Assembly: GCA_947498125.1 (NCBI GenBank)
Contig: CANMJH010000001.1
Location: 496,001-560,000 of the forward strand
DNA from: an uncultured Nioella sp.
GTDB taxonomy: Bacteria; Pseudomonadota; Alphaproteobacteria; Rhodobacterales; Rhodobacteraceae
DNA: 64,000 bases
Reading direction: 5' to 3'
Shown here: positions 1 through 64,000 of the stretch, piece by piece
How the letters are laid out: the number at the start of each line of letters is the position of its first letter
Numbering within the stretch: the stretch's first letter is position 1
Made by a program: the position numbers and the translations under genes
Notes under the pieces: model-generated
Database searches by the model: none
Seen by the model: the letters and a program-made list of their open reading frames with translations, nothing else
What the model was told of the DNA's origin: nothing

Positions 1-687
1 CATGGGGCTGTAATCGCTGATAAACCGGCCAATCGGGTTTTCAAAACTAACCATCGAGCTGACGGTATCAAACAAACATAGCGCGCGAATTGGCACGCGC
101 GTATCTGGGTTTAATACATCACTATAGCGCCGTAACGCTTTGAAAACGATGGAAGGATCGGTTTCCTTTTCGTGTTCGGTTACGGCCCGATACGCCCGAA
201 ATGCCCCGGGAATCATGTGCAGTTTTTCCGGAGAAACCAGCCCGAAATTATGGATAAACCCCGCCAGAACCCGCCCCGCATAAGCGCCGCGAGAAAACCC
301 AAAAATATAGATTTGGTCATGCTGTGGTTTGGGCCGGGTCGCAGTTTGTTTTTCGCCGCTGAATTTGCGTTTTAGGCGCTGCTCAAAGCTCCAATCCTTG
401 TTCTTTTCGGTCTTGCTTTTGTAGTGGCGGCAGAGAAACCGATAGGCATCCAGCACGTCATCTTCCAGCCCCAGACCAAAGGCCAGACCCGCAATAGCGC
501 GCGCTTTTTGGCGGAGGGGCCAATTAAACAGATGCGGTTCATCCATCGTGCCAACGCCCGGCACGTAATGTGTGATCTGATCATCGTTATCCTTCAGACT
601 CTTATAAAGCTTCAGGATATTGGATTCATTATCGCCGACCTCGTTTCCGGTGCCGTCGAAGCAAATGATAATCTTGCGCGCTTTCAT
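1..687 (-). CDS. DUF2235 (Tle1-like alpha/beta hydrolase) protein, 3' end cut by window edge
   Basis: Reading leftward from an ATG at 687, 229 codons run open to the window edge, so the C-terminus is missing. The N-terminus has a short beta strand followed by DGTGNE (about residues 11-16). A nucleophile-elbow motif GFSRGAYAGR lies at about residues 130-139. Both are hallmarks of the DUF2235 family, alpha/beta hydrolases that include type VI secretion phospholipase effectors of the Tle1 type as well as many housekeeping members. No secretion genes are visible nearby, so an effector role is not supported here. It lies 75 nt after the RACo-like gene on the same strand and may be co-transcribed with it. 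A 7-bp hairpin (693-712) sits just before the start codon. Confidence 0.85.
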   Translation of the reverse strand, partial: MKARKIIICFDGTGNEVGDNESNILKLYKSLKDNDDQITHYVPGVGTMDEPHLFNWPLRQKARAIAGLAFGLGLEDDVLDAYRFLCRHYKSKTEKNKDWSFEQRLKRKFSGEKQTATRPKPQHDQIYIFGFSRGAYAGRVLAGFIHNFGLVSPEKLHMIPGAFRAYRAVTEHEKETDPSIVFKALRRYSDVLNPDTRVPIRALCLFDTVSSMVSFENPIGRFISDYSPM

Positions 688-692
688 GTCCC

Positions 693-712
693 CGGACCTT
701 TCAACAGGTCCG
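693..712 (-). other. hairpin in the leader of the DUF2235 gene
   Basis: CGGACCT and AGGTCCG form a 7-bp perfect stem with a 6-nt loop, ending 5 nt before the ATG at 687. It could restrict ribosome access or mark an operon processing site. There is no T-tract, so it is not a standard terminator. Confidence 0.4.
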
Positions 713-762
713 TTCAGCATGACCGGATTTAAGCGTCTGGCAAGTAAGGTTCTCTGGAGCCC

Positions 763-2802
763 TTAGCCGCGCCGCCGTCTGCGCCGCCCGCCGCCATCGC
801 CGCCGCCGGTATTAAACGAAACTGCAGGCAGAGGGACGATGCTGGACAAGATCGGAAACGGATCAACAGCGTTTGGAATGGCCGAGGCATTGACGAAATG
901 TTCTTGAAACTTCGGCTCGATCGCGGTTTCGACTTTGTGGATTTCCCGCACCAGCGTTTCAATCCGGGCCCGCGCCGCGCGGCTGCAAAGCGCAATGCGA
1001 GCGCCGTGCCCTGCGGCATTGCCTGCCGAAGTGACTTTATCCAACGGCGCGTCGGGGATCATTCCCAAGACCATGGCGTGTTTGGGGCTGATATGGGCCC
1101 CAAACGCCCCGGCCAGAACGACCTTGTCGACGCTCTCGACCTCCATCTGGTCCATCAGCAATTTCGCCCCGGCATAAAGCGCAGACTTCGCCAATTGGAT
1201 GGCGCGGATATCGCCTTGGGTCACGGTAATGCGCGGCCCGCCATCAGCGCTGCCATCATAGATCAGGTAGGCGTTGACGCGGCCATCTTCCTCGCAGCGC
1301 ATCGTCCCGGTTTGCGCGGCCGAACCAATGAGGCCGGATGGGTCCAAAATTCCGGCCATGCGCATTTCTGCGACGGCTTCGATAATTCCCGATCCGCAAA
1401 TGCCGGAAATTCCCGTCGCCGCTGCGGCATTGGCAAATTCGGGGTCGTCTGACCATAGATCGCTGCCGATGATACGAAAGCGAGGCTCTTTGGTGGCGGG
1501 ATCAATCTCGATGCGTTCAATGGCGCCGGGCGCGGCGCGCTGGCCCGAACTGATCTGCGCGCCTTCAAAAGCGGGGCCAGTGGGCGACGAACATGCTAGA
1601 ACGCGTGTGGTATTTCCCAAAAGGATCTCGGCATTGGTGCCAACATCGACGACAAGCATCAATTCTTCTGATTTATCAGGCTCTTCGGATAGGGCGACAG
1701 CAGCCGCATCCGCGCCGACATGGCCCGCAATACATGGCAGGATATAGGTCTGCGCCTCGGCATTGGGGTGGGTCAGATCCAAATCGCGGGCGGGCAATGT
1801 GATTGCATCCGAGCTTGCCAGCGCAAAGGGGGCTTGTCCCAGTTCAACCGGGTCGATGCCCAGCAAAAGATGGTGCATGACCGGATTGCAGACAAAGACC
1901 AGCTCAAGGATCAACCGGGGCTCAATTTCGGCCTCGGTAGAGATTTCTTTGACAAGATCGTCAAGCGCGGCGCGCACGGCGGCTGTCATTTCCTGATCCC
2001 CGCCGGGGTTCATCATCGCATAGGAAACGCGGCTCATCAGGTCTTCGCCGAAACGGATTTGCGGGTTCATCAGCCCAGATGACGCCAACACATGACCGTC
2101 GCTCAGATCGCAAAGATGCGCGGCAATCGTGGTCGAGCCTAGGTCAATCGCCAGCCCGTAAATGCCGCCTTCATGCAGGCCGGGCCATACATCAAGGATC
2201 TGCGGCGCGGCGCCCTCTTTTGGTTGATGAAGCGCCACGGTGACCTGCCATTTGCCTTTGCGCAGCGCCGGTTGCAGCTTGGCCATGACGGGCAGACCGG
2301 CGGTTGCGCCGAGGACGTCCCACTGGTCCTTCAAGGCTGCCGCGACACGCTCAAGATCGCCTGACGGCTCATGCATGTCAGGCTCTTGCACCTCAATAAA
2401 GAAAAGGCGTGTGGCCGGGTCCATAACGATGGGCCGGTCGGATGCGGCTTTGCGCACCACTTGCCGGTGCACTTGGCTTTCAGGTGGCACATCGATGACG
2501 ATATCGCCTTGCACTGTGGCCTGACAGCCAAGGCGGCGGCCCTCTTTCAAGCCGCGTACACGGTCATAGCGCTCTTCCACGGCATTCCAGTCGGACAGAG
2601 CCTCTTTGGCGACCGTCACCCCATGTTTGGGAAAGTCCCCAAAGGATGGCGCGACCTGACATTTCGAACAAATGCCCCGCCCGCCGCACACGGAATCAAG
2701 ATCAACGCCCAACTGGCGCGCAGCCGTTAAAACAGGCGTTCCGAGCGCAAAGCGTCCGCGTTTACCGGACGGTGTAAAAATGACGAGGGGATCTTGAGAC
2801 AT
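763..2802 (-). CDS. RACo-like corrinoid activation protein: [2Fe-2S] ferredoxin plus ASKHA (DUF4445) ATPase
   Basis: This 679-residue protein is predicted to reduce inactive Co(II) corrinoid proteins to Co(I) at the cost of ATP, as RACo/RamA-type activators do. The N-terminus is a plant-type ferredoxin with ligands Cys39, Cys45, Cys48 and Cys93 (CGGRGICSKC and LGCQA). A linker and an ASKHA fold follow, with phosphate-binding loops at LAIDLGSTTIAAH (about residue 220) and LVVDVGTNAEI. The C-terminus ends in a Gly/Arg tail, [15 protein letters not shown] chose the ATG at 2802 because GGAAAGG precedes it; a longer frame reaches 3006 but would overlap the upstream gene. It is the last clear member of the corrinoid/folate cluster. 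Confidence 0.85.
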   Translation of the reverse strand: MSQDPLVIFTPSGKRGRFALGTPVLTAARQLGVDLDSVCGGRGICSKCQVAPSFGDFPKHGVTVAKEALSDWNAVEERYDRVRGLKEGRRLGCQATVQGDIVIDVPPESQVHRQVVRKAASDRPIVMDPATRLFFIEVQEPDMHEPSGDLERVAAALKDQWDVLGATAGLPVMAKLQPALRKGKWQVTVALHQPKEGAAPQILDVWPGLHEGGIYGLAIDLGSTTIAAHLCDLSDGHVLASSGLMNPQIRFGEDLMSRVSYAMMNPGGDQEMTAAVRAALDDLVKEISTEAEIEPRLILELVFVCNPVMHHLLLGIDPVELGQAPFALASSDAITLPARDLDLTHPNAEAQTYILPCIAGHVGADAAAVALSEEPDKSEELMLVVDVGTNAEILLGNTTRVLACSSPTGPAFEGAQISSGQRAAPGAIERIEIDPATKEPRFRIIGSDLWSDDPEFANAAAATGISGICGSGIIEAVAEMRMAGILDPSGLIGSAAQTGTMRCEEDGRVNAYLIYDGSADGGPRITVTQGDIRAIQLAKSALYAGAKLLMDQMEVESVDKVVLAGAFGAHISPKHAMVLGMIPDAPLDKVTSAGNAAGHGARIALCSRAARARIETLVREIHKVETAIEPKFQEHFVNASAIPNAVDPFPILSSIVPLPAVSFNTGGGDGGGRRRRRRG

Positions 2803-2908
2803 AGGGACGCCTTTCCTTTGTCCTGTTGTTCTAACCGCTTTGGCGGGAAGGAAAAGAAGCGAAACGGCAATTTCTTCGTGAGATACGCCATTTGGCAAAA
2901 AATGGAGC

Positions 2909-3649
2909 TTAGTTATGCGAATTTCCGAAGGGCCAGCCGCCAAGGGCAGGGGCCCAGCCATAGGTTCCCGCCAGCCAAAAGAAGAGAGGGAACGGAGCGA
3001 TTGCAATGGCCATAGTGATCAGCGCACCGCGCGGCGTGAAAAGCCCGGATATTCCAGCAGCCATACAGATGCCGCCACCGCCGCCAATAAGGCTGGAGCC
3101 CGGCAAATTTATCAGCAGCGCCAAGGCGACATATTTGAAACGAAGCGCAAAGCGAGAGAATTTTGGCGGCAGGTTTTTGACCAGAAATTCTGAACGATCT
3201 TGCGGCGCTTCTTTCTCCATTTCGTCCATAAGCCGCGCCGCGCGAGTCAGGTGAAGATCAAGGAACAGAGATTTCAGGCTTCGGATCGGAATAAGCCGCC
3301 CAACCATAAAGGCGAGAAACAAGCCCATCAGGGTGGCAAGATAGATCGGCAGCGCAAGGCTATGGCCTTGGATCATCAATAGGGCGAGGGCAATTTCGAC
3401 GCCGGGCACAAAGGGAATGGCGATCAAAATCGCATAAAATACAAAGACGACGATAAGACCAAAGAAAAGCCGATTGCCTTGCCCGGCTTCTTGCAGCGCC
3501 GCGGCTTGAGTTTCCAAAAGGCCCATGACCCAATACGCCAGCGCCAAAAGAGCAAGGAACGCCGCCAGCTTCACGCAAAGCCGGGGCAGAGCATTGGCCC
3601 AGCCCGGTGGGCGGTTTAGGTCCTCGATTGGGTCCACCATGTCACTCAC
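2909..3649 (-). CDS. polytopic membrane protein, unknown function
   Basis: A 246-residue protein with hydrophobic stretches at about residues 26-45, 62-82 and 85-115, a soluble charged middle (about 120-160), and further hydrophobic segments containing a glycine run (SSLIGGGGGICMAAG) near residue 190. The overall plan recalls small DedA/TVP38-type membrane proteins, but I cannot assign a family from sequence alone. The frame can start at GTG 3649 or ATG 3640; neither has a strong ribosome binding site. It lies between the methyltransferase and the corrinoid activase on the same strand, which suggests co-transcription. Its link to corrinoid chemistry is unknown. Confidence 0.7.
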   Translation of the reverse strand: MSDMVDPIEDLNRPPGWANALPRLCVKLAAFLALLALAYWVMGLLETQAAALQEAGQGNRLFFGLIVVFVFYAILIAIPFVPGVEIALALLMIQGHSLALPIYLATLMGLFLAFMVGRLIPIRSLKSLFLDLHLTRAARLMDEMEKEAPQDRSEFLVKNLPPKFSRFALRFKYVALALLINLPGSSLIGGGGGICMAAGISGLFTPRGALITMAIAIAPFPLFFWLAGTYGWAPALGGWPFGNSHN

Positions 3650-3752
3650 GTATCACAGGATAAGGCTTACGGTGACGGTAATTTGGCCATCAGTGAAGGA
3701 TTTTCTGAAAACCCTTGGTGATCTGACACATCACCGGGATATCGCTGACGTC

Positions 3753-3781
3753 GCAAGGGGCAGGGCATGCCTGTCCCTTGC
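3753..3781 (-). other. intra-operon hairpin downstream of the methyltransferase gene
   Basis: GCAAGGGGCAGG pairs with CCTGTCCCTTGC (12 bp with one G-U) around a 5-nt loop, 21 nt past the methyltransferase stop. No T-tract follows in the minus direction, so a 3'-end protecting or processing hairpin is more likely than a terminator. Confidence 0.45.
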
Positions 3782-3802
3782 GGTCTACTTGGTCGAGCGA
3801 GC

Positions 3803-4771
3803 TTATGCGCTGCGACGGCGCCCGCCGCGCCGCCCGCCACGTCCGCCACCTGCAGCAGCGCCGGCTTTTGCGGCTTCTGCAAATGGGGTGCCAGCTTTCG
3901 TCGCTTCAAGAACGCGGGCAAAGTTGATCCATTTGCCACCATTTGGGTCGTGGTTCATCAAGAAGTTTGCGGCATTCACCGCCTCCATCTCAACGGGGCG
4001 GATCGGGTTCATAATGGCCGAGGTCATGCCCGCGCCAATTGCCATCGGCAAAAACGCGGCGTTGATGCCGTGGCGGTTGGGCAAGCCAAATGAGATGTTT
4101 GACGCGCCGCAAGTCGTGTTCACGCCAAGCTCGTCGCGCAATCTGCGCACCAGCGCAAAAACCTGCTGACCGGCCGTGGCCATGGCGCCCACGGGCATCA
4201 CCAGTGGGTCGACAACGATGTCATGCGCGGGAATGCCGAAATCGGCGGCGCGCTCTACGATTTTTTTTGCCACTGCAAAGCGCACGTCGGGGTCTTCCGA
4301 GATCCCGGTGTCATCATTCGAGATTGCGACAACCGGTACATTGTACTTTTTCACCAAGGGCAGAACCAGTTCCAGCCGGTCCTCTTCGCCCGTTACCGAG
4401 TTCAGAAGCGGACGGCCTTCAGCCATTTCCAAACCAGCTTCCAAGGCGCCGGGCACCGAGCTGTCGATGCACAGCGGCACATCGACCAGCCCTTGAACGA
4501 CCTCGATGACCTTGCGCATCAATGGCGGCTCGGTCTCATTCGGGTTGGGGTTGGAATTGTAAACGACGCCCGCATTCACATCGAGCACCATGGCCCCGCA
4601 GGCCACTTGTTCCAGCGCATCTTTTTCGACAGTCGAAAAATCGCCTGCTTCAAGTTCAGCCGCCAGCTTTTTGCGGCCCGTTGGGTTGATCCGCTCACCA
4701 ATGACGCAAAAGGGTTCGTCGAACCCAATTGTCACGGTTTTGGTTTTGGATTCGAGAACGGTGCGGGTCAT
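3803..4771 (-). CDS. methyltetrahydrofolate:corrinoid methyltransferase family (pterin-binding domain)
   Basis: This 322-residue protein belongs to the DHPS/pterin-binding TIM-barrel family. It shows CVIGERINPTGRK near the N-terminus, LDVNAG, PLCIDSS, LNSVTGEEDR and CGASNISFGLPNR, all typical of enzymes that move a methyl group between a corrinoid protein and tetrahydrofolate (AcsE or MetH pterin domain). The full barrel is present with no corrinoid or homocysteine domain attached, so a separate corrinoid protein is expected. The last 20 residues form a Gly/Arg-rich tail like the one on the RACo-like protein. It starts 12 nt after the MetF-like gene, clearly in one operon. The ribosome site (AAAGAAAG) is weak. 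Confidence 0.85.
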   Translation of the reverse strand: MTRTVLESKTKTVTIGFDEPFCVIGERINPTGRKKLAAELEAGDFSTVEKDALEQVACGAMVLDVNAGVVYNSNPNPNETEPPLMRKVIEVVQGLVDVPLCIDSSVPGALEAGLEMAEGRPLLNSVTGEEDRLELVLPLVKKYNVPVVAISNDDTGISEDPDVRFAVAKKIVERAADFGIPAHDIVVDPLVMPVGAMATAGQQVFALVRRLRDELGVNTTCGASNISFGLPNRHGINAAFLPMAIGAGMTSAIMNPIRPVEMEAVNAANFLMNHDPNGGKWINFARVLEATKAGTPFAEAAKAGAAAGGGRGGRRGGRRRSA

Positions 4772-4783
4772 AGCGGTCTTTCT

Positions 4784-5719
4784 TTAAGTTTGATTGGCAG
4801 GAGCGGCAGAAGCGCCGCCATGGTCAATGGCCCAATTTGCATTGGTCTTGATCCCACCAAGCGGGAAGAAGTGGATCGATTGGATATTGCTGTCCGGTGT
4901 TGTCGCCTTATGAGCGGCCAGATCGGTCAGAATGTCTTTAGGCTCAAACGGCAAGAGCAATTTCGTGACATCCATAGCCCGCTTTTGCAGGACCTTCAAC
5001 GAGGGGCCAACGCCGCAGGCAATGGCGAATTTAATCAAGGTTTGCAGCTTGGCAGGGCCTGCCACGCCCAAATGGATCGGCATGGTGATGCCTTCGGCAG
5101 CCAGACGTTCGGCCCATGCGATAACTGGCTTGGCGTCGAAACAGAACTGCGTCGCCATCGCCATCTCGGCATCGGTGCGGTTTGAGAAATCCTGTTTCCA
5201 GCGCAGCGCCTCCATTACGACATCATCACCGCCCTTGGGGTCAATGTCGCGATTGCCTTCTGGGTGACCGGCCACATGAAGGCGGGTAAAACCCGCCTTA
5301 TCAAAAAGCCCGGTTTCCATCAGCTGCATCGAGCTTTCGAAATCGCCCTGCGCAGCCGAAAGCCCACCAGCAAGCAACAGCGCTTGCGACACGCCAGCCT
5401 CGCCCTGATACATGGCGATCCAGTTTTCCAGCGTCGCCTTATCCTTGATGATGCGGGCCGGAAAATGCGGCATGACGTTAAAGCCGTCCTCGGACAAACG
5501 TTTGGCCGTTGTCACCATCTCTTCAATGGGGGTGCCATCGATATGGGCGATATAGACGCGGGTGCCTAAAGGCAAAAGAGCGCGGAAATCTTCTACCTTC
5601 GCTGCCGTGCGCGGCATGACCTCAATCGAATAGCCCTTCAGCAACGCCTCCATCTGGGGCGACGTATAGCGCGGGGCCGTATTGGTGCCGGTTTTGGCAC
5701 GGAAATTCAAAAGGGCCAT
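4784..5719 (-). CDS. MetF-like 5,10-methylenetetrahydrofolate reductase
   Basis: A 311-residue flavoprotein-type TIM barrel that would interconvert methylene-THF and methyl-THF. Supporting motifs are SIEVMPRTAAKVEDF at the first strand, VMPHFPARIIKD, LLLAGGLS and RLHVAGHPEGN. It is about the size of bacterial MetF but divergent, as is usual for the copy linked to corrinoid clusters. I chose the ATG at 5719 (MALLNFRAKTG) because AAGGA lies 9 nt upstream. A longer frame starts at 5761, directly after the stop of the preceding gene. The neighbours (methyltransferase, corrinoid activase) suggest it oxidises methyl groups delivered to THF, feeding formate or serine pathways. Confidence 0.85.
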   Translation of the reverse strand: MALLNFRAKTGTNTAPRYTSPQMEALLKGYSIEVMPRTAAKVEDFRALLPLGTRVYIAHIDGTPIEEMVTTAKRLSEDGFNVMPHFPARIIKDKATLENWIAMYQGEAGVSQALLLAGGLSAAQGDFESSMQLMETGLFDKAGFTRLHVAGHPEGNRDIDPKGGDDVVMEALRWKQDFSNRTDAEMAMATQFCFDAKPVIAWAERLAAEGITMPIHLGVAGPAKLQTLIKFAIACGVGPSLKVLQKRAMDVTKLLLPFEPKDILTDLAAHKATTPDSNIQSIHFFPLGGIKTNANWAIDHGGASAAPANQT

Positions 5720-5761
5720 CAGTCGTTTCCTTAAACTGGGCGGAGGCGTGATCCGGGTCAT

Positions 5762-6070
5762 TTAGGTAAGGCTTGGGTCATGTCCCTCGTTCTCGATGAG
5801 GGCCTTCAGCCTGTCCTGACCGTATTCGGCGTCAATGCGCGCTGCCTCTGAATTTGCGACGTCTTGAGGGTCGCCATCGACCTCATGCCCCGTCACTTTG
5901 TGAAATCCAGACAGGTAGGCGTCATCATCTTTGGCGCCAACCTTCATCGCAGCCCGATCGATAGCCTGTTCGAATCGTTCTGGCAGGGGCGCTTTTGCCC
6001 CGCGCCGGCCCTTGCCGACAATGACTTGCGCGGGCATATCGCGCCAATAAACGATGGTCACTGCGGGCAT
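5762..6070 (-). CDS. small 'virulence factor' family protein (PF13769-like)
   Basis: This 102-residue soluble protein begins MPAVTIVYWRDMPAQVIVGKG, a signature I recognise from the family named 'virulence factor'. In Roseobacter genomes that family sits beside MetF-like and pterin methyltransferase genes. The name has no functional meaning here. Start 6070 follows AAAGGATC; an in-frame ATG at 6154 overlaps the upstream palindrome and is unlikely. The stop codon directly abuts the longer MetF frame. It is the first gene of the operon, 67 nt downstream of a perfect 18-bp palindrome (6137-6154). The biochemical role is unknown; co-occurrence implies a part in corrinoid/folate methyl transfer. 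Confidence 0.75.
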   Translation of the reverse strand: MPAVTIVYWRDMPAQVIVGKGRRGAKAPLPERFEQAIDRAAMKVGAKDDDAYLSGFHKVTGHEVDGDPQDVANSEAARIDAEYGQDRLKALIENEGHDPSLT

Positions 6071-6136
6071 GTGCTTTGATCCTTTTGTGGTCGCGTCGCG
6101 TGTTTCATCCAGCCTATCGACGTCAGGGCATCTGCC

Positions 6137-6154
6137 TTGTCGAAATTTCGACAA
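6137..6154. promoter_or_regulatory. perfect 18-bp palindrome, operator candidate for the corrinoid/folate operon
   Basis: TTGTCGAAATTTCGACAA reads the same on both strands and lies 67 bp before the start at 6070, in the spacer between divergent transcription units. Symmetric sites of this length and position usually bind a dimeric repressor or activator. The regulator is not identifiable from this window. Confidence 0.6.
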
Positions 6155-6243
6155 TTTGAAAAGCTTGGGCGACCAATTGCGTTTCTCTGTTCAGACATAA
6201 GCGTCCACAAGTTGAAGGGCCAGTGGGCCGGATCGCCAAATTC

Positions 6244-6260
6244 TTCATGATCATCATGAA
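6244..6260. promoter_or_regulatory. second palindrome (17 nt, odd centre) in the divergent spacer
   Basis: TTCATGAT-C-ATCATGAA is symmetric about a central C, 110 bp before the ppx start and 90 bp from the other palindrome. The spacer 6071-6369 holds no gene. Besides the two palindromes it has a CGAGACG/CGTCTCG inverted repeat at 6261-6290. Confidence 0.4.
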
Positions 6261-6369
6261 CGAGACGAGGAAGATGCAGCCCGCGTCTCGTAAAGGAAAA
6301 CTCCAACCCCATTGTCGGCGGGGAAATGTCTCGTTAGGCTGAAAGGATAGCTAACAAAGGACGCGTCTC

Positions 6370-7530
6370 ATGGCCCGCCGCCGCCCCAGACGAGGAAAAG
6401 CCAAAAAAGACGAGCAAGGTGTCGCGGTGCCGCGGATCGCACCGGTCAGCCCGGCGCGGCCAAAACGCGTGGAAGCGCAGCCCGATCCGGCGGATCTTTA
6501 TGGGGCGCTTGATCTGGGAACGAATTCCTGCCGGATGCTGATCGCGCAGCCTAAGGGCAATCAACTACACGTGGTGGATAGCTTTTCGAAATCTGTCCAA
6601 CTTGGGCATGGGCTTGAAGCCTCGGGCCGCTTGTCGCGCCAATCCATGGCGCGCACAGTTTCAGCGCTGAAGATCTGCCAGAAGAAACTGACGCGGCACA
6701 ATGTAAAACGCGCGCGCCTTGTTGCCACCGAAGCCTGCCGTCGCGCCACAAATGCCGCCGAGTTTATTGATGTTGTGCGCCGCGATACTGGTTTGATTTT
6801 GGATATTATCGAGCCAGAAGAAGAAGCCCGACTGGCGGTTGTTGCCTGCGCGCCGCTTGTGTCGATGAAGACTGAGCAGCTTTTGGTGGTTGATATCGGC
6901 GGCGGCTCGACTGAACTGGTCTGGATTGACCTGTCTCGTGTGCCGCGGGTGGAGCGCCCACGGGCAATCATGCGCCTTCATCTGGGGTTTGATCACACCG
7001 ATACGGTGTTTCCAAAGGCCAAAGTGGTTGATTGGATCTCGATCCCGCTTGGGGTTGCAACGCTGAAAGATCAATATCGCGATGTGACCGATGATGGCGC
7101 GCGGTTTGCGTTGATGAGCTGGTTTTTTGAAGAACAACTGGCCAAATTCTCGCCCTATGATGATGCAGCAGATCAGGCCCGAGAAGGGTTTCAGATCATT
7201 GGGACCAGTGGAACCGTAACAACGGTCGCCGCGTCGCATCTTGGGTTGAAGCGCTATGATCGCAATAAGGTTGATGGCCTGCGGATGACCTCGGACCAGA
7301 TTGATTTTGTTATTCAAGATTATCTCTCGCTTGGCCCTTCGGGGCGGCGCAATGACCCGCGGATCGGCCGTGATCGCCATTCACTGATCATGTCGGGCGC
7401 TGCAATTTTGCAGGCGCTCTTGCGCGCATGGCCGACGGATCGGTTATCGGTGGCCGATCGAGGGCTGCGTGAGGGGATGCTCTATGCGCAGATGTCTTCG
7501 GACGGCGTTCTGGAAGATGGCCCGTTTTAA
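6370..7530 (+). CDS. ppx: Ppx/GppA family exopolyphosphatase
   Basis: This 386-residue protein hydrolyses terminal phosphate from polyphosphate and/or the 5' phosphate of pppGpp. A basic leader of about 45 residues precedes the ASKHA phosphatase fold. The first phosphate loop is YGALDLGTNSCRML (about residues 45-58), and the second is LLVVDIGGGSTELVW (about 174-188). A further IIGTSGTVTTVAA loop lies near 275, and the conserved region ends with RDRHSLIMSGAAIL. It has the single-domain short form without the C-terminal HD extension of E. coli Ppx. An AAAGGA site lies upstream. rlmE follows after a GC-rich spacer, an arrangement I recall in several alphaproteobacteria. Confidence 0.9.
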   Translation: MARRRPRRGKAKKDEQGVAVPRIAPVSPARPKRVEAQPDPADLYGALDLGTNSCRMLIAQPKGNQLHVVDSFSKSVQLGHGLEASGRLSRQSMARTVSALKICQKKLTRHNVKRARLVATEACRRATNAAEFIDVVRRDTGLILDIIEPEEEARLAVVACAPLVSMKTEQLLVVDIGGGSTELVWIDLSRVPRVERPRAIMRLHLGFDHTDTVFPKAKVVDWISIPLGVATLKDQYRDVTDDGARFALMSWFFEEQLAKFSPYDDAADQAREGFQIIGTSGTVTTVAASHLGLKRYDRNKVDGLRMTSDQIDFVIQDYLSLGPSGRRNDPRIGRDRHSLIMSGAAILQALLRAWPTDRLSVADRGLREGMLYAQMSSDGVLEDGPF

Positions 7531-7535
7531 ACTGG

Positions 7536-7605
7536 TTTCGCCGGGCCTGCGGCCCGCCGACCGAGCGGGGGGCCAGCCCCCCGCACCCCCCGTTTCTTTC
7601 GGGGG
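7536..7605. repeat. GC-rich intergenic repeat with three hairpins, copy 1
   Basis: After the ppx stop, TTTCGCCG-[stem]-GCCGACC (7536-7562) is followed by GCGGGGGG-CCAG-CCCCCCGC (7565-7584) and CCCCCG-tttcttt-CGGGGG (7587-7605). The first module recurs at 51461-51490. No T-tract follows, so it resembles a dispersed palindromic element more than a simple terminator, though it could stop or stabilise transcripts. Confidence 0.55.
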
Positions 7606-7742
7606 CGGGCCCCCAAACCCCCAACCTGCCAAATGCTGCGGCCCGGCCCCAGGCCGGTCTCGCCAAAACAACGTTTGTTTGAGTGGCCTTTCCGCTGGCC
7701 GCACACTGCGATATGCAGGCGTCAAATAGGATAGGCATCGAG

Positions 7743-8444
7743 ATGGCGAAGAAAATCAGTGGGCGCGGGCAACGTGATTTGCGTGTGAAGGTCAAAACGG
7801 CGCGCGGGCGTAAGCTCAGCTCGACGCTTTGGCTCGAGCGCCAGCTAAACGACCCTTATGTTCAGCGCGCCAAACGCGAAGGATATCGCGGTCGGGCCGC
7901 CTTTAAGATCCTTGAACTGGATGACAAGTACCGCTTTTTGGTGCCGGGCGCTCGCGTTGTCGATCTTGGCTGTGCGCCGGGAGGATGGCTGCAAGTGGCG
8001 GTCAAACGCGTCAATGCGCTTGGCGAAAAGCAAGGCAAGCGCGTTGGCACCGTCTTGGGTGTCGATTTGCAAGAGGTTGAACCGGTGGCCGGATCCGAAG
8101 CGCATGTTCTGGATTTCATGGAAGATGATGCCGACGTTAAGGTGAAAAACTGGCTCGGTGGGCAGGCGGATGTCGTGATGAGCGATATGGCGGCCTCAGC
8201 CTCGGGTCATAAACAGACCGATCACTTACGCATCATGGCCCTGTGCGAAGCTGCGGCCTATTTTGCCTTTGATGTGCTGGATGAGGGCGGTACTTTTGTG
8301 GCCAAAGTTCTGGCAGGCGGCGCAGAAGCCGAGCTGCAGCAATTGCTGAAAAAGAAGTTCAACAAGGTCGCAAATGTCAAACCGGGCGCCTCGCGCGCCG
8401 ATAGTTCGGAAAAATTTGTCGTTGCGACCGGATTTCGGGGCTAA
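7743..8444 (+). CDS. rlmE: 23S rRNA 2'-O-methyltransferase RlmE (FtsJ/RrmJ)
   Basis: A 233-residue S-adenosylmethionine-dependent enzyme expected to methylate a uridine 2'-OH in the A-loop of 23S rRNA. The basic N-terminus ([16 protein letters not shown]) leads to [16 protein letters not shown] with the catalytic Lys. The SAM site is [15 protein letters not shown], with [18 protein letters not shown] (catalytic Asp) and the second catalytic Lys in [13 protein letters not shown] chose the ATG at 7743; an in-frame ATG at 7683 would add 20 residues lacking family similarity. The gene follows ppx and precedes guaB on the same strand. Confidence 0.92.
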
Positions 8445-8483
8445 CCCCATCATATAGGGCTTTCCCTTAGGCCCAACACATGA

Positions 8484-9983
<1,500 letters not shown>

Positions 9984-10014
9984 GTGACTTGCGGATAGAA
10001 GCTAAAGTTCAAGA

Positions 10015-11169
10015 ATGACACCTGCTGCCCGAATATCTGCCGCGATCGAAGTTTTGGATCATTGGCTTGGAGGCGCGCCGATTGAGCGCGCCTTAACCAA
10101 TTGGGCCCGCGGCGCACGCTATGCAGGTTCAAAGGACCGGGCGGCTGTGCGGGATCATGTCTTTGATATCTTGCGGAGAAAAAACAGTTGTGCCGCTGTC
10201 GGCGGCGGGTCTGACGGTCGGGCATTGGCCATTGGCCATATCAGGCTGCAAGGGTTTGATCTGGATAGTATTTTCTCTGGAGAAGGGCACGCGCCAGCGC
10301 CATTGAGTGATCAGGAACGGTTTGTGCCGTCGGTGGATAAGGACATTTGGCGTGATGTTCCAATCTGGTTGCATTCTTATTTCTCACGCGCTTTGGGCGA
10401 AACGGCCGAGCTGGCATTGATGGGCATGTCCGCGCGCGCGCCGCTTTATTTGCGGGTCAATACCCTCAGATCCAATCCCGATGATGTGCAAACCTCTTTG
10501 CTAAGTGAGGCGATTGAAACGACCCAAATTCGCGACACCGGCGCGTTAGAGGTCATTGAAAACCCACGTAAGTTCCGACTGTCTCGGGCGTATCAGGATG
10601 GGCATGCCGAGATACAGGATCTTTCCGCGCAGCTTGCCACCAGCGCTGTGGCATGGCCGCAGACCGGGCGGATCTTGGATTACTGTGCGGGCGGGGGCGG
10701 AAAGACCCTTGGGATTGCCGCGATGACCTCCGCCGAGCTTTTTGCTCATGATGCGAATCCGGCCCGGATGAAGGATCTGCCCGTGCGCGCGAAACGCGCT
10801 GGCGCGAAAACCACGCTGGTTGTCGATCCGAACGGGGGCATGACCTATGATGCTGTGCTTTGTGATGTGCCGTGTTCCGGTTCGGGAACCTGGCGCCGAG
10901 ATCCCGAGGCAAAATGGCGCCTGACTCCAGATAGCTTAGAGAAAATTCTTATTTCTCAAAGCGATATTCTGAAATCCGCCGCCAAGCTTGTCCGCCCCGG
11001 CGGTCAGCTCGTCTATATGACCTGTTCATATTTTTGCGAAGAAAACGTCGATCAGATCGATCAATTTTTGAGCACGCATTCGGGTTGGACGCTGCATCAG
11101 CAGGTGGTTTTCGGCATAGATCATGGGTCTGACGGATTTTTCTTGGCAGAACTGCGTCGAGGCGTCTAA
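10015..11169 (+). CDS. RsmB-like rRNA (cytosine-C5) methyltransferase
   Basis: This 384-residue SAM enzyme of the NOL1/NOP2/Sun family probably makes 5-methylcytosine in rRNA. It has the cofactor motif ILDYCAGGGGKTLGIAA, motif IV CDVPCSGSGTWRRDP with Cys287, and motif VI MTCSYFCEEN with Cys337. The Cys337 thiol would attack cytosine C6 and Cys287 would assist release. It lacks the full NusB-like N-terminal domain of E. coli RsmB, which is common in the alphaproteobacterial version, so the exact target position cannot be fixed. It begins 31 nt after guaB, probably in the same transcript. Confidence 0.88.
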   Translation: MTPAARISAAIEVLDHWLGGAPIERALTNWARGARYAGSKDRAAVRDHVFDILRRKNSCAAVGGGSDGRALAIGHIRLQGFDLDSIFSGEGHAPAPLSDQERFVPSVDKDIWRDVPIWLHSYFSRALGETAELALMGMSARAPLYLRVNTLRSNPDDVQTSLLSEAIETTQIRDTGALEVIENPRKFRLSRAYQDGHAEIQDLSAQLATSAVAWPQTGRILDYCAGGGGKTLGIAAMTSAELFAHDANPARMKDLPVRAKRAGAKTTLVVDPNGGMTYDAVLCDVPCSGSGTWRRDPEAKWRLTPDSLEKILISQSDILKSAAKLVRPGGQLVYMTCSYFCEENVDQIDQFLSTHSGWTLHQQVVFGIDHGSDGFFLAELRRGV

Positions 11170-11276
11170 GATTATATAATACTTTCAGATGGTTGCTGTT
11201 TCATGAGTCAGGCTTAATCACCGATTAAGAAAATACCTGCGAAATTGTTGCGACCGAATCGAAGTGGAGGTTGAGC

Positions 11277-13574
11277 GTGGCGCATCAAGCCGAGTTCATC
11301 CATAAGGCGTCATTTATTGGCAGACTAAGCCCCAATTATTTATTGATTGGACTGGCGGCTCTCTTGGCAGGCAGCTCTTATTTTGCGCCAAATGACTTAT
11401 CTCAATTGGCGGCTTTGTTGGCGGCGCTGACAGTGTTTCTAACGGCAGTTTTTCTGTCGCTCCACTCGCGACGCGAACGGCGCAAAGATCAGGCAGATCT
11501 GGTTAAAGCCGGGCAGTTGGCACAGGATGATCCTTCGGCTGTTTTTTGTACGGATGTGCGCGGGGGAATTATCTTTCAAAATGCCGCAGCGCTTGAGCGA
11601 TTTGGCCCTCAAAGAGAATTACCAATGTCCAAGGCGCTGTCCGGGCTTATCCCGAATGCGTCCGCAGTTGTGTTTCGTCATGAGGCCGCCTTGGCCCAGA
11701 GCAAAAATGCCCGCGAGACAATTGTAACGCGGAAGGGCGCAATCAAATTAACAGCATTTCCTGTCGGTAGTGGAAGGGTGTGGCGTGTTGAAGAAACCTT
11801 TGATGCCCAACAGCCGCGCGGAACGGGCTGGATTGGCCTTCCGATGATGGTTGTCAGCCAGAAAGACACGATCCTGTCAATGAATGAGGCATTGCGCCTT
11901 ATGCTCGGGCGCCGAATGCGGGCGCTTTCCGACGTCTTTGAAACTCTCCCGATCAAAACTGGTGAGCGCACAATGATCAATGGCGCTGATGGGCCGGTCG
12001 ATGTGGTTGCCGTTGAATTGCAAGCAGGCGATGGGCGACGTGAAATTTACGCTCTCCCGATGGAGCTTTTGCCAACCGAAGACAGTGTCGCAGCGCGTGC
12101 ATTCGAGGCTTTGCCTGTAGCCCTTATTCATATCGGTCCTGATGGCAAAATACTTGCAGCCAATCCGCAGGCTCAGAACCTTTTGAATTTCAAAGGCTTG
12201 CACTTAGGACTGGGCGAAATTGTAGAGGGTCTGGGCCGTCCTATTATCGATTGGCTGACGGATACTCTGGAAGGACGTATTCCGCCACGCCCTGAAGTTG
12301 TGCGGGCTGCGTTGCGTGAGGAAGACTGCTTTGTTCAGATCACTCTCGGTCGAATTCAAGGAAAATCTGGCGCGTCCTTACTTGGTGTCTTGCATGATTC
12401 AACCGAGCTAAAAACCATGGAGCAGCAGTTTGTCCAAAGCCAAAAAATGCAGGCAATTGGCGAGCTGGCTGGTGGGGTTGCCCATGATTTCAACAATCTT
12501 CTGACTGCAATTACCGGGCATTGCGACCTCTTGTTGCTACGCCATGACGAAGGCGAACCAGACTATGCCGATCTGGTTCAGATTAACCAAAATGCCAACC
12601 GTGCGGCCAGTTTGGTTGGGCAACTTTTGGCCTTTTCTCGCAAACAAACGATGCAGCCCGAAGTCTTGGACCTGCGCGATACAATGCCTGAATTGACCCA
12701 TCTTTTGAACCGCTTGGTGGGTGAGCGCGTTCAGCTGAAACAGCATCACGACCCAGGTCTATTGCCGATACGCGCGGATCGGCGCCAGCTTGATCAAGTG
12801 ATTATGAACCTCGTGGTAAATGCGCGCGACGCGATGCCTGATGGTGGCGAGATCGAAATCTCGACACGCGTTGAAAACCTGACCGAGCCGCTTTTGCGCG
12901 ATCAGGCAGAGGTTGCGCCGGGCCAATATGTGACCATCCGCGTCACGGATGAGGGGACGGGCATTTCGCCCGAACAAATCTCTCGCATATTCGAGCCCTT
13001 TTTTACGACCAAACGAACCGGAGAGGGCACCGGCTTAGGCCTTTCGATGGTCTACGGTATCGTCAAGCAATCCGGCGGTTTCGTTTTTGCTGAGAGTACG
13101 CCCGGCGAGGGCACGGAATTCACGCTCTATTTCCCAGTTCATGACATGCCAGCCGAAGATATTTTGCCAAAACCTGAAATTGTCCCGGAACGGCTGGCGC
13201 ATTTGCCGGGTGATGGTGTGATCTTACTTGTCGAAGACGAAGCATCTGTCCGGGCCTTCGCGTCGCGGGCGCTCAGGATGCGTGGGTTTACCGTGTTAGA
13301 GGCAGAAAGCGCGGAAGAGGCGCTTGATAAATTGGAAGATAGCACGCTCTCGGTCGATGTTTTTGTGACGGATGTCATTATGCCGGGCATGGATGGGCCG
13401 ACATGGGTACGAGAAGCGTTGAAAGACCGGCCGGATGTGAAGGTTGTGTTCGTCTCGGGTTACGCTGAGGACGCCTTTGAAAAGACCTCGGACGGCGTCC
13501 CGAATTCGGTCTTTTTGGCCAAACCATTTTCGCTGTCGGATTTGACGTCTACCGTACAAAGGCAATTGCATTAG
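11277..13574 (+). CDS. cckA: hybrid sensor histidine kinase CckA
   Basis: This 765-residue membrane kinase should head the CckA-ChpT-CtrA phosphorelay that controls cell cycle, motility and gene transfer agents in alphaproteobacteria. Two membrane segments lie in the first 65 residues and are followed by PAS-like regions. The HisKA box GELAGGVAHDFNNLL carries His403, and the ATP-binding boxes include NLVVNARDAMPDGG and GEGTGLGLSMVYGIVKQSGG. The C-terminal receiver has LVEDEASVRAF, phospho-acceptor Asp699 (FVTDVIMPGMDG) and FVSGYAEDAF. GGAGG at 11265-11269 fits a GTG start at 11277 better than TTG 11271, which would touch it. The gene ends tail-to-tail with the next gene, overlapping by 2 nt. 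Confidence 0.92.
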   Translation: MAHQAEFIHKASFIGRLSPNYLLIGLAALLAGSSYFAPNDLSQLAALLAALTVFLTAVFLSLHSRRERRKDQADLVKAGQLAQDDPSAVFCTDVRGGIIFQNAAALERFGPQRELPMSKALSGLIPNASAVVFRHEAALAQSKNARETIVTRKGAIKLTAFPVGSGRVWRVEETFDAQQPRGTGWIGLPMMVVSQKDTILSMNEALRLMLGRRMRALSDVFETLPIKTGERTMINGADGPVDVVAVELQAGDGRREIYALPMELLPTEDSVAARAFEALPVALIHIGPDGKILAANPQAQNLLNFKGLHLGLGEIVEGLGRPIIDWLTDTLEGRIPPRPEVVRAALREEDCFVQITLGRIQGKSGASLLGVLHDSTELKTMEQQFVQSQKMQAIGELAGGVAHDFNNLLTAITGHCDLLLLRHDEGEPDYADLVQINQNANRAASLVGQLLAFSRKQTMQPEVLDLRDTMPELTHLLNRLVGERVQLKQHHDPGLLPIRADRRQLDQVIMNLVVNARDAMPDGGEIEISTRVENLTEPLLRDQAEVAPGQYVTIRVTDEGTGISPEQISRIFEPFFTTKRTGEGTGLGLSMVYGIVKQSGGFVFAESTPGEGTEFTLYFPVHDMPAEDILPKPEIVPERLAHLPGDGVILLVEDEASVRAFASRALRMRGFTVLEAESAEEALDKLEDSTLSVDVFVTDVIMPGMDGPTWVREALKDRPDVKVVFVSGYAEDAFEKTSDGVPNSVFLAKPFSLSDLTSTVQRQLH

Positions 13575-14170
13575 CGGCCTGTCAGGCCATCCCAAAGAAC
13601 AAACTCTTCTGCCGCGGTCTCGCGCAGGCGCGACTCGATATCCGGTGACAAAGAGATGTCGAATTTGGGCGATACGTTCCGTTGTTCGAGATTAAGCGGC
13701 TCGCCCAAACGCTGTTCAAAAAATTCAATGAAATCAGGCATCTGATCGTAGCGATATAGGTGCTCGACCATAACCTTTCCGTTTTCATCACATAGGAATT
13801 TTGCCTGGCTGCCGACTTCTGCAAATGCGGGGCGTTTGGGTTCAAGCCAAGCCGTGACAAAGGCATCAAAGCTCATTCCATAGGTCGAATTTGCACGGCC
13901 TCGCAGGTTCTCTCGGGATCTGTATCGAAACCAACTTCCCAGCCAGTCAATTGGCTCCCGCATCACCGCGGCCATCTGCATCGGATGCGATCCGCGTTGC
14001 TCAAAAAATTTCGAGAGCCGATTCTTATATTGCCGGGCGGACACGTGTTTTTGCCCCGGTGGATCAAGAATCGCAGCGCTGGCATGGGGCAAAAGCGCCG
14101 TTTCCAAAGCCGTTGTTCCCGTCTTTGGCAAGGCCAACAGCACGATTTTCTGCTTGTGAAATACCAACAC
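13571..14170 (-). CDS. sulfotransferase-family protein
   Basis: A 199-residue protein with the PAPS 5'-phosphosulfate loop ALPKTGTTALE near residues 14-24 and a later AAVMREPIDWLGSWFRYRSRE block resembling the 3'-phosphate-binding region. This is the small sulfotransferase-like family often seen in Roseobacter genomes. The acceptor substrate is unknown. The start is GTG at 14170 with GAGGAG 9 nt upstream. The stop codon overlaps the cckA stop on the opposite strand, with no terminator between the two genes. Confidence 0.75.
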   Translation of the reverse strand: MLVFHKQKIVLLALPKTGTTALETALLPHASAAILDPPGQKHVSARQYKNRLSKFFEQRGSHPMQMAAVMREPIDWLGSWFRYRSRENLRGRANSTYGMSFDAFVTAWLEPKRPAFAEVGSQAKFLCDENGKVMVEHLYRYDQMPDFIEFFEQRLGEPLNLEQRNVSPKFDISLSPDIESRLRETAAEEFVLWDGLTGR

Positions 14171-14261
14171 GCGCCAGATCTCCTCAACTCATATCCGCAT
14201 ATTCAACGCTTTTTTAACCCTTCCCGCAAAATACTCATCTTCACAAGTTTTTACTTGAAAT

Positions 14262-14305
14262 GTTCTCATTTTGGTCTCATTAACGAATGAGAACAAGAGG
14301 CGAAC
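14262..14305. promoter_or_regulatory. LexA (SOS) box array before recA
   Basis: GAAC-N7-GAAC at 14291-14305 is a perfect alphaproteobacterial LexA box read on the minus strand (GTTC-N7-GTTC). A second near-match, GTTC-N7-GGTC, lies at 14262-14276. GTTCTCATT (14262) recurs as GGTCTCATT 11 bp downstream and as its exact inverse AATGAGAAC at 14286-14294. The array lies 52-95 bp before the recA start. Confidence 0.85.
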
Positions 14306-14356
14306 ATGAGCAACGTTGCCGCGACACGCGCGGTGTGAAATAAGGAGCCAAATGAA

Positions 14357-15424
14357 ATGGCAATGGCGAACCTTCTGGATATGACCGACCGCAAAACAGC
14401 AGAGAAACAAAAAGCGCTGGATAGCGCGTTGTCGCAGATCGAACGCCAGTTTGGCAAAGGCTCGATCATGAAACTGGGTGCCGACAGCCCGGTGACCGAG
14501 ATCGAGTCGACCTCAACCGGGTCACTTGGCTTGGACATCGCACTTGGTATTGGCGGGGTGCCCAAAGGGCGGATCGTCGAAATTTACGGCCCCGAAAGTT
14601 CGGGTAAAACCACGCTGACGCTGCATTGTGTTGCGGAAGAACAGAAAAAAGGCGGTGTATGTGCCTTTGTTGATGCCGAGCACGCGCTTGATCCGCAATA
14701 CGCGAAAAAGCTTGGCGTTGATCTTGACGAGCTATTGATTTCACAGCCCGACACAGGCGAACAGGGCCTTGAGATTGTCGATACTCTGGTGCGCTCTGGC
14801 GCGGTGTCGATGGTTGTGGTCGACTCTGTCGCTGCTCTCACACCCAAGTCCGAACTTGAGGGTGATATGGGCGACAGCTCCGTCGGGGTACACGCACGTC
14901 TAATGTCTCAGGCCATGCGTAAACTGACCGGATCGATCAATCGGTCAGGGTGTACGGTGATCTTTATTAACCAGATCCGTATGAAAATTGGCGTCATGTT
15001 TGGAAGCCCTGAAACAACGACGGGCGGTAATGCTCTGAAATTCTACAGCTCAGTGCGCCTTGATATTCGCCGGATTGGCGCTGTGAAGGACCGCGATGAA
15101 ATCGTTGGGAATGCGACCCGTGTGAAGGTTGTGAAAAACAAAGTGGCGCCGCCCTTCAAGCAAGTTGAATTCGACATCATGTATGGCGAAGGCATTTCCA
15201 AAACCGGCGAGCTTTTGGACCTTGGCGTCAAGGCGGGTGTGGTCGAGAAGTCCGGCAGTTGGTTCTCATATGGGGATGAGCGGATCGGGCAGGGCCGTGA
15301 AAATGCCAAGACGTATCTGAAGGAAAACACGTCCACCGCGAATGAGATTGAGGATAAAATCCGCGCGGCGCATGGGTTGGATTTCGACGGTGATCGCGGC
15401 GATCCTGATATGATCGAAGACTAA
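14357..15424 (+). CDS. recA: recombinase RecA
   Basis: A 355-residue DNA-dependent ATPase for homologous pairing and LexA cleavage. It has Walker [24 protein letters not shown], Walker B-type [18 protein letters not shown], loop L1/L2 regions around [14 protein letters not shown] and [17 protein letters not shown], and the acidic C-terminus ending [10 protein letters not shown]. The ATG at 14357 follows AAGGAGCC. Upstream is the LexA box array; downstream is a clear intrinsic terminator. The gene is full length and unremarkable. Confidence 0.98.
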
Positions 15425-15449
15425 GTTTGCAGCTGCTTTTGCAGCCTCG

Positions 15450-15480
15450 GGGGCGGCGCCAATTTGGCCCGCCCCTTTTT
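15450..15480 (+). terminator. rho-independent terminator of recA
   Basis: GGGGCGG (15450-15456) pairs with CCGCCCC (15469-15475); the 12-nt loop can itself fold. TTTTT follows at once. Confidence 0.85.
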
Positions 15481-15572
15481 CTTGGTCAATTGCCCTGTGG
15501 ACAGGCGCGAGCCGCAGGTTTACACCCCTAAAGACTTGCGAAATTGCCAGTAGAAAAGGGGCCCTTGCCGCC

Positions 15573-18251
15573 ATGGCCAGCCTAAATGATATCCGCTCGA
15601 CCTTCCTTGATTACTTTGCCCGGCAAGGCCACGAAGTTGTTGCGAGCTCGCCCTTGGTGCCGCGTAATGATCCGACGCTGATGTTCACCAATTCTGGTAT
15701 GGTGCAGTTCAAGAACTGCTTCACCGGCGTTGAAAAGCGCGACTATGTGCGGGCGACGACATCGCAGAAATGCGTGCGCGCTGGCGGCAAACATAATGAC
15801 CTTGATAATGTCGGCTATACCGCGCGCCATCACACGTTTTTTGAAATGCTCGGCAATTTCAGCTTTGGCGATTACTTCAAAGATGAGGCGATCCCTTTTG
15901 CTTGGGAGCTGATCACCAAGGAATTTGGCATCGACAAAAACCGTTTGTCGACAACCGTTTATCACACCGATGACGAAGCTTTCGAGATCTGGAAAAAGCT
16001 TGGGGTGCCTGAAGAGCGGATTATCCGCATCGCGTCCTCTGACAATTTCTGGCAAATGGGCCCCACGGGCCCTTGCGGGCCATGTACCGAGATTTTCTAT
16101 GATCACGGCGATCACATCTGGGGTGGCCCTCCGGGTAGCCCGGAAGAGGATGGCGACCGGTTCATCGAGATCTGGAACGTTGTTTTCATGCAAAATGAGC
16201 AATTTGCCGATGGCTCGATGGTGCCGCTGGATATGCAGTCGATCGATACCGGCATGGGGCTGGAACGGATCGGAGCATTGCTGCAAGGCAGCCACGACAA
16301 TTACGACACGGATCTTTTTAAGGCGCTGATCGAGGCTTCGGCCCATGCGACAAGTGTTGATCCCTATGGCGACAAGAATGTGCATCACCGGGTGATCGCG
16401 GATCATTTGCGGTCGACTTCGTTCCTGATTGCCGATGGTGTGATGCCATCTAACGAAGGTCGCGGCTATGTGCTGCGCCGGATCATGCGCCGCGCCATGC
16501 GTCATGCGCATCTTTTGGGTGCGGCCGATCCGCTGATGCACCGTCTGGTGCCCTCGCTTGTTGCCCAGATGGGCCAGGCTTATCCTGAACTCAGCCAAGC
16601 GCAGGCATTGATCGAAGAGACATTGCAGCTGGAAGAAACCCGGTTCCGCCAAACCTTGGATCGTGGTTTGAAACTGCTGGATGACGAGCTGGAAAAATTG
16701 CCCGCAGATGCCGAGCTTCCGGGCGAGGCTGCCTTTAAGCTTTATGATACCTTTGGTTTCCCACTTGATTTGACCCAAGATGCGCTGCGCGAGCAAGGGC
16801 GCAGCGTTGATACAGACGGGTTCAATACGGCCATGGAAGAGCAAAAGGCCAAGGCCCGCGCGGCATGGTCAGGTTCGGGCGAAGCTGCCGATAACGCAGT
16901 TTGGTTTGACGTCATGGAGGGGCAGGGTGCCAGCGAGTTCCTTGGCTATGACACCGAAAAAGCCGAGGGCCAGATCGTGGCATTGATCCAAGAGGGTGCA
17001 TCTGTTGACGCGCTGGCTGCTGGATCGGATGGCTGGATTGTCGTGAACCAAACACCGTTCTACGCGGAATCCGGGGGGCAGGTCGGTGATATGGGCGTTA
17101 TCCGGCGTCTGGAAAACCGCGCGGATGTGTCTGACGTGACCGACACCCGTAAATTTGCCGATGGCAAGGTGATCGCTCATAAAGTGGCGGTTCAGGCCGG
17201 GACGGTTGCGGTGGGCGACGCGGTTGAACTTGTGGTTGATCACACCCGCCGCAGCACAATTCGCGGCAACCATTCGGCAACACATTTGTTGCATGAGGCT
17301 CTGCGCCGTGCGCTTGGCGATCATGTAGCACAGCGCGGCTCGCTGAATGCACCGGACCGGCTGCGCTTTGATTTCAGCCACTCCAAGGCGCTGACCCTTG
17401 AAGAATTGGCAGGGGTCGAGCGTGAGGTGAATGATTTCATCCGCCAAAACACCTCCGTTGAAACGCGGATCATGACGCCCGATGACGCACGGGCCTTGGG
17501 CGCGCAGGCGCTTTTCGGTGAGAAATACGGCGATGAGGTTCGCGTGGTGTCGATGGGCAAGCTGGATGGCTCGGGCAAGGGCACGGATGGCGATACCTAT
17601 TCGCTTGAGCTTTGCGGCGGCACTCATGTGCGCCAGACCGGTGATATTGGCCTGTTTGTTACGCTTGGCGACAGTGCGTCCTCTGCCGGTGTGCGCCGGA
17701 TCGAGGCGCTGACCGGGGCGGCGGCCTTTGAATACCTGTCGGCTCAAGATCACCGGCTTGGCGAAGTTGCCTTGGCTCTCAAGGCCCAGCCGGGCGATGT
17801 GGCAGAGCGTGTTCAAGCGCTCATGTCCGAGCGCCGGGCGCTGGAAAATGAAGTTGCCAGCTTGCGCAAACAGCTTGCGATGGCGGGCGGCGGCGGCGCG
17901 GCTGCCCCGGCCGAAAAAGAGATTGGCGGCGTCAAATTCTTGGGTCAGGTTCTGGAAGGCGTCACGGGCAAAGACCTGCCTGCCTTGATTGATGAACACA
18001 AATCCCGCCTTGGCGACAATTCTGCAATCTTGTTGATGGCGGATACGGGCGGCAAAGTGGCTGTGGCCGCAGGGGTCAGTGATGACCTTAAGGGCACGCT
18101 CTCGGCCGTTGACCTTTTGAAGGCAGCCGTTGTTGAATTGGGCGGTAAGGGCGGCGGTGGCCGGCCTGACATGGCGCAAGGCGGCGGCAAAGATATTGGC
18201 GGCGCAGATGCCGCAATCGCGGCAGTAGAAGCAATTTTGGAGGGGAATTAA
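15573..18251 (+). CDS. alaS: alanyl-tRNA synthetase
   Basis: This 892-residue class-II synthetase charges tRNA-Ala. The N-terminal catalytic core starts [23 protein letters not shown] and contains [16 protein letters not shown] and the GTGPCGPC-like [11 protein letters not shown] motif. The editing domain has zinc-type motifs [12 protein letters not shown] and [13 protein letters not shown], and a glycine-rich C-terminal DHHA1-like region follows ([16 protein letters not shown]). Length and architecture are normal. It follows the recA terminator, so it needs its own promoter in 15481-15572, which I cannot pinpoint. Confidence 0.97.
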
Positions 18252-18541
18252 TGCCAGGAGCACTTTGGGTCGCACATGTGACCGTTACAGATGACGAGGC
18301 CTATGGGCGTTATGCAGCGCTGGCCGGACCGGCCCTTGCGGCCTTTGGCGGCGAGTTTTTGGCGCGAGGCGGTACGGCGATCCAAAAGGAAGGCCGCGCG
18401 CATCCCCGGAATGTTGTGGCGCGGTTCCCGTCGCTTGAAGCGGCAAATGCGTGTTATGAATCAGAGGCTTATCAAGCGGCTCTGTCCCATGCAGAAGGCG
18501 CGTCCGAGCGGGATCTGGTTTTGATCGAAACGCTTGACTGA
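18251..18541 (+). CDS. DUF1330-family small protein
   Basis: A 96-residue soluble protein with the DUF1330 (YciI-related ferredoxin-like) pattern: AHVTVTDDEAYGRYAALAGPALAAFGGEFLARGG, RFPSLEAANACYESEAYQAAL and a C-terminal strand. Its function is unknown. The ATG overlaps the alaS stop as TAATG, with GGAGGGG immediately upstream, so translation is probably coupled to alaS. It converges on the lrp-type gene. Confidence 0.85.
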   Translation: MPGALWVAHVTVTDDEAYGRYAALAGPALAAFGGEFLARGGTAIQKEGRAHPRNVVARFPSLEAANACYESEAYQAALSHAEGASERDLVLIETLD

Positions 18542-18549
18542 CAGAATTT

Positions 18550-18581
18550 CCGGCGCTGTCACACTGTGATGGCAGTGCCGG
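18550..18581. terminator. bidirectional hairpin between convergent genes
   Basis: CCGGC/GCCGG, CTG/CAG and TCACA/TGTGA stack into one long stem between the DUF1330 and Lrp-family stop codons, reaching into the last Lrp codons. The T-rich stretches on either side are short, so this is a likely but imperfect terminator. Confidence 0.5.
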
Positions 18582-19017
18582 ATTTAATCTCTTCCATCAC
18601 AAAGCTTGCCGAGATATCGGCGATTTCAACCTCTTTGATGAGGCGCTGATAGAGCCGGTCATAATCGGCCATATCGCGGACCTTCGCGTGGATCATGTAA
18701 TCAAGATCCCCCGTCATCCGATATGCGGACAGAATCTCTGGGATCACCCGTGTCGCGCGTGAGAACCTCTCATGCCAATTGGGCGCATGGGCCCCGGCCC
18801 GGATCAGCATAAAAACCGACAAGTTTAAACCAAGCGTCGTGGGATCGATGACCAAAACCCGCCCCTTGATTATCCCCCGTTCCTCCATCGCCTTGATCCG
18901 CCGCCAAACGGCATTGCGCGAGAGGGTGGCGATTTCGGCCAGCACATCAAGCGACAGCGTCGCATCCTCTTGGAGTGCGTTTAGGATTTTTGCGTCAAAT
19001 GTGTCTAATGTTTCCAT
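18559..19017 (-). CDS. Lrp/AsnC family transcriptional regulator
   Basis: A 152-residue regulator with an N-terminal winged helix (LDTFDAKILNALQEDATLSLDVLAEIATLSRNAVWRRIKAMEERGII, about residues 3-49) and a C-terminal RAM/AsnC ligand domain with GDLDYMIHAKVRDM. Such proteins form octamers that sense amino acids. It is divergent from the DUF6356 gene, and an AT-rich inverted repeat (19041-19077) in the spacer is a possible autoregulatory site. The effector is not known. Confidence 0.9.
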   Translation of the reverse strand: METLDTFDAKILNALQEDATLSLDVLAEIATLSRNAVWRRIKAMEERGIIKGRVLVIDPTTLGLNLSVFMLIRAGAHAPNWHERFSRATRVIPEILSAYRMTGDLDYMIHAKVRDMADYDRLYQRLIKEVEIADISASFVMEEIKSGTAITV

Positions 19018-19040
19018 TTTCTCACATTATTCGAGACATT

Positions 19041-19077
19041 GTCCCATGAATACCCAAATAATTTAAAATATTGGGAC
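19041..19077. promoter_or_regulatory. AT-rich inverted repeat, Lrp-type operator candidate
   Basis: GTCCCA (19041-19046) and TGGGAC (19072-19077) flank an AT-only core with CCCAA...TTGGG at 19053-19075. Lrp/AsnC proteins favour AT-rich symmetric sites next to their own gene. The position is 24 bp before the regulator start and 65 bp before the divergent gene. Confidence 0.45.
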
Positions 19078-19141
19078 GCCGTTGCAGGCGATGTCGGGCA
19101 GGTTGTGATCATCGCTCACGGATTAGCCAGAAGGAAAGCCG

Positions 19142-19357
19142 ATGATCACCCGAATTTTTGTAGATCACCCCAGCTCGGTGGATGAAACCTATTTGGAACA
19201 TGCCCGATTTGCGGCCGGTTTCTCCTTCTGGCTGGCCGCCGCAGCGCTGGCAGCGGCCATTCATGCAATTATTCCCTGTCTTTTTGAAAAGACGGCAAGC
19301 CGGATCATTGCGCGGCTTTACGAACGCACACATAATCGGGGCGAGGCGGCAAGCTGA
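19142..19357 (+). CDS. DUF6356 small membrane protein
   Basis: A 71-residue protein matching the DUF6356 pattern: a short soluble start MITRIFVDHPSSVDETYLEHARFA, one hydrophobic helix with an alanine-rich face (about residues 26-46) ending at Cys47, and a basic amphipathic tail. Related entries are sometimes labelled 'capsule biosynthesis protein', without solid support. AGAAGGAA lies 8 nt before the ATG. It precedes the amidotransferase gene by 26 nt on the same strand. Confidence 0.8.
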   Translation: MITRIFVDHPSSVDETYLEHARFAAGFSFWLAAAALAAAIHAIIPCLFEKTASRIIARLYERTHNRGEAAS

Positions 19358-19383
19358 CGCCCTGATCATAAAGGATCTCTGAC

Positions 19384-20160
19384 ATGTGCCGATGGGCCGC
19401 TTATTGCGGAGAACCGATTTTCCTCGAAGACGTTATGACACGTCCGCGCCATTCGTTGATCGCGCAGAGCCAACAAGCCGCCGAATGTAAGACCGTCACC
19501 AATGGTGATGGCTTTGGGCTGGCGTGGTATGATCACCGGACCGCGCCGGGCCTCTATCGCGACATGTATCCAGCGTGGTCTGACCCAAATTTGCGTGCCT
19601 TGTGCGAGCAGGTCCGCTCGCATCTCTTTTTGGGACACGTGCGTGCTTCAACGGGCTCGGCTGTGGCCCGCGATAATTGCCACCCTTTCGTCGTCGACCG
19701 TTGGAGCTTTATGCATAACGGTCAGATTGGCGGGTTCGATGGGTTTCGCAAACAAGCGGACATGATGATCCCGGACGAGATCTATACAAATCGTCGCGGG
19801 ACGACGGATAGCGAAGTGATGTTCTTGCTGGCCCATGCCTATGGGTTGGAAGAGGATCCAATTGCCGCGCTGTCCGAGGCGGCAGGTCAGCTGCGCGCGC
19901 TTTCCGAGGCGCATGGTTGCGCGCCGCATATGCGGATCTCGGCGGCTTTATCAGACGGCGAAGCGCTTTATGTCATGCGGGCCTCAAGCGATCACATTGC
20001 GCCGACCGTTTATTATAAATGGTCCGACTCGCGCCGTGGGTGGGCGGTTGTGTCAGAGCCGCTGGAAATGGACGAAACAGGCTGGCACGAATTGCCCCCA
20101 TCCCATCTGGCCCGGTTTACGCGGTCGGGTGTTGATCTGTTTCCGATGGCGGCGGGCTAA
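19384..20160 (+). CDS. class II glutamine amidotransferase (YafJ/EgtC-like)
   Basis: This 258-residue protein starts MCRWAAYCG; after Met removal Cys2 would be the N-terminal nucleophile of an Ntn glutaminase. Supporting motifs are GDGFGLAWYD, LGHVRASTGSAVARDNCHPF, FMHNGQIG and TTDSEVMFLLA. No synthetase domain is attached, as in YafJ or EgtC, so the ammonia acceptor is unknown; the ergothioneine neighbours egtB/egtD are absent. Its last 44 nt overlap, antisense, the 3' end of the following membrane-protein gene. Confidence 0.9.
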   Translation: MCRWAAYCGEPIFLEDVMTRPRHSLIAQSQQAAECKTVTNGDGFGLAWYDHRTAPGLYRDMYPAWSDPNLRALCEQVRSHLFLGHVRASTGSAVARDNCHPFVVDRWSFMHNGQIGGFDGFRKQADMMIPDEIYTNRRGTTDSEVMFLLAHAYGLEEDPIAALSEAAGQLRALSEAHGCAPHMRISAALSDGEALYVMRASSDHIAPTVYYKWSDSRRGWAVVSEPLEMDETGWHELPPSHLARFTRSGVDLFPMAAG

Positions 20161-20929
20161 TTTCCTCTTCGCCAATTTCAGGAAATTCCGGGCGAGGCTG
20201 ACGGAAATACGCTGCCATAAGCGCAAGGCGCATCGACAGGCTGTCTTTTTGCGCATGTAACTGGCGCACGGTCAGGCGGCGGCTGCGCACAACCGCGCGC
20301 GCAACGCGGAAATCCCACCGGCGTTTTCGGTCAAGATAACTTTCCGGCAGCACCCGGCTGATCCGTTTCCAAAGCCAGCCAAGTTGAAAGAAAGCTGCGG
20401 TTTTAAAGGCCATTTTCGCAATGGTCGTCCAAAGGATGCGCCAAAAGGCACCAACTCCGGCGGCAATCATGAAGGGCAATTTCACCGAAAACAGGACGAC
20501 CCACAGCCCAATGGAACTGACCGACAGCGCCAATGTCGCGAAGATAACGATTAGGGCGGCAATGACCTGTTCATACCATTCAAGCCCCCCATACCAGAGC
20601 ATCATTCGCATATATCGAGACTTTAGCGCCAGTTTGTAGCGCGAAAGAACGGCCACAAGCCGGTTCTTTAAGGCCGAGCCAATAAGCATCGGCGTGAGCG
20701 TGCCAAGAATGTATTTCTTGATAAGCTCAAAGCGAAAAAAGAGGGCGGCTTGGGATTTGAACCACAGCAAAACCGATGGCAGCTCAATCGACAGGACTTT
20801 TTGGGCAATTACCTTTAATTGCGTCAAGATCAGCCCGAGGGCGAGCAAAACCTTTGCGCCAAAGACCATCGTCAGCGCGACAGAGGCCGAAGCAACAACA
20901 AGCAGAAGAAGGAAGGCACGCCAGAACAT
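20117..20929 (-). CDS. membrane protein of unknown function
   Basis: A 270-residue protein with hydrophobic segments at about residues 3-40, 75-90 and 118-160, several basic patches in between, and a proline/glutamate-rich soluble C-terminus. No family motif is recognisable. It is third in a same-strand run after the hydrolase and the 79-residue protein. The gene end overlaps the amidotransferase gene on the other strand by 44 nt. No good ribosome site precedes the ATG at 20929, so the start is uncertain. Confidence 0.6.
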   Translation of the reverse strand: MFWRAFLLLLVVASASVALTMVFGAKVLLALGLILTQLKVIAQKVLSIELPSVLLWFKSQAALFFRFELIKKYILGTLTPMLIGSALKNRLVAVLSRYKLALKSRYMRMMLWYGGLEWYEQVIAALIVIFATLALSVSSIGLWVVLFSVKLPFMIAAGVGAFWRILWTTIAKMAFKTAAFFQLGWLWKRISRVLPESYLDRKRRWDFRVARAVVRSRRLTVRQLHAQKDSLSMRLALMAAYFRQPRPEFPEIGEEEISPPPSETDQHPTA

Positions 20930-20992
20930 AGTCCATGGGTGCCGTGCGATCCGGGATTTGTCCAGATCGCAGTGATTTCGAGAGAGGATGAT

Positions 20993-21232
20993 TTAAGCGT
21001 CCTGGCCCTTGGCTTTTTCAATCCGAGCGGCCAGCCATTTGCGGCCAACCTGCTCGGCGCGGCGAATACGGACCGAGGTCATGAATGCCTCTTGCAGGGT
21101 TTGCGAAGCGGAATTCAATGTGGTCGAGAGCTGCTCGATCAAACGTTCATCTTGCAGCTCTGCTTCGGCCTCAAGCGCATCCATTGCCAGCTTATCGGCC
21201 AATTCCGTAATGAAATCGCCGCCGCCTGACAT
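20993..21232 (-). CDS. conserved small protein, helical, unknown function
   Basis: A 79-residue, mostly helical soluble protein (acidic N-terminal half, basic C-terminal half) with no recognised motif. Its ATG overlaps the stop of the upstream hydrolase as TAATG, strong evidence that it is a real, translationally coupled gene. Confidence 0.7.
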   Translation of the reverse strand: MSGGGDFITELADKLAMDALEAEAELQDERLIEQLSTTLNSASQTLQEAFMTSVRIRRAEQVGRKWLAARIEKAKGQDA

Positions 21233-21885
21233 TAGCGGGTCGTCTCGGTCAGGCGACGCCGAACATAGGTTTGCACGCTGTCGATCATTGGATCCATGTG
21301 AGGATCTTCAAAGAAATGCCCGGCGCCATCCATTTCCTGATGGGTAACGGTTATGCCTTTTTGCTCGTGCAGCTTGTCAACAAGGATACGCGTATCTTGC
21401 GGTTTGGCCACACGGTCGGCCGAGCCATTGATGACAAGACCAGAAGACGGGCAGGGCGCGAGGAACGAGAAATCATACATATTTGCAGGCGGGCTGACCG
21501 AGATGAACCCAGTGATCTCGGGCCGGCGCATCAGCAGCTGCATGCCAATCCAAGCGCCAAAACTAAAGCCAGCAACCCAGCAATGTTTGGAGTTTTGGTT
21601 CATCGATTGCAGGTAATCCAGCGCCGATGCTGCATCAGACAGCTCGCCAATGCCCTGGTCATATTCGCCCTGGCTGCGCCCGACGCCGCGGAAGTTAAAC
21701 CGTAACACTGTGAATCCCATGTTATGGAACGCGTAATGCAGGTTGTAGACCACGCGATTGTTCATCGTTCCGCCAAATTGCGGATGCGGATGCAGGATGA
21801 TTGCGATGGGGGCGTCTTTGGATTTCTGCGGATGGTAGCGGCCTTCAAGCCGGCCTTCTGGTCCGGGAAATATCACCTCGGGCAT
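21232..21885 (-). CDS. alpha/beta hydrolase
   Basis: A 217-residue hydrolase with the oxyanion motif LHPHPQFGGTMNN, RFNFRGVGRSQG after strand 4, nucleophile elbow AGFSFGAW (Ser), acid around NGSADRVAKP, and catalytic His in GAGHFFED. This pattern matches the 'YfhR/osmC-linked' small hydrolases; the substrate is unknown. The ATG at 21885 is preceded by AAGGAA at 7 nt; a longer frame to 21957 would run over the divergent promoter region of iscR. Confidence 0.85.
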   Translation of the reverse strand: MPEVIFPGPEGRLEGRYHPQKSKDAPIAIILHPHPQFGGTMNNRVVYNLHYAFHNMGFTVLRFNFRGVGRSQGEYDQGIGELSDAASALDYLQSMNQNSKHCWVAGFSFGAWIGMQLLMRRPEITGFISVSPPANMYDFSFLAPCPSSGLVINGSADRVAKPQDTRILVDKLHEQKGITVTHQEMDGAGHFFEDPHMDPMIDSVQTYVRRRLTETTR

Positions 21886-21935
21886 CGCGGTTCCTTGCGT
21901 TTTTGTACGGGTTGCGCGGTGCCATCGTGCATTTG

Positions 21936-21974
21936 TTGACGAAGGCTTTGTAAGCAACCTAGAATGGTTCTAAT
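21936..21974 (+). promoter_or_regulatory. predicted iscR-suf promoter with overlapping Irr/ICE-like box
   Basis: TTGACG (21936-21941), an 18-nt spacer and TAGAAT (21960-21965) form a candidate sigma-70 promoter. The -10 is part of the symmetric sequence TAGAA-TGG-TTCTA (21960-21972). That matches the core of the ICE motif (TTTAGAA-N3-TTCTAAA) described for the iron regulator Irr in alphaproteobacteria, where suf operons are known targets. Irr bound here would cover the -10. Confidence 0.65.
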
Positions 21975-22091
21975 CAGGGGCCTAAGCAAAGTTGCAAAGG
22001 CGGGTGGATCGCAGTTAAGCCTCCTTGGCGGAAAGGTCAATCTTTTGAACGAGCTTGGCCCGCACGGAGCATGAAAAATGCGGAGTTTTGA

Positions 22092-22553
22092 ATGAAACTG
22101 AGTACCAAAGGGCGTTACGCGATGGTGGCATTGGCGGATTTGGCCCTCCAGAAGGAGGGGGAATTGTCGTCGCTGTCGGAAATTTCCGCCCGGCAGGATA
22201 TCTCGTTGCCGTATCTGGAGCAGCTTTTTGTGAAGCTGCGCCGCGCGGGATTGGTGGACTCGGTCCGCGGTCCGGGGGGCGGGTATCGTCTGGCGCGGGC
22301 AACATCGGATATTCGTGTTGTTGATGTGTTGAGCGCCGTGGATGAAACGGTCAGCGCGCTGCATACCGGCGCTGGCGCGTCTGGCGGCGCGTCGGGCAGC
22401 CGGGCCCAATCGCTGACCAACCGGCTTTGGGAGGGGCTGTCGGCCCATGTCTATGTGTTTTTGCATCAGGCCCGTTTGTCGGATGTCATCAAGAATGACT
22501 TGATGCCCTGTCCGGCTGTGCCGTCGCTTTTGCAAGTCGTGGACGAGGAATAA
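22092..22553 (+). CDS. iscR: Rrf2-family regulator IscR, lacking the usual cluster ligands
   Basis: A 153-residue Rrf2 protein whose winged helix is close to E. coli IscR (KGRYAMVALADLALQ, SLPYLEQLFVKLRRAGLVDSVRGPGGGYRL). In the ligand loop, where IscR has three Cys and a His, this protein reads HTGAGASGGASGSRAQSLTNRLW: no Cys and Asn instead of His. The only Cys is near the C-terminus (MPCPAV). Rhodobacter sphaeroides IscR is known to be cysteine-poor too, so this is a lineage trait carried further. It should regulate the following suf genes. Confidence 0.88.
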   Translation: MKLSTKGRYAMVALADLALQKEGELSSLSEISARQDISLPYLEQLFVKLRRAGLVDSVRGPGGGYRLARATSDIRVVDVLSAVDETVSALHTGAGASGGASGSRAQSLTNRLWEGLSAHVYVFLHQARLSDVIKNDLMPCPAVPSLLQVVDEE

Positions 22554-22568
22554 CTGTTCCTAAATTGC

Positions 22569-22582
22569 GCCGCTAAAGCGGC
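22569..22582 (+). other. short hairpin between iscR and the desulfurase gene
   Basis: GCCGCT-AA-AGCGGC lies 16 nt after the iscR stop within a 105-nt spacer. No T-tract. Possibly a processing or partial attenuation element. Confidence 0.3.
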
Positions 22583-22658
22583 AAGACGTTTCTGGGGCTT
22601 GCCGAGAGGTGAGCCGAAAAACGCCATGATTTGGATGTGAGGCAAGGAAATACGCGAC

Positions 22659-23705
22659 ATGCGGGAACGCACTTATCTGGATTGGAATGCGACAGCGCCG
22701 CTGCGCGATGAAGCGCGAACGGCCATGATCGCGGCGATGGATCTCGTCGGAAACCCGTCTTCGGTTCATTCTGAAGGGCGCGCGGCCGTGTCGCTGGTCG
22801 AGAAAGCCCGCGCGCAAGTGGCCGAAGCGATTGGGGCGCAGGGCGCGGATATCGTTTTTGTCTCGGGCGCAACCGAAGCGGCGGCCTTGGCGTTGAACGG
22901 GCGCGGGATTGTCGGATCGGCGATTGAGCATGATGCGGTGCGCGCGTGGATCAAGGAGGATTTGGCGGTTTCGCCCGATGGGCAAGTGAATGTGCCAGAG
23001 CCAGATCGCGCAACGCTGCAATTGGCAAATTCAGAAACCGGCATTGTGCAGGCTTTGCCCAAAGGTCTGGCCGTTTCAGATCTGACACAAGGGTTTGGCA
23101 AGATGCCGTTCGCCTTTGATTGGTCGGGGATCGATATGGGGCTGATCTCGGCCCATAAAATCGGGGGCCCGAAGGGAATCGGAGCGCTGGTTTTGCGGCG
23201 CGGTCTGGACGTGGAGGCTCAGATTCGGGGTGGCGGGCAAGAGATGGGGCGACGCTCGGGGACAGAGAACATAATTGGCATTGCTGGATTTGGTGGTGCG
23301 GCGGCTGCTGTCACACAAGATTTTGATAGTGGACGGTGGGAAGAGGTTGCCCAATTTAGAAATATTCTAGAAAAGGCTCTGGACCCGGACGGAAATACAA
23401 CTATTTTGGTCGGGAAAGGCGTAACGCGCCTGCCGAACACCACCTGTCTGGTTACACCGGGCTGGAAAGGCGAGACGCAGGTGATGCAAATGGACCTTTC
23501 TGGATTTGCCATTTCGGCAGGCTCGGCCTGCTCAAGCGGTAAGGTTAAATCCAGCTCGGTTTTGCGCGCTATGGGCTTTAGCGAGGCGGATGCAGGATGT
23601 GCAATCCGCATTTCGATTGGCCCGACAACAACGAAAGATCAAGTCATGGCATTTGCTGAGGCTTGGCTTGCTGCGCGGGGCCGGTTTTTGGCGCGCTCGG
23701 CGTAA
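22659..23705 (+). CDS. cysteine desulfurase, IscS/NifS type
   Basis: A 348-residue PLP enzyme that removes sulfur from cysteine as a persulfide. Fold-type I motifs: YLDWNATAPLRDEAR at the start, FVSGATEAAALAL, the PLP-lysine site LISAHKIGGPKGIGAL and the persulfide loop ISAGSACSSGKVKSSSVL with the active Cys. It is shorter than E. coli IscS (404). It stands between iscR and sufB, so the operon encodes two desulfurases; SufS is at the other end. The ATG at 22659 is preceded by AAGGAAATACGC. Confidence 0.9.
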   Translation: MRERTYLDWNATAPLRDEARTAMIAAMDLVGNPSSVHSEGRAAVSLVEKARAQVAEAIGAQGADIVFVSGATEAAALALNGRGIVGSAIEHDAVRAWIKEDLAVSPDGQVNVPEPDRATLQLANSETGIVQALPKGLAVSDLTQGFGKMPFAFDWSGIDMGLISAHKIGGPKGIGALVLRRGLDVEAQIRGGGQEMGRRSGTENIIGIAGFGGAAAAVTQDFDSGRWEEVAQFRNILEKALDPDGNTTILVGKGVTRLPNTTCLVTPGWKGETQVMQMDLSGFAISAGSACSSGKVKSSSVLRAMGFSEADAGCAIRISIGPTTTKDQVMAFAEAWLAARGRFLARSA

Positions 23706-23715
23706 GGAATAGAAA

Positions 23716-23735
23716 GGCGGCGCTTTTTGGCCGCC
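23716..23735 (+). other. hairpin between desulfurase gene and sufB
   Basis: GGCGGC and GCCGCC pair around an 8-nt loop in the 67-nt spacer before sufB. Likely an intercistronic stability element. Confidence 0.3.
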
Positions 23736-23772
23736 AAAAGTAATACCGCCACGGCGGGCAGATGGAGTGGAT

Positions 23773-25293
23773 ATGGCAGTTCTTGAGACCGAAGTGCGCG
23801 AAGGCGTCGATCGCGAAACCGTTGAGACCGTTCAGGCCATGGGCGGTAAGTATAAATACGGTTGGGAAACCGAGATCGAGATGGAATACGCGCCGAAGGG
23901 TTTGAACGAGAACATCGTTCGCCTGATTTCGGAGAAGAATAACGAACCAGAGTGGATGCTGGATTGGCGTCTGCAAGCGTTCAAACGCTGGAAACTGATG
24001 ACCGAGCCGGATTGGGCGTTGCTCAACTATCCTGAGATCGATTTTCAGGATCAGTATTACTATGCCAAACCCAAATCTATGGAAGAAAAGCCAAAGAGCT
24101 TGGATGACGTCGATCCAAAGCTGCTGGCGACCTATGAAAAATTGGGCATCCCTCTGAAAGAGCAGATGATTTTGGCAGGCGTCGAAGGCGCCGAGGATGC
24201 GCCTGCTGAGGGCCGAAAAGTGGCCGTGGATGCTGTGTTTGACTCGGTTTCTGTTGGCACGACCTTCCAAAAGGAACTGGCCGAAGCAGGTGTAATTTTC
24301 TGCTCGATCTCTGAGGCCATTCAGAACCATCCAGAGCTGGTGAAGAAATATCTGGGCTCGGTTGTGCCGATCACCGATAATTTCTATGCGACGCTGAACT
24401 CTGCTGTCTTCTCGGATGGCTCGTTTGTCTATGTGCCGCCGGGCGTGCGTTGCCCGATGGAGCTGAGCACCTATTTCCGGATCAATGCCGAAAATACCGG
24501 GCAGTTTGAGCGGACGCTGATCATCGCCGATAAAGAGGCCTATGTCAGCTATCTCGAAGGCTGCACTGCCCCGCAGCGTGATACCACTCAGCTTCATGCG
24601 GCGGTTGTTGAACTTGTGCTTTTGGATGATGCCGAGATCAAATATTCGACCGTTCAAAACTGGTTCCCCGGGGATGAAAACGGCGTTGGTGGCATCTATA
24701 ACTTCGTGACCAAACGCGCCGATTGCCGGGGTGCGCGGTCGAAAGTGATGTGGACGCAAGTTGAGACCGGATCAGCAATTACCTGGAAATACCCGTCCTG
24801 CATTTTGCGCGGCGACGACAGCCAGGGCGAGTTCTACTCGATCGCCATCGCCAACAACTACCAGCAGGCCGATACCGGCACCAAGATGATCCATTTGGGC
24901 AAGAACACCAAGTCGCGGATCGTTTCTAAGGGCATCTCGGCCGGCAAGGCGCAGAATACCTATCGCGGGCTCGTGACGATGCATCAAAAAGCCAAGGATG
25001 CCCGGAACTATACGCAATGTGACTCGCTTCTGATCGGTAGCGAATGCGGCGCGCATACGGTGCCCTATATCGAGGTCAAGAATAACTCGGCGCGGGTTGA
25101 GCATGAGGCGACGACATCGAAAGTGGATGACGACCAGCTGTTCTATTGCCGTCAGCGCGGCATGGATGAGGAAGAGGCCGTCGCCTTGGTTGTGAACGGG
25201 TTCTGCAAGGAAGTTCTGCAAGCGCTGCCGATGGAATTTGCCATGGAAGCCCAGCAATTGGTGGCCATCTCTCTCGAAGGGTCGGTTGGATAG
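23773..25293 (+). CDS. sufB: Fe-S cluster scaffold subunit SufB
   Basis: This 506-residue protein is the SufB core of the SufBC2D scaffold for iron-sulfur assembly. It shows the beta-helix core with [41 protein letters not shown] and [20 protein letters not shown], the last carrying a conserved Cys, plus C-terminal [22 protein letters not shown] 23773 has GGAG 5 nt upstream; an in-frame GTG sits at 23767. Length is normal. The operon continues after a strong hairpin at 25322-25352. Confidence 0.96.
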
Positions 25294-25321
25294 ACGCTAT
25301 TTCTATCCACATTGTTTTGCG

Positions 25322-25352
25322 CCAGAGAAATTTCAAAATGAAATTTCTCTGG
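25322..25352 (+). other. 14-bp perfect inverted repeat downstream of sufB
   Basis: CCAGAGAAATTTCA and TGAAATTTCTCTGG form a perfect 14-bp stem with an AAA loop, 29 nt after the sufB stop and 26 nt before the next gene. No T-tract follows. It may cap the 3' end of a sufB message, lower expression of downstream genes, or bind a protein as DNA. Confidence 0.6.
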
Positions 25353-25377
25353 ACCGCTCACTAAGGTCTCTGAAACC

Positions 25378-25566
25378 ATGACGACAATTCGCACTTTTTT
25401 GATCCCAGCAGCTTTGACAGGCGCGTTTTGCGCGTGCTTTGCGCTGACGGTTGATCTGGTGCTGTCCATGGTCAACCAATGGCAAGTTGCGGGTCTTGCG
25501 GCTGTATCTGGCTTTCTCGGCTCGATCTTTTCGCGGATTGTTCTTGGGCTTGGACGCGACAAATGA
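25378..25566 (+). CDS. 62-residue membrane protein inside the suf operon
   Basis: Two hydrophobic helices (about residues 6-30 and 37-56) with a short loop and a basic end (LGLGRDK); Cys18 and Cys20 lie in the first helix. No family is recognised. The stop overlaps the FkbM start codon (ATGA), implying coupled translation. Position between sufB and sufC makes it a candidate accessory factor, but nothing in the sequence shows a role. Confidence 0.65.
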   Translation: MTTIRTFLIPAALTGAFCACFALTVDLVLSMVNQWQVAGLAAVSGFLGSIFSRIVLGLGRDK

Positions 25567-26372
25567 CCCATACGTATTTTGACCCATATGAGGTTGAAAA
25601 CCTGCACGCCGAAGTGCGCCGCGCACTGGGCAATAAAAACCGGTTTTGGGCGCCCGATGGCGCGCAGGTCATCGTTTCGCACCGCTATGAAAAACCTGTG
25701 TTCTTCACGATCAACAACGAAGGCGACCGCATTCATAAACGTCAGGGGCGGGGACATTTCTTCGAGGATGATCAGCTAGAGTTTTTGGCGAAGTTCATGC
25801 CCGAAGGCGGCACCTTTTGCGACATCGGGGCCAATATTGGCAATCATAGCCTCTATATGCTGCTGTTTGGCGGCGCGGCGCGGGCGTTGGCCTTTGAACC
25901 GAACCCCAAAACGCTGCGGCTGTTCATGTCGAATATGATCCTGAATGGTGTTGTGGACCGTGTGGCCCTCGACCTTCTTGGGTATGGGCTGTCGGAAGAG
26001 GATGACGAGGGGTGGGCCATCAACATGGTCTCGAAAAACCTTGGTCAGGCAAAGCTTAAGAAAAGCGGCGGCTCTGTTCCGGTGCGCAAGGGCGATACGC
26101 TAATTGGCGATACAAATGTGGATCTGATCAAGATCGACGTTGAGGGCATGGAAATGGGTGCTCTAGCGGGGCTTGAAGCCACCGTTGCGCGCTGCCGTCC
26201 GCCGATTTTCATCGAAGTTGACCACGAAAACCGCGACGCGTTTGATCGGCTGATGATGGAATGGAAATACCAGCTGAGCCAGAGTTTTCCACCCGCTCGA
26301 AATAACCAAAACCTACTGCTTGTGCCCGCAGAGCGGGCCGAGGAGTACCCGAAACCCGGAGATGCGCCATGA
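25563..26372 (+). CDS. FkbM-family SAM methyltransferase
   Basis: A 269-residue protein with the FkbM pattern: GGTFCDIGANIGNHSLYM as SAM motif I, ALAFEPNPKTLRLFMSNMILNG as motif II and VDLIKIDVEGMEMGALAG further on. Members methylate hydroxyl groups on sugars and other small molecules; the acceptor is unknown. ATG 25563 overlaps the previous stop. It separates sufB from sufC, which is unusual for a methyltransferase with no evident Fe-S role. Confidence 0.85.
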   Translation: MTHTYFDPYEVENLHAEVRRALGNKNRFWAPDGAQVIVSHRYEKPVFFTINNEGDRIHKRQGRGHFFEDDQLEFLAKFMPEGGTFCDIGANIGNHSLYMLLFGGAARALAFEPNPKTLRLFMSNMILNGVVDRVALDLLGYGLSEEDDEGWAINMVSKNLGQAKLKKSGGSVPVRKGDTLIGDTNVDLIKIDVEGMEMGALAGLEATVARCRPPIFIEVDHENRDAFDRLMMEWKYQLSQSFPPARNNQNLLLVPAERAEEYPKPGDAP

Positions 26373-26445
26373 CGGAATTCCCCGTCGGCGCCCGTGAAAC
26401 AAATGAATGCGCTGCTTGAAACGCGGCAGCTTGAAAGGAAAAGAC

Positions 26446-27201
26446 ATGTTGGAAATCAAAAACTTGCACGTCTCTTTGGAAGAAGAAGACAAAGAGATCT
26501 TGAAGGGCGTTGACCTGACGGTTGAAGCTGGGAAAGTCCATGCGATCATGGGGCCAAACGGTTCGGGTAAATCCACATTGTCTTATGTGTTGTCCGGCAA
26601 AGATGGCTATGAAGTCACTGCTGGCGAAGCCATGATGGGTGGCGAAGACCTGCTGGACATGGAAGCAGAAGAGCGCGCAGCGGCGGGCCTTTTCCTTGCC
26701 TTCCAATACCCTGTGGAAATCCCGGGCGTTGGCAACATGACCTTCCTGCGGACGGCGGTGAATTCACAGCGCAAAGCGCGCGGCGAAGAAGAGATGAGCG
26801 CGGCCGAGTTCCTTAAAGTGATCCGTGCCAAAGCCAAAACGCTGAAAATCGACGCGGATATGCTGAAACGCCCCGTCAATGTCGGCTTTTCCGGCGGCGA
26901 GAAAAAGCGCAATGAGATCCTGCAAATGGCGATGCTGGAACCCACCATGTGCATCTTGGATGAGACGGATTCGGGCCTGGACGTTGATGCGATGAAACTG
27001 GTCGCAGAAGGCGTGAACGCGCTGCGTGATGAAGGCCGGGGTTTCCTTGTTATCACCCATTACCAGCGCCTGCTGGACCATATCAAACCCGACGTGGTGC
27101 ACATCATGGCAAATGGCCGGATCGTGAAAACCGGCGGGCCCGAGCTGGCGCTTGAAGTTGAACAGAATGGCTATGCTGACATTCTGGCGGAGGTGGCATA
27201 A
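26446..27201 (+). CDS. sufC: SufC ATPase
   Basis: A 251-residue ABC-type ATPase that powers the SufBCD scaffold in the cytosol. Walker A is GPNGSGKST, the signature FSGGEKKRNEILQMA, Walker B MCILDETDSGLDVDA with the SufC-specific Asp-Glu-Thr, and the H-loop VITHYQRLL. The start MLEIKNLHVS follows AAAGGAAA; the in-frame ATG at 26407 is not needed. Stop overlaps the sufD ATG (TAATG). Confidence 0.97.
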   Translation: MLEIKNLHVSLEEEDKEILKGVDLTVEAGKVHAIMGPNGSGKSTLSYVLSGKDGYEVTAGEAMMGGEDLLDMEAEERAAAGLFLAFQYPVEIPGVGNMTFLRTAVNSQRKARGEEEMSAAEFLKVIRAKAKTLKIDADMLKRPVNVGFSGGEKKRNEILQMAMLEPTMCILDETDSGLDVDAMKLVAEGVNALRDEGRGFLVITHYQRLLDHIKPDVVHIMANGRIVKTGGPELALEVEQNGYADILAEVA

Positions 27202-28496
27202 TGGCTGCCCCTCAACCTAAATTGGACCCGCTGGCCGCTCGGCTGGAAGGGCTAAGCTTGCCAAAGGGCGCAGCTTGGGCAACCGATGCACGGGAAGCCG
27301 CCCTTGGCCGTTTGACTGCAATGGGCTTGCCGACCAAGCGCGATGAGTATTGGAAATACACCGATCCAAGCAGCCTGACGCAAGCGGGCGCGCCAAAAGC
27401 GACGCTGTTCGACACCGGCGAGGCGCCGCTGTTTGATGCCGTGGACCGGTTGAAGCTGGTCTTCGTTGACGGCGTTTTTGATGCGGCGTTGAGCGATAGT
27501 TTCGACTTAGAAGGTGTTGAAATAGAACAAATTTCCGACGCCATGTCGCATGACATTCATTGGGCGAAGGACGTCTACGGTGTGCTTGAAGCGGATGGCC
27601 AAAACCCGGTTGAGCGCCCATTGGCGGCGCTGAACACCGCCTTCGCGGCAGAAGGTGTTGCGATCCGTGTGACCGGCGACGTGTCCAAGCCGATTAACTT
27701 CGTCTACCTGCACCGCAATGAAACCTCGGACGCGATGTTGCATCATGTGATCCGTGTCGAAAAAGACGCTAAGCTGACGCTATTGGAAAATGGTCCGGCG
27801 GCAGCGCGTTTTTCGAAGTCGATGGAAGTTGATATCGCAGATGGGGCAGAGTTCCATCATGTGCGCGCCCAGGGCCGTGATCATGAGCGCCGGGCCTCGA
27901 CCCATATTTTCACGCGTTTGGGCGAGCGCTCTGTGTTCAAATCCTTTACCCTGACCGTGAACGGCGTGCTGACCCGCAATGAAGCTGTGATTGATATTCG
28001 CGGTGACAATGCGGTGGCTCATATTGCAGGCGCTGCGCTTGGCGACGGGGCGACAGGTGATTTTCACCATGACGACACCGTTTTCATTACCCATGACGCG
28101 CAACATTGCGAAAGCCGTCAGGTCTTTAAAAAGGTGCTCCGCAATGGAGCGACGGGTGTCTTTCAAGGCAAAATCCTTGTTAAGCCAGACGCGCAGAAAA
28201 CCGATGGCTATCAGCTAAGCCAATCGCTGCTTTTGGATGACGATTCCATCTTCCAGGCCAAGCCAGAGCTGGAAATCTACGCCGATGACGTTGTGTGCAG
28301 CCACGGCTCGACCACGGGCGCGATCGATGAAGAGGCGCTGTTTTACCTGCGCTCTCGCGGTGTTCCGGAAGGCCCGGCAACGGATCTGTTGGTCTTGGCC
28401 TTTTTGGCGGAAGCAATCGACGAGATTGAAGACGAATCCCTGCGCGAAGACATTCTGGCGCGGCTCGAAGGCTGGCTTGAAAGACACGGGAGCTGA
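27201..28496 (+). CDS. sufD: Fe-S assembly protein SufD
   Basis: This 431-residue paralogue of SufB completes the SufBC2D complex. It has the typical N-terminal helical region with KRDEYWKYTDPSSL, a beta-helix core and the conserved C-terminal CSHGSTTGAIDEEALFYLRSRGVPEGPATDLLVLAFL. ATG 27201 overlaps the sufC stop, with GGAGG just before it. No oddities. Confidence 0.96.
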   Translation: MAAPQPKLDPLAARLEGLSLPKGAAWATDAREAALGRLTAMGLPTKRDEYWKYTDPSSLTQAGAPKATLFDTGEAPLFDAVDRLKLVFVDGVFDAALSDSFDLEGVEIEQISDAMSHDIHWAKDVYGVLEADGQNPVERPLAALNTAFAAEGVAIRVTGDVSKPINFVYLHRNETSDAMLHHVIRVEKDAKLTLLENGPAAARFSKSMEVDIADGAEFHHVRAQGRDHERRASTHIFTRLGERSVFKSFTLTVNGVLTRNEAVIDIRGDNAVAHIAGAALGDGATGDFHHDDTVFITHDAQHCESRQVFKKVLRNGATGVFQGKILVKPDAQKTDGYQLSQSLLLDDDSIFQAKPELEIYADDVVCSHGSTTGAIDEEALFYLRSRGVPEGPATDLLVLAFLAEAIDEIEDESLREDILARLEGWLERHGS

Positions 28497-28499
28497 CAC

Positions 28500-29030
28500 T
28501 TGGCTGTCACCACCAATATCTTGCGTTCTTATGTGGCGCCGCGACTGGTGTTGCGGCGCCTCATTGCCTCAACCTCTGTTGATGATCGCCCCGAGGCGCG
28601 GGGGTTCATTTATCTGCTGGTTGGGTTCTTTTTGCTGTTTGTTGGGCAAATCCCTGACCTAATGGGCATCGGGATCAATGGGTTTGAGGTTTCGGACGAA
28701 GCGTTTGGCGAGGATGGGCGGCCATCGGTGCAGCAAAGCCTGATGATCACGCTGTTTTTTACACTGACGGTGTGGCCCATCGTGTTTTATCTGATCGGCG
28801 GTCTGTCACATGTGATTGCTAAACTTGTCGGAGGGCAGGGCGAAGCGGCCCATGCACGCCTGGCGCTCTTTTGGGCGGTTCTGGCGGTGTCTCCGCTGTT
28901 TTTGCTCCGTGGAATTGGCAGTGTCAGCCAAGTGCCGGCGCTTGTTCAGACCTGTAACTGGGCCATTGTCTTGGCATTTTTCTGGATCTGGCTGATGGGC
29001 CTTTATGAAGCGGAACGTGCAAATGCCTGA
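28500..29030 (+). CDS. YIP1-like membrane protein 1
   Basis: A 176-residue protein with four to five hydrophobic segments (about residues 39-56, 79-101, 119-138 and 148-168) in the plan of the YIP1 family. The start is TTG at 28500, preceded by GGGAG. It begins directly after sufD and its stop overlaps the start of a second, similar gene. Function in bacteria is unknown; membership in the suf operon is clear from spacing. Confidence 0.7.
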   Translation: MAVTTNILRSYVAPRLVLRRLIASTSVDDRPEARGFIYLLVGFFLLFVGQIPDLMGIGINGFEVSDEAFGEDGRPSVQQSLMITLFFTLTVWPIVFYLIGGLSHVIAKLVGGQGEAAHARLALFWAVLAVSPLFLLRGIGSVSQVPALVQTCNWAIVLAFFWIWLMGLYEAERANA

Positions 29031-29607
29031 GTTTTTAAACGCCTCGGGAATTATGGAATTGATCCGTATGATGGTCACGGATCCGCGCGCCGCTTTTCGG
29101 CGTGTTGATGCGGCGGGTCTTCCGGTCAATGCTCTGTGGCTGATTTTTCTGATCCTGTCTGCTGCGGGCGCGATCATAAACATCGTGACCCTCGATTTAA
29201 CGCCCGAGATTTTCCGCGCCGGGCTGCCGCCAATGACAAGCATGGTCGCGTCTATGGCCGAGCTTTTCTTTTCAATGACGGTGCTGTTTGGGGCTTATGT
29301 GATTGGGCGCAAGTGCCGGGGAACCGGTCGGTTCGATCAGGTTTTGGCCGCTGTTTGCCTGATAAAAATGATGAGCGTTTCAATCTCGATTTTGCAAATT
29401 GTCGCCATCTTCATGATGCCGCTTTTGGCGTCGCTTTTGGGCTTTGTCGGTCTGGTCTATATGCTCTGGCTGATGGTGCAGCTCATTTCGGAAGTCCATG
29501 GGTTTACCCAATTGTCATTGGTATTTTTGGGCGTCATTTTCTCCTTACTTGCCGCGTTTTTTCTTTTTGGCATCCTCCTCACAACCTTCGGCGTAAAGCC
29601 TCTTTGA
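29023..29607 (+). CDS. YIP1-like membrane protein 2
   Basis: About 194 residues with a soluble N-terminus (ASGIMELIRMMVTDPRAAFRRVDAAGLP) followed by five hydrophobic segments; this opening is typical of YIP1-family proteins. I prefer ATG 29023, which overlaps the stop of the previous gene, over ATG 29005. It ends 19 nt before sufS. Together with the preceding gene it forms a tandem pair of related membrane proteins. Confidence 0.75.
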   Translation: MPEFLNASGIMELIRMMVTDPRAAFRRVDAAGLPVNALWLIFLILSAAGAIINIVTLDLTPEIFRAGLPPMTSMVASMAELFFSMTVLFGAYVIGRKCRGTGRFDQVLAAVCLIKMMSVSISILQIVAIFMMPLLASLLGFVGLVYMLWLMVQLISEVHGFTQLSLVFLGVIFSLLAAFFLFGILLTTFGVKPL

Positions 29608-29626
29608 CGATGGAACCTCGCATCCC

Positions 29627-30847
29627 ATGTATGATATCGAAAAAATCCGGGCCGATTTCCCTATCCTGTCGCGAGAGGTGAATGGCAAACCGCTTGTCTA
29701 TCTCGATAACGGCGCATCGGCCCAAAAACCTCAGGTGGTGATCGATGCCGTGACGCGCGGCTATGCCGAAGAATATGCAAATGTGCATCGCGGCCTACAT
29801 TATCTGTCGAACCTCGCGACCGAGAAATACGAAGGCGTGCGCGGCACGATTGCGCGGTTCTTGGGGGTGAAAGACGAAAATGAGATCGTTTTTACCAGCG
29901 GCACAACCGAGGCCATAAACCTTGTCAGCTACGCATGGGCCGCGCCGCGAATGGGGCCGGGCGATGAGATTATCCTGAGCGCGGCAGAGCATCACGCCAA
30001 TATCATTCCGTGGCATTTCCTGCGCGAGCGCCTAGGGGTGAAACTGGTCTGGGTCGATTTGGACGCCAATGATGAGATCGACCCCGAGGCGGTATTGTCG
30101 GCCATCACGCCAAAAACGAAACTGATTGCCGTGACCCATATGTCCAACGTCCTCGGCACTGTGGTGGATGTGAAAACCATCGTAGCAGGGGCGCATGAAC
30201 AAGGCGTGCCGGTTTTGGTCGATGGCAGTCAGGCAACGGTGCATATGCCCGTCAATCTCGACGAACTTGGCGCGGATTTTTATGCAATCACCGGGCACAA
30301 GCTGTATGGGCCGTCAGGATCCGGTGCGATCCATATTCGAAAAGACCGTTTAGCCGAGATGCAGCCCTTTTTGGGCGGCGGCGATATGATCCGCGATGTA
30401 GGGCGCGAAGAGGTGACCTACGCTGATGCGCCGATGAAGTTCGAAGCGGGCACGCCCGGCATCGTGCAGCAAATTGGGCTCGGCGTTGCGCTGGAGTATC
30501 TGATGGAGCTGGGCATGGAAAATGTCGCGGCCCATGAACGCCGCCTGCGCGATTACGCGCGTACGAAGTTGGATGGGCTGAACTGGCTGAATATTCAGGG
30601 AAACTCCGCCACCAAAGGGGCTATATTCTCCTTCACGTTGGAAGGCGCAGCGCATCCGCATGATATTTCAACCGTGCTGGATAAACGCGGCGTCGCCGTG
30701 CGGGCTGGGCATCACTGTGCCCAGCCATTGATGGATGTTCTGGGTGTTTCGGCGACCTGCCGCGCAAGTTTCGGACTTTACAATACACAAGCTGAGGTGG
30801 ACACGCTGGTGGACGCATTGGAGCTGTGTCACGAGCTTTTCGCCTGA
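29627..30847 (+). CDS. sufS: cysteine desulfurase SufS
   Basis: A 406-residue group-II desulfurase supplying persulfide to SufBCD. It begins MYDIEKIRADFPILSREVNGKPLVYLDNGASAQKP, has FTSGTTEAINLV, the PLP-lysine motif FYAITGHKLYGPSGSGA and the active-site RAGHHCAQPLM with Cys in a short loop, which distinguishes SufS from IscS. SufS needs a SufE or SufU partner; none is in this operon. Likely the last gene: GC-rich hairpins at 30875-30920 follow. Confidence 0.95.
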   Translation: MYDIEKIRADFPILSREVNGKPLVYLDNGASAQKPQVVIDAVTRGYAEEYANVHRGLHYLSNLATEKYEGVRGTIARFLGVKDENEIVFTSGTTEAINLVSYAWAAPRMGPGDEIILSAAEHHANIIPWHFLRERLGVKLVWVDLDANDEIDPEAVLSAITPKTKLIAVTHMSNVLGTVVDVKTIVAGAHEQGVPVLVDGSQATVHMPVNLDELGADFYAITGHKLYGPSGSGAIHIRKDRLAEMQPFLGGGDMIRDVGREEVTYADAPMKFEAGTPGIVQQIGLGVALEYLMELGMENVAAHERRLRDYARTKLDGLNWLNIQGNSATKGAIFSFTLEGAAHPHDISTVLDKRGVAVRAGHHCAQPLMDVLGVSATCRASFGLYNTQAEVDTLVDALELCHELFA

Positions 30848-30874
30848 CCGTCAAGGGGGAGCGCCGCGCGTCAA

Positions 30875-30920
30875 GCCCCTAACGGGGCCCTCCTTGCGGC
30901 GCGGCATCCGCGCGCCTTTT
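30875..30920 (+). terminator. likely terminator region after sufS
   Basis: GCCCC-taac-GGGGC (30875-30888) is followed by GCGCGG-cat-CCGCGC (30899-30913) and GCCTTTT. The second stem plus short T-tract is the better intrinsic terminator. Confidence 0.55.
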
Positions 30921-30999
30921 GAGGGGACGGAATTCTAAAGATATAGGTGGGCTTTTTGCATTGCGGGGGGTCGGGCGCGGCGCTATACCGCTCTGGCAC

Positions 31000-31076
<77 letters not shown>

Positions 31077-31078
31077 AA

Positions 31079-31098
31079 CTCTCTTCGATATAAGAGAG
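31079..31098 (+). other. hairpin immediately 3' of tRNA-Arg
   Basis: CTCTCTT-cgatat-AAGAGAG starts 3 nt after the tRNA end. There is no T-tract; it may be a processing or weak termination structure. Confidence 0.4.
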
Positions 31099-31247
31099 GC
31101 CGAACTTCGAAGAACAGAATTAGACGACAGGTGTTTCGCAGCAGCGCCCGGAGAATGACGCGTTCGAATTTTGTCGATCCGACCACGCCACTTGCCATTT
31201 TGCGCATTTGACCAAGTTTGGATTATGGCCGAATTCCGGTCCGGCCT

Positions 31248-33164
31248 TTACCGGCGCTTAGGTGGGGCTTTCCCGCCCTTTGCGGCCTTCGCTGCGGCGG
31301 TGCGGGCGCGGTTCTTTTTGCTGCTTGGCTTGCCCTTGGAGGGCGCAGGCGGCTTTGAGCCTTCGGCGCGCGGCTTGCGGGGTTTGTCCTTACCTTTAGG
31401 CTTGCCGGGCTTAGCGCCGTCGCCGGTTCTGAAATCATCCTTTGGCTTGCCGCCCTTTGGGCGGTCCGTGTCCGCAGTTTTAGGGCCGGGCGCCGGGCCG
31501 TCTGAGCGAGGTTTGCGCGGTTTGCGATCGTCAGGGCGCGGCTTGCCTTTACCGTCGCGCTGGAACTTTGGCCTGCTGAAGGCAGGAAGGTCAGGGGCTT
31601 TGTCCAAACGCACCAGATCTTTCGATCCTTCAATTTTCATCGCCGGACCAACAGTTTTCAGAAACCCATCCACACTGCCTTTGCGGATCTCAACATATGA
31701 CAGATCATCCGCAATTCGGATTGCGCCGATATCGTCTTTGGTCAGGCCGCCTGCTTTGCAGACCATAGGCAACAAATGACGCGGCGAGGCGTTTTGGTTG
31801 CGCCCCTCAGAAAGGGAGAACCAGACACTTGGGCCAAACTCTTCGCGCGGGGCCTTGGGCTTGGCGCTTTGGGGGGCGCTAAGCTCTTCCGGGGCGGTGT
31901 GGCTTTTCTTGTGCTGGCGAAGATAGGCCGCTGCAATTTGCTCGGGTGTGAATGCGCTCAGCAAAGTATCAACCGCGGCGCGCTCATTTTCACCGATCTC
32001 TGCCTGCCACTCGTCCGAAGACAGAAGCCGCGCTTGATCGCGCTCATGCACTTCCTCGGCAGAGGGAGCTGCGCCCCAGCTGGCGCTTAACTTAGCGAAT
32101 TTCAAAATCCGCTCGGCCTTTTTGCGGGCAGAAGGCGGAACGACCAAAGCGCTTACGCCTTTGCGTCCTGCGCGCCCGGTCCTGCCAGAGCGGTGCAGCA
32201 AGGTTTCATGGCTGCCGGGCAATTCGGCATGAACCACAAGATCAAGATTGGGCAGATCAATGCCACGGGCAGCAACATCCGTTGCGACGCAGACCCGTGC
32301 GCGCCCATCGCGCATGGCTTGCAGCGCATTCGAGCGTTCGCTTTGCGTCAATTCGCCAGACAGCGCCACTACCGAAAAACCGCGATTTGACAGCCGTGTT
32401 GTAAGGCGGCCAACCATTGCGCGCGTGTTGCAAAACACGATGGCATTTGGTGCCTCATAGTAGCGCAATACGTTGATAACGGCGTTTTCACCATCGCGCG
32501 GAGCAACAGACATGGCGCGATATTCGATATCGGCATGTTGCTTTTGTTCGCTGACCGTCGAGATGCGTTCGGCGTTGCGCTGATAACTGGTGGCAAGGCT
32601 GGCAATGGCGCGCGGGACTGTCGCAGAAAACAGCAGCGTCTGGCGCTCATCGGGCGTTTCGCCAAGAATGAACTCAAGGTCTTCGCGAAAGCCCAGATCT
32701 AGCATTTCGTCGGCCTCATCCAGAACGACGGCGCCGACGGAAGACAGATCAATCGAACCACGCATGATGTGATCGCGAAGACGCCCGGGCGTTGCAACAA
32801 CGATATGCGCGCCACGGGCAAGTGCCCGCCGTTCGTCGCGCATGTCCATTCCGCCCACACAGGACGCCATAACAGCCCCAGCATCTGCATAAAGCCACGC
32901 CAGCTCGCGCTTGACTTGCATCGCCAATTCACGCGTTGGGGCGATAACCAAAGCAAGCGGCGCGCCGCGGCCCGTAAAATTATCGCCATCGCCAAGGATT
33001 GTCGGCGCAATGGCAAGGCCGAAGCCGATGGTCTTGCCGGACCCGGTTTGTGCGGAAACCAGAAGATCGCGTCCTTCGTATTCTGGCGCAGAGACGGCTT
33101 CTTGAACGGGGGTAAGGGCGTCATACCCTTTGCGGGCGAGCGCATCAGCGATAGTTTTTTTCAC
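31248..33164 (-). CDS. DEAD-box RNA helicase (DeaD/DbpA-like) with basic tail
   Basis: A 638-residue ATP-dependent RNA helicase. The core has ALTPVQEAVSAPEYEGRDLLVSAQTGSGKT (Q motif and Walker A), PTRELA, VLDEADEMLDLGF, SATVPR, and HRSGRTGRAGRKG. After residue about 470 comes a DbpA/RNA-recognition-like domain (LLPMVCKAGGLTKDDIGAIRIADDLSYVEI). The last 130 residues are a Lys/Arg/Pro-rich tail, expected to bind RNA. The likely role is ribosome assembly or cold adaptation. The start is GTG at 33164 without a strong ribosome site. Confidence 0.93.
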   Translation of the reverse strand: MKKTIADALARKGYDALTPVQEAVSAPEYEGRDLLVSAQTGSGKTIGFGLAIAPTILGDGDNFTGRGAPLALVIAPTRELAMQVKRELAWLYADAGAVMASCVGGMDMRDERRALARGAHIVVATPGRLRDHIMRGSIDLSSVGAVVLDEADEMLDLGFREDLEFILGETPDERQTLLFSATVPRAIASLATSYQRNAERISTVSEQKQHADIEYRAMSVAPRDGENAVINVLRYYEAPNAIVFCNTRAMVGRLTTRLSNRGFSVVALSGELTQSERSNALQAMRDGRARVCVATDVAARGIDLPNLDLVVHAELPGSHETLLHRSGRTGRAGRKGVSALVVPPSARKKAERILKFAKLSASWGAAPSAEEVHERDQARLLSSDEWQAEIGENERAAVDTLLSAFTPEQIAAAYLRQHKKSHTAPEELSAPQSAKPKAPREEFGPSVWFSLSEGRNQNASPRHLLPMVCKAGGLTKDDIGAIRIADDLSYVEIRKGSVDGFLKTVGPAMKIEGSKDLVRLDKAPDLPAFSRPKFQRDGKGKPRPDDRKPRKPRSDGPAPGPKTADTDRPKGGKPKDDFRTGDGAKPGKPKGKDKPRKPRAEGSKPPAPSKGKPSSKKNRARTAAAKAAKGGKAPPKRR

Positions 33165-33345
33165 GGGCGAGGTTCTTTTGTATCGGCAGGTGATGTCAGG
33201 CAGGATTGCCGCGCATCTTCCAAGGTTAAAGACAGCCCAGTATCTGCTGGTGGCCTATTTGTATAGGCTGGGATGGATGGTCTTTGGCAAATACTGGTAT
33301 TTTGCGTTCAGGGCGCAGGGATCGGGCCCTATGCGAACGGTAGAA

Positions 33346-33359
33346 GGTCCATATGGACC
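33346..33359. promoter_or_regulatory. 14-bp palindrome between deaD-like gene and tRNA-Ser
   Basis: GGTCCATATGGACC is a perfect palindrome in the 227-bp spacer (33165-33391), 182 bp before the helicase start and downstream of the tRNA-Ser gene. It may be an operator or form a hairpin; nothing else recognisable lies in the spacer. Confidence 0.3.
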
Positions 33360-33391
33360 GCATCGCAATTCTGACCTGATCCAAGGGATTA

Positions 33392-33481
33392 TGGCGGAGA
33401 GACAGGGATTCGAACCCTGGAGACGGTCTCCCGCCTACACACTTTCCAGGCGTGCGCCTTCGACCACTCGGCCACCTCTCC
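33392..33481 (-). tRNA. tRNA-Ser (anticodon GGA)
   Basis: A 90-nt class-II tRNA on the minus strand: GGAGAGG acceptor pairing with TCTCTCC, D-arm TGGCCGAGTGGT, anticodon loop CTGGAAA (anticodon GGA), long variable arm, T-loop GTTCGAATC and encoded CCA. Confidence 0.97.
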
Positions 33482-33554
33482 GTGAGGAGGGGCAATAGCC
33501 CAAGCTCACGACTGGACGCAAGGGGGGCAAGCGGTAATTTTGACGTTTTTTGGC

Positions 33555-34532
33555 TTAACGCACCGATAGGTTTTGCATCTTTGTGAGATTGGCGGCGCAG
33601 CCGATCAATGCAGCATAGTCATCTGTCACAAGAGAGACGGCAAACTTGTCCATAAACGGGCCAAACCTGCCTTTTGCGCGAAACGCGGATGCAAAGCCTA
33701 GCTTGCCCAGCCAAGGCGCCGTTGCGCGCGCCATGCCGCCGACCAGATATAATCCGCCAAAGGGCAGGTGGATAAGCGCGAGATCCCCCATGACGGTGCC
33801 AAGGATCTCGGAATAAAGTCTCAAAGTTTCAATTGCGCCCGCATCGCCGTCTTCTGCCTTCGAAATCACTTCGCGGCCCGTACGGTTTTGATTGTGCAGA
33901 TGGCGGTCGATATTTTCCAACCCGCGACCCGAAAGCGCCTCTTCTACCGAGGCGAACCCATGGGTTTCCACCAGGCTTTCGGCCAGCGCCCTCAGCGAAG
34001 AAGAATGCTGCGGCAATGAGATATGGCCGCATTCTGCCGGCGGAACGATTTGGCTGGCGTCATCGTAAAAGACCGGTGCGATATTCATGCCCGTGCCTAG
34101 ACCTACGACCAGCTTTGTGGCCTTTGTCGCGGGGGCTGGGCCGGCCAAAACCGTGCCCAAAAACTCTGGGCCAAGATGTGGCAATGCAAAGCCTTGCGCC
34201 TGAAGGTCATTGATCACTGCCAAATTTGGCGCGCCCGTCACCTCGGCCAATTCGCTTGTGTCGAATTGCCATTTCAGGTTGGTCATCATCCCTTTGCCAT
34301 CATGAACCGGCCCAGCCATGGCAACGCATGCACCTGACAAGGCGCCGGGGGTTTCTTGCGCTAGGTAATCGCGCAAAATCGTGGCGAGGTCATCATAGCT
34401 TGCATTGGCATAACGCCGAATGGTGTTGGCGCGCAGCGTGACGCCCTCGGCAAGGGCCAGGCGCGTATTCGTGCCGCCAACATCTGCAACCAGAGATAAG
34501 CCAGAAAGGGGGGTCTTCATTTTAATGTTCAT
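33555..34532 (-). CDS. glk: glucokinase
   Basis: A 325-residue Glk-family kinase that makes glucose-6-phosphate from glucose and ATP. Motifs: VADVGGTNTRLAL (phosphate 1), CVAMAGPV, LAVINDLQAQG with the catalytic Asp, VVGLGTGMN (phosphate 2), PAECGHISL and LVGGMARA. The ATG overlaps the stop of the GH1 gene (ATGA), so the two are translationally coupled. It would trap glucose released by the neighbouring glucosidases. Confidence 0.93.
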   Translation of the reverse strand: MNIKMKTPLSGLSLVADVGGTNTRLALAEGVTLRANTIRRYANASYDDLATILRDYLAQETPGALSGACVAMAGPVHDGKGMMTNLKWQFDTSELAEVTGAPNLAVINDLQAQGFALPHLGPEFLGTVLAGPAPATKATKLVVGLGTGMNIAPVFYDDASQIVPPAECGHISLPQHSSSLRALAESLVETHGFASVEEALSGRGLENIDRHLHNQNRTGREVISKAEDGDAGAIETLRLYSEILGTVMGDLALIHLPFGGLYLVGGMARATAPWLGKLGFASAFRAKGRFGPFMDKFAVSLVTDDYAALIGCAANLTKMQNLSVR

Positions 34533-35857
34533 CCACTATGGGCGAGACGGTCAACGAGCGCGTGATAAGACGCTTTTGGGGTGCGCTGCAAGGTTTCGAA
34601 GTCCACATGCACCAACCCAAAGCGTTTTTCGTACCCAAAAGACCACTCGTAATTGTCCATAAGGGACCAAATAAAATACCCGCGCAGGTCGACGCCCTCG
34701 GAAATTGCCTTCCGGCATGCGTCCAGATGGGCATCCAAATAGGCAAGACGCGGGGCATCATCGACGTGGCCCGCATGAATTTCATCGGCGTTGGCCATGC
34801 CGTTTTCTGTGATGTAGATCGGAAGATCCGGGGCGTATTCGAGCGCTGTGCGCTTGATGAATTGATACAGGGCGTCCGGGCATATTTCCCATCCCATTTG
34901 AGTTTTGGGCAGCGGGCCCTCTACTTCACGGTAATGCGGCCATGGGCCGTCGCTGTGCTCCAGCAGTTTCCTTGTATAAAAGTTCAGGCCAACCCAATCC
35001 AGAGGGGTCGAGATCGTTTCGAAATCCCCGTCCCAGCCTTTTGGCAAATGTGGCTCAAGCCCTTCAAGTACCTCGCTTGGATAAGCGCCTTTGAACACGC
35101 CGCCCAAAAAGAACCGGTTATAGATTGCGTCATACCGGGCGGCCGCTGCGCGCGCCTCGGCAGTGTCTTGTGCCGGATCAGCCCATTCGAGATTAAAGAC
35201 GCCTCCTAGGTTTTTCAGACCGGCGGCCCGCATCACAGAAATAGCGCGGCCATGGGCAACAAGGACATGATGCATGGCGCGGGCGGTGGCCCGAATATCG
35301 CGCAAACCCGGCGCATGGTGGCCCTCGAAATGCGACAGCCATGTTACGCACCACGGCTCGTTTATGGGGGCAACGGACCACAATCGGTCGCCCAACCTGT
35401 CTGCAATCACCTGAGCAAAATCGGCGAACCAATGTGTGATATCCGGGTTCCGCCACCCACCCAGATCAGCAAGGGGCTGCGGCATTTCCCAGTGATATAG
35501 CGTTGCAGCCGGCTTTAGATCGCGTTCCAGTAAGCCGTCGACAAGTCTATCATAAAAATCAAGCCCTTGCTGGTTTAGTGCGCCACGCCCCTCGGGCATG
35601 ACGCGCGCCCAAGAAGTCGAGAAACGATAGGCATCCACGCCAAGGCCTTTGATAAGATCCAGATCTTCGTCAAGCCGCAAATAATGCTCGCAAGCGCGCC
35701 TGCCATCCTCGGCGCGCACAACATTTCCGGGCGTAGCGGCGAAGCTGTCCCAATGTGTCAGCCCAGCACCGCCCAATCCGTGGCCTTCGATTTGATAGGC
35801 AGAGGTGGCAGCCCCGAATTGAAAGCCATGGGGAAAATCTGATCGTGTCCAAGACAT
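34529..35857 (-). CDS. GH1 beta-glucosidase
   Basis: A 442-residue family-1 glycoside hydrolase, cytosolic (no signal peptide). N-terminal FPHGFQFGAATSAYQIEG, acid/base Glu in APINEPWCVTW, nucleophile Glu in IYITENGMA and the C-terminal GYFIWSLMDNYEWSFGYEKRFGLVHVD. Start ATG 35857 is preceded by GAGG at 7 nt; a frame upstream to 35953 overlaps the regulator gene. The exact substrate cannot be read from sequence; the locus also handles alpha-glucosides. Confidence 0.93.
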   Translation of the reverse strand: MSWTRSDFPHGFQFGAATSAYQIEGHGLGGAGLTHWDSFAATPGNVVRAEDGRRACEHYLRLDEDLDLIKGLGVDAYRFSTSWARVMPEGRGALNQQGLDFYDRLVDGLLERDLKPAATLYHWEMPQPLADLGGWRNPDITHWFADFAQVIADRLGDRLWSVAPINEPWCVTWLSHFEGHHAPGLRDIRATARAMHHVLVAHGRAISVMRAAGLKNLGGVFNLEWADPAQDTAEARAAAARYDAIYNRFFLGGVFKGAYPSEVLEGLEPHLPKGWDGDFETISTPLDWVGLNFYTRKLLEHSDGPWPHYREVEGPLPKTQMGWEICPDALYQFIKRTALEYAPDLPIYITENGMANADEIHAGHVDDAPRLAYLDAHLDACRKAISEGVDLRGYFIWSLMDNYEWSFGYEKRFGLVHVDFETLQRTPKASYHALVDRLAHSG

Positions 35858-35867
35858 GCTAAGGCCT

Positions 35868-36899
35868 CTAAATCTGGGCTGGGCCGGTCGAGCTTCCAAG
35901 AACCAATTGCGCTTCCAGCAATGTTTGTTTTGGGCCGATACCGGGGGTTTCAATCATCTCGACCAACATCTCGCCAGCAAGGCGGCCGGCTTGGCGAACC
36001 GAGGACCGCGTTGCTGTAAACATCGGAACATCGCCGCCGTTTCCAAGATAGCTGAGCGCATCATCATGGGTGATTAGGCTGATCTCGCGTCCAAGGCGTT
36101 GGCCGCGATCCTCAACCGCGCGGCGCACCCCAAGCGCGGGGATCAACGACGAGACCAAAAAGGCCGTAGGAGGGTTCTTATGAGCCAGCATTTTATGTGC
36201 GGCTTCATAGCCATAATGTTCGGTCATTTCATCGCTGCTCATCAGCTCGGGATCATGGGTTAGCCCATGCTGGGCCAGCGCGGTTTCAAATCCCTGCCGG
36301 CGGCGCATTGCAAAATCCATGTCCTCAAGACCATTAATCATCGCAATGCGTTTATGACCTAAATCGCAGAGTAGTTTCGTAGCTCGCGCAAAGGCGCGGC
36401 GATTGTTCACATCCACCCAAGAATAGTCATTCACATCAACTGGCGCGCGGCCATGAACAACAAAGGGCAGGCCAATTTCCTGCAATAGGGCGATCCGGCT
36501 GTCGTTTTCGCGCGGTCCATGCACAACAATTCCGTCTACGCTTTGACGTCGGGCCATGGCGCGATAGGCGCTGTCTTCCTGATCATCGGGCACGACGGAA
36601 AGCATCATGTCATAGCCCGCCTTCGAATAGGCTTCTCCAGCTCCTGCGATGAAATCCGAAAAGATCGGATTCATCATCTCATGTTTGGTCGAGATCGGTA
36701 TGACATGACCCATTGTCATCGACCGTCCCGTTGCCAGGCTGCGGGCCCGTGTGGACGGGCGGTAATTGTGCTGTTCGGCGGCGGCCTTCACGCGAAGGCG
36801 GGTGGCCTCGCTGACTTCAGGATAGCCGTTTAGAGCCCGAGATACGGTGGTTTGGGATAGCCCCAAAAGTTGCGATAGCTCTTTTAAATTCTTTGCCAA
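35868..36899 (-). CDS. aglR: LacI-family repressor of the alpha-glucoside locus (AglR-like)
   Basis: A 343-residue repressor with the LacI helix-turn-helix LKELSQLLGLSQTTVSRALNGYPEVSEATRLRVKAAAEQHNYRPS and a periplasmic-binding-protein-like effector domain. I place the start at TTG 36899 because GGAGG lies 7 nt before it; the longer TTG at 36932 would read through the operator and lacks a site. AglR control of agl genes is known in Sinorhizobium. The two AAAGCGCTTT palindromes in the divergent spacer are its probable targets. bgl and glk lie downstream on the same strand. Confidence 0.88.
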   Translation of the reverse strand: MAKNLKELSQLLGLSQTTVSRALNGYPEVSEATRLRVKAAAEQHNYRPSTRARSLATGRSMTMGHVIPISTKHEMMNPIFSDFIAGAGEAYSKAGYDMMLSVVPDDQEDSAYRAMARRQSVDGIVVHGPRENDSRIALLQEIGLPFVVHGRAPVDVNDYSWVDVNNRRAFARATKLLCDLGHKRIAMINGLEDMDFAMRRRQGFETALAQHGLTHDPELMSSDEMTEHYGYEAAHKMLAHKNPPTAFLVSSLIPALGVRRAVEDRGQRLGREISLITHDDALSYLGNGGDVPMFTATRSSVRQAGRLAGEMLVEMIETPGIGPKQTLLEAQLVLGSSTGPAQI

Positions 36900-36909
36900 A
36901 ACCCCACCT

Positions 36910-36923
36910 CCAAAGCGCTTTAG
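36910..36923. promoter_or_regulatory. LacI/AglR operator O1
   Basis: CCAAAGCGCTTTAG, with perfect core AAAGCGCTTT (36912-36921), sits just before the regulator start, where it can autoregulate the aglR-bgl-glk operon. The CG-centred palindrome is typical of LacI-family sites. Confidence 0.8.
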
Positions 36924-37030
36924 TGAACGCAAGCTAGACCGGATCAGAGGGGCTTGTCAAAACGCTAATCCAAAAATGGCCTATAAAAACATAAGAAATG
37001 AGATTTTTTTCGATTCCAAAATTTAACCCA

Positions 37031-37080
37031 TTGACAGAATCTTAGAATTGCGAAATTTTGAAATCACCAAAGCGCTTTGG
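37031..37080 (+). promoter_or_regulatory. agl promoter region with LacI/AglR operator O2
   Basis: A -35-like TTGACA (37031-37036) precedes an AT-rich -10 region (about 37053-37059), which is weakly matched. The perfect 14-bp palindrome CCAAAGCGCTTTGG (37067-37080) lies at the expected transcription start, 64 bp before aglE. Its centre is 157 bp from O1, a distance that allows looping. Confidence 0.75.
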
Positions 37081-37143
37081 AAGGACCGCGAATGTGGCGG
37101 GGCGCTGAAAGAAAACGGCCAAAGGCCAACCTGGGAGGAAGTC

Positions 37144-38487
37144 ATGAAGAATTCTTTAACCGCCAGCGTCGCCGCGCTGGCTTTGACCGCTGGATTGGCA
37201 CATGCCGATGGGCATTTGATGTTTGCGCCGGGCGAGGGGGCATTTAACTGGGACAGCTTTGAAGCCTTCGCAGCAGACCATGACCTGTCCGGGCAAGAGC
37301 TGTCTATCGCGGGTCCGTGGATCGGCCCTGATGCGGTCCTTATGGAAAATGTCGTGGCCTATTTCGAAGCGGCAACTGGCGCGACTGTGAACTATTCAGG
37401 TTCAGATAGCTTTGAGCAGGACATCGTGATTGCTATTCAAGCCAACTCAGCGCCCAATGTCGCGGTCTTCCCGCAGCCCGGATTGGCTTCTGATATGGCG
37501 GCGCGCGGTGCATTGACGCCGCTAGCAGACGGCACCGGCGATTGGATCGTCGAAAACTACGCTGCCGGTCAATCTTGGGTCGATCTTGGCACCTACGCCA
37601 ACGCGGATGGCGAAGATCAGCTGTTTGGCTTTTTCTATAAGGTCGACCTGAAATCCTTGGTTTGGTACAGCCCTGAAGCCTTTGATGAGGCAGGCTATGA
37701 CGTGCCCACCAGCATGGAAGAGCTGATGGCCCTGACAGATCAGATCGTGGCCGACGGTGAAACACCTTGGTGCATTGGTCTGGGATCGGGCGCAGCGACC
37801 GGCTGGCCGGCGACGGACTGGGTCGAAGATATGCTTTTGCGCACGCAGACACCGGATGTCTACGACGCATGGGTTGCCAATGAGATTCCGTTCAATGACG
37901 AGCGGATTGTCGGTGCGATCGAAGCTTTCGGCTATTTCGCCCGCAATGACGCATATGTCAGCGGTGGGGCCAGCGCAGTTGCCACAACGGATTTCCGCGA
38001 TAGCCCCAATGGTCTGTTTAGCTTCCCACCGGAATGCTACATGCATCGCCAAGCCAGCTTTATTCCAACCTTCTTCCCAGAAGACGCAGAATCCGATTTC
38101 TTCTACTTCCCTTCTTATGACGAAGCAGATCTTGGAAACCCAGTGCTAGGGGCAGGGACGCTATGGGCTATCACAGATCCCTCTGATGCGGCCAATGTCT
38201 GGATGGAATTCCTTCAAACGCCCATCGCGCATGAAGTTTGGATGGCCCAGTCAGGGTTCCTCACTCCATTTGGAGCGGCCAATCTAGATGTCTTCGCGAC
38301 CGATGGTCAGCGCGCGATGAACCAGATTTTGTTGGATGCAACGACCTTCCGGTTTGATGGCTCGGACCTGATGCCATCCGAAATCGGTGCCGGTGCGTTC
38401 TGGACGGCGATGGTTGACTATGCATCTGGCGCGGATGCGGCGGATGTTGCTGAGAACGTGCAAGAGCGTTGGGACGCAATGCAATAA
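37144..38487 (+). CDS. aglE: alpha-glucoside ABC transporter, periplasmic binding protein AglE
   Basis: This 447-residue solute-binding protein has a Sec signal peptide (MKNSLTASVAALALTAGLAHA, cleavage about residue 21). The mature part shows the family-1 binding-protein fold with ELSIAGPWIGPDAVLMENVVAYFEAATGATVNYSGSD. Its closest known type is AglE for trehalose, maltose and sucrose. ATG 37144 follows GGAGGAAG; frames further upstream cross the operator. First gene of aglEFGAK. Confidence 0.92.
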   Translation: MKNSLTASVAALALTAGLAHADGHLMFAPGEGAFNWDSFEAFAADHDLSGQELSIAGPWIGPDAVLMENVVAYFEAATGATVNYSGSDSFEQDIVIAIQANSAPNVAVFPQPGLASDMAARGALTPLADGTGDWIVENYAAGQSWVDLGTYANADGEDQLFGFFYKVDLKSLVWYSPEAFDEAGYDVPTSMEELMALTDQIVADGETPWCIGLGSGAATGWPATDWVEDMLLRTQTPDVYDAWVANEIPFNDERIVGAIEAFGYFARNDAYVSGGASAVATTDFRDSPNGLFSFPPECYMHRQASFIPTFFPEDAESDFFYFPSYDEADLGNPVLGAGTLWAITDPSDAANVWMEFLQTPIAHEVWMAQSGFLTPFGAANLDVFATDGQRAMNQILLDATTFRFDGSDLMPSEIGAGAFWTAMVDYASGADAADVAENVQERWDAMQ

Positions 38488-38510
38488 CTCACTCACGGGT
38501 GTTTGCCAAA

Positions 38511-38542
38511 GGCCAGTCCGCGATCTGCTTTGTGGGCTGGCC
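38511..38542 (+). other. intercistronic hairpin aglE-aglF
   Basis: GGCCAGTCC pairs with GGGCTGGCC (9 bp with one G-U, 14-nt loop) 23 nt after aglE. Such hairpins commonly protect the binding-protein message so that it outnumbers the permease message. Confidence 0.55.
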
Positions 38543-38583
38543 GATCGATCAATCTTGAAATCGAACCTTAGGGAGGGGCCGCG

Positions 38584-39561
38584 ATGTCACCGCTTTTGCA
38601 AGCTGCGCTGACTATTTTCGTAGGTGTTTTTGGATGTGTCGGCTATTTCTACGCCGCGAATGTGGTCCTTGATAAGGTGATTTTTCCAGCCAAAGGCGAA
38701 CAGGCCGGGCGCAATATCAACCGCGCCAATCTGGTCCGACCTTGGATTTTTCTCTTTCCTGCTGTGACGGCTTTGTCGTTGTACCTGGTCTATCCGGTGA
38801 TTGGCTCGATCTTGCGGTCACTGCACAACCGCGCCGGAGATGAGTTTATCGGCCTTGGAAATTACGTGGCGCTTTTTAGCGATGAAACCTTCCGCGAGGC
38901 CGTTATAAATAACGCGCTTTGGGCGCTAATTGTCCCCGCTTCGGCGACGTTCCTTGGCCTTGTTATTGCCCAGCTGACGGACCGGCTATCTTGGGGAAAC
39001 ATCGCCAAATCAATTATTTTTATGCCGATGGCGATCTCGTTTGTGGGCGCTTCGTTGATTTGGCGGTTCGTCTATGCAGTTGATGCCGACATCGGCTTGA
39101 TCAATGCCATCCGCGATTTCTTTGGGCTCGACGTGCTGGACCCGCTGCAGGTTCCCTTTTGGAACAACCTGTTTTTGATGGTGATCCTGATTTGGATTCA
39201 AACCGGCTTTGCGATGGTGATCTTGTCGGCGGCCTTAAGAGGCATTCCTGAAGAAACAGTTGAGGCTGCGATCATCGATGGAACCGGCCCGCTGCAACTG
39301 TTTTTCCGCATCAAAGTTCCGCAGATTATGGGCACGATTGTGGTGGTCTGGACCACAATCACCATCCTTGTCCTCAAGGTTTTTGACATTGTCTACACGA
39401 TGACTGGCGGCAATCTGGGCACGCAGATCCTGCCGTCATACATGATGGCCTTTATGTTCCGCGATGATGGACGCGCCACTGCCGTGGCCGTTGTGATTAT
39501 GATTGTGGTTCTGCCAGTGATGATCTGGAACATTCGCCAAGCCCGTTCGGAGATGCGCTGA
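38584..39561 (+). CDS. aglF: alpha-glucoside ABC permease AglF
   Basis: A 325-residue MalF-type inner-membrane permease: N-terminal helix (residues 5-25), a second at RPWIFLFPAVTALSLYLVYPVIGSI, and the ABC EAA loop around EETVEAAIIDGTGPLQLFFRIKVPQIMG. GGAGGGG lies before the ATG. Its stop overlaps the aglG start (TGATGG region). Confidence 0.93.
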   Translation: MSPLLQAALTIFVGVFGCVGYFYAANVVLDKVIFPAKGEQAGRNINRANLVRPWIFLFPAVTALSLYLVYPVIGSILRSLHNRAGDEFIGLGNYVALFSDETFREAVINNALWALIVPASATFLGLVIAQLTDRLSWGNIAKSIIFMPMAISFVGASLIWRFVYAVDADIGLINAIRDFFGLDVLDPLQVPFWNNLFLMVILIWIQTGFAMVILSAALRGIPEETVEAAIIDGTGPLQLFFRIKVPQIMGTIVVVWTTITILVLKVFDIVYTMTGGNLGTQILPSYMMAFMFRDDGRATAVAVVIMIVVLPVMIWNIRQARSEMR

Positions 39562-40712
39562 TGGATAATATAGCAGGAAGTTCTAACCGTTTGAAATGGG
39601 CTGTGAATTTGTCGGTGTTGATCATCGTCATTTCCTGGCTGGTTCCCACCGTCGGGTTGTTTGTAAGCTCCTTTCGGGATCGCGATCAAATATCGGCCAC
39701 GGGCTGGTGGATTGCGCCGTTGTCAGTCGAGTTGACCTACCGAACCCGCGGCGATGGCACTCCGCGCCAAGATGGCGATCTTTGGGTGATTGAGGGCAAT
39801 CTTTTTGAAAGCGCCGAGGTCGCCGAGGCTTTTGCAAATGGCGGGGCGGAAATTACCGGATTTGGCGTCGCGGCGCGTACACCAGACGGCACAATGCCCG
39901 GAGATGAGATAGAAACCCGCGACGGTGGGATGCTGCGCGTAAATACTGATGGAACCTATCGCTATACCAGTTCAGAAGAACCAGATACGCGCGGGCCGAG
40001 GGTCTATTTTGCGGCGACGACGCCGCCAGAATTTACCTTGGACAATTACCGGACGATCCTGACCGCCGACGGCATGGATCGCGCTTTTTTCAACACGCTA
40101 ACCGTTACGATCCCGTCAACGATCATCCCCATCCTTATTGCGGCCTTTGCAGCCTATGCGCTGGCCTGGATGGAGTTTCCGGGGCGCGGCTTGCTGATTG
40201 CCGGGGTTGTGGGTCTGTTGGTTGTTCCCTTGCAATTGGCGCTGGTGCCTTTGTTGAACCTGCATAACACAATCGGAATAGGGCAGAGTTTTGTGGGGGT
40301 TTGGCTGGCCCATACCGGCTTTGGTCTGCCGCTGGCCATCTATCTGCTGCGAAATTACATGGTAGGCTTGCCGCGCGACATTATTGAAAGTGCCAAGGTG
40401 GACGGCGCGACCGATTTCCAGATCTTTACTAAGATCATCCTTCCTCTCAGCTTTCCGGCCCTCGCAAGCTTTGCTATTTTTCAGTTTCTCTGGACATGGA
40501 ATGACCTTTTGGTCGCAAAGGTCTTTTTGCCCTCGTCTGATGAAACCAATGTCATGACGGTCAAGATCGCCGATGATCTATTGGGCAGCTATGGCGGGGA
40601 TTGGGGCCTTTTGGCGGGGGCGGCTTTTGTGTCGATCGCTGTGCCTCTCTTCGTCTTTTTTACAATGCAACGCTACCTCGTGCGCGGTCTGTTGGCTGGC
40701 TCGGTCAAATAG
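39561..40712 (+). CDS. aglG: alpha-glucoside ABC permease AglG
   Basis: A 383-residue MalG-type permease with a large periplasmic insertion (about residues 50-150) after the first helix, a feature of AglG. The EAA loop reads LPRDIIESAKVDGATDFQIFTKIILPLSFPALASF. The ATG overlaps the aglF stop. It pairs with AglF as the transmembrane channel driven by AglK. Confidence 0.93.
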   Translation: MDNIAGSSNRLKWAVNLSVLIIVISWLVPTVGLFVSSFRDRDQISATGWWIAPLSVELTYRTRGDGTPRQDGDLWVIEGNLFESAEVAEAFANGGAEITGFGVAARTPDGTMPGDEIETRDGGMLRVNTDGTYRYTSSEEPDTRGPRVYFAATTPPEFTLDNYRTILTADGMDRAFFNTLTVTIPSTIIPILIAAFAAYALAWMEFPGRGLLIAGVVGLLVVPLQLALVPLLNLHNTIGIGQSFVGVWLAHTGFGLPLAIYLLRNYMVGLPRDIIESAKVDGATDFQIFTKIILPLSFPALASFAIFQFLWTWNDLLVAKVFLPSSDETNVMTVKIADDLLGSYGGDWGLLAGAAFVSIAVPLFVFFTMQRYLVRGLLAGSVK

Positions 40713-40721
40713 GGTGGGGAT

Positions 40722-42368
40722 ATGAACGTGATACAAGAAATCGAGCCCCTTAAAGTGGATAAGGCGGCAAACCCCACATGGTGGCGCGGGGCGGTGATCT
40801 ATCAGATCTATCCGCGCAGCTTCCAAGACAGCAATGGGGATGGCGTCGGTGATTTGCCCGGCATCATCCGCCGGCTTGACCATATTGCTGGGCTTGGCGC
40901 GGAGGCGATCTGGATATCACCGTTCTTTACGTCGCCTATGCTGGATTTTGGCTATGACGTTTCGGATTATCGGGATGTCGACCCGATGTTCGGTACGCTT
41001 GCCGATTTTGACACGCTGATTGCACGCGCACATGAGCTTGGCATCAAGGTTTTGATCGACCTTGTGATCAGCCATAGCTCTGACCAGCATGACTGGTTCG
41101 TTGAAAGCCGCGCTTCGCGTAGCAATGCCAAAGCCGATTGGTATGTGTGGGCAGATGCGAAATCCGACGGCTCTCCCCCTAATAATTGGCTTTCGATCTT
41201 TGGCGGCCCTGCTTGGGAGTGGGATGGAAAACGGATGCAGTACTACCTGCATAATTTTCTGAAAGAGCAGCCCGACCTAAACTTGCACAACCCCGATGTT
41301 CAGGATGCCCTTTTGGACGTGGTGCGGTTTTGGTTAAAGCGGGGCGTCGATGGATTCCGCTTGGATACGATCAATTTCTATTTTCATGATCAAAAGCTTA
41401 GGGACAATCCGGCACTACCTGCAGATGCCCGGAACGCCACGATTGCACCTGCCGTGAACCCCTATAACTGGCAAGAACATCTCTATGACAAAAACCGCCC
41501 CGAGAATTTGGAATTCCTGCGCCGATTCCGCGCCGTTCTGGACGAGTTTCCGGGCGCGATGGCTGTAGGTGAGGTTGGAGATGCGCAGCGCGGAATGGAG
41601 ATTCAGGCCCAATACAGTACGGGCGGCGACAAGGTGCAGATGTGCTACTCTTTTGAGTTTTTGTCAGGGGCAACGCCAAGCGCTGCATATTTCGAAGAGG
41701 TTCTGACCAGATTCGAAGACGGTATCGGAGATGGCTGGGCGTGCTGGGCATTTTCGAACCATGATGTCGAACGCTATGCGAGCCGCTGGTCTTTATCGGA
41801 TGCGGCGACGCGATGCTATGCAGCGTTGTTGCTCAGTTTGCGCGGCTCGATTTGCCTGTATCAGGGCGAAGAGCTGGGCCTGCCTGAGGCCGATGTTGCC
41901 TTTGAAGATTTGCAGGATCCCTATGGGATACAATTCTGGCCCGAGTTTAAGGGGCGCGACGGGTGCCGGACGCCGATACCATGGGTTTCGGACAATCAAA
42001 ATGGGGGATTCTCGGCGGGTAGACCGTGGCTGCCGATGGCCTCCGATCATTTGGGCCTTTCGGTTGATGCGCAGGCGAACAAGCCCGAGAGTATGCTCAG
42101 TTTTTATCGCCAGATGATTGCATTTCGAAAATCTCACCCCGTTTTGGGACAGGGTGCATTCACCTTGCTGCAAGCCCCCGATGATCAGTTGCGGTTTATC
42201 CGCCAAGAGGGCGGAACGCGGATGTTCTGTGCGTTCAACCTGTCTGGCACCCCGTCAAAAGCTGAATTGCCTCCGGGCACATGGACATTCTGTAAGGACG
42301 CGCCCTTTGCGGGCATGTCGCAAGACCTCGGGCCCTGGCAGGCCTGTTTCGCGATCGAGGAGATCTGA
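40722..42368 (+). CDS. aglA: GH13 alpha-glucosidase AglA
   Basis: A 548-residue cytosolic family-13 enzyme that hydrolyses imported alpha-glucosides. Conserved regions: DLVISHSSDQHDWF (I), GVDGFRLDTINFYF with the nucleophile Asp (II), AVGEVGD with the acid/base Glu (III) and FSNHDVERY (IV). It also has the start WWRGAVIYQIYPRSFQDSNGDGVGDLPGI. Position inside the transporter operon matches S. meliloti aglEFGAK. Confidence 0.94.
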   Translation: MNVIQEIEPLKVDKAANPTWWRGAVIYQIYPRSFQDSNGDGVGDLPGIIRRLDHIAGLGAEAIWISPFFTSPMLDFGYDVSDYRDVDPMFGTLADFDTLIARAHELGIKVLIDLVISHSSDQHDWFVESRASRSNAKADWYVWADAKSDGSPPNNWLSIFGGPAWEWDGKRMQYYLHNFLKEQPDLNLHNPDVQDALLDVVRFWLKRGVDGFRLDTINFYFHDQKLRDNPALPADARNATIAPAVNPYNWQEHLYDKNRPENLEFLRRFRAVLDEFPGAMAVGEVGDAQRGMEIQAQYSTGGDKVQMCYSFEFLSGATPSAAYFEEVLTRFEDGIGDGWACWAFSNHDVERYASRWSLSDAATRCYAALLLSLRGSICLYQGEELGLPEADVAFEDLQDPYGIQFWPEFKGRDGCRTPIPWVSDNQNGGFSAGRPWLPMASDHLGLSVDAQANKPESMLSFYRQMIAFRKSHPVLGQGAFTLLQAPDDQLRFIRQEGGTRMFCAFNLSGTPSKAELPPGTWTFCKDAPFAGMSQDLGPWQACFAIEEI

Positions 42369-42371
42369 ACC

Positions 42372-43466
42372 ATGGCTGAACTACTGCTGAAAGATGTCGC
42401 CAAATCCTATGGTGAAGTGAATGTTTTGCATAATATCGATTTGGACATCCAAGCCGGAGAACTAATTGTTTTTGTTGGACCTTCTGGCTGCGGAAAATCC
42501 ACTTTGCTTCGTATGATCGCCGGGTTGGAGAAAATCACAGGCGGAACGCTTTCTATTGACGGCGTTCAGATGAATGACGTTCCCCCCGCGCAGCGTGGCA
42601 TTGCGATGGTGTTCCAATCCTACGCGCTTTATCCACATATGACAGTGCGCGAAAATATGGGTTTTGCCCTTTCTATCGCGGGAAAAGCCAAGGCCGAGAT
42701 CAAAGAATTGGTCGAAGCTGCCGCCGAAAAATTGCAACTGACTGAGTTTCTTGACCGTTTGCCGAAGGCGCTGTCCGGTGGTCAGCGTCAGCGCGTTGCT
42801 ATTGGGCGGGCGATTGTCCGCGATCCGAAGGTCTACCTTTTTGATGAGCCGCTCTCTAACCTCGATGCGGCGCTCCGGGTTGCAACGCGTATTGAGATTG
42901 CGCAGCTGAAAGAGCAGATGCCAGAATCTACCATGATCTATGTGACGCATGATCAAGTGGAAGCGATGACTCTGGCATCCCGGATTGTCGTCTTGGCCAA
43001 TAAAGGCATAGCACAGGTCGGCACGCCGCTTGAGTTATATGAGCGCCCGAATTCCGAATTTGTGGCTCAGTTCATTGGATCACCGCAAATGAACATTATG
43101 CCCGGTGAAATCGTTCAAACCGGCCCTGAAACCGTTCTTAAACTTGCCAAAGGCGGCGGGTTAATTCGGTCGGATTATGCGTCCGAGCCAAGCGATATGG
43201 GCGCCAAGGTCAATGTGGGTATCCGACCCGAAGATATGATTCAGACTGAGGCCGAGGATTACGCATTTGAAGGGCGGGTCGATATCACCGAAGCACTTGG
43301 TGAAGTGACGTTGCTGTATTTTCAGCAATCAGGCGGCGCCGATCCGGTGATTGGCAAGCTTCCCGGAACGCATTCCGGGCTTCGCGGACAAAGTTTGCGC
43401 CTGACGGCGCCTGCTGAAAAGGTCCATATCTTCCGGGATGGGGTGTCGCTGAAATACCGGCCGTGA
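42372..43466 (+). CDS. aglK: alpha-glucoside ABC ATPase AglK
   Basis: A 364-residue MalK/UgpC-type ATPase: Walker [13 protein letters not shown]-loop [14 protein letters not shown], signature [34 protein letters not shown]-loop VTHDQVEAM, and a C-terminal regulatory TOBE domain. Last gene of the operon; a bidirectional terminator follows at 43494. Confidence 0.94.
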
Positions 43467-43493
43467 TGAAAATCGGGGGGGCGCAAACGAAAA

Positions 43494-43517
43494 AACCGGC
43501 CCTGAATTTGGCCGGTT
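43494..43517. terminator. bidirectional terminator between aglK and the YcbK-like gene
   Basis: AACCGGCC and GGCCGGTT form an 8-bp stem with an 8-nt loop. Six A residues (43490-43495) precede it, giving a strong T-tract in the minus direction; in the plus direction TTCATTC is weaker. Confidence 0.8.
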
Positions 43518-43559
43518 CATTCAAAACGGGGGCAGAACGGGAAAAAGCAGTTCGGGGTC

Positions 43560-44120
43560 TTACCGGCCCCAGCTTCGGACCGGACCACAATCCATATGCG
43601 TAAAGTTCGAGCCAGAATAGCGACCCACACCGCCTGCGTTGCAACTAAGTGCAGCACGCGACACCTGACCAACAGAGCGGCCGTCAATGCGCAGATCTGC
43701 CGCTTGTCCCTGCATATGCAGCGAATTACGGGCAACACCCGATGACCGGGCCCGCAGCATCGCATTAGTCTGCGGCGAACGATAGCCAGAGAGCAATAGA
43801 TAGGGCTGCGATGTATCAAGAAGGTTATGTGAAGCGGCCATAATATCCAGTGTGCGGGTATCCATGTCATGGGCCGCATCAATGCGCCAATCACGCATGA
43901 AGTAGTTCACTTCTTCCAGAGCGGGGCGGATATAATCGCCGTCGATCCAGTAAATCATATCTATGGTTTCGCCCGTCCGGGCAGAGTGCATGTGAATGCG
44001 GCGAATATCGCCTGCGCCCCGCATGATGCCGAATGCGTTGGCCGCGTATGGCGCGGCCGTAACTGTCGTCGCCGCAAACGCACCAAGAAGTGCCCGCCGA
44101 GTCATGGTCGGTTTGGTCAT
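43560..44120 (-). CDS. YcbK/DUF882-family peptidoglycan-related protein, Tat-type signal
   Basis: A 186-residue exported protein. The N-terminus MTKPTMTRRALLGAFAATTV resembles a twin-arginine signal (TRRALLG). The mature part is the DUF882 (peptidase M15-like) fold with SGYRSPQTNAMLRARSSGVARNSLHMQGQAADLRI, His residues and the terminal FTHMDCGPVRSW, consistent with metal-dependent murein hydrolysis or binding. Divergent from an L,D-transpeptidase gene, the same pairing as E. coli ycbB-ycbK. Confidence 0.88.
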   Translation of the reverse strand: MTKPTMTRRALLGAFAATTVTAAPYAANAFGIMRGAGDIRRIHMHSARTGETIDMIYWIDGDYIRPALEEVNYFMRDWRIDAAHDMDTRTLDIMAASHNLLDTSQPYLLLSGYRSPQTNAMLRARSSGVARNSLHMQGQAADLRIDGRSVGQVSRAALSCNAGGVGRYSGSNFTHMDCGPVRSWGR

Positions 44121-44264
44121 TGGAATTTGCCCCGTCCTTCTGCCTGTTCCGTCAATAGCGCGCCGGTTTAACCAGCACGTGTTATGTCCATCCCCAGGTG
44201 TGCGTTTTATGACACAATTGAAACTTTGTTGAAAGTCTCAATGGGGACCCTCCCGTGATTACAA

Positions 44265-44334
44265 GAGCCTGTCGGCAGAAATCCGCCAAAAACGTGAGGA
44301 TTTCAGGGTATTTGGCCGATTCTTCAGCAGGCTC
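44265..44334. other. nested inverted repeats (structured RNA candidate) in the ycbK/ldt spacer
   Basis: In the 356-bp spacer 44121-44476 three stems nest: GAGCCTG/CAGGCTC (44265-44271 with 44328-44334), TCGGC/GCCGA (44272-44276 with 44315-44319) and GAAATCC/GGATTTC (44278-44284 with 44298-44304). The first two are contiguous on the 5' side. It could be a leader of the L,D-transpeptidase gene or a small RNA. The remainder of the spacer shows only unassigned promoter-like AT-rich DNA. Confidence 0.4.
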
Positions 44335-44476
44335 AGCAGGTGGTCTGCTCAGCAATTTGAGGTAACAATAACAGGGCATTCTTTCGATATTGTGAATAGA
44401 CTCTTGGGTGAAGACTAGGCATCCTTGCACCGACACATTTTCGTTATATTTCCGCGCGCTGACAGGGATGATTTGA

Positions 44477-46081
44477 ATGAAAGCTCTTTTGATACGGCCT
44501 TTTTTGCCGATTTTTTTCGTGATCATAATATTAAGCGGCTTTGCTGCGACCTCTGCGGATGCATTGGTAACCGCCTTCCGGCAGGCCATTGCTGAAGGCG
44601 TCGCTGAACATGACGAGATGTCTGATTTCTATCGCGCCCGCGCGTTCGAGCCGATCTGGACACGGTCTGAAGATGCTGATCGCCGCAATGCATTGATCAT
44701 GGCGCTTGAGCGTGCGTCTAATCATGGTTTGCCGACAAATCGGTATGATCCCGATGCGCTGCGCGCCGCCTTTATGGATGCCAGCAACCCCTATGATCGT
44801 GGCCGCGCCGAGATTCTCGCGTCGCAGATGTTCCTGCAATATGCGCGTGATGTACAATCCGGCATTCTGGATCCGGGCGAGATTGTCACCGAGATCTACC
44901 GCGAGTTGCCGCGTCGCAACCCAACCGATTTGTTGAATGGCCTTGTGGAAAACGATGCGCATGACTTCATGCGCTCTTTGCCGCCAGCTCACCCAGAATA
45001 TTTGCAGCTTCAACGCGAAATGATGCGCTTGGAAACCGTTATTGCAGATGGCGGATGGGGTGGCACCGTTTCAGGTGGCCGCTTGGAGTTGGGGGATCGT
45101 GGCCGGCAAGTTGTGGCCTTGCGTGATCGCCTGATCCGTATGGGTCATATGAACCGGTCCGTGACTGCCGAATATGACGAGGCTATGCAAGCTGCCGTTC
45201 AGGCATTCCAACTATCTCATGGGCTTGAGGCGGATGGCGTCGCTGGTCCAGGCACCCTGGAAGAGATCAATGTCTCGGCGCAGCAACGTTTGCGTCAGGT
45301 TGTTCTGGGAATGGAGCGCCAGCGCTGGTTGAATTGGGAAGATCCCAACCGTGGCAGCCGCCATGTTTTGGTGAATATCCCTGACTACCATGCTTACGTC
45401 ATCGACAACGAAGAAGTCAGTTTCACTACTCGGGTTGTGGTTGGCGCAACGCCATCAGACCGAGCCACTCCGGAATTTTCCGACCGGATGGAGCATATGG
45501 TCATCAACCCATCTTGGTATGTTCCACGCTCAATCACCGTTGGGGAATACTTGCCGCAGATGCAGGCCAATCCCGGTGCCGCTGGACATCTGGAGCTGCT
45601 GCAAGGTGGGCGCGCCGTGAGCCGTGCAAATATTGATTTTACTCAATATACACGCGCGAATTTCCCGTTTGACCTTCGCCAGCCTCCGGGTACTGGAAAC
45701 GCGCTTGGCAGGGTGAAATTCATGTTCCCGAACCGGCACAATATTTATCTGCATGACACACCCTCACGCAGCCTCTTTGCGCGGGAAACCCGGGCCTTCA
45801 GCCATGGCTGTGTCCGTGTGCACCGCCCATTGGAACTGGCCTATCACCTGCTGGCGCCCCAAGAGGCGCAACCGCAAAATTATTTCGACCGCATTCTTGG
45901 CTCGCGTCAGGAAACCCATGTTGATTTGGTCTCTGAGGTTCCGGTTCACATCGTTTATTGGACGGCATTCGTGACGCCCGAGGGCGATCTGAATTTCCGC
46001 CGCGACATCTATAACCGCGATGCGCGGCTTTGGAACGCAATGGAAGCGGCTGGGGTGGAACTTCGTCTCCCGAGTAGTTAA
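44477..46081 (+). CDS. L,D-transpeptidase, YcbB type
   Basis: A 534-residue periplasmic enzyme forming 3-3 peptidoglycan crosslinks. A signal anchor occupies residues 1-28, followed by a helical scaffold and a peptidoglycan-binding domain (LELGDRGRQVVALRDRLIRMG and AVQAFQLSHGLEADGVAGPGTLEEIN). The YkuD catalytic domain has HDTPSRSLFARETRAFSHGCVRVHRP, where the final His-Gly-Cys-Val-Arg holds the catalytic Cys. The order matches E. coli YcbB/LdtD. ATG 44477 follows CAGGGATG. lpxD begins 35 nt downstream. Confidence 0.93.
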   Translation: MKALLIRPFLPIFFVIIILSGFAATSADALVTAFRQAIAEGVAEHDEMSDFYRARAFEPIWTRSEDADRRNALIMALERASNHGLPTNRYDPDALRAAFMDASNPYDRGRAEILASQMFLQYARDVQSGILDPGEIVTEIYRELPRRNPTDLLNGLVENDAHDFMRSLPPAHPEYLQLQREMMRLETVIADGGWGGTVSGGRLELGDRGRQVVALRDRLIRMGHMNRSVTAEYDEAMQAAVQAFQLSHGLEADGVAGPGTLEEINVSAQQRLRQVVLGMERQRWLNWEDPNRGSRHVLVNIPDYHAYVIDNEEVSFTTRVVVGATPSDRATPEFSDRMEHMVINPSWYVPRSITVGEYLPQMQANPGAAGHLELLQGGRAVSRANIDFTQYTRANFPFDLRQPPGTGNALGRVKFMFPNRHNIYLHDTPSRSLFARETRAFSHGCVRVHRPLELAYHLLAPQEAQPQNYFDRILGSRQETHVDLVSEVPVHIVYWTAFVTPEGDLNFRRDIYNRDARLWNAMEAAGVELRLPSS

Positions 46082-46082
46082 A

Positions 46083-46108
46083 TCTCCGCTGCAGATAGCA
46101 GCAGGAGA
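46083..46108 (+). promoter_or_regulatory. hairpin masking the lpxD Shine-Dalgarno
   Basis: TCTCC (46083-46087) pairs with the SD itself, GGAGA (46104-46108), and CTGC (46089-46092) with GCAG (46098-46101). The structure lies between the transpeptidase stop and the ATG at 46117 and would hide the ribosome site unless melted or translated through. Confidence 0.5.
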
Positions 46109-46116
46109 ATCTGGCA

Positions 46117-47205
46117 ATGGGACATTCGATCAAGGCGATTGCCGAAGCTCTGGATGCAGAGGCATTCGGCAATCTCGATTTTGAAATTTCTGCAATTGCT
46201 GAACCCGGCACAGCTGGGCCCGAGGATTTGGCAATGGCCATGTCCCCCAAATATGCCGATGCGCTGTCCAAAGGGGCTGCGCGCGCGGCGTTGCTGGGCC
46301 CTGGAATGGACTGGAAAGACTATGATCTAGAGGCAGCAGTCATTGCGCCGCGCCCTCGGTTTGCCATGGCAGGGCTGACCCATGTCCTTGATCCCGGCCC
46401 GGATATTGCAGCGGGAATTCATGCCTCGGCCGTCATTGACCCAAGCGCTCAGATCGGCGACGGAGCTGCCATTGCTCCGTTTGTGGTCATCGGACGCGGC
46501 GTAAAAATTGGGTCAAATGCACGGATCGCCAGCCATGTATCCATCGCAGAAGAGGCAACTATTGGTGATGACGCCCTGATCCTGCAAGGCGCGCGTATCG
46601 GTAGCCGTGTGACGATGGGCGACCGGGTGACCATCCATTCCGGCGCTTCGGTGGGCGGCGATGGCTTTTCCTTCGTGACGCCCGATAAATCCACCGTTGA
46701 ACAAGTGCGCGAAACGATGGGGCAGGTTGAGGCGGCTAAACAGAGCTGGACCCGTATCCATTCGCTTGGCTCGGTTCAGGTTGGCAATGACGTTGAAATT
46801 GGCTGCAACGCATGCATCGACAAGGGCACGATCCGCGACACACAAATCGGCAACGGCACCAAGATCGATAACCTTGTACATCTCGCCCATAATGTCGTGA
46901 CTGGCGAGGATTGCTTGTTTGCGGCTTTGGTGGGTGTTGCAGGGTCCACGACAATTGGCGACCGGGTCGTCTTTGGCGGACAGGTGGGCGTTGTCGATAA
47001 CGTTCGCGTTGGCAGCGATGTTGTTGCCACTGGCGGCACCAAGATCCTGTCGAATGTGCCCGACGGGCGCGCGATGATGGGCTATCCGGCGGTCAAACTG
47101 GAAACCCATGTTGAGACGTATAAAGCGCAGCGCCGCTTGCCGCGGCTTTTCAAAACCGTGGCGGCCCTTCAAGAAACCGTTTCAAAAATCGGTGAGAAAG
47201 ACTAA
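46117..47205 (+). CDS. lpxD: UDP-3-O-acylglucosamine N-acyltransferase LpxD-like
   Basis: A 362-residue left-handed beta-helix acyltransferase of lipid A synthesis. The N-terminal uridine-binding domain precedes hexapeptide repeats (IDPSAQIGDGAAIAPFVVIGRGVKIGSNARI) and the catalytic region NLVHLAHNVVTGEDCLFAALVGVAGSTTIGDRVVFGGQVGV. Instead of the common lpxD-fabZ-lpxA neighbourhood it is followed by an ACP and a ketosynthase. It may be the only lpxD or a second, specialised one; the window cannot tell. Confidence 0.92.
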   Translation: MGHSIKAIAEALDAEAFGNLDFEISAIAEPGTAGPEDLAMAMSPKYADALSKGAARAALLGPGMDWKDYDLEAAVIAPRPRFAMAGLTHVLDPGPDIAAGIHASAVIDPSAQIGDGAAIAPFVVIGRGVKIGSNARIASHVSIAEEATIGDDALILQGARIGSRVTMGDRVTIHSGASVGGDGFSFVTPDKSTVEQVRETMGQVEAAKQSWTRIHSLGSVQVGNDVEIGCNACIDKGTIRDTQIGNGTKIDNLVHLAHNVVTGEDCLFAALVGVAGSTTIGDRVVFGGQVGVVDNVRVGSDVVATGGTKILSNVPDGRAMMGYPAVKLETHVETYKAQRRLPRLFKTVAALQETVSKIGEKD

Positions 47206-47239
47206 ATCTAAGCAAAGATGAAGGTCGAAAGCCAAAACC

Positions 47240-47503
47240 ATGACCGATAACGTCCAAGAAAAAGTAATAGAAATCATAGCTGAACAAGCTGTTCTTGAAG
47301 TGGAAGATGTCACGCTTGAGGCCAGCCTAGAAGATCTGGGCATAGACAGCATGGGCCTTGTAGAAAGTATATTCGCCATTGAAGAAGCATTTGATATTCA
47401 AGTGCCGTTTAATGCCAATAACCCCACTGACAGCACCTTCGACATTTCAAGCGTTTCAGCGATCATCGCCGCCGTGCAAGGATTGGTGGCGACAAGAGTA
47501 TGA
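47240..47503 (+). CDS. acyl carrier protein, specialised
   Basis: An 87-residue acidic ACP with the phosphopantetheine site DLGIDSMGLVESIFAIEEAF (Ser about residue 36). It differs from housekeeping AcpP in its C-terminal half and resembles AcpXL/NodF-type carriers dedicated to unusual acyl chains. The stop overlaps the start of the ketosynthase gene (ATGA). It lies 34 nt after lpxD, suggesting it carries an acyl chain for lipid A or a related lipid. Confidence 0.9.
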   Translation: MTDNVQEKVIEIIAEQAVLEVEDVTLEASLEDLGIDSMGLVESIFAIEEAFDIQVPFNANNPTDSTFDISSVSAIIAAVQGLVATRV

Positions 47504-48711
47504 AACGGGTTGTTATCACCGGTCAGGGCACGATCAACGCGCTTGGGCCCGATGTTGCCGCCACGAAAGAGGCCATGCGCGAGGGGCGCTGCGGGATTTC
47601 CTCGCTTGAAATTCGCGATGTTGAACGTCTTGCCGTGCAGATCGGCGGGCAAATCAAAGGCTATGAGCCTGAAGCGCTGTTTAATCGCCAGCAAATCTCA
47701 CTTTATGACCGGTTTACCCAATTCACCTTGATTGCCGCGCGTGAAGCGATTGGGCAATCGGGGCTTGAGTTTCACGGGGATTTGGCCGTGCAATCCGGTG
47801 TGGTTTTGGGCACCTCTGGTGGGGGGATGCAAACGCTGGATGAGAATTATCGCTCGGTCTATGAAGACGGCAAAAACCGCGTGCATCCCTTTGTGGTGCC
47901 GAAGCTGATGAACAATGCTGCGGCAAGTCATGTCAGCATGGAGTTTAACCTCAAGGGCCCAAGTTTCACTGTCGCAACCGCCTGCGCCTCATCCAACCAC
48001 GCTATGGGGCAGGCGTTTTCAATGATCCGGTCCGGAATGGCGCAGGTCATGGTCACGGGCGGATCGGAATCGATGCTTTGCTTTGGGGGGGTGAAGGCAT
48101 GGGAAGGTCTGCGGGTCATGTCCAAACAAGCGTGCCGGCCTTTCAGCGCCACGCGCGACGGTATGGTGCAGGGCGAGGGCGCCGCCGTTTTTGTTTTTGA
48201 GGATTACGATCACGCCCGCGCACGTGGCGCCGAGATTTTGGCGGAAGTGATTGGGTTTGCCATGACCTCGGACGCCGCCGATATCGTCATGCCCTCCAAG
48301 CAAGGCGCGGCACGCGCGATAGCAGGGGCGCTGCAGGACGCAAAGATTGCCCCCGAAAAAATTGGGTATATCAACGCGCATGGCACCGGTACGGCCGCCA
48401 ATGATAAAGTTGAATGCGCGGCTGTCGCGGATGTTTTTGGTCATCACGCGGATGATCTTATGATCTCATCCACGAAATCCATGCACGGGCATTTGATTGG
48501 CGGGACCGGTGCGGTCGAGCTTTTGGCATGTGTCATGGCCCTGACCGATGGAGTCATTGCGCCCACGATCGGCTATGAAGAGCCCGACCCGGAATGCGCG
48601 TTGGACGTGGTCCCTAATGAGGCGCGCGAAGCCAATGTAGATGCGGTTCTTTCAAACGCCTTTGCCTTTGGCGGGTTGAATGCCGTGATCGCCTTGCAAA
48701 AAGCCCCATAG
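47500..48711 (+). CDS. beta-ketoacyl-ACP synthase (FabF/NodE-like)
   Basis: A 403-residue condensing enzyme. Nucleophile Cys in VATACASSNHAMG, first His in NAHGTGTAANDKVE, Lys in STKSMHGHLIGGTGAVE with the second His, and the terminal NAFAFGGLNAVI. Paired with a dedicated ACP it resembles the NodF-NodE or AcpXL-FabF arrangements. Likely extends or specifies acyl chains used by the preceding LpxD. A strong terminator ends the operon at 48712-48743. Confidence 0.92.
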   Translation: MKRVVITGQGTINALGPDVAATKEAMREGRCGISSLEIRDVERLAVQIGGQIKGYEPEALFNRQQISLYDRFTQFTLIAAREAIGQSGLEFHGDLAVQSGVVLGTSGGGMQTLDENYRSVYEDGKNRVHPFVVPKLMNNAAASHVSMEFNLKGPSFTVATACASSNHAMGQAFSMIRSGMAQVMVTGGSESMLCFGGVKAWEGLRVMSKQACRPFSATRDGMVQGEGAAVFVFEDYDHARARGAEILAEVIGFAMTSDAADIVMPSKQGAARAIAGALQDAKIAPEKIGYINAHGTGTAANDKVECAAVADVFGHHADDLMISSTKSMHGHLIGGTGAVELLACVMALTDGVIAPTIGYEEPDPECALDVVPNEAREANVDAVLSNAFAFGGLNAVIALQKAP

Positions 48712-48743
48712 AAAAAGCGCGCTGACCGACAGCGCGCTTTTTT
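48712..48743. terminator. bidirectional terminator
   Basis: AAAAAGCGCGCT and AGCGCGCTTTTT form a 12-bp stem with a 7-nt loop and a T6 run; A5 at the left gives the same for the minus-strand ialB-type gene. Confidence 0.93.
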
Positions 48744-48767
48744 GTCTTTTACATGCGATGACCGACT

Positions 48768-49388
48768 TTATTCAGCCGCTTCTGCTTCGGCTTGGATTTG
48801 CGCGATCGCCGCTTCGTTATACTCTTCCAATGCGGCGAAGCCTGCGGTGAACCCAGACAGCGACAGGGTCAGCGGGATCAGCTGATCGGGAACCTGAAGT
48901 GGCGCAATCGCAATGGTGACTTCGTTGCCGCGCTCAAAGGCCTGAATTTCTGCGGCTGTAAGACCAAGGCGCACATAGCAACCCAAGGTTTGGCAGAAGC
49001 TAAAGGGGTACACGCGGGGCTGGCTGCTATCGACTGCCATCCGCAACTGAGCGGTCAGAAGTGTATCCAACGGCGTGATGATTGTTGCTCCGGCGATCAG
49101 TTCGCCCTCGTCCTGAACGTCAAACAGGTTAAATTCGGCAACGGGGTTGCCGGCCGGATCAAGCAGAAGCTGATACAGCTGGCAAGGATCAATTTGACCT
49201 TCAGGCGCCACAAGGCAGCGCATTTCCCAATCGCCATGTCTCTCTAATTCATAGGACGAGCCAACCTCTTCGGAGCCCAGGGACAGGCCCAATGTATCAG
49301 CTGCGGCCTCAGTATCCGATGTCTGGGACACGGCTGGTGTTGCGATCAGAGCAGCCAATGCCGCTGCAAACAGAAATTTGGTTTTCAT
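48768..49388 (-). CDS. invasion-associated locus B (IalB) family protein
   Basis: A 206-residue periplasmic protein with a Sec signal peptide (MKTKFLFAAALAALIATPAVS). Family motifs: HGDWEMRCLVAPEGQIDPCQLYQLLLDPAGNPVAEF and FCQTLGCYVRLGLTAAEIQAF, each with paired Cys likely to form disulfides. IalB proteins were named in Bartonella, but homologues are common in free-living Rhodobacteraceae and have no proven role. ATG 49388 has GAGG upstream. Its own promoter candidate lies at 49431-49459. Confidence 0.88.
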   Translation of the reverse strand: MKTKFLFAAALAALIATPAVSQTSDTEAAADTLGLSLGSEEVGSSYELERHGDWEMRCLVAPEGQIDPCQLYQLLLDPAGNPVAEFNLFDVQDEGELIAGATIITPLDTLLTAQLRMAVDSSQPRVYPFSFCQTLGCYVRLGLTAAEIQAFERGNEVTIAIAPLQVPDQLIPLTLSLSGFTAGFAALEEYNEAAIAQIQAEAEAAE

Positions 49389-49430
49389 CAATGCGCCTCG
49401 ATTGTGATGCGAAAATCCGTCTCGGAGCTG

Positions 49431-49459
49431 TGGCTAGCATGACGCGCCAGCGCTGTCAG
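49431..49459 (-). promoter_or_regulatory. candidate promoter for the IalB-family gene
   Basis: On the minus strand CTGACA (49459-49454), a 17-nt spacer and TAGCCA (49436-49431) give a plausible sigma-70 promoter 43 nt before the start codon. Confidence 0.45.
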
Positions 49460-49524
49460 GTGAAAATTAACCCTGCGGATGTGTCCCGCGCCAAACCTTG
49501 CCGATTTCGGCTAATTTTTCGACT

Positions 49525-49640
49525 AACCCCAAAAAGCGAAAGGGCCCGCAGAACGGGCCCATTTCATTGTCTTTTTTTCTCTCCCTGTCGGACTGGCCGA
49601 CTTATGGAGGCACGCTAGGCCAAGCATTTGCACCCGTCAA
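49525..49640 (-). ncRNA. candidate small RNA with promoter and terminator
   Basis: On the minus strand TTGACG (49640-49635), 17 nt, TAGCGT (49617-49612) predicts a start near 49605. The ensuing ~80 nt contain a hairpin GTCGG-ccagt-CCGAC, a purine-rich AGGGAGAG stretch, and a terminator GGGCCCG-ttctg-CGGGCCC (49560-49542) followed by TTTCGCTTTTT. A micro-frame MKWARSAGPFAFWG starts at an ATG 14 nt after AGGGAGAG and runs into the terminator stem. It is 140 nt before the IalB gene, which has its own promoter candidate. Confidence 0.5.
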
Positions 49641-49707
49641 CAGTGTAAATGGCAATTTTGGCCAGAAATTCGGACCGGTTAAGGAATTAGGCAAAAAGTG
49701 ATCGAAC

Positions 49708-49748
49708 AAAAAAAGAACCGCGCCTAGATGGTTTGATCTAGGGCGCGG
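49708..49748 (-). terminator. minus-strand terminator without an annotated gene
   Basis: CCGCGCC(C)TAGAT and ATCTAGGCGCGG form a 12-bp stem with one bulged C, followed on the minus strand by TTCTTTTTTT (complement of 49708-49717). No gene on that strand lies upstream within 49749-49877, so it suggests a second short transcript or read-out from the HerA-like gene region. A plus-strand 20-codon frame with AGGGAGG lies at 49771-49833, unassigned. Confidence 0.6.
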
Positions 49749-49877
49749 CCAGTTGACAGGGAGGAAGTTCATGCCGCGAAGGTCATTGACCCTCGGTCAT
49801 CGGCACGGGTTCATACTGGCACAACACAGTTAACATTGTATTGTGTGCGCCAAACATAACGGATGAGAGGGCGGAAT

Positions 49878-51455
49878 ATGGGCGACCGGATATTTATTGG
49901 CGGCGGCGGAGACGGCAACGCAGAGGCCCAGAACCTGTTGATGGGCTACGCAAACCGTCATGGCTTGATTGCTGGTGCAACCGGCACGGGCAAAACTGTT
50001 ACGTTGCAAATTCTGGCCGAAAGCTTCTCCGCCGAGGGCGTCCCGGTTTTCCTCAGCGACGTTAAGGGCGATCTTAGCGGGCTTGCCGCCGCTGGCCGCA
50101 CGGATTTCAAACTGCATGACGCATTTATGGAACGGGCCCAGACCATCGGCTTTGCGGATTATGCGTATTCCAGTTTTCCCGTGACTTTCTGGGACCTTTA
50201 CGGTGGTGCCGGGCATCCCGTGCGGACGACAATTTCGGAAATGGGACCGCTGTTGATCGCGCGGCTTCTTGAGTTGAGCGAGGCGCAAGAAGGTATCTTG
50301 AATATCGCGTTTCGCGTGGCCGATGAACAAGGTCTTGCGCTGCTTGATTTAAAAGATCTGCAATCGCTTTTGGTGTGGGTTGGTCAGCATCGCAAGGATC
50401 TGTCCTTGCGCTATGGCAATGTGTCGACCGCATCGATCGGCGCTATTCAGCGGCGGCTCTTGGTGCTTGAAGGGCAGGGCGGCGAGAACCTTTTCGGAGA
50501 GCCTGCGCTGGAACTGACCGATATCATGCACACAGATCCTGATGGGCGGGGCCGGATCAATATCTTGGCCGCGGATAAGCTGATGGGATCGCCCCGGCTT
50601 TATGCAACCTTCCTTCTTTGGCTTTTGTCTGAGTTGTTTGAAACTTTGCCCGAGGTTGGCGATCCGGAAAAGCCGAAATTGGTCTTCTTTTTTGACGAGG
50701 CGCATCTGCTTTTTGATGACGCGCCAAAGGCTCTGGTTGATAAGGTCGAGCAAGTGGCCCGCCTGATCCGGTCGAAAGGTGTTGGGGTCTATTTCATTAC
50801 GCAAAACCCGGCAGATGTTCCCGAAGATATCTTGGGCCAACTCGGCAACCGCGTGCAGCACGCGTTGCGCGCCTTTACTGCTAAAGACAGGCGCGAGCTT
50901 CGGCAAGCCGCCGAGAATTACCGCGACAACCCCGCCTTTAGCACCGAAGACGCCATTCGCGAAGTTGGCGTTGGGGAGGCTGTCACCTCGCTTTTGGAAC
51001 GCAAAGGTATTCCCGGTGTTGCAGAGCGAACGTTGATCCGTCCGCCGTCATCGAAATTGGGGCCGATTTCAGAGAATCTGCGCGCCGAGGTTATTGCGGC
51101 GTCGCCAATCGCGGGAAAATACGAGGCAGAGATTGACCGCGAAAGTGCCTTTGAAATTCTGACGCGCCGCGCCGAAGAGGCCGCGCAAGAGGCTGAAAAA
51201 GCCGTTGAGGCTGAGGAGGAGGAAGAAAGCCCCGCAGTGCGTGAATATAGGGCCGGCCGGCGTTATTCCGGCAGCCGGGTAAGCCGGTCGGCGCCGGTTA
51301 CAAGTTCCCCCGCACGCAGCCGATCATCCTCATCATCACGGCGCAGCGATAGTGTCGGTACGGCCTTTGCGAAAAGCTTTGCCCGTCAACTTGGTACGCA
51401 ATCGGGCCGCGCCGTTGTGCGCGGCGTTCTTGGTGGGCTGTTTCGCGGGCGTTAG
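49878..51455 (+). CDS. HerA-like P-loop ATPase (DUF853)
   Basis: A 525-residue ATPase of the HerA/FtsK superfamily. Walker [19 protein letters not shown] (about residue 36), Walker [17 protein letters not shown], sensor-like [30 protein letters not shown]. The last 90 residues are acidic, then Ser/Arg-rich low complexity, ending in a short Gly/Arg segment. ATG 49878 ([10 protein letters not shown]) has a purine-rich GAGAGGG site; ATG 49863 has none. The partner nuclease of HerA (NurA) is absent, so the function is unknown. Confidence 0.88.
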
Positions 51456-51460
51456 GCCAG

Positions 51461-51550
51461 TTTCGCCGCGGGCATTCGCCCGCGCCGACCCGGCGGGCGG
51501 GCGATGTCAGGCTGCTTTGCAGCCCTCCACCGCCCGCATTGCCATGGAGG
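51461..51550. repeat. GC-rich intergenic repeat, copy 2
   Basis: TTTCGCCG-[stem]-GCCGACC at 51461-51490 copies the module at 7536-7562, here with stem CGCGGGC-attc-GCCCGCG (51467-51484). It continues with GGCTGC-ttt-GCAGCC and a CCCTCCA/TGGAGGG inverted repeat. The rest of the 258-bp spacer before ccmF shows nothing recognisable. Confidence 0.55.
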
Positions 51551-51713
51551 GTGGCGACGGATGACGCATTTAAATTAGCGTCTACAAATGTCTTGAAAAT
51601 TGCAGCATCAAACTTGGGGTATCAGGCGCAGTTGTGAGCGGGGCCATCACAGAATTGCGACCCGGTGTCGCTTGGCCTTGGAAGGGCCGAGGCCATGCTC
51701 TAAGGTCCGGCTC

Positions 51714-53684
51714 ATGATAGTAGAACTTGGACATTTTGCGCTGATCCTCGCCTTTGGCGTGTCGATCTTTCAGATGATCGTTCCGATGGTGGGCGCGCAT
51801 CGCGGGTGGGGCTCTTGGATGGCGGCGGCAGGGCCTGCGGCCACAGCCCAATTTTTGCTGGTTGCCGCAAGTTTCGTAGCGCTTACGGTGGCCTTTGTGA
51901 CCTCGGATTTCTCGGTCGCGCTGGTGGCGGCCAATTCGCATACGGCGAAGCCTCTGCTTTACAAAATATCGGGCGTTTGGGGGAATCACGAAGGCTCGCT
52001 CTTGCTTTGGGTTCTGATCCTGACCCTCTTCGGCGCAATGGCTGCGTGGTTTGGGGGAAATCTGCCGCCGCGATTAAAAGCGCGGGTCTTGGCCGTTCAA
52101 AGCGCGATCGGGGTCGCGTTTTTTGCCTTCATCCTTTTCACGTCCAACCCGTTTCTACGACTTGAGTTTCCACCCTTTGATGGCGGCGATCTAAACCCGC
52201 TCTTGCAAGATCCCGGCCTCGCCTTCCATCCGCCGTTTCTGTATCTCGGCTATGTGGGCCTTTCGATGTCCTTCTCATTTGCCGTGGCGGCTTTGATCGA
52301 GGGGCGTGTCGATGCCGCATGGGGGCGGTGGGTGCGCCCGTGGACTTTGGCCGCATGGCTGTTTTTGACAATTGGCATCGGGCTTGGCTCGTGGTGGGCC
52401 TATTACGAGCTGGGCTGGGGCGGGTTCTGGTTTTGGGATCCGGTCGAAAATGCCAGTTTCATGCCGTGGCTCATCTCGGTTGCGCTGCTGCATTCGGCAA
52501 TCGTTGTTGAAAAACGCGAGGCACTAAAAGCTTGGACCATCCTGTTGGCGATCCTTGCTTTTGGGTTCTCTCTGATCGGCGCCTTTATCGTGCGTTCGGG
52601 CGTTTTGACCTCGGTCCACGCGTTTGCCAATGATCCGGAACGTGGTGTGTTTATCCTGCTGATTCTGATGGTCTTTATGGGCGGTGCCTTCTTGCTATAT
52701 GCCTTGCGCGCTGGCGCGATGGAGGCAAAGGGCGTCTTTGGTCTTGTCAGCCGAGAAAGTGCCTTGGTGCTGAATAACCTGTTGCTGGCCGTGTCGGCTT
52801 TGGTGGTGTTTGTCGGCACGATATGGCCGCTTTTGTCCGAGATCTTTTTTGACCGGACGCTGTCCGTTGGCCCGCCCTTCTTTAATGCAGCCTTTGGGCC
52901 ATTCGTGATTGCGATGGCCGTTGCTTTGCCAATTGGTGCGATGGTGCCGTGGAAGCGGGCCAAGCTGGGCCGTGTGGCGAAAAGCCTTGTGCCAGTGGCC
53001 GTTTTGGCCGCGGCAGGCGCGCTTTTGGCCTATTCCGTCTTTACCGGGCAATCCGCCATGGGGCCAATGTTTATCGGCCTGTCGGTCTGGCTGGTCTTCG
53101 GTGCGGTGCTGGATCTTTGGACACGCACCGGGCGTAAATCTATTCAAGAGCGCTTTGGCAGGCTTTGGCGGTTGCCGCGTGCTGACTGGGGCAAAGCGGT
53201 TGCCCATGGCGGGCTTGGGATTACCCTATTTGGGATTGCCGCACTGACAACCTATGAAAGCGAAGACATCCGGGTGGCGACCTTGGGCGAACCCTATGAG
53301 GTTGGTGCGTATACCGTAATGCTCGAGACAGCGCGCGAATTGCAGGGCCCGAACTATGTGGCACTGCAGGGCGAGGTTGCGGTCACACGCAATGGGCGCG
53401 ACGTCGCCACGATGTTCCCCGAGCGGCGCTTTTATCCTGTGGCCGGTATGCCCACAACGGAAGCGGCCATTGATAATGGCTTTACCCGGGATCTCTATGT
53501 GGTTCTGGGCGAGGGGCAATCCGGCGGGTTTGTCCTGAGGGTCTATATCAAACCCTTTGCCAATTGGATCTGGGGCGGCTCGATTATCATGGCGCTTGGC
53601 GGGGCATTGTCGCTGACTGATCGGCGCTACCGTGTTGCCGCAGGGGCGGCGCGCCCGGTGCAAGGCGGGGTGCCAGCCGAATGA
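51714..53684 (+). CDS. ccmF: cytochrome c haem lyase subunit CcmF
   Basis: A 656-residue inner-membrane protein with about 15 hydrophobic helices that ligates haem to apocytochrome c. Family markers are SGVWGNHEGSLLLWVLILTLFG and the WWD haem-handling motif SWWAYYELGWGGFWFWDPVENASFMPWL, plus periplasmic His residues. I take ATG 51714 (MIVELGHFALILAFG); a frame opening at 51600 adds 38 charged residues without family support. It is followed by ccmH with an ATGA overlap. Confidence 0.96.
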   Translation: MIVELGHFALILAFGVSIFQMIVPMVGAHRGWGSWMAAAGPAATAQFLLVAASFVALTVAFVTSDFSVALVAANSHTAKPLLYKISGVWGNHEGSLLLWVLILTLFGAMAAWFGGNLPPRLKARVLAVQSAIGVAFFAFILFTSNPFLRLEFPPFDGGDLNPLLQDPGLAFHPPFLYLGYVGLSMSFSFAVAALIEGRVDAAWGRWVRPWTLAAWLFLTIGIGLGSWWAYYELGWGGFWFWDPVENASFMPWLISVALLHSAIVVEKREALKAWTILLAILAFGFSLIGAFIVRSGVLTSVHAFANDPERGVFILLILMVFMGGAFLLYALRAGAMEAKGVFGLVSRESALVLNNLLLAVSALVVFVGTIWPLLSEIFFDRTLSVGPPFFNAAFGPFVIAMAVALPIGAMVPWKRAKLGRVAKSLVPVAVLAAAGALLAYSVFTGQSAMGPMFIGLSVWLVFGAVLDLWTRTGRKSIQERFGRLWRLPRADWGKAVAHGGLGITLFGIAALTTYESEDIRVATLGEPYEVGAYTVMLETARELQGPNYVALQGEVAVTRNGRDVATMFPERRFYPVAGMPTTEAAIDNGFTRDLYVVLGEGQSGGFVLRVYIKPFANWIWGGSIIMALGGALSLTDRRYRVAAGAARPVQGGVPAE

Positions 53685-54130
53685 AACGTCTTTTGCTGAT
53701 TGTGATGCTGTTGGCGAGCCCGCTTTGGGCGGTCGAGCCGGGCGAAATGCTGGATGATCCTGCGCTTGAAGAACGGGCGCGCGATGTTTCCGGGGGGCTG
53801 CGATGCCTTGTGTGCCGCAATGAAAGCATCGACGAAAGCCATGCCGAGCTGGCCCGCGATTTGCGCCTGTTGGTGCGCGAGCGTTTGGTCGAAGGGGACA
53901 GCGATGCTGAGGTGGTCGAGTATATCGTTGCGCGCTACGGCGAGTTTGTGTTGCTGCGCCCAAATGCATCGGGCGCAAACATGCTGCTTTGGGCGGCCGG
54001 GCCGATCATGGTCCTCTTGGGGCTTATTCTGGCCTTTGTCTATATCCGCAGTCAGTCGCGACGTGAGGCAGGTCAGCAAGGGCTATCGACGGATGAAGAG
54101 GCGCGGCTTGAGGAAATCCTTAAAGACTAG
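53681..54130 (+). CDS. ccmH: cytochrome c maturation protein CcmH
   Basis: A 149-residue membrane-anchored thioredoxin-like reductant of apocytochrome c: signal peptide (1-17), redox motif LRCLVCRNESI (CxxC) and one transmembrane helix (about residues 100-122). ATG overlaps the ccmF stop. It lacks the second, CcmI-like domain of E. coli CcmH; ccmI is a separate gene at 55691. Confidence 0.95.
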   Translation: MKRLLLIVMLLASPLWAVEPGEMLDDPALEERARDVSGGLRCLVCRNESIDESHAELARDLRLLVRERLVEGDSDAEVVEYIVARYGEFVLLRPNASGANMLLWAAGPIMVLLGLILAFVYIRSQSRREAGQQGLSTDEEARLEEILKD

Positions 54131-54208
54131 TGGCGTCGGGCTGCTTGCCCTGTCATGAACCAGTAACAAGGCCCGGCCATCTTGGGCCAATGGCTAAAAG
54201 GACATCAA

Positions 54209-54985
54209 ATGCAGTATGAAACGCTGAGCTATCGGCTGGCCTCTGGAATTGGCGAGATCACCCTTGAACGGCCGGATGTCATGAACGCGATGAACGCGCG
54301 GATGCGCGCCGAGCTGGTACATGTGTTGAATGCCGCACAAGCCGAGGCGCGAGTTTTGGTGCTGACCGGCAAGGGGCATGCCTTTTGCGCCGGGCAGGAT
54401 ATGGGGGATACCGGCAACCTCAATAACCTCAATATGGAACGGCTTCTGCGCGACGAATATGCGCCAATTCTGCGGGCGATTGCGGATGCGCCCATGCCGG
54501 TTATCGCGGCGGTGAATGGCGCGGCCTCTGGTGCAGGGGCCAGTCTTGCGCTGGCCTGCGATCTGGTGATCGCTGCCAAAAGTGCCAGTTTTACACAAGC
54601 TGCCGCAAAGATCGGGCTGATCCCGGATGCGGGCGCCACCTATCATTTGCCGCGCCAAGTGGGCTTCGCGCGCGCGATGGGGCAGGCCTTTTTCGCGGAA
54701 CGGATCTCGGCTCAGGATGCCGCTGATATGGGGATGATTTGGGCCGCCATCGAGGATGACAGTTTTGACGCCCATTGGCGCGCCCGCGCGGCGCAGCTTG
54801 CCGAAGGGCCGACAATGGCCCTCAGCGGCATGAAGCGCGCCATTCGGGCAAGCTTTGACAATGATTTAGACGCGCAAATGATGCTTGAATCGCGTGTGCA
54901 GGGCGAATGCGGCAGCAGCCGGGATTTCAAAGAAGGCGTGCTGGCCTTTCAGGCCAAACGGGACGCGAAGTTTCAGGGGCGCTAG
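54209..54985 (+). CDS. enoyl-CoA hydratase/isomerase, PaaG-like
   Basis: A 258-residue crotonase-fold enzyme. The oxyanion-hole segments are TGKGHAFCAGQDMGD and NGAASGAGASLALACDLVIAAKSASFTQAAAKIGLIPDAGATYHLPR, close to PaaG (1,2-epoxyphenylacetyl-CoA isomerase). No other paa genes are nearby, so substrate assignment is open. ATG 54209 follows AAAAGGAC; an in-frame TTG at 54182 is not needed. Its stop overlaps the stop of the convergent DUF1289 gene by 3 nt. Confidence 0.9.
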   Translation: MQYETLSYRLASGIGEITLERPDVMNAMNARMRAELVHVLNAAQAEARVLVLTGKGHAFCAGQDMGDTGNLNNLNMERLLRDEYAPILRAIADAPMPVIAAVNGAASGAGASLALACDLVIAAKSASFTQAAAKIGLIPDAGATYHLPRQVGFARAMGQAFFAERISAQDAADMGMIWAAIEDDSFDAHWRARAAQLAEGPTMALSGMKRAIRASFDNDLDAQMMLESRVQGECGSSRDFKEGVLAFQAKRDAKFQGR

Positions 54986-55218
54986 GCGCCGCGTTTCAGA
55001 CGCGCGGCTCGTCCGCCCCGGCGCTGCCTGAGCAGGGGTTTGCGCGCGGGAAGATCATCCATCACCTCTTTGCGGGCTTCTGGGGCCATGCGGCCCCATG
55101 CGGCGATCTCATCAATGCTGCGCAAACATCCGGTGCAAATACGCGCATCAGGATGAATGACGCATATTTTGACACAAGGGCTTTCGACCTCGTCGCGGCT
55201 CCAAACCTGATCATTCAT
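54982..55218 (-). CDS. DUF1289 small cysteine-rich protein
   Basis: A 78-residue protein with the DUF1289 core SPCVKICVIHPDARICTGCLRSIDEIAAWG, whose four Cys could hold a metal or an Fe-S cluster, and a basic Arg-rich tail. Start and ruvX stop overlap (ATGA). Function unknown. Confidence 0.88.
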   Translation of the reverse strand: MNDQVWSRDEVESPCVKICVIHPDARICTGCLRSIDEIAAWGRMAPEARKEVMDDLPARKPLLRQRRGGRAARLKRGA

Positions 55219-55694
55219 GCAGTTGCGCCTTTCAAATGACCCAAACGGTCGAGCACTCCTTGCAGGATATACCCGGCAGCAACATGATCGATCACCTCAG
55301 AACGACGCTTGCGAGATGTATCCGCCTCTAACAGCGCGCGCTCGGCGGCGACTGTGGACAGACGTTCATCCCAAAACGCAATGGGCAGATCAACAAGCCG
55401 GTCCAGATTGCGCGCAAAGGCGCGGGTCGATTGGGCGCGCGGCCCTTCCGTGCCATCCATGTTCATTGGAAGGCCCAAAACGATGCCCCCAATGGTCCGG
55501 TGGGTCAGGATTTTCTGAAGCGCTGCGGCATCGGCTGTGAACTTGCTACGCTTGATGGTTTCCAGCGGCGTTGAAACGCTCAAAAACGGGTCCGAGACCG
55601 CAACACCAATTGTCTTGGTGCCCAGATCCAGACCGGCAAGCGCCCGCATTGACGGCAAAGCGGCCGCGAAATCTTCGATTGTGTCGCAAATCAT
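55215..55694 (-). CDS. ruvX: YqgF/RuvX-type RNase H-fold nuclease
   Basis: A 159-residue protein of the YqgF family, implicated in 16S rRNA 5'-end maturation and possibly Holliday junction resolution. Active-site motifs are ALAGLDLGTKTIGVAVSD, GIVLGLPMNMDGTEGPRAQ, FWDERLSTVAAERAL and SEVIDHVAAGYIL, supplying the acidic metal ligands. The ATG overlaps the ccmI stop, so ccmI-ruvX-DUF1289 form one operon. Confidence 0.93.
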   Translation of the reverse strand: MICDTIEDFAAALPSMRALAGLDLGTKTIGVAVSDPFLSVSTPLETIKRSKFTADAAALQKILTHRTIGGIVLGLPMNMDGTEGPRAQSTRAFARNLDRLVDLPIAFWDERLSTVAAERALLEADTSRKRRSEVIDHVAAGYILQGVLDRLGHLKGATA

Positions 55695-56908
55695 TCTGCG
55701 GCCTCCAAGCCAGTTGCGGCCTGATCCATCAGGGCCAGCGCGCTGTCATCACCTGCGAAAACCTGCTGCGCTTCAGCATAGATATTGCGGGCCTCATCAT
55801 AGCGTTCGAGCACGATAAGCGAGCCAATGAGGCGGGCCCATTCGGTGGCAGAGCCACCGTCAGTGGCCAGCCTGTCGGCAAGCCCTGAGACCATCCCCTC
55901 GATCATCGCCATACGGTCGGCCTCAGACATCGCATCAGCGGCGGCCATTTCTTCGGGGCTGGGGCCGGGGGGCGGCTGCGGCAAGTCATCTACTGAAATC
56001 ACATCGCCCGCATCAAAGGCCACTTGTTCGATCTGCGCCCGAATAGGCGCAAGCCAGGGGTCGCCGGGTCCGCTATCGGCCAACAAGGCGCGCCAGATTT
56101 CATAGGCGCGGTCGGGGCGGCCCTGGCTGGCAAACATCAGGCCCGCATAGTAGCGCGCTCCGCCATTTCCGGGATCTCGCAAGATCACCTCTTCAAGGGC
56201 GCGCTCGGTCTCGGGCGAGATATAGCCGCCCGCTGACATGAAACTCATCTCTGCAAGTTCAAGATATTCGCGGGCGCCAGCCTCGGCCCCAAGCGCATCA
56301 ATCAGGCGCTGTTGGGCCAGCCTTGCGGCGCGGAAGTTGCCAAGGCGCGCCTCTTCATTGGCCAAAAGCGCAAGCCCTTCGATTTGATCCGGGCGCCGCT
56401 CCATCTCGGTCCGCAGGCGGGCAACAAGCGCGGCGCGTTCGGCGTCAGGGTCTTCGCGAATTTCAACCGGAAGTTGCGCCTCGGCCTCGGCCTGACTGGG
56501 CCGCGTGGCGCGGCTTTCTTCGACCAGCGCGATACGCGTGTCGATTGGCAGGTCCGGATATCCCGGTGCGCCGATAACAAAGTAAAGGGCGCCAGCGCCC
56601 ACAAGGCTTAGCACCAGCAACGCGATCCCGGCGGCGCGCGGCGCGGTGCCGCTTGTTGCCTCGCCAGCGGTTAGATTGCGGTCCGCCTCCAAAACGCGGC
56701 GGCCGATTTCTGCGCGGGCCCGCTCGGCCTCATCTTTGCCAATCACACCGCGTGTGACATCGCGCTCAAGCTCGGACAGCTGATCGCGGTAAATCTGCAT
56801 GTCATGCGCGGCACCCGGGCCAAATTCCCGGCCGCGTTGCCACAAGACAACGGCAATCGACGCGCCAATCATGACGCTGAGGAGGATAACAATGATCCAA
56901 AAGCCCAT
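55691..56908 (-). CDS. ccmI: cytochrome c maturation protein CcmI (CycH)
   Basis: A 405-residue apocytochrome chaperone. Two membrane helices (residues 3-22 and about 92-112) enclose a cytosolic leucine-zipper-like loop (MQIYRDQLSELERDVTRGVIGKDEAERARAEIGRRVLEAD), and the periplasmic part carries TPR-like repeats (LALLANEEARLGNFRAA, GGARYYAGLMFASQGRPDRAYEIW). It is on the opposite strand from ccmF-ccmH, 1.6 kb away. No good promoter can be fixed in 56909-57105. Confidence 0.92.
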   Translation of the reverse strand: MGFWIIVILLSVMIGASIAVVLWQRGREFGPGAAHDMQIYRDQLSELERDVTRGVIGKDEAERARAEIGRRVLEADRNLTAGEATSGTAPRAAGIALLVLSLVGAGALYFVIGAPGYPDLPIDTRIALVEESRATRPSQAEAEAQLPVEIREDPDAERAALVARLRTEMERRPDQIEGLALLANEEARLGNFRAARLAQQRLIDALGAEAGAREYLELAEMSFMSAGGYISPETERALEEVILRDPGNGGARYYAGLMFASQGRPDRAYEIWRALLADSGPGDPWLAPIRAQIEQVAFDAGDVISVDDLPQPPPGPSPEEMAAADAMSEADRMAMIEGMVSGLADRLATDGGSATEWARLIGSLIVLERYDEARNIYAEAQQVFAGDDSALALMDQAATGLEAAE

Positions 56909-57105
56909 ATGCCCGTCTTTCTCTCGTTTTTTGGCTCTTCTTTCATCTAACCTTTAACGCGCCCAATCTAAAGCCCTGCACACCGTCGAAAACCGACATT
57001 TGATCCGGCATTGTGTCGCAAAATCGGCAAGACCTGCCGCGCCGGGCCGAAATTTTTTTTCGCGCTTCCCGCATCACCAAAGAAGACGATTGATCGAGGA
57101 TTATC

Positions 57106-58350
57106 ATGCGCCGTTATTCCGCCTTTGCCATCGCGCGAGAAGCGTTTCGATATCATGAAGGCTGGGGCCGGGCCTGGGCCGCGCCAGAGCCGAAAAAATC
57201 CTATGATGTCATTATCGTGGGGGCAGGGGGGCATGGGCTGGCAACGGCTTATTACCTTGGCAAAAACTTTGGCATTACCAATGTGGCAATCATCGAAAAA
57301 GGGTGGCTGGGTGGCGGCAATACCGGGCGGAATACGACGATTATCCGCTCCAATTATCTGCAGGATCCTTCTGCCGCGATCTACGAAAAAGCCCGCTCGC
57401 TTTATGAGACGATGAGTCAGGACCTGAACTATAACGTTATGTTCAGCCCGCGCGGCGTTATTATGCTGGCCCAGACCCATCACGAGGTGCGCGGATATCA
57501 ACGCACCGCCCATGCGAATGCGCTGCAAGGGGTCATGACCGAGTTCATCGGGCCGGAACGTGTAAAAGAACTGGTGCCGATTATCCATCTGGACGGGCCG
57601 CGCTACCCGGTTTTAGGCGGCCTCTGGCAGGCACGCGGCGGCACAGCGCGCCATGATGCAGTGGCTTGGGGGTATGCCCGCGCCTGCTCGGATATGGGCA
57701 TGGATATTCTGCAGAAATGCGAAGTGACGGGCGTTGTCACGGAAGGTGGCGCCGTAACCGGGGTGGAGACGACAAAAGGCAAAATCGGGTGCAAAAAGCT
57801 GGGAATGGTTGTAGCCGGGCATTGCAGCCATCTGGCGGATATGGCCGGTTTTCGGTTGCCGGTGGAATCGGTGGCGCTGCAGGCCTTGGTGTCAGAACCG
57901 ATTAAACCCTGCATGGATGTCGTTGTGATGGCCAATACGGTCCATGGTTATATGAGCCAATCTGATAAGGGCGAAATGGTCATCGGCGGCGGCACGGATG
58001 GGTTCAACAACTACACGCAGCGCGGCTCGTTCCATCATATTGAGGAAACCGTGCGGGCACTGGTTGAAACCTTCCCAATGATCAGCCGCCTGAAAATGCT
58101 GCGCCAATGGGGCGGGATCGTGGATGTGACGGGCGACCGCTCCCCCATCTTGTCAAAAACTCCGGTCGAGGGCGTCTTTGTCAATTGCGGCTGGGGAACC
58201 GGCGGCTTCAAGGCCATTCCGGGATCAGGTTGGGGTTTTGCCGAGCTGATGGCCAAGGGCTATTCGCCGCTCACGGCAGAATTCGGGCTGGACCGTTTCC
58301 GCGAAGGTCGCTTTATCGATGAAAGCGTTGCGGCGGGGGTGGCACATTGA
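57106..58350 (+). CDS. soxB: sarcosine oxidase beta subunit
   Basis: A 414-residue flavin subunit of heterotetrameric sarcosine oxidase, which turns sarcosine, THF and O2 into glycine, methylene-THF and H2O2. The FAD fold begins YDVIIVGAGGHGLATAYYLGKNFG; FMN attachment is expected near the conserved His residues in HYH-like positions, and GDRSPILSKTPVEGVFVNCGWGTGGFKAIPGSG closes the fold. First gene of the sox set. ATG 57106 follows GAGGATT. Confidence 0.95.
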   Translation: MRRYSAFAIAREAFRYHEGWGRAWAAPEPKKSYDVIIVGAGGHGLATAYYLGKNFGITNVAIIEKGWLGGGNTGRNTTIIRSNYLQDPSAAIYEKARSLYETMSQDLNYNVMFSPRGVIMLAQTHHEVRGYQRTAHANALQGVMTEFIGPERVKELVPIIHLDGPRYPVLGGLWQARGGTARHDAVAWGYARACSDMGMDILQKCEVTGVVTEGGAVTGVETTKGKIGCKKLGMVVAGHCSHLADMAGFRLPVESVALQALVSEPIKPCMDVVVMANTVHGYMSQSDKGEMVIGGGTDGFNNYTQRGSFHHIEETVRALVETFPMISRLKMLRQWGGIVDVTGDRSPILSKTPVEGVFVNCGWGTGGFKAIPGSGWGFAELMAKGYSPLTAEFGLDRFREGRFIDESVAAGVAH

Positions 58351-58379
58351 TGAGCGTGATGAACCAAAACCTGTTTGGC

Positions 58380-58589
58380 TCAGTTCCCGCCTTCCCCAAG
58401 CCCCGGAACGCCCAACCCACCATTTTGGATGTGTTTGGCGCGATCCGTCGTCGGCGTGTTGCGGACGGGGCTATAGGTTTGCGCTTTCTCAGCTTCCTTT
58501 GCTTGCCTGCGTGCCTTCACAACAATCCAAGCATAGAAAACAACCGCGCCTATCGTGACCAAAAGCGTGAAAATCGCGCCGCCACTCAT
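58380..58589 (-). CDS. small single-helix membrane protein A, opposite to the sox operon
   Basis: A 69-residue protein with a transmembrane helix (IFTLLVTIGAVVFYAWIVV, about residues 6-24), a basic/coiled segment and a Gly-rich end. Its ATG overlaps the stop of protein B (ATGA). Sequence composition looks coding. It lies in the 426-bp gap between soxB and soxD on the opposite strand. No family recognised. Confidence 0.6.
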   Translation of the reverse strand: MSGGAIFTLLVTIGAVVFYAWIVVKARRQAKEAEKAQTYSPVRNTPTTDRAKHIQNGGLGVPGLGEGGN

Positions 58590-58726
58590 GAGCGGTCGTC
58601 GGTTTCAACCTCGACCTTTACCCGCTTTCTTCGGCGTACGACCCAGATGTCCCAGAGGCGTCGCAAGACCCAGACATCGATAGCGATGAGGGCAAGAATG
58701 AACAGAATGATTGCGAAAGGTCCCAT
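58586..58726 (-). CDS. small single-helix membrane protein B, opposite to the sox operon
   Basis: From ATG 58726, a 46-residue protein: a helix MGPFAIILFILALIAIDVWV followed by a strongly basic segment (RRRKRVKVEV) and an acidic end. The frame stays open to 58798, but that part overlaps the soxD start. The ribosome site is weak, so the start is uncertain. Coupled to protein A by an ATGA overlap. Confidence 0.5.
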   Translation of the reverse strand: MGPFAIILFILALIAIDVWVLRRLWDIWVVRRRKRVKVEVETDDRS

Positions 58727-58776
58727 CACTTCAATGTGGGCCTGTCGCTGATACGGATCAAGAGGAAGATTGTGAA

Positions 58777-59097
58777 ATGTTGATCCTGAAATGCCCAAAT
58801 TGTGGGCTTATGGCAGATGAGACTGAACTTGCCCCCGGTGGCGAGGCGCATTTGAAGCGATTTGGGCCGGGCTCGAGTGATGAAGCCTTTGAGGGCTACC
58901 TTTTCGCGCGCGAAAACACCAAAGGTGTCAGCTTTGAACGCTGGCGCCATGCCAATGGCTGCGGCAAGTGGTTTTTGGCCGCGCGATGCACCGTCACTTT
59001 GGAAGTCTTTGCCACCTATTCTGCGCAAACTTCAGAGCCGCCCGCAGAGGTGATTGAAGCCATTCAAGCGCGCCGTCCGGATTGGAACCGTCGATGA
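58777..59097 (+). CDS. soxD: sarcosine oxidase delta subunit
   Basis: A 106-residue zinc-binding subunit: MLILKCPNCGLMADETEL with CPNC, then the conserved FARENTKGVSFERWRHANGCGKWFLAARCTVT with further Cys ligands. GAGGAAG lies upstream of ATG 58777. Overlaps soxA by ATGA. Confidence 0.95.
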   Translation: MLILKCPNCGLMADETELAPGGEAHLKRFGPGSSDEAFEGYLFARENTKGVSFERWRHANGCGKWFLAARCTVTLEVFATYSAQTSEPPAEVIEAIQARRPDWNRR

Positions 59098-62000
59098 GCA
59101 CCAGATTGACAAATGGCGGTCGTTTGATCGATCGACGCCAGCCGCGGGAGTTTACCTTTAACGGCAAACGGATGACCGGTTTTGCGGGCGACACGCTGGC
59201 CTCGGCTCTGCTGGCCAATGGCCAGACGCTGATGGGGCGCAGTTTCAAATATCATCGTCCGCGCGGTGTGATGGCCAGCGGCGCAGAAGAACCGAACGCG
59301 CTGTTTGGGATTGGAACTGAGGGGCATTTTGAACCCAATCAACGCGCCACAACCCAAGAGATTTTCGAGGGTATGCAAGCCGAAAGCCAAAACCACTGGC
59401 CCAGCCTTGATTTTGATGTCGGCGCGATCAACTCCAAGGTTTCCCGGCTTTTGCCTGCGGGGTTTTACTACAAAACCTTCATGGCGCCGCGGCCGTTTTG
59501 GAAACATGTCTTTGAACCAATTATCCGGCGATCCGCTGGTTTGGGCAAAGCGCCTAAAGCGCGGGATGCAGATCAATATGAGCATTTCTATGCCTTCGTC
59601 GACATCCTGATCGCGGGCGGCGGGATCGCCGGTTTGCAAGCGGCGCTTATGGCAGGCGAAGCTGGCGCGCGGGTTTTACTGGTCGAACAATTGCCATATT
59701 GGGGCGGAAGAACGCCCGTTGATGGTGGCGAGATTGACGGAATGTTAGCCGCAGATTGGGTAAAAGACGCCGTGCAACGTCTTGAAAACATGCCAAATGT
59801 CGAGATACGACTGCGGTGCATGGCCTCGGGTATTTACGATCATGGCTATGCGCTGGCCTATGAGCGTTTGACCGATCACTGCGCCGATAAATCGGGATCT
59901 CGCCACAAATTGTGGCGGGTGCGCGCCAAACATATCATCACTGCGACGGGCGCAATCGAACGCCCGCTTTCTTTTGCTGGCAATGACGTGCCGGGGGTCA
60001 TGCTTGCCTCGGCCGTGCGCGACTATATCGCTGATTATGGTGTGTCCGTTGGCGACCGTGTGGTGATCGTGACCACAAATGACGATGCTTACAGGACGGC
60101 ATTTGCAATTCACGAGGCCGGTTTGGCGGTTCCCGTTATCCTTGATGCCCGGACAGATCAGGAGCGCCCGCCCGAGGTCGGCGGTTTTGTCACCAAAGCG
60201 CGGCACATGGGCATTCGCGTTGAAATGGGCAAAGGCATCGCGCGCGTCAAAGGCGGCAAGCACGTGACTGGGATCGAGATCTGCGATCAGGCCGGGGAAG
60301 GTCATGTATTGGAAGAGATCGCCTGCGACGCCGTTGCTATGTCGGGTGGATGGTCTCCTGTTGTGCACCTTTGGTCCCATTGCGGTGGCAAGCTGCTTTG
60401 GGATGAAGAAGAGGCCATGTTTTACCCCGATGAAACCCGCCCTCCAATCAGTCACGACGGAAAGGGCTTCGTGACCACGGCAGGCAGTGCGAACGGAAAA
60501 TTGCTGATCCGCGCCGTTATGAAAGACGCGCAAAGCGCGGCGAAAACCGTGCTTGAGGCGCTTGGAATGGATGTTGCTGGCGGCGCAGCTGAAGCCGGCC
60601 CCTTTAACGAGTGGATGCCCAAACCTGTTTGGATGATGCCGCAGGGCGCTGGCAAGGATCTGCGCCAGAAAATGTGGCTGGATTTTCAGAACGACGTGAA
60701 GGTTTCCGATGTGCAATTGGCCGCGCAGGAAGGCTATGAAAGTGTTGAGCATACCAAGCGATATACAACGCTTGGTATGGCAACGGATCAAGGTAAGCTG
60801 AGTAATATCAACGGCCTTGCGACTCTAGCTAATGCATTGAATGAAGAGGTTCCGGCCGTTGGAACCACCACATTCCGTCCGCCTTATACGCCTATATCGA
60901 TGGGGTCGATTGCGGGCGAGGCGCGCGGTGATATGTTCCAGCCCATTCGCCGCACACCCATTCATGAATGGCATGAATCCCAAGAGGCGTATATGGAGCC
61001 TGTCGGCCATTGGCGGCGGCCTTATTGCTATCCGAAGGACGGCGAAAGCCATGCAGATGCAGTGAAACGCGAAGTGTTGGCAACGCGGGAGAGCCTTGGC
61101 CTCCTAGACGCGTCAACGCTCGGCAAAATCATCGTCAAAGGCCCTGACGCTCCGCGCTTCATGGATATGCTTTACACGAATATGATGAGCAGTCTGAAAC
61201 CCGGACGGTGTCGGTATGGCCTGATGTGCAATGAAAACGGGTTTCTCATGGATGACGGCGTCGTAGCCCGGCTCGATGATGAGACATTCCTTGTTCACAC
61301 CACTTCGGGCGGGGCTGAGCACACGCATGGCCATATGGAAGATTGGCTGCAATGCGAATGGTGGGATTGGAAGGTTCACACGCTTAACGTGACCGAAGCC
61401 TGGGCGCAGATTGCAGTGGTTGGTCCGAATACGCGCAACCTGCTTGAAAAGCTTGGGTCTGAAATTGATTTATCGGCCGAGGCGCTGCCGTTCATGGGGT
61501 TTGCGTTTGGAAAACTGGGCGGCTTTGATGCGCGGGTCTTTCGGATCTCATTCTCGGGTGAGTTGAGCTTTGAAATCGCCGTTCCGGCCAGCCAAGGCCG
61601 CGCCTTTTGGGATGCTCTGCATGAAGCGGGGGCCGAATTCAACGCGACCGCCTATGGCACCGAGGCGCTTCATATCATGCGGGCCGAAAAGGGCTTTATC
61701 ATGATCGGGGATGAAACCGACGGCACGGTCATTCCGCAGGATCTGGGCCTCGATTGGGCGATTTCCAAGAAGAAGGATGATTACTTGGGCAAACGCGCGC
61801 AGGCGCGAAGCCATATGGTTGATCCGAACCGGTGGAAACTGGTGGGGCTCGAAACGGTCGACGGCTCGGTCTTGCCTGATGGATCCTATGCCATTGGCGA
61901 CGGCGTAAACGAAAACGGCCAACGCGTGACCGAGGGGCGCGTCACCTCGACCTATCATTCGCCAACGCTGAACCGCGGCATTGCGATGGGTCTGGTGAAA

Positions 62001-62120
62001 CATGGGCCAAACCGGATGGGAGAAGTCCTGCGGTTCAACACAACCTCAGGCGCCGAAATCCAAGCCGAGATCGTCAATCCGGTGTTCTTTGATCCCGAAG
62101 GGGAGAAACAAAATGTCTAG
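59094..62120 (+). CDS. soxA: sarcosine oxidase alpha subunit
   Basis: A 1008-residue subunit with three parts. The N-terminal region starts MSTRLTNGGRLIDRRQPREF and includes a small 2Fe-2S-like fold. A NAD-binding Rossmann domain follows (VDILIAGGGIAGLQAALMAGEAGARVLLVEQ, about residue 170). The C-terminal half is a GcvT-like folate domain (about 610-1005; ESLGLLDASTLGKIIVKGPDAPRFMDMLYTNMMSSLKPGRCRYGLMCNENGFLMDDGVVARL) that transfers the methylene group to THF. The ATG overlaps the soxD stop; an in-frame TTG at 59082 is ignored. Confidence 0.95.
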   Translation: MSTRLTNGGRLIDRRQPREFTFNGKRMTGFAGDTLASALLANGQTLMGRSFKYHRPRGVMASGAEEPNALFGIGTEGHFEPNQRATTQEIFEGMQAESQNHWPSLDFDVGAINSKVSRLLPAGFYYKTFMAPRPFWKHVFEPIIRRSAGLGKAPKARDADQYEHFYAFVDILIAGGGIAGLQAALMAGEAGARVLLVEQLPYWGGRTPVDGGEIDGMLAADWVKDAVQRLENMPNVEIRLRCMASGIYDHGYALAYERLTDHCADKSGSRHKLWRVRAKHIITATGAIERPLSFAGNDVPGVMLASAVRDYIADYGVSVGDRVVIVTTNDDAYRTAFAIHEAGLAVPVILDARTDQERPPEVGGFVTKARHMGIRVEMGKGIARVKGGKHVTGIEICDQAGEGHVLEEIACDAVAMSGGWSPVVHLWSHCGGKLLWDEEEAMFYPDETRPPISHDGKGFVTTAGSANGKLLIRAVMKDAQSAAKTVLEALGMDVAGGAAEAGPFNEWMPKPVWMMPQGAGKDLRQKMWLDFQNDVKVSDVQLAAQEGYESVEHTKRYTTLGMATDQGKLSNINGLATLANALNEEVPAVGTTTFRPPYTPISMGSIAGEARGDMFQPIRRTPIHEWHESQEAYMEPVGHWRRPYCYPKDGESHADAVKREVLATRESLGLLDASTLGKIIVKGPDAPRFMDMLYTNMMSSLKPGRCRYGLMCNENGFLMDDGVVARLDDETFLVHTTSGGAEHTHGHMEDWLQCEWWDWKVHTLNVTEAWAQIAVVGPNTRNLLEKLGSEIDLSAEALPFMGFAFGKLGGFDARVFRISFSGELSFEIAVPASQGRAFWDALHEAGAEFNATAYGTEALHIMRAEKGFIMIGDETDGTVIPQDLGLDWAISKKKDDYLGKRAQARSHMVDPNRWKLVGLETVDGSVLPDGSYAIGDGVNENGQRVTEGRVTSTYHSPTLNRGIAMGLVKHGPNRMGEVLRFNTTSGAEIQAEIVNPVFFDPEGEKQNV

Positions 62121-62685
62121 TGTCAGCGCATTGCAAGACGCCCGATTTGACGGCGCAGTCACGGTCGAAGAGGCCGGCCTGCAGGGGATGGTTACGCTGA
62201 AAGCAGACCTAAGTGCGCAAAGCGTTGTAGATGGTCTGAAACGCATTGGCTTGAACATTCCCGGTCAGCGACAGATTGTTGAAACGGACACCGGGGCGAT
62301 TGCGTGGATGGCGCCGGATGAACTGCTTTTCCTTTGTGATCATGACAAGGCGGGCGATGTGGAGGCTCAGCTGGATGCAGCCTTGCAGGGGCAGCATGTC
62401 CTTATCGTCAATATCTCGGATGCCCGCGCGATGTTTCGGATCGAAGGCAAGGGCGTGCGCGAGGTCTTAGCCAAACTTGCGCCCGTCGATCTGCACCCCG
62501 ACAGTTTCGGCCCGGGAGAGATACGGCGCACGCGGCTGGCGCAGGTTCCTGCAGCGTTCTGGATGCAGGACGACGACGCGTTCAACGTGATTTGTTTCCG
62601 GTCGGTCGCGCGATATGTTTTTGACATTTTATTTAAGGCAAGCGAAACAAGTTATTTAAGGCAAGCGAAACAAGGGGTTCTGTAA
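62113..62685 (+). CDS. soxG: sarcosine oxidase gamma subunit
   Basis: A 190-residue subunit of the same complex with the SoxG/GcvT-like core (GQRQIVETDTGAIAWMAPDELLFLCD, VNISDARAMFRIEGKGVREVLAKLAPVDLHPDSFGPGEIRRTRLAQVPAAFWM). ATG 62113 lies inside the end of soxA (overlap 8 nt). The last 11 residues come from a 23-bp tandem duplication at 62629-62674 that shifts the frame; without it the protein would end seven residues after KASET. Confidence 0.93.
   Translation: MSSVSALQDARFDGAVTVEEAGLQGMVTLKADLSAQSVVDGLKRIGLNIPGQRQIVETDTGAIAWMAPDELLFLCDHDKAGDVEAQLDAALQGQHVLIVNISDARAMFRIEGKGVREVLAKLAPVDLHPDSFGPGEIRRTRLAQVPAAFWMQDDDAFNVICFRSVARYVFDILFKASETSYLRQAKQGVL
62629..62674 (+). repeat. 23-bp exact tandem duplication at the soxG 3' end
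   Basis: Bases 62629-62651 are repeated exactly at 62652-62674. The unit starts TTATTTAAGG and ends GAAACAAG. Being 23 bp, one extra copy changes reading frame. Confidence 0.95.
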
Positions 62686-62726
62686 CGTTCTTTTGAGGTG
62701 AGCCCTTCCAGGCAATAGTAGCGTAA

Positions 62727-63461
62727 ATGGCAGACGAAAAGATCAAAAAAAACCAACAAGGCGAAGCATGGTCTGTTGGAAAAATTTACTGGATTGGTGT
62801 GTTCATTGTCAGCGCGGTGATCCGAGGGATCTCGAAAGCAGCCGAAGGTGCTATGTTTACCGCTATGGCTGGTCCAGACGCTGTTTTCTGGACCGTATTC
62901 ATTGCGGCCGTGATCGTTGCAGTGGGGATTTATTACTTTTTCATCGGCCGGGCGATCTACCGGGCAATGTATCGTAACAGACGCCCAACTTTTTGGAGCT
63001 GGTTCGGCTGCGTGCATGCCTATCTTGGTGTCGTTGGTACGATCGCCGGCCTCGCTGTATTTCTGGGCGTTTTGCCCGGTGTCCCTGTTTCGACCAACGA
63101 CGTCCGTCTCGAAGTTGAGGCGGTGCGCCGGGGATTGCCCTTCGAAGTTGAGCAGGGTCTCAACTTGATCGATGTCCGGTTCGAAGACCAAGTATTCATT
63201 TATGAATACGAGATGGAAGGCAGCGCCTTTTACCTAGTTCCGCGCAATATTATGGAAGAATTGGACGGTCCGGCTTTTTGCTCCGATTTCGAAGATTATT
63301 TTCGTGGACCGGTGGCAGAAGTTCACTGGGTGTATCGGTTAGAAGACGGCCAAATCATCGATGCCATGATCGGATCTGAATGCCTTGAATGGATCGATTC
63401 CGGCCGTCCGGACCGGGTTGAACCAATTTTGCCGCAGGGGCCGGTGCAGGAAGATGCGTAA
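62727..63461 (+). CDS. membrane protein, unknown function
   Basis: A 244-residue protein with three hydrophobic segments (about residues 20-34, 52-75 and 95-118) and a soluble acidic C-terminal domain of about 120 residues containing two or three Cys. No family is recognised. Codon use looks less GC-biased than in neighbours, a mild sign of different origin. The ribosome site is weak. It lies between soxG and the superoxide dismutase gene. Confidence 0.65.
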   Translation: MADEKIKKNQQGEAWSVGKIYWIGVFIVSAVIRGISKAAEGAMFTAMAGPDAVFWTVFIAAVIVAVGIYYFFIGRAIYRAMYRNRRPTFWSWFGCVHAYLGVVGTIAGLAVFLGVLPGVPVSTNDVRLEVEAVRRGLPFEVEQGLNLIDVRFEDQVFIYEYEMEGSAFYLVPRNIMEELDGPAFCSDFEDYFRGPVAEVHWVYRLEDGQIIDAMIGSECLEWIDSGRPDRVEPILPQGPVQEDA

Positions 63462-63476
63462 AGTGGTTGACGATTG

Positions 63477-63508
63477 CTCTGCCTGATATCAGGTAAGAGC
63501 ATATAGTT
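63477..63508 (+). promoter_or_regulatory. operator-like inverted repeat and -10 before the superoxide dismutase gene
   Basis: CCTGATATCAGG (63483-63494) is a perfect palindrome flanked by GCTCT and AGAGC. TATAGT (63503-63508) directly downstream fits a -10, so a bound protein would overlap the promoter. A TTGACG at 63468-63473 is too far for a -35. Confidence 0.5.
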
Positions 63509-63535
63509 TCACCCGCGAACAAGAGGGGCCCGACA

Positions 63536-64000
63536 ATGGCTTTTGAACTTCCTGATCTTCCCTATGCTCATGACGCGCTTGCCGATAAGGGCATGTCCGC
63601 CGAGACCTTGGAATTCCACCACGACCTGCACCACAACGCCTATGTCACCAACGGCAATGCTGCGATTGCGGGCACCGAGTGGGAGGGCAAGACCCTCGAA
63701 GAGATCATCGTCGGCACCTATAACGCCGATGCGGTTGCGCAAAACGGCATCTTCAACAACATCAGCCAGCTGTGGAACCACAACCAGTTCTGGGAAATGA
63801 TGGGCCCGGGTGCAAACGCGATGCCGTCCGAGCTGGAAGCGGCTTTGACCGAGAACTTCGGGTCGGTTGATGAGTTCAAATCGCAGTTCTCCGCCGCAGG
63901 GGCCGGTCAGTTCGGCTCTGGCTGGGCATGGCTTGTGAAAAACGCAGACGGCTCGCTGGCTGTGACCAAAACCGAGAACGGCGTGAACCCGCTTTGCTTT
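63536..64000 (+). CDS. sodB: superoxide dismutase (Fe/Mn type), 3' end beyond window
   Basis: The first 155 codons of a Fe/Mn superoxide dismutase that disproportionates superoxide. Ligand regions visible: FHHDLHHNAYV (first His), SQLWNHNQFWEMM (second His), and FGSGWAWLVKN. The metal-ligand Asp and third His lie past the edge. ATG 63536 follows GAGG. The residue pattern suits the Fe-type; Mn use cannot be excluded. Placed after the H2O2-producing sarcosine oxidase operon, though behind its own likely promoter. Confidence 0.96.
   Translation, partial: MAFELPDLPYAHDALADKGMSAETLEFHHDLHHNAYVTNGNAAIAGTEWEGKTLEEIIVGTYNADAVAQNGIFNNISQLWNHNQFWEMMGPGANAMPSELEAALTENFGSVDEFKSQFSAAGAGQFGSGWAWLVKNADGSLAVTKTENGVNPLCF

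Follow-up and report, generated by a model that had tools for sequence, protein, structure and literature searches.

How an IscR protein that has lost the usual cluster ligands could control Fe-S cluster assembly is the question raised by the iscR gene in the 64,000-nucleotide stretch of an uncultured Nioella sp., an alphaproteobacterium of marine type, analysed here (the window). The gene is an open frame (22092..22553, + strand) encoding a 153-residue Rrf2-family regulator of the loop-less, single-Cys type. Its PF02082 domain scored 117.4 bits against a curated cut-off of 30, which places it in the Rrf2 superfamily, and TIGR02010 (IscR) was the best NCBIfam model at 140.5 bits, below the cut-off of 207.55. 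This cut-off is not decisive for the window protein, because L151, an alphaproteobacterial IscR of the canonical type whose loop is complete, also misses it at 192.9 bits. Identity as RirA was not supported, NF008886 giving 48.3 bits against a cut-off of 193. AlphaFold2 models were generated for the window IscR (mean pLDDT 82.0) and for L137, a relative that retains the loop (83.4). The former has the Rrf2/IscR fold, with a Z score of 17.4 to 4hf2_A over 115 residues; however, since pLDDT falls below 50 over the greater part of the loop and at the tail end, the model is silent on the geometry and distances of Cys140 and His125, the two residues discussed below.

The loop with three cysteines and one histidine that characterises canonical [2Fe-2S] IscR is not present in this protein as a ligand set. 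Alignment with sequences that keep the C-C-C-H ligands, with no gap at those columns, placed the lost positions at 22365..22421 (+ strand), where Thr92 (22365-22367) stands in the column of canonical C92, Ala100 (22389-22391) in that of C100, Ser107 (22410-22412) in that of C107 and Asn110 (22419-22421) in that of H110. The first-pass annotation had claimed that all loop ligands were replaced and that the only Cys lies near the C-terminus, and both claims hold; in its list of replacements (Ala/Gly/Ser/Gln and Asn) the Asn, Ala and Ser were correct, the first position is Thr, and Gln and Gly were mistaken. The only cysteine of the 153 residues is Cys140 (codon TGT, 22509..22511, + strand), which lies in a C-terminal P-C-P-A-V motif and is the equivalent of R. 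sphaeroides Cys142. The window protein also shares its fold with RsrR and NsrR, further members of the Rrf2 family, without having their ligand sets. In RsrR this set is Cys2His2. For NsrR, the part of the literature consulted gives three Cys and Asp8 from the other chain.

To place these changes, loci were drawn from named genomes (the best 80, hence skewed to close relatives), from 40 relatives, from a family-level draw of 394 genomes (its low-scoring and middle parts) and from a class-level draw of 190. After four identical copies and one fragment were dropped, 188 proteins were aligned. Besides the 80 named-genome loci, the classification covered about 80 of the 379 matching genomes in the family, lowest-scoring first, the rest scoring as close relatives. 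An iscR match at E 1e-12 was absent in 6 of 31 family genomes, and one more held fragments only. The aligned sequences fell into 144 that are loop-less with Cys140, 12 that carry the full Cys3-His loop together with Cys140 (the 'both' proteins, L112-L114, L132, L134 and L136-L142) and 32 with the loop only; all 12 'both' proteins belong to the family of the window and all 32 loop-only proteins lie outside it. An alignment of Rhodobacteraceae IscRs had been proposed as a check on the missing ligands, and it bears the claim out, as none of the 144 distinct loop-less sequences has the ligands and every one keeps Cys140, with its codon split between TGC (76) and TGT (68). The residue is likewise found in 12/12 'both' proteins and in 0/32 loop-only proteins. 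Sequence error or a pseudogene is thereby ruled out, since the whole loop-less class agrees with the IscR of the same-genus genome G001, which is 90% identical to that of the window, has lost the ligands and keeps Cys140. Glu43, a position at which a change has been studied in E. coli IscR according to the title of the 4hf2 entry, is invariant in 188/188 sequences. Canonical [2Fe-2S] IscRs (E. coli, Caulobacter and most sampled alphaproteobacteria) thus have this residue, the fold and the operon role in common with the window protein, but they keep the Cys3-His loop, and the 32 loop-only alphaproteobacterial sequences are without Cys140.

The gene context is equally characteristic. iscR opens an isc-suf operon and is followed on the + strand by genes for an iscS-like cysteine desulfurase (22659..23705, PF00266), sufB (23767..25293, PF01458 and PF19295), sufC (26407..27201, PF00005), sufD (27201..28496, PF01458) and sufS (29627..30847, PF00266 at 447.9 bits), with sufB, sufC and sufS named by operon position. 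Embedded within the suf operon are a gene for an FkbM-type methyltransferase between sufB and sufC (25479..26372, + strand, PF05050 at 59.6 bits), for which the ATG at 25479 may be placed too far upstream, and two genes for Yip1-type membrane proteins between sufD and sufS (28500-29030 and 29005-29607). An isc-suf operon of such layout has been described for Rhodobacter. With no loop ligands, one Cys in the C-terminal P-C-P-A-V, a place at the head of this operon and a phylogenetic position inside the loop-less clade (support 100/98), the window IscR is a typical representative of an unusual class that is already known, the single-Cys IscRs of Rhodobacteraceae. The best PDB sequence match (240.9 bits) is 7zpn_A, a crystal structure of Dinoroseobacter shibae IscR whose loop and tail are like those of the window protein; the structure library holds 128 residues for its 184-residue chain, and no paper on 7zpn was found in the literature searched.

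The best described member of this class is R. sphaeroides IscR (RSP_0443), which likewise has its single Cys in PCPAV, lacks the loop ligands and stands at the head of the isc-suf operon; we saw no difference of kind from the window protein, although the cofactor and repression data are those of the R. sphaeroides protein itself. The sections consulted of Remes et al. 2015 (PMC4618611) describe Rhodobacteraceae IscRs as having a single Cys, located towards the C-terminus, in line with the first-pass remark that the R. sphaeroides protein is Cys-poor. In the same sections the evidence for a cofactor consists of UV-visible absorbance only: a band at 420 nm appears upon Fe-S reconstitution, is lost in C142A and is retained in H93A, H121A, H127A, the triple His mutant and P143A. 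Repression of the protein's own promoter occurs only with iron, and the paper does not settle the other ligands or the type of cluster (PMC4618611, sections consulted). By the numbering of that paper, Pro141-Cys-Pro-Ala-Val145 and the three histidines correspond to window residues at a constant offset of two.

We consider it probable, by analogy with these data, that the window IscR is a feedback Fe-S sensor that carries a labile cluster through Cys140 and represses its own operon when clusters are plentiful. When Fe-S clusters are plentiful, such a cluster would be acquired through Cys140, probably with two protomers each contributing its cysteine, and the cluster-bearing protein would repress its isc-suf operon; under iron shortage or exposure to peroxides, the cluster would be lost and repression would end. 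The present analysis shows that the four loop ligands are lost, that Cys140 is invariant, which operon and promoter go with the gene, and in what order the changes took place (see below). Counting against the reading are the unusual ligand set that one Cys per chain makes, the confinement of the R. sphaeroides evidence consulted to UV-visible absorbance, and the two mismatches and shifted spacing of the window's IscR-like promoter box. That the window protein would behave like R. sphaeroides IscR, that two protomers would share the cofactor and which residues besides Cys140 would act as ligands are all matters of inference. The first-pass annotation had offered three options, namely the C-terminal Cys, a different cofactor or no cluster at all, and for the R. 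sphaeroides protein C142A argues for the first of them (PMC4618611, sections consulted). The third, a cluster-free regulator whose binding is ungated by any cofactor, had been proposed for the class before 2015, and it would account for the loss of all canonical ligands and for the description, in the sections consulted, of R. sphaeroides IscR binding DNA without a cluster. It is nevertheless very improbable, given the full conservation of Cys140 and, in the sections consulted of PMC4618611, the iron-dependent repression and Cys-dependent chromophore of the R. sphaeroides protein.

The residues next to Cys140 bear on the option of a different cofactor. P-C-P-A-V fits a heme regulatory motif, and Pro141 follows the cysteine in 137/144 loop-less sequences, so that Cys140-Pro141 could in principle sense heme instead of Fe-S. 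However, the cysteine is kept without the proline in the other 7/144 and in 3/12 'both' proteins, and the corresponding P143A protein retains the 420 nm band (PMC4618611, sections consulted); heme is not favoured, and we regard a heme regulator as scarcely probable.

Among the 144 loop-less sequences, 23 positions are invariant, mostly in the DNA-binding part, and the lowest pairwise identity is 37%. Cys140 and His125 (codon CAT, 22464..22466, + strand) are the sole invariant Cys or His among them. His125 is present in 144/144 loop-less, 3/12 'both' and 0/32 loop-only proteins, and this distribution, invariant in the first group, rare in the second and absent in the third, makes it a candidate cofactor partner. 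Both residues are still kept in L144 (genome G189) and L143 (genome G107), two strongly diverged loop-less IscRs. The invariance speaks for strong constraint on His125, yet with the loop-less proteins mostly in a single clade it can scarcely count for more than one or two separate events. A site of the form (His125)2(Cys140)2 shared between protomers, resembling a Rieske or RsrR cluster and with His125 fixed upon loop loss, would explain why just these two residues are invariant and why His125 is so seldom found while the loop persists. The R. sphaeroides mutants speak against this arrangement: the 420 nm band is kept both in the triple His mutant and in H127A, which by the offset of two corresponds to His125 (PMC4618611, sections consulted). 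Moreover, on the tree the three 'both' proteins that have His125 cluster with L144, the outlying loop-less sequence, so the histidine may simply have been inherited. On balance such a site seems unlikely, and a labile cluster held through Cys140 remains our preferred reading.

The order in which these features arose was examined on a tree built from 87 of the 161 sequences, the ligand columns and the tail being omitted. The window's family forms one side of a branch with 100/100 support. Within it 50 of the 51 loop-less sequences form a clade (100/98), with the 'both' sequences adjoining; the remaining one, the long-branched L144, is placed among the 'both' sequences. The C-terminal Cys requires a single change on this tree, and the loop states three in all. 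Neither a single loop-less clade that includes L144 (p-AU 0.43) nor a common clade uniting all 12 'both' proteins (p-AU 0.35) was rejected, and there may have been two independent losses of the loop, L144 being the second. Under either topology the tail Cys precedes loop loss, because the outgroup has the loop without the tail Cys. The C-terminal Cys was thus gained with the Cys3-His loop still present, and the loop was lost afterwards. The early-branching 'both' members limit the claim that Rhodobacteraceae IscRs are without loop cysteines. Three points may be new, none having been found in the open-access literature searched: that the tail Cys preceded loop loss, that 'both' proteins exist and that His125 became fixed. 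The presence of RirA was also considered as a correlate of loop loss and rejected, the matches being scattered and all below the cut-off (17/28 genomes at E 1e-20).

Since it is present beside an intact Cys3-His site, the tail Cys had a role other than replacing that site. This is compatible with Cys140 acting as a thiol switch or contact site that senses peroxide, any cluster being adventitious or secondary. The single Cys of R. sphaeroides IscR lies at the surface by a homology model, as described in the sections consulted, and in the same species the response of the iscR promoter P2 to an organic peroxide is gone without IscR. Iron-dependent repression and a chromophore that forms on Fe-S reconstitution (PMC4618611, sections consulted) are at odds with such a switch, which we hold to be rather improbable. 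The same intermediates would also be expected had a His125/Cys140 replacement site, drawn from both protomers, been built in two steps beside a working Cys3-His site; this is a doubtful proposition, but if true the family would preserve a ligand relocation in mid-course, its members ranging from proteins with the old site through those with both to those with only the new one. The 'both' intermediates and the His125 fixed in the loop-less class provide, with two point mutants, a small natural set of proteins for the ligation question, which becomes easier to test for an Fe-S cluster with one Cys per chain.

The promoter of iscR was compared across the same loci. In the window a degenerate IscR-like box, TTGAC-N7-GTC (21936..21950, + strand), was recognised from the family footprint with two mismatches, and its TTGAC (21936-21940) is a likely -35 element. 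Within one mismatch this pattern was found at 84/144 loop-less loci, against 13/144 in one shuffle; the window's two-mismatch box is no better than the commonest best match among shuffled upstream regions. The pattern fits either an IscR operator or a RirA-like one. The box is the candidate in the window for the Iron-Rhodo-box, the regulatory IscR site expected upstream of iscR in the single-Cys class. Downstream of it lies an Irr-type box, TTAGAA-N3-TTCTAA (21959..21973, + strand), with one mismatch and identified by its likeness to an R. sphaeroides Irr site. Where there was enough flank, such a box within two mismatches was present upstream of iscR at 81/117 loop-less and 8/12 'both' loci, the latter thus resembling the window in this respect as in their C-terminal PC motif, and at 0/32 loop-only loci. 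The TTGAC-N7-GTC box starts 22 bases before the Irr-type box in 71/81 of these loop-less promoters and 8/8 of the 'both' promoters, the window being one base off this fixed distance, and it likely supplies the -35 element of the iscR promoter. The Irr-type promoter box is also decayed in the same-genus genome. TTAGAA-N3-TTCTAA had been considered as the IscR box itself, wrongly, as the Rhodobacter paper names such a sequence an Irr site; the same paper reports that binding of Irr to the P2 (iscR) promoter could not be confirmed.

The coding sequence of iscS contains another Irr-type box (23356..23370, + strand), identified by its match to the Irr-type pattern, in codons for FRNILE that use AGA and CTA. 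Its 15 bases are identical to those of the site that Irr binds near promoter P3 in R. sphaeroides. Within one mismatch the box was found at 70/139 loop-less and 0/30 loop-only loci, and the 'both' loci differ from the window in having it at 0/12. Where the box peptide could be located, its Arg is encoded by AGA in 51/88 loop-less, 1/8 'both' and 0/17 loop-only sequences, and its Leu by CTA in 48/84, 0/8 and 0/16, respectively. This codon preference in loop-less operons points to selection at the DNA level within the coding sequence, and the box looks like the mark of regulatory selection inside a gene, its appearance coinciding with loop loss. Five Irr-type sites within one mismatch were counted in the whole genome, two of them in the isc-suf operon.

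No second canonical IscR was found among the three other Rrf2 proteins of the same genome that were tested, TIGR02010 giving 30-37 bits. L002 and L004 are Rrf2 proteins with Cys clusters that are RirA/NsrR-like by score, below the cut-offs. L005 (C1:1786527-1786919) is an Rrf2-family gene with an in-frame TAG within the match and is possibly a pseudogene.

Upstream of iscR and divergent from it is a gene for an alpha/beta hydrolase (21232..21957, - strand, PF12146), whose listed TTG start is probably too early. RSP_0444 occupies the corresponding place in R. sphaeroides, and by this analogy the hydrolase is likely its homologue. In the interval 5' of iscR, at about 21990-22050, a GGTCAAT was noticed by eye; the complementary strand reads ATTGACC followed by a TTAACT-like hexamer. 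This stretch may serve the divergent hydrolase gene as its promoter, which in R. sphaeroides is P5.

Follow-up and report, generated by a model that had tools for sequence, protein, structure and literature searches.

What does the minus strand between ialB and a divergent herA-like gene encode, and on what would its product act? We examined these questions in the window, the whole 64,000-nucleotide stretch of DNA that was analysed, for which an earlier note had proposed a compact, free-standing small RNA (sRNA) with its own promoter and terminator. This RNA, hereafter RNA B, and its gene neighbours are organized as follows.

49612–49640, minus strand: promoter of RNA B, read from the sequence, with TTGACG at 49640–49635, a spacer of exactly 17 nt and TAGCGT at 49617–49612.
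49531–49605, minus strand: RNA B, ~75 nt, its ends placed from the promoter and the terminator.
49587–49601, minus strand: 5' hairpin GUCGG-CCAGU-CCGAC, supported by covariation.
49581–49598, minus strand: core GGCCAGUCCGACAGGGAG, complementary to the core of the adjacent RNA A and of SorX/SorY-type sRNAs.
49571–49586, minus strand: accessible purine stretch AGGGAGAGAAAAAAAG.
49531–49560, minus strand: intrinsic terminator, stem GGGCCCGTTCTGCGGGCCC at 49560–49542 and T-rich tail TTTCGCTTTTT, from a terminator scan and homologues.
48768–49391, minus strand: ialB, an IalB-family protein gene downstream of RNA B (Pfam PF06776, E 3.7e-30).
49863–51455, plus strand: herA-like gene, divergent from RNA A and RNA B (Pfam PF05872, E 1.3e-217).

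The short hairpin, the accessible purine-rich stretch and the GC stem with its T-rich end all occur on the minus strand at the positions previously assigned to them, as do the -35 and -10 elements with their exact 17-nt spacing, and the RNA likely starts near 49605. The predicted fold of the 81-nt RNA B strand has an energy of -33.7 kcal/mol (z -4.2) and beats 200 of 200 shuffles. No promoter in the RNA B region reached the threshold of 9 of 12 in a consensus scan, whereas the same scanner listed the terminator, so that the case for the promoter is weak, and unproven, from one sequence.

Homologous loci strengthen this case considerably. DNA similarity to the stretch carrying RNA A and RNA B was detected in 273 of 395 family genomes, and 132 distinct RNA B homologues were drawn from the loci collected. 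The arrangement TTGAC-N17-TAnnnT stands at the right place before the hairpin in 129 of these 132 sequences (spacer of exactly 17 nt in 127, -35 TTGACG in 108, -10 TAGCGT in 99), with 10–17 nt between promoter and hairpin. A terminator stem follows on the 3' side of the hairpin in 129/132 homologues and is built from 105 different stem sequences. Conservation extends beyond the hairpin stem to the loop and to the RGGGAG of the purine stretch, whose A-rich part is variable according to column counts.

Many loci of our first RNA B alignment had been fetched by exact pattern, which makes the invariance of the core in that alignment partly an artefact; we therefore redid the pair counts on loci picked by similarity or by model. 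In this wider set, whose alignment was fitted to the structure and hence favours it, 9 of 13 pairs changed on both sides, and no shuffle equalled the observed values. Compensatory changes affect both helices, including the terminator stem, and the 5' hairpin covaries at 2 of its 5 pairs, with 99% of cells paired. The earlier note had proposed a covariance search in Rhodobacteraceae as a check: our model R1, built from 58 sequences, matches 130 of 149 genomes of the family (the figures are also given as genera), with a single match each and two exceptions. Across a class-wide sample of 337 genomes, strong matches (43 bits or more) all fall within Rhodobacteraceae and no convincing match was obtained outside the family, where five weaker class matches proved to be terminators devoid of the RNA B core. 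RNA B had no match in the plasmid collection, and no Rfam covariance model overlaps it, whether at the gathering cut-off or with E-values of up to 5, ruling out a known Rfam family. Compared across the family, these features identify RNA B as a conserved sRNA of ~75 nt with a predicted housekeeping-type promoter and intrinsic terminator; conservation across the family and covariation give good support to the free-standing unit proposed earlier.

A clue to function, absent from the earlier note, comes from the complementarity of RNA B to RNA A and to SorX/SorY-type sRNAs. In Rhodobacter sphaeroides, the regulators SorX and SorY are induced by stress and act on transporter mRNAs during photo-oxidative stress, their known targets being the mRNAs of the malate and spermidine transporters; alpha-r8 RNAs are distributed across Alphaproteobacteria. 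The opposite strand of the RNA B core is CUCCCUGUCGGACUGGCC, near the active core of both SorX and SorY; the conserved part of RNA B is the complement of the SorX/SorY-type, alpha-r8-like active core CUCCCUGUYGGACYUGG. RNA B is the complement of the SorX/SorY/mmgR core and not a member of those families. The adjacent RNA A resembles their members instead.

49701–49806, minus strand: RNA A, an alpha-r8/SorX/SorY-like candidate between RNA B and herA on the strand of RNA B, ends approximate.
49747–49764, minus strand: core CCUCCCUGUCAACUGGCC of RNA A, predicted to pair with the RNA B core at -34.4 kcal/mol.
49710–49748, minus strand: terminator of RNA A, stem CCGCGCC..TAGAT / ATCTA..GGCGCGG, then TTCTTTTTTT, found by inspection of the sequence.

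RNA A reads CTTCCTCCCTGTCAACTGGCC, followed by its terminator. It has a CCUCCCUGU core and a terminator in common with SorX (RF02784), SorY (RF02651) and mmgR/alpha-r8 (RF00519), but differs from their members in scoring weakly and far under the gathering cut-offs (16.2 versus 46.6, 16.7 versus 111 and 14.8 versus 41 bits, respectively; the R. sphaeroides RNA A reaches 22.9 bits with the mmgR/alpha-r8 model). The exact alpha-r8 10-mer UUUCCUCCCU, a core taken from PMC12559287, is not present in RNA A, which carries CUUCCUCCCU (9/10 positions). No promoter proper to RNA A was identified, the nearby conserved promoter-like pair facing herA. That pair, CTGGCA-N17-TATTGT at window positions 49816–49844 on the plus strand, points at herA and probably serves it rather than RNA A, because related sequence persists in several loci that lack RNA A.

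RNA A cannot be the strict partner of RNA B. A CTCCCTG core lies 100–240 nt upstream of RNA B in 88 of 129 loci, and in the other 41, where none occurs within 320 nt upstream, RNA A is missing or degenerate; two of these 41 (L048 and L075) carry the variant CTCCCTCTC. Since RNA A is wanting in so many loci, it is not the sole partner. Two more candidates of the SorX/SorY type are encoded elsewhere in the window's own genome, each with a terminator.

C1:582019, minus strand: trans sRNA candidate with core CCTCCCTGTTGGACTTCGG, found by pattern and terminator.
G000:C2:509406–509423, plus strand: SorX-like trans sRNA candidate L174 with core CCTCCCTGTTGGACTGGCC, found by pattern and terminator.

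L174 (C2:509406) is preceded by a TTGACG motif and ends in a strong terminator, and its core CCTCCCTGTTGGACTGGCC makes it the best trans partner of RNA B. Genome-wide there are three copies of the 13-mer GTCCRACAGGGAG, one in RNA B and one opposite each of the two trans sRNAs, and none of its reversed control. In R. sphaeroides, the shared pattern has just two exact matches, CCTCCCTGTTGGACTTGG in SorY and CCTCCCTGTTGGATCTGG in SorX. We take the genome used (G052) to be that of strain 2.4.1, as its SorY match starts at 1,632,645 (published 5' end, 1,632,642) and its SorX match at 2,598,225 (published end, 2,598,224). The complementarity thus spans several related sRNAs: RNA A, the two trans sRNAs, SorX and SorY.

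Because terminators dominate whole-RNA duplex energies and render them uninformative, we replaced that calculation with core-against-window and cofold tests. The RNA B core hybridizes with predicted energies of -34.4 kcal/mol to RNA A and of -38.8 and -41.5 kcal/mol to the trans RNAs of its own genome, and of -35.3, -38.6 and -39.3 kcal/mol to RNA A, SorY and SorX of R. sphaeroides; for every partner, 0 of 2000 shuffles were as strong. When the 64 kb was scanned in 42,648 windows, RNA A was the best site for the RNA B core save for RNA B's own antisense strand. After the cost of unfolding, the net pairing gain is -17.3 to -21.0 kcal/mol, compared with means of -6.0 to -9.6 kcal/mol for shuffled RNA B cores. 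For the first trans sRNA, the value of one core-shuffled RNA B lay within 0.2 kcal/mol of that of the real RNA, which counts against a sponge function and leaves the net-gain comparison for that RNA not decisive alone. Presence across genomes also agrees with a link: a SorY-model match is absent in 11 of 149 genomes, all 11 of which also lack RNA B, and RNA B alone is absent in 8 more (Fisher 5e-12, with relatedness ignored).

Leaders that such sRNAs might silence were observed in a sister genome, G001. At L237 (G001:C1 ~641468, minus strand), three tandem CCAAAGTCCAACAG motifs immediately precede the ATG start codon of a gene for a predicted ABC-transporter substrate-binding protein. These sites complement the SorY-like core of the same genome, CTCCCTGTTGGACTTTGG, and the leader is a likely multi-site sRNA target as judged by its motifs; the 13-mer pattern revealed no such leader in the genome to which the window belongs. 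A second leader, L245 (G001:C3:182100–182112, minus strand), carries GTCCAACAGGGAGGAACCCGCATG, where the sRNA complement overlaps the presumed ribosome-binding site. RNA B copies the leader motif of G001 but lacks a conserved start codon and runs into a terminator; a decoy is the simplest reading.

With moderate confidence, we propose that RNA B serves as a sponge, or decoy, of SorX/SorY/alpha-r8-like sRNAs and relieves the repression that they exert. Being complementary to the working part of stress-related sRNAs, RNA B probably soaks them up and frees silenced messages. Once transcribed, its 5' hairpin and the following AGGGAG would mimic the ribosome-binding-site region of an mRNA. The accessible AGGGAG is predicted to contact the single-stranded CUCCCU of SorX/SorY/alpha-r8-like sRNAs, RNA A included, and pairing in the cell would then spread through the small hairpin to give a duplex of ~17–21 pairs. 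This duplex would occupy the mRNA-silencing part of the sRNAs. RNA B probably also promotes the decay of its partners, and target mRNAs would be relieved from repression, as in the precedent of CrfA and SisA in Caulobacter.

In Caulobacter crescentus, CrfA sponges the alpha-r8 RNAs SisA-D, whose 10-mer UUUCCUCCCU is matched by a complementary, G/A-rich stem-loop of CrfA, and a pulse of CrfA lowers SisA about five-fold (PMC12559287). CrfA pairs by its second stem-loop (G49-C63), is induced by carbon starvation and depends on Hfq (PMC12559287). RNA B likewise has a stem-loop rich in G and A that is the complement of the alpha-r8-type CCUCCCU core and, by sequence logic, would work like CrfA. The two differ in the pairing element, which is the first hairpin in RNA B, in the partner core, which is the longer SorX/SorY-type CUCCCUGUYGGAC for RNA B and UUUCCUCCCU for CrfA, and in the promoter, which is of housekeeping type in RNA B. 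The likeness lies in this pairing logic; R1 has no convincing match outside Rhodobacteraceae among the 337 class genomes. RNA B is also similar in size to R. sphaeroides StsR, a 72-nt, RpoHI/RpoHII-dependent RNA that acts on another sRNA, UpsM, by pairing with it (PMC8307010). We rejected an identification with StsR, drawing the distinction from the UpsM site: RNA B has no comparable site in the UpsM region, where its best energy is -24.0 kcal/mol, against -38.6 kcal/mol for SorY.

The gene order around RNA B brings in a second reading, in which RNA B acts chiefly as an attenuated 5' leader of ialB. On this reading, the small RNA would arise by premature termination, and SorX/SorY/A-type RNAs would bind the leader and control the read-through or decay of ialB mRNA. 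Of the 112 loci with sufficient sequence, 111 have ialB just downstream on the strand of RNA B, and the herA-like gene lies upstream and divergent in 96 of 108. At the R. sphaeroides locus (L161, G052:C4:1424000–1430000), a catalase gene beside an oxyR-like gene replaces herA upstream of RNA A and RNA B, so that RNA A and RNA B lie between ialB and catalase there; the A-B-ialB block thus stays together as its upstream neighbour changes. Beyond ialB, a strong 14-bp terminator-like hairpin with A and T runs on its flanks (window 48711–48743) separates a fabF-like gene (plus strand) from the convergent ialB (minus strand) and could serve both genes.

As katE of R. sphaeroides is RSP_2779, the numbering implies that ialB should be RSP_2778. 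Excerpts of PMC8625941 describe RSs2778, renamed UdsE, as a northern-validated, 5'-UTR-derived sRNA of R. sphaeroides whose 5' end coincides with a transcription start and which is affected by RNase E and PNPase; in those excerpts, UdsE also appears in co-transcripts with the mRNA that follows it and shows no Hfq effect, and no function is given for UdsE. From gene order and numbering, the R. sphaeroides A/B locus probably encodes RSs2778/UdsE, as RNA A or as RNA B, and a transcript of one or the other has probably already been seen. If RNA B is UdsE, this co-transcription and the lack of an Hfq effect in the excerpted text count against a sponge, the latter setting it apart from the Hfq-dependent CrfA. 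A 5'-UTR-derived UdsE found in co-transcripts with its mRNA, as excerpted from PMC8625941, would also suit an ialB leader. Against this, the RNA B terminator is strong and conserved, the pairing site lies outside the terminator stem, the core fits a whole class of sRNAs coded elsewhere, and RNA B and ialB may be mere neighbours. We regard a role mainly as ialB leader as unlikely, although sponge and leader functions could coexist.

Less probable still, and in our view quite doubtful, is that RNA B is an ordinary regulator of pyrimidine-rich mRNA stretches for which the SorX/SorY-type match is secondary. In its favour, the predicted fold leaves RGGGAG and an A-rich stretch accessible, but conservation spans the whole extended complement of the sRNA core, loop and flank included, and the complement of the 13-mer occurs in this genome only in the two trans sRNAs.

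The earlier interpretation fared well in its small RNA and poorly in its alternative, a leader peptide or dual-function RNA, which was based on a micro-frame.

49523–49567, minus strand: 14-codon frame MKWARSAGPFAFWG and stop, judged not to be a gene.

In this strain, an ATG does follow an SD-like GGGAG. Nevertheless, only 46 of 132 RNA B homologues have an ATG no more than 26 nt from GGGAG, at varying distance and frame and with unrelated peptides, 64 of 132 have no ATG, GTG or TTG in that region, and the frame (49567–49523) crosses the terminator stem. No conserved short reading frame exists, and we rejected the micro-frame as a conserved peptide; a coding role for RNA B is highly improbable. 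A chance hairpin and terminator with no dedicated RNA, which the empty single-sequence promoter scan might suggest, has a negligible likelihood, being removed by the promoter and terminator stem kept in homologues and contradicted by family-wide conservation, synteny and covariation.

The sponge that we favour would be an sRNA of a new sequence family, often beside one of its presumed partners. We give an even chance to the broader view that RNA B founds a family-wide sponge RNA which sets SorX/SorY/alpha-r8-like activity, often next to its target RNA A in an sRNA/anti-sRNA locus, and which may have arisen independently of CrfA. The literature cited here does not describe how SorX/SorY-type RNAs are turned off in Rhodobacteraceae; if our reading is true, a family-wide and nearly always single-copy complement offers a testable answer. 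It would also assign a role to RSs2778/UdsE, probably an earlier sighting of the transcript, and, together with CrfA and SisA, would suggest that the sponging of CCUCCCU-type sRNAs recurs in Alphaproteobacteria.
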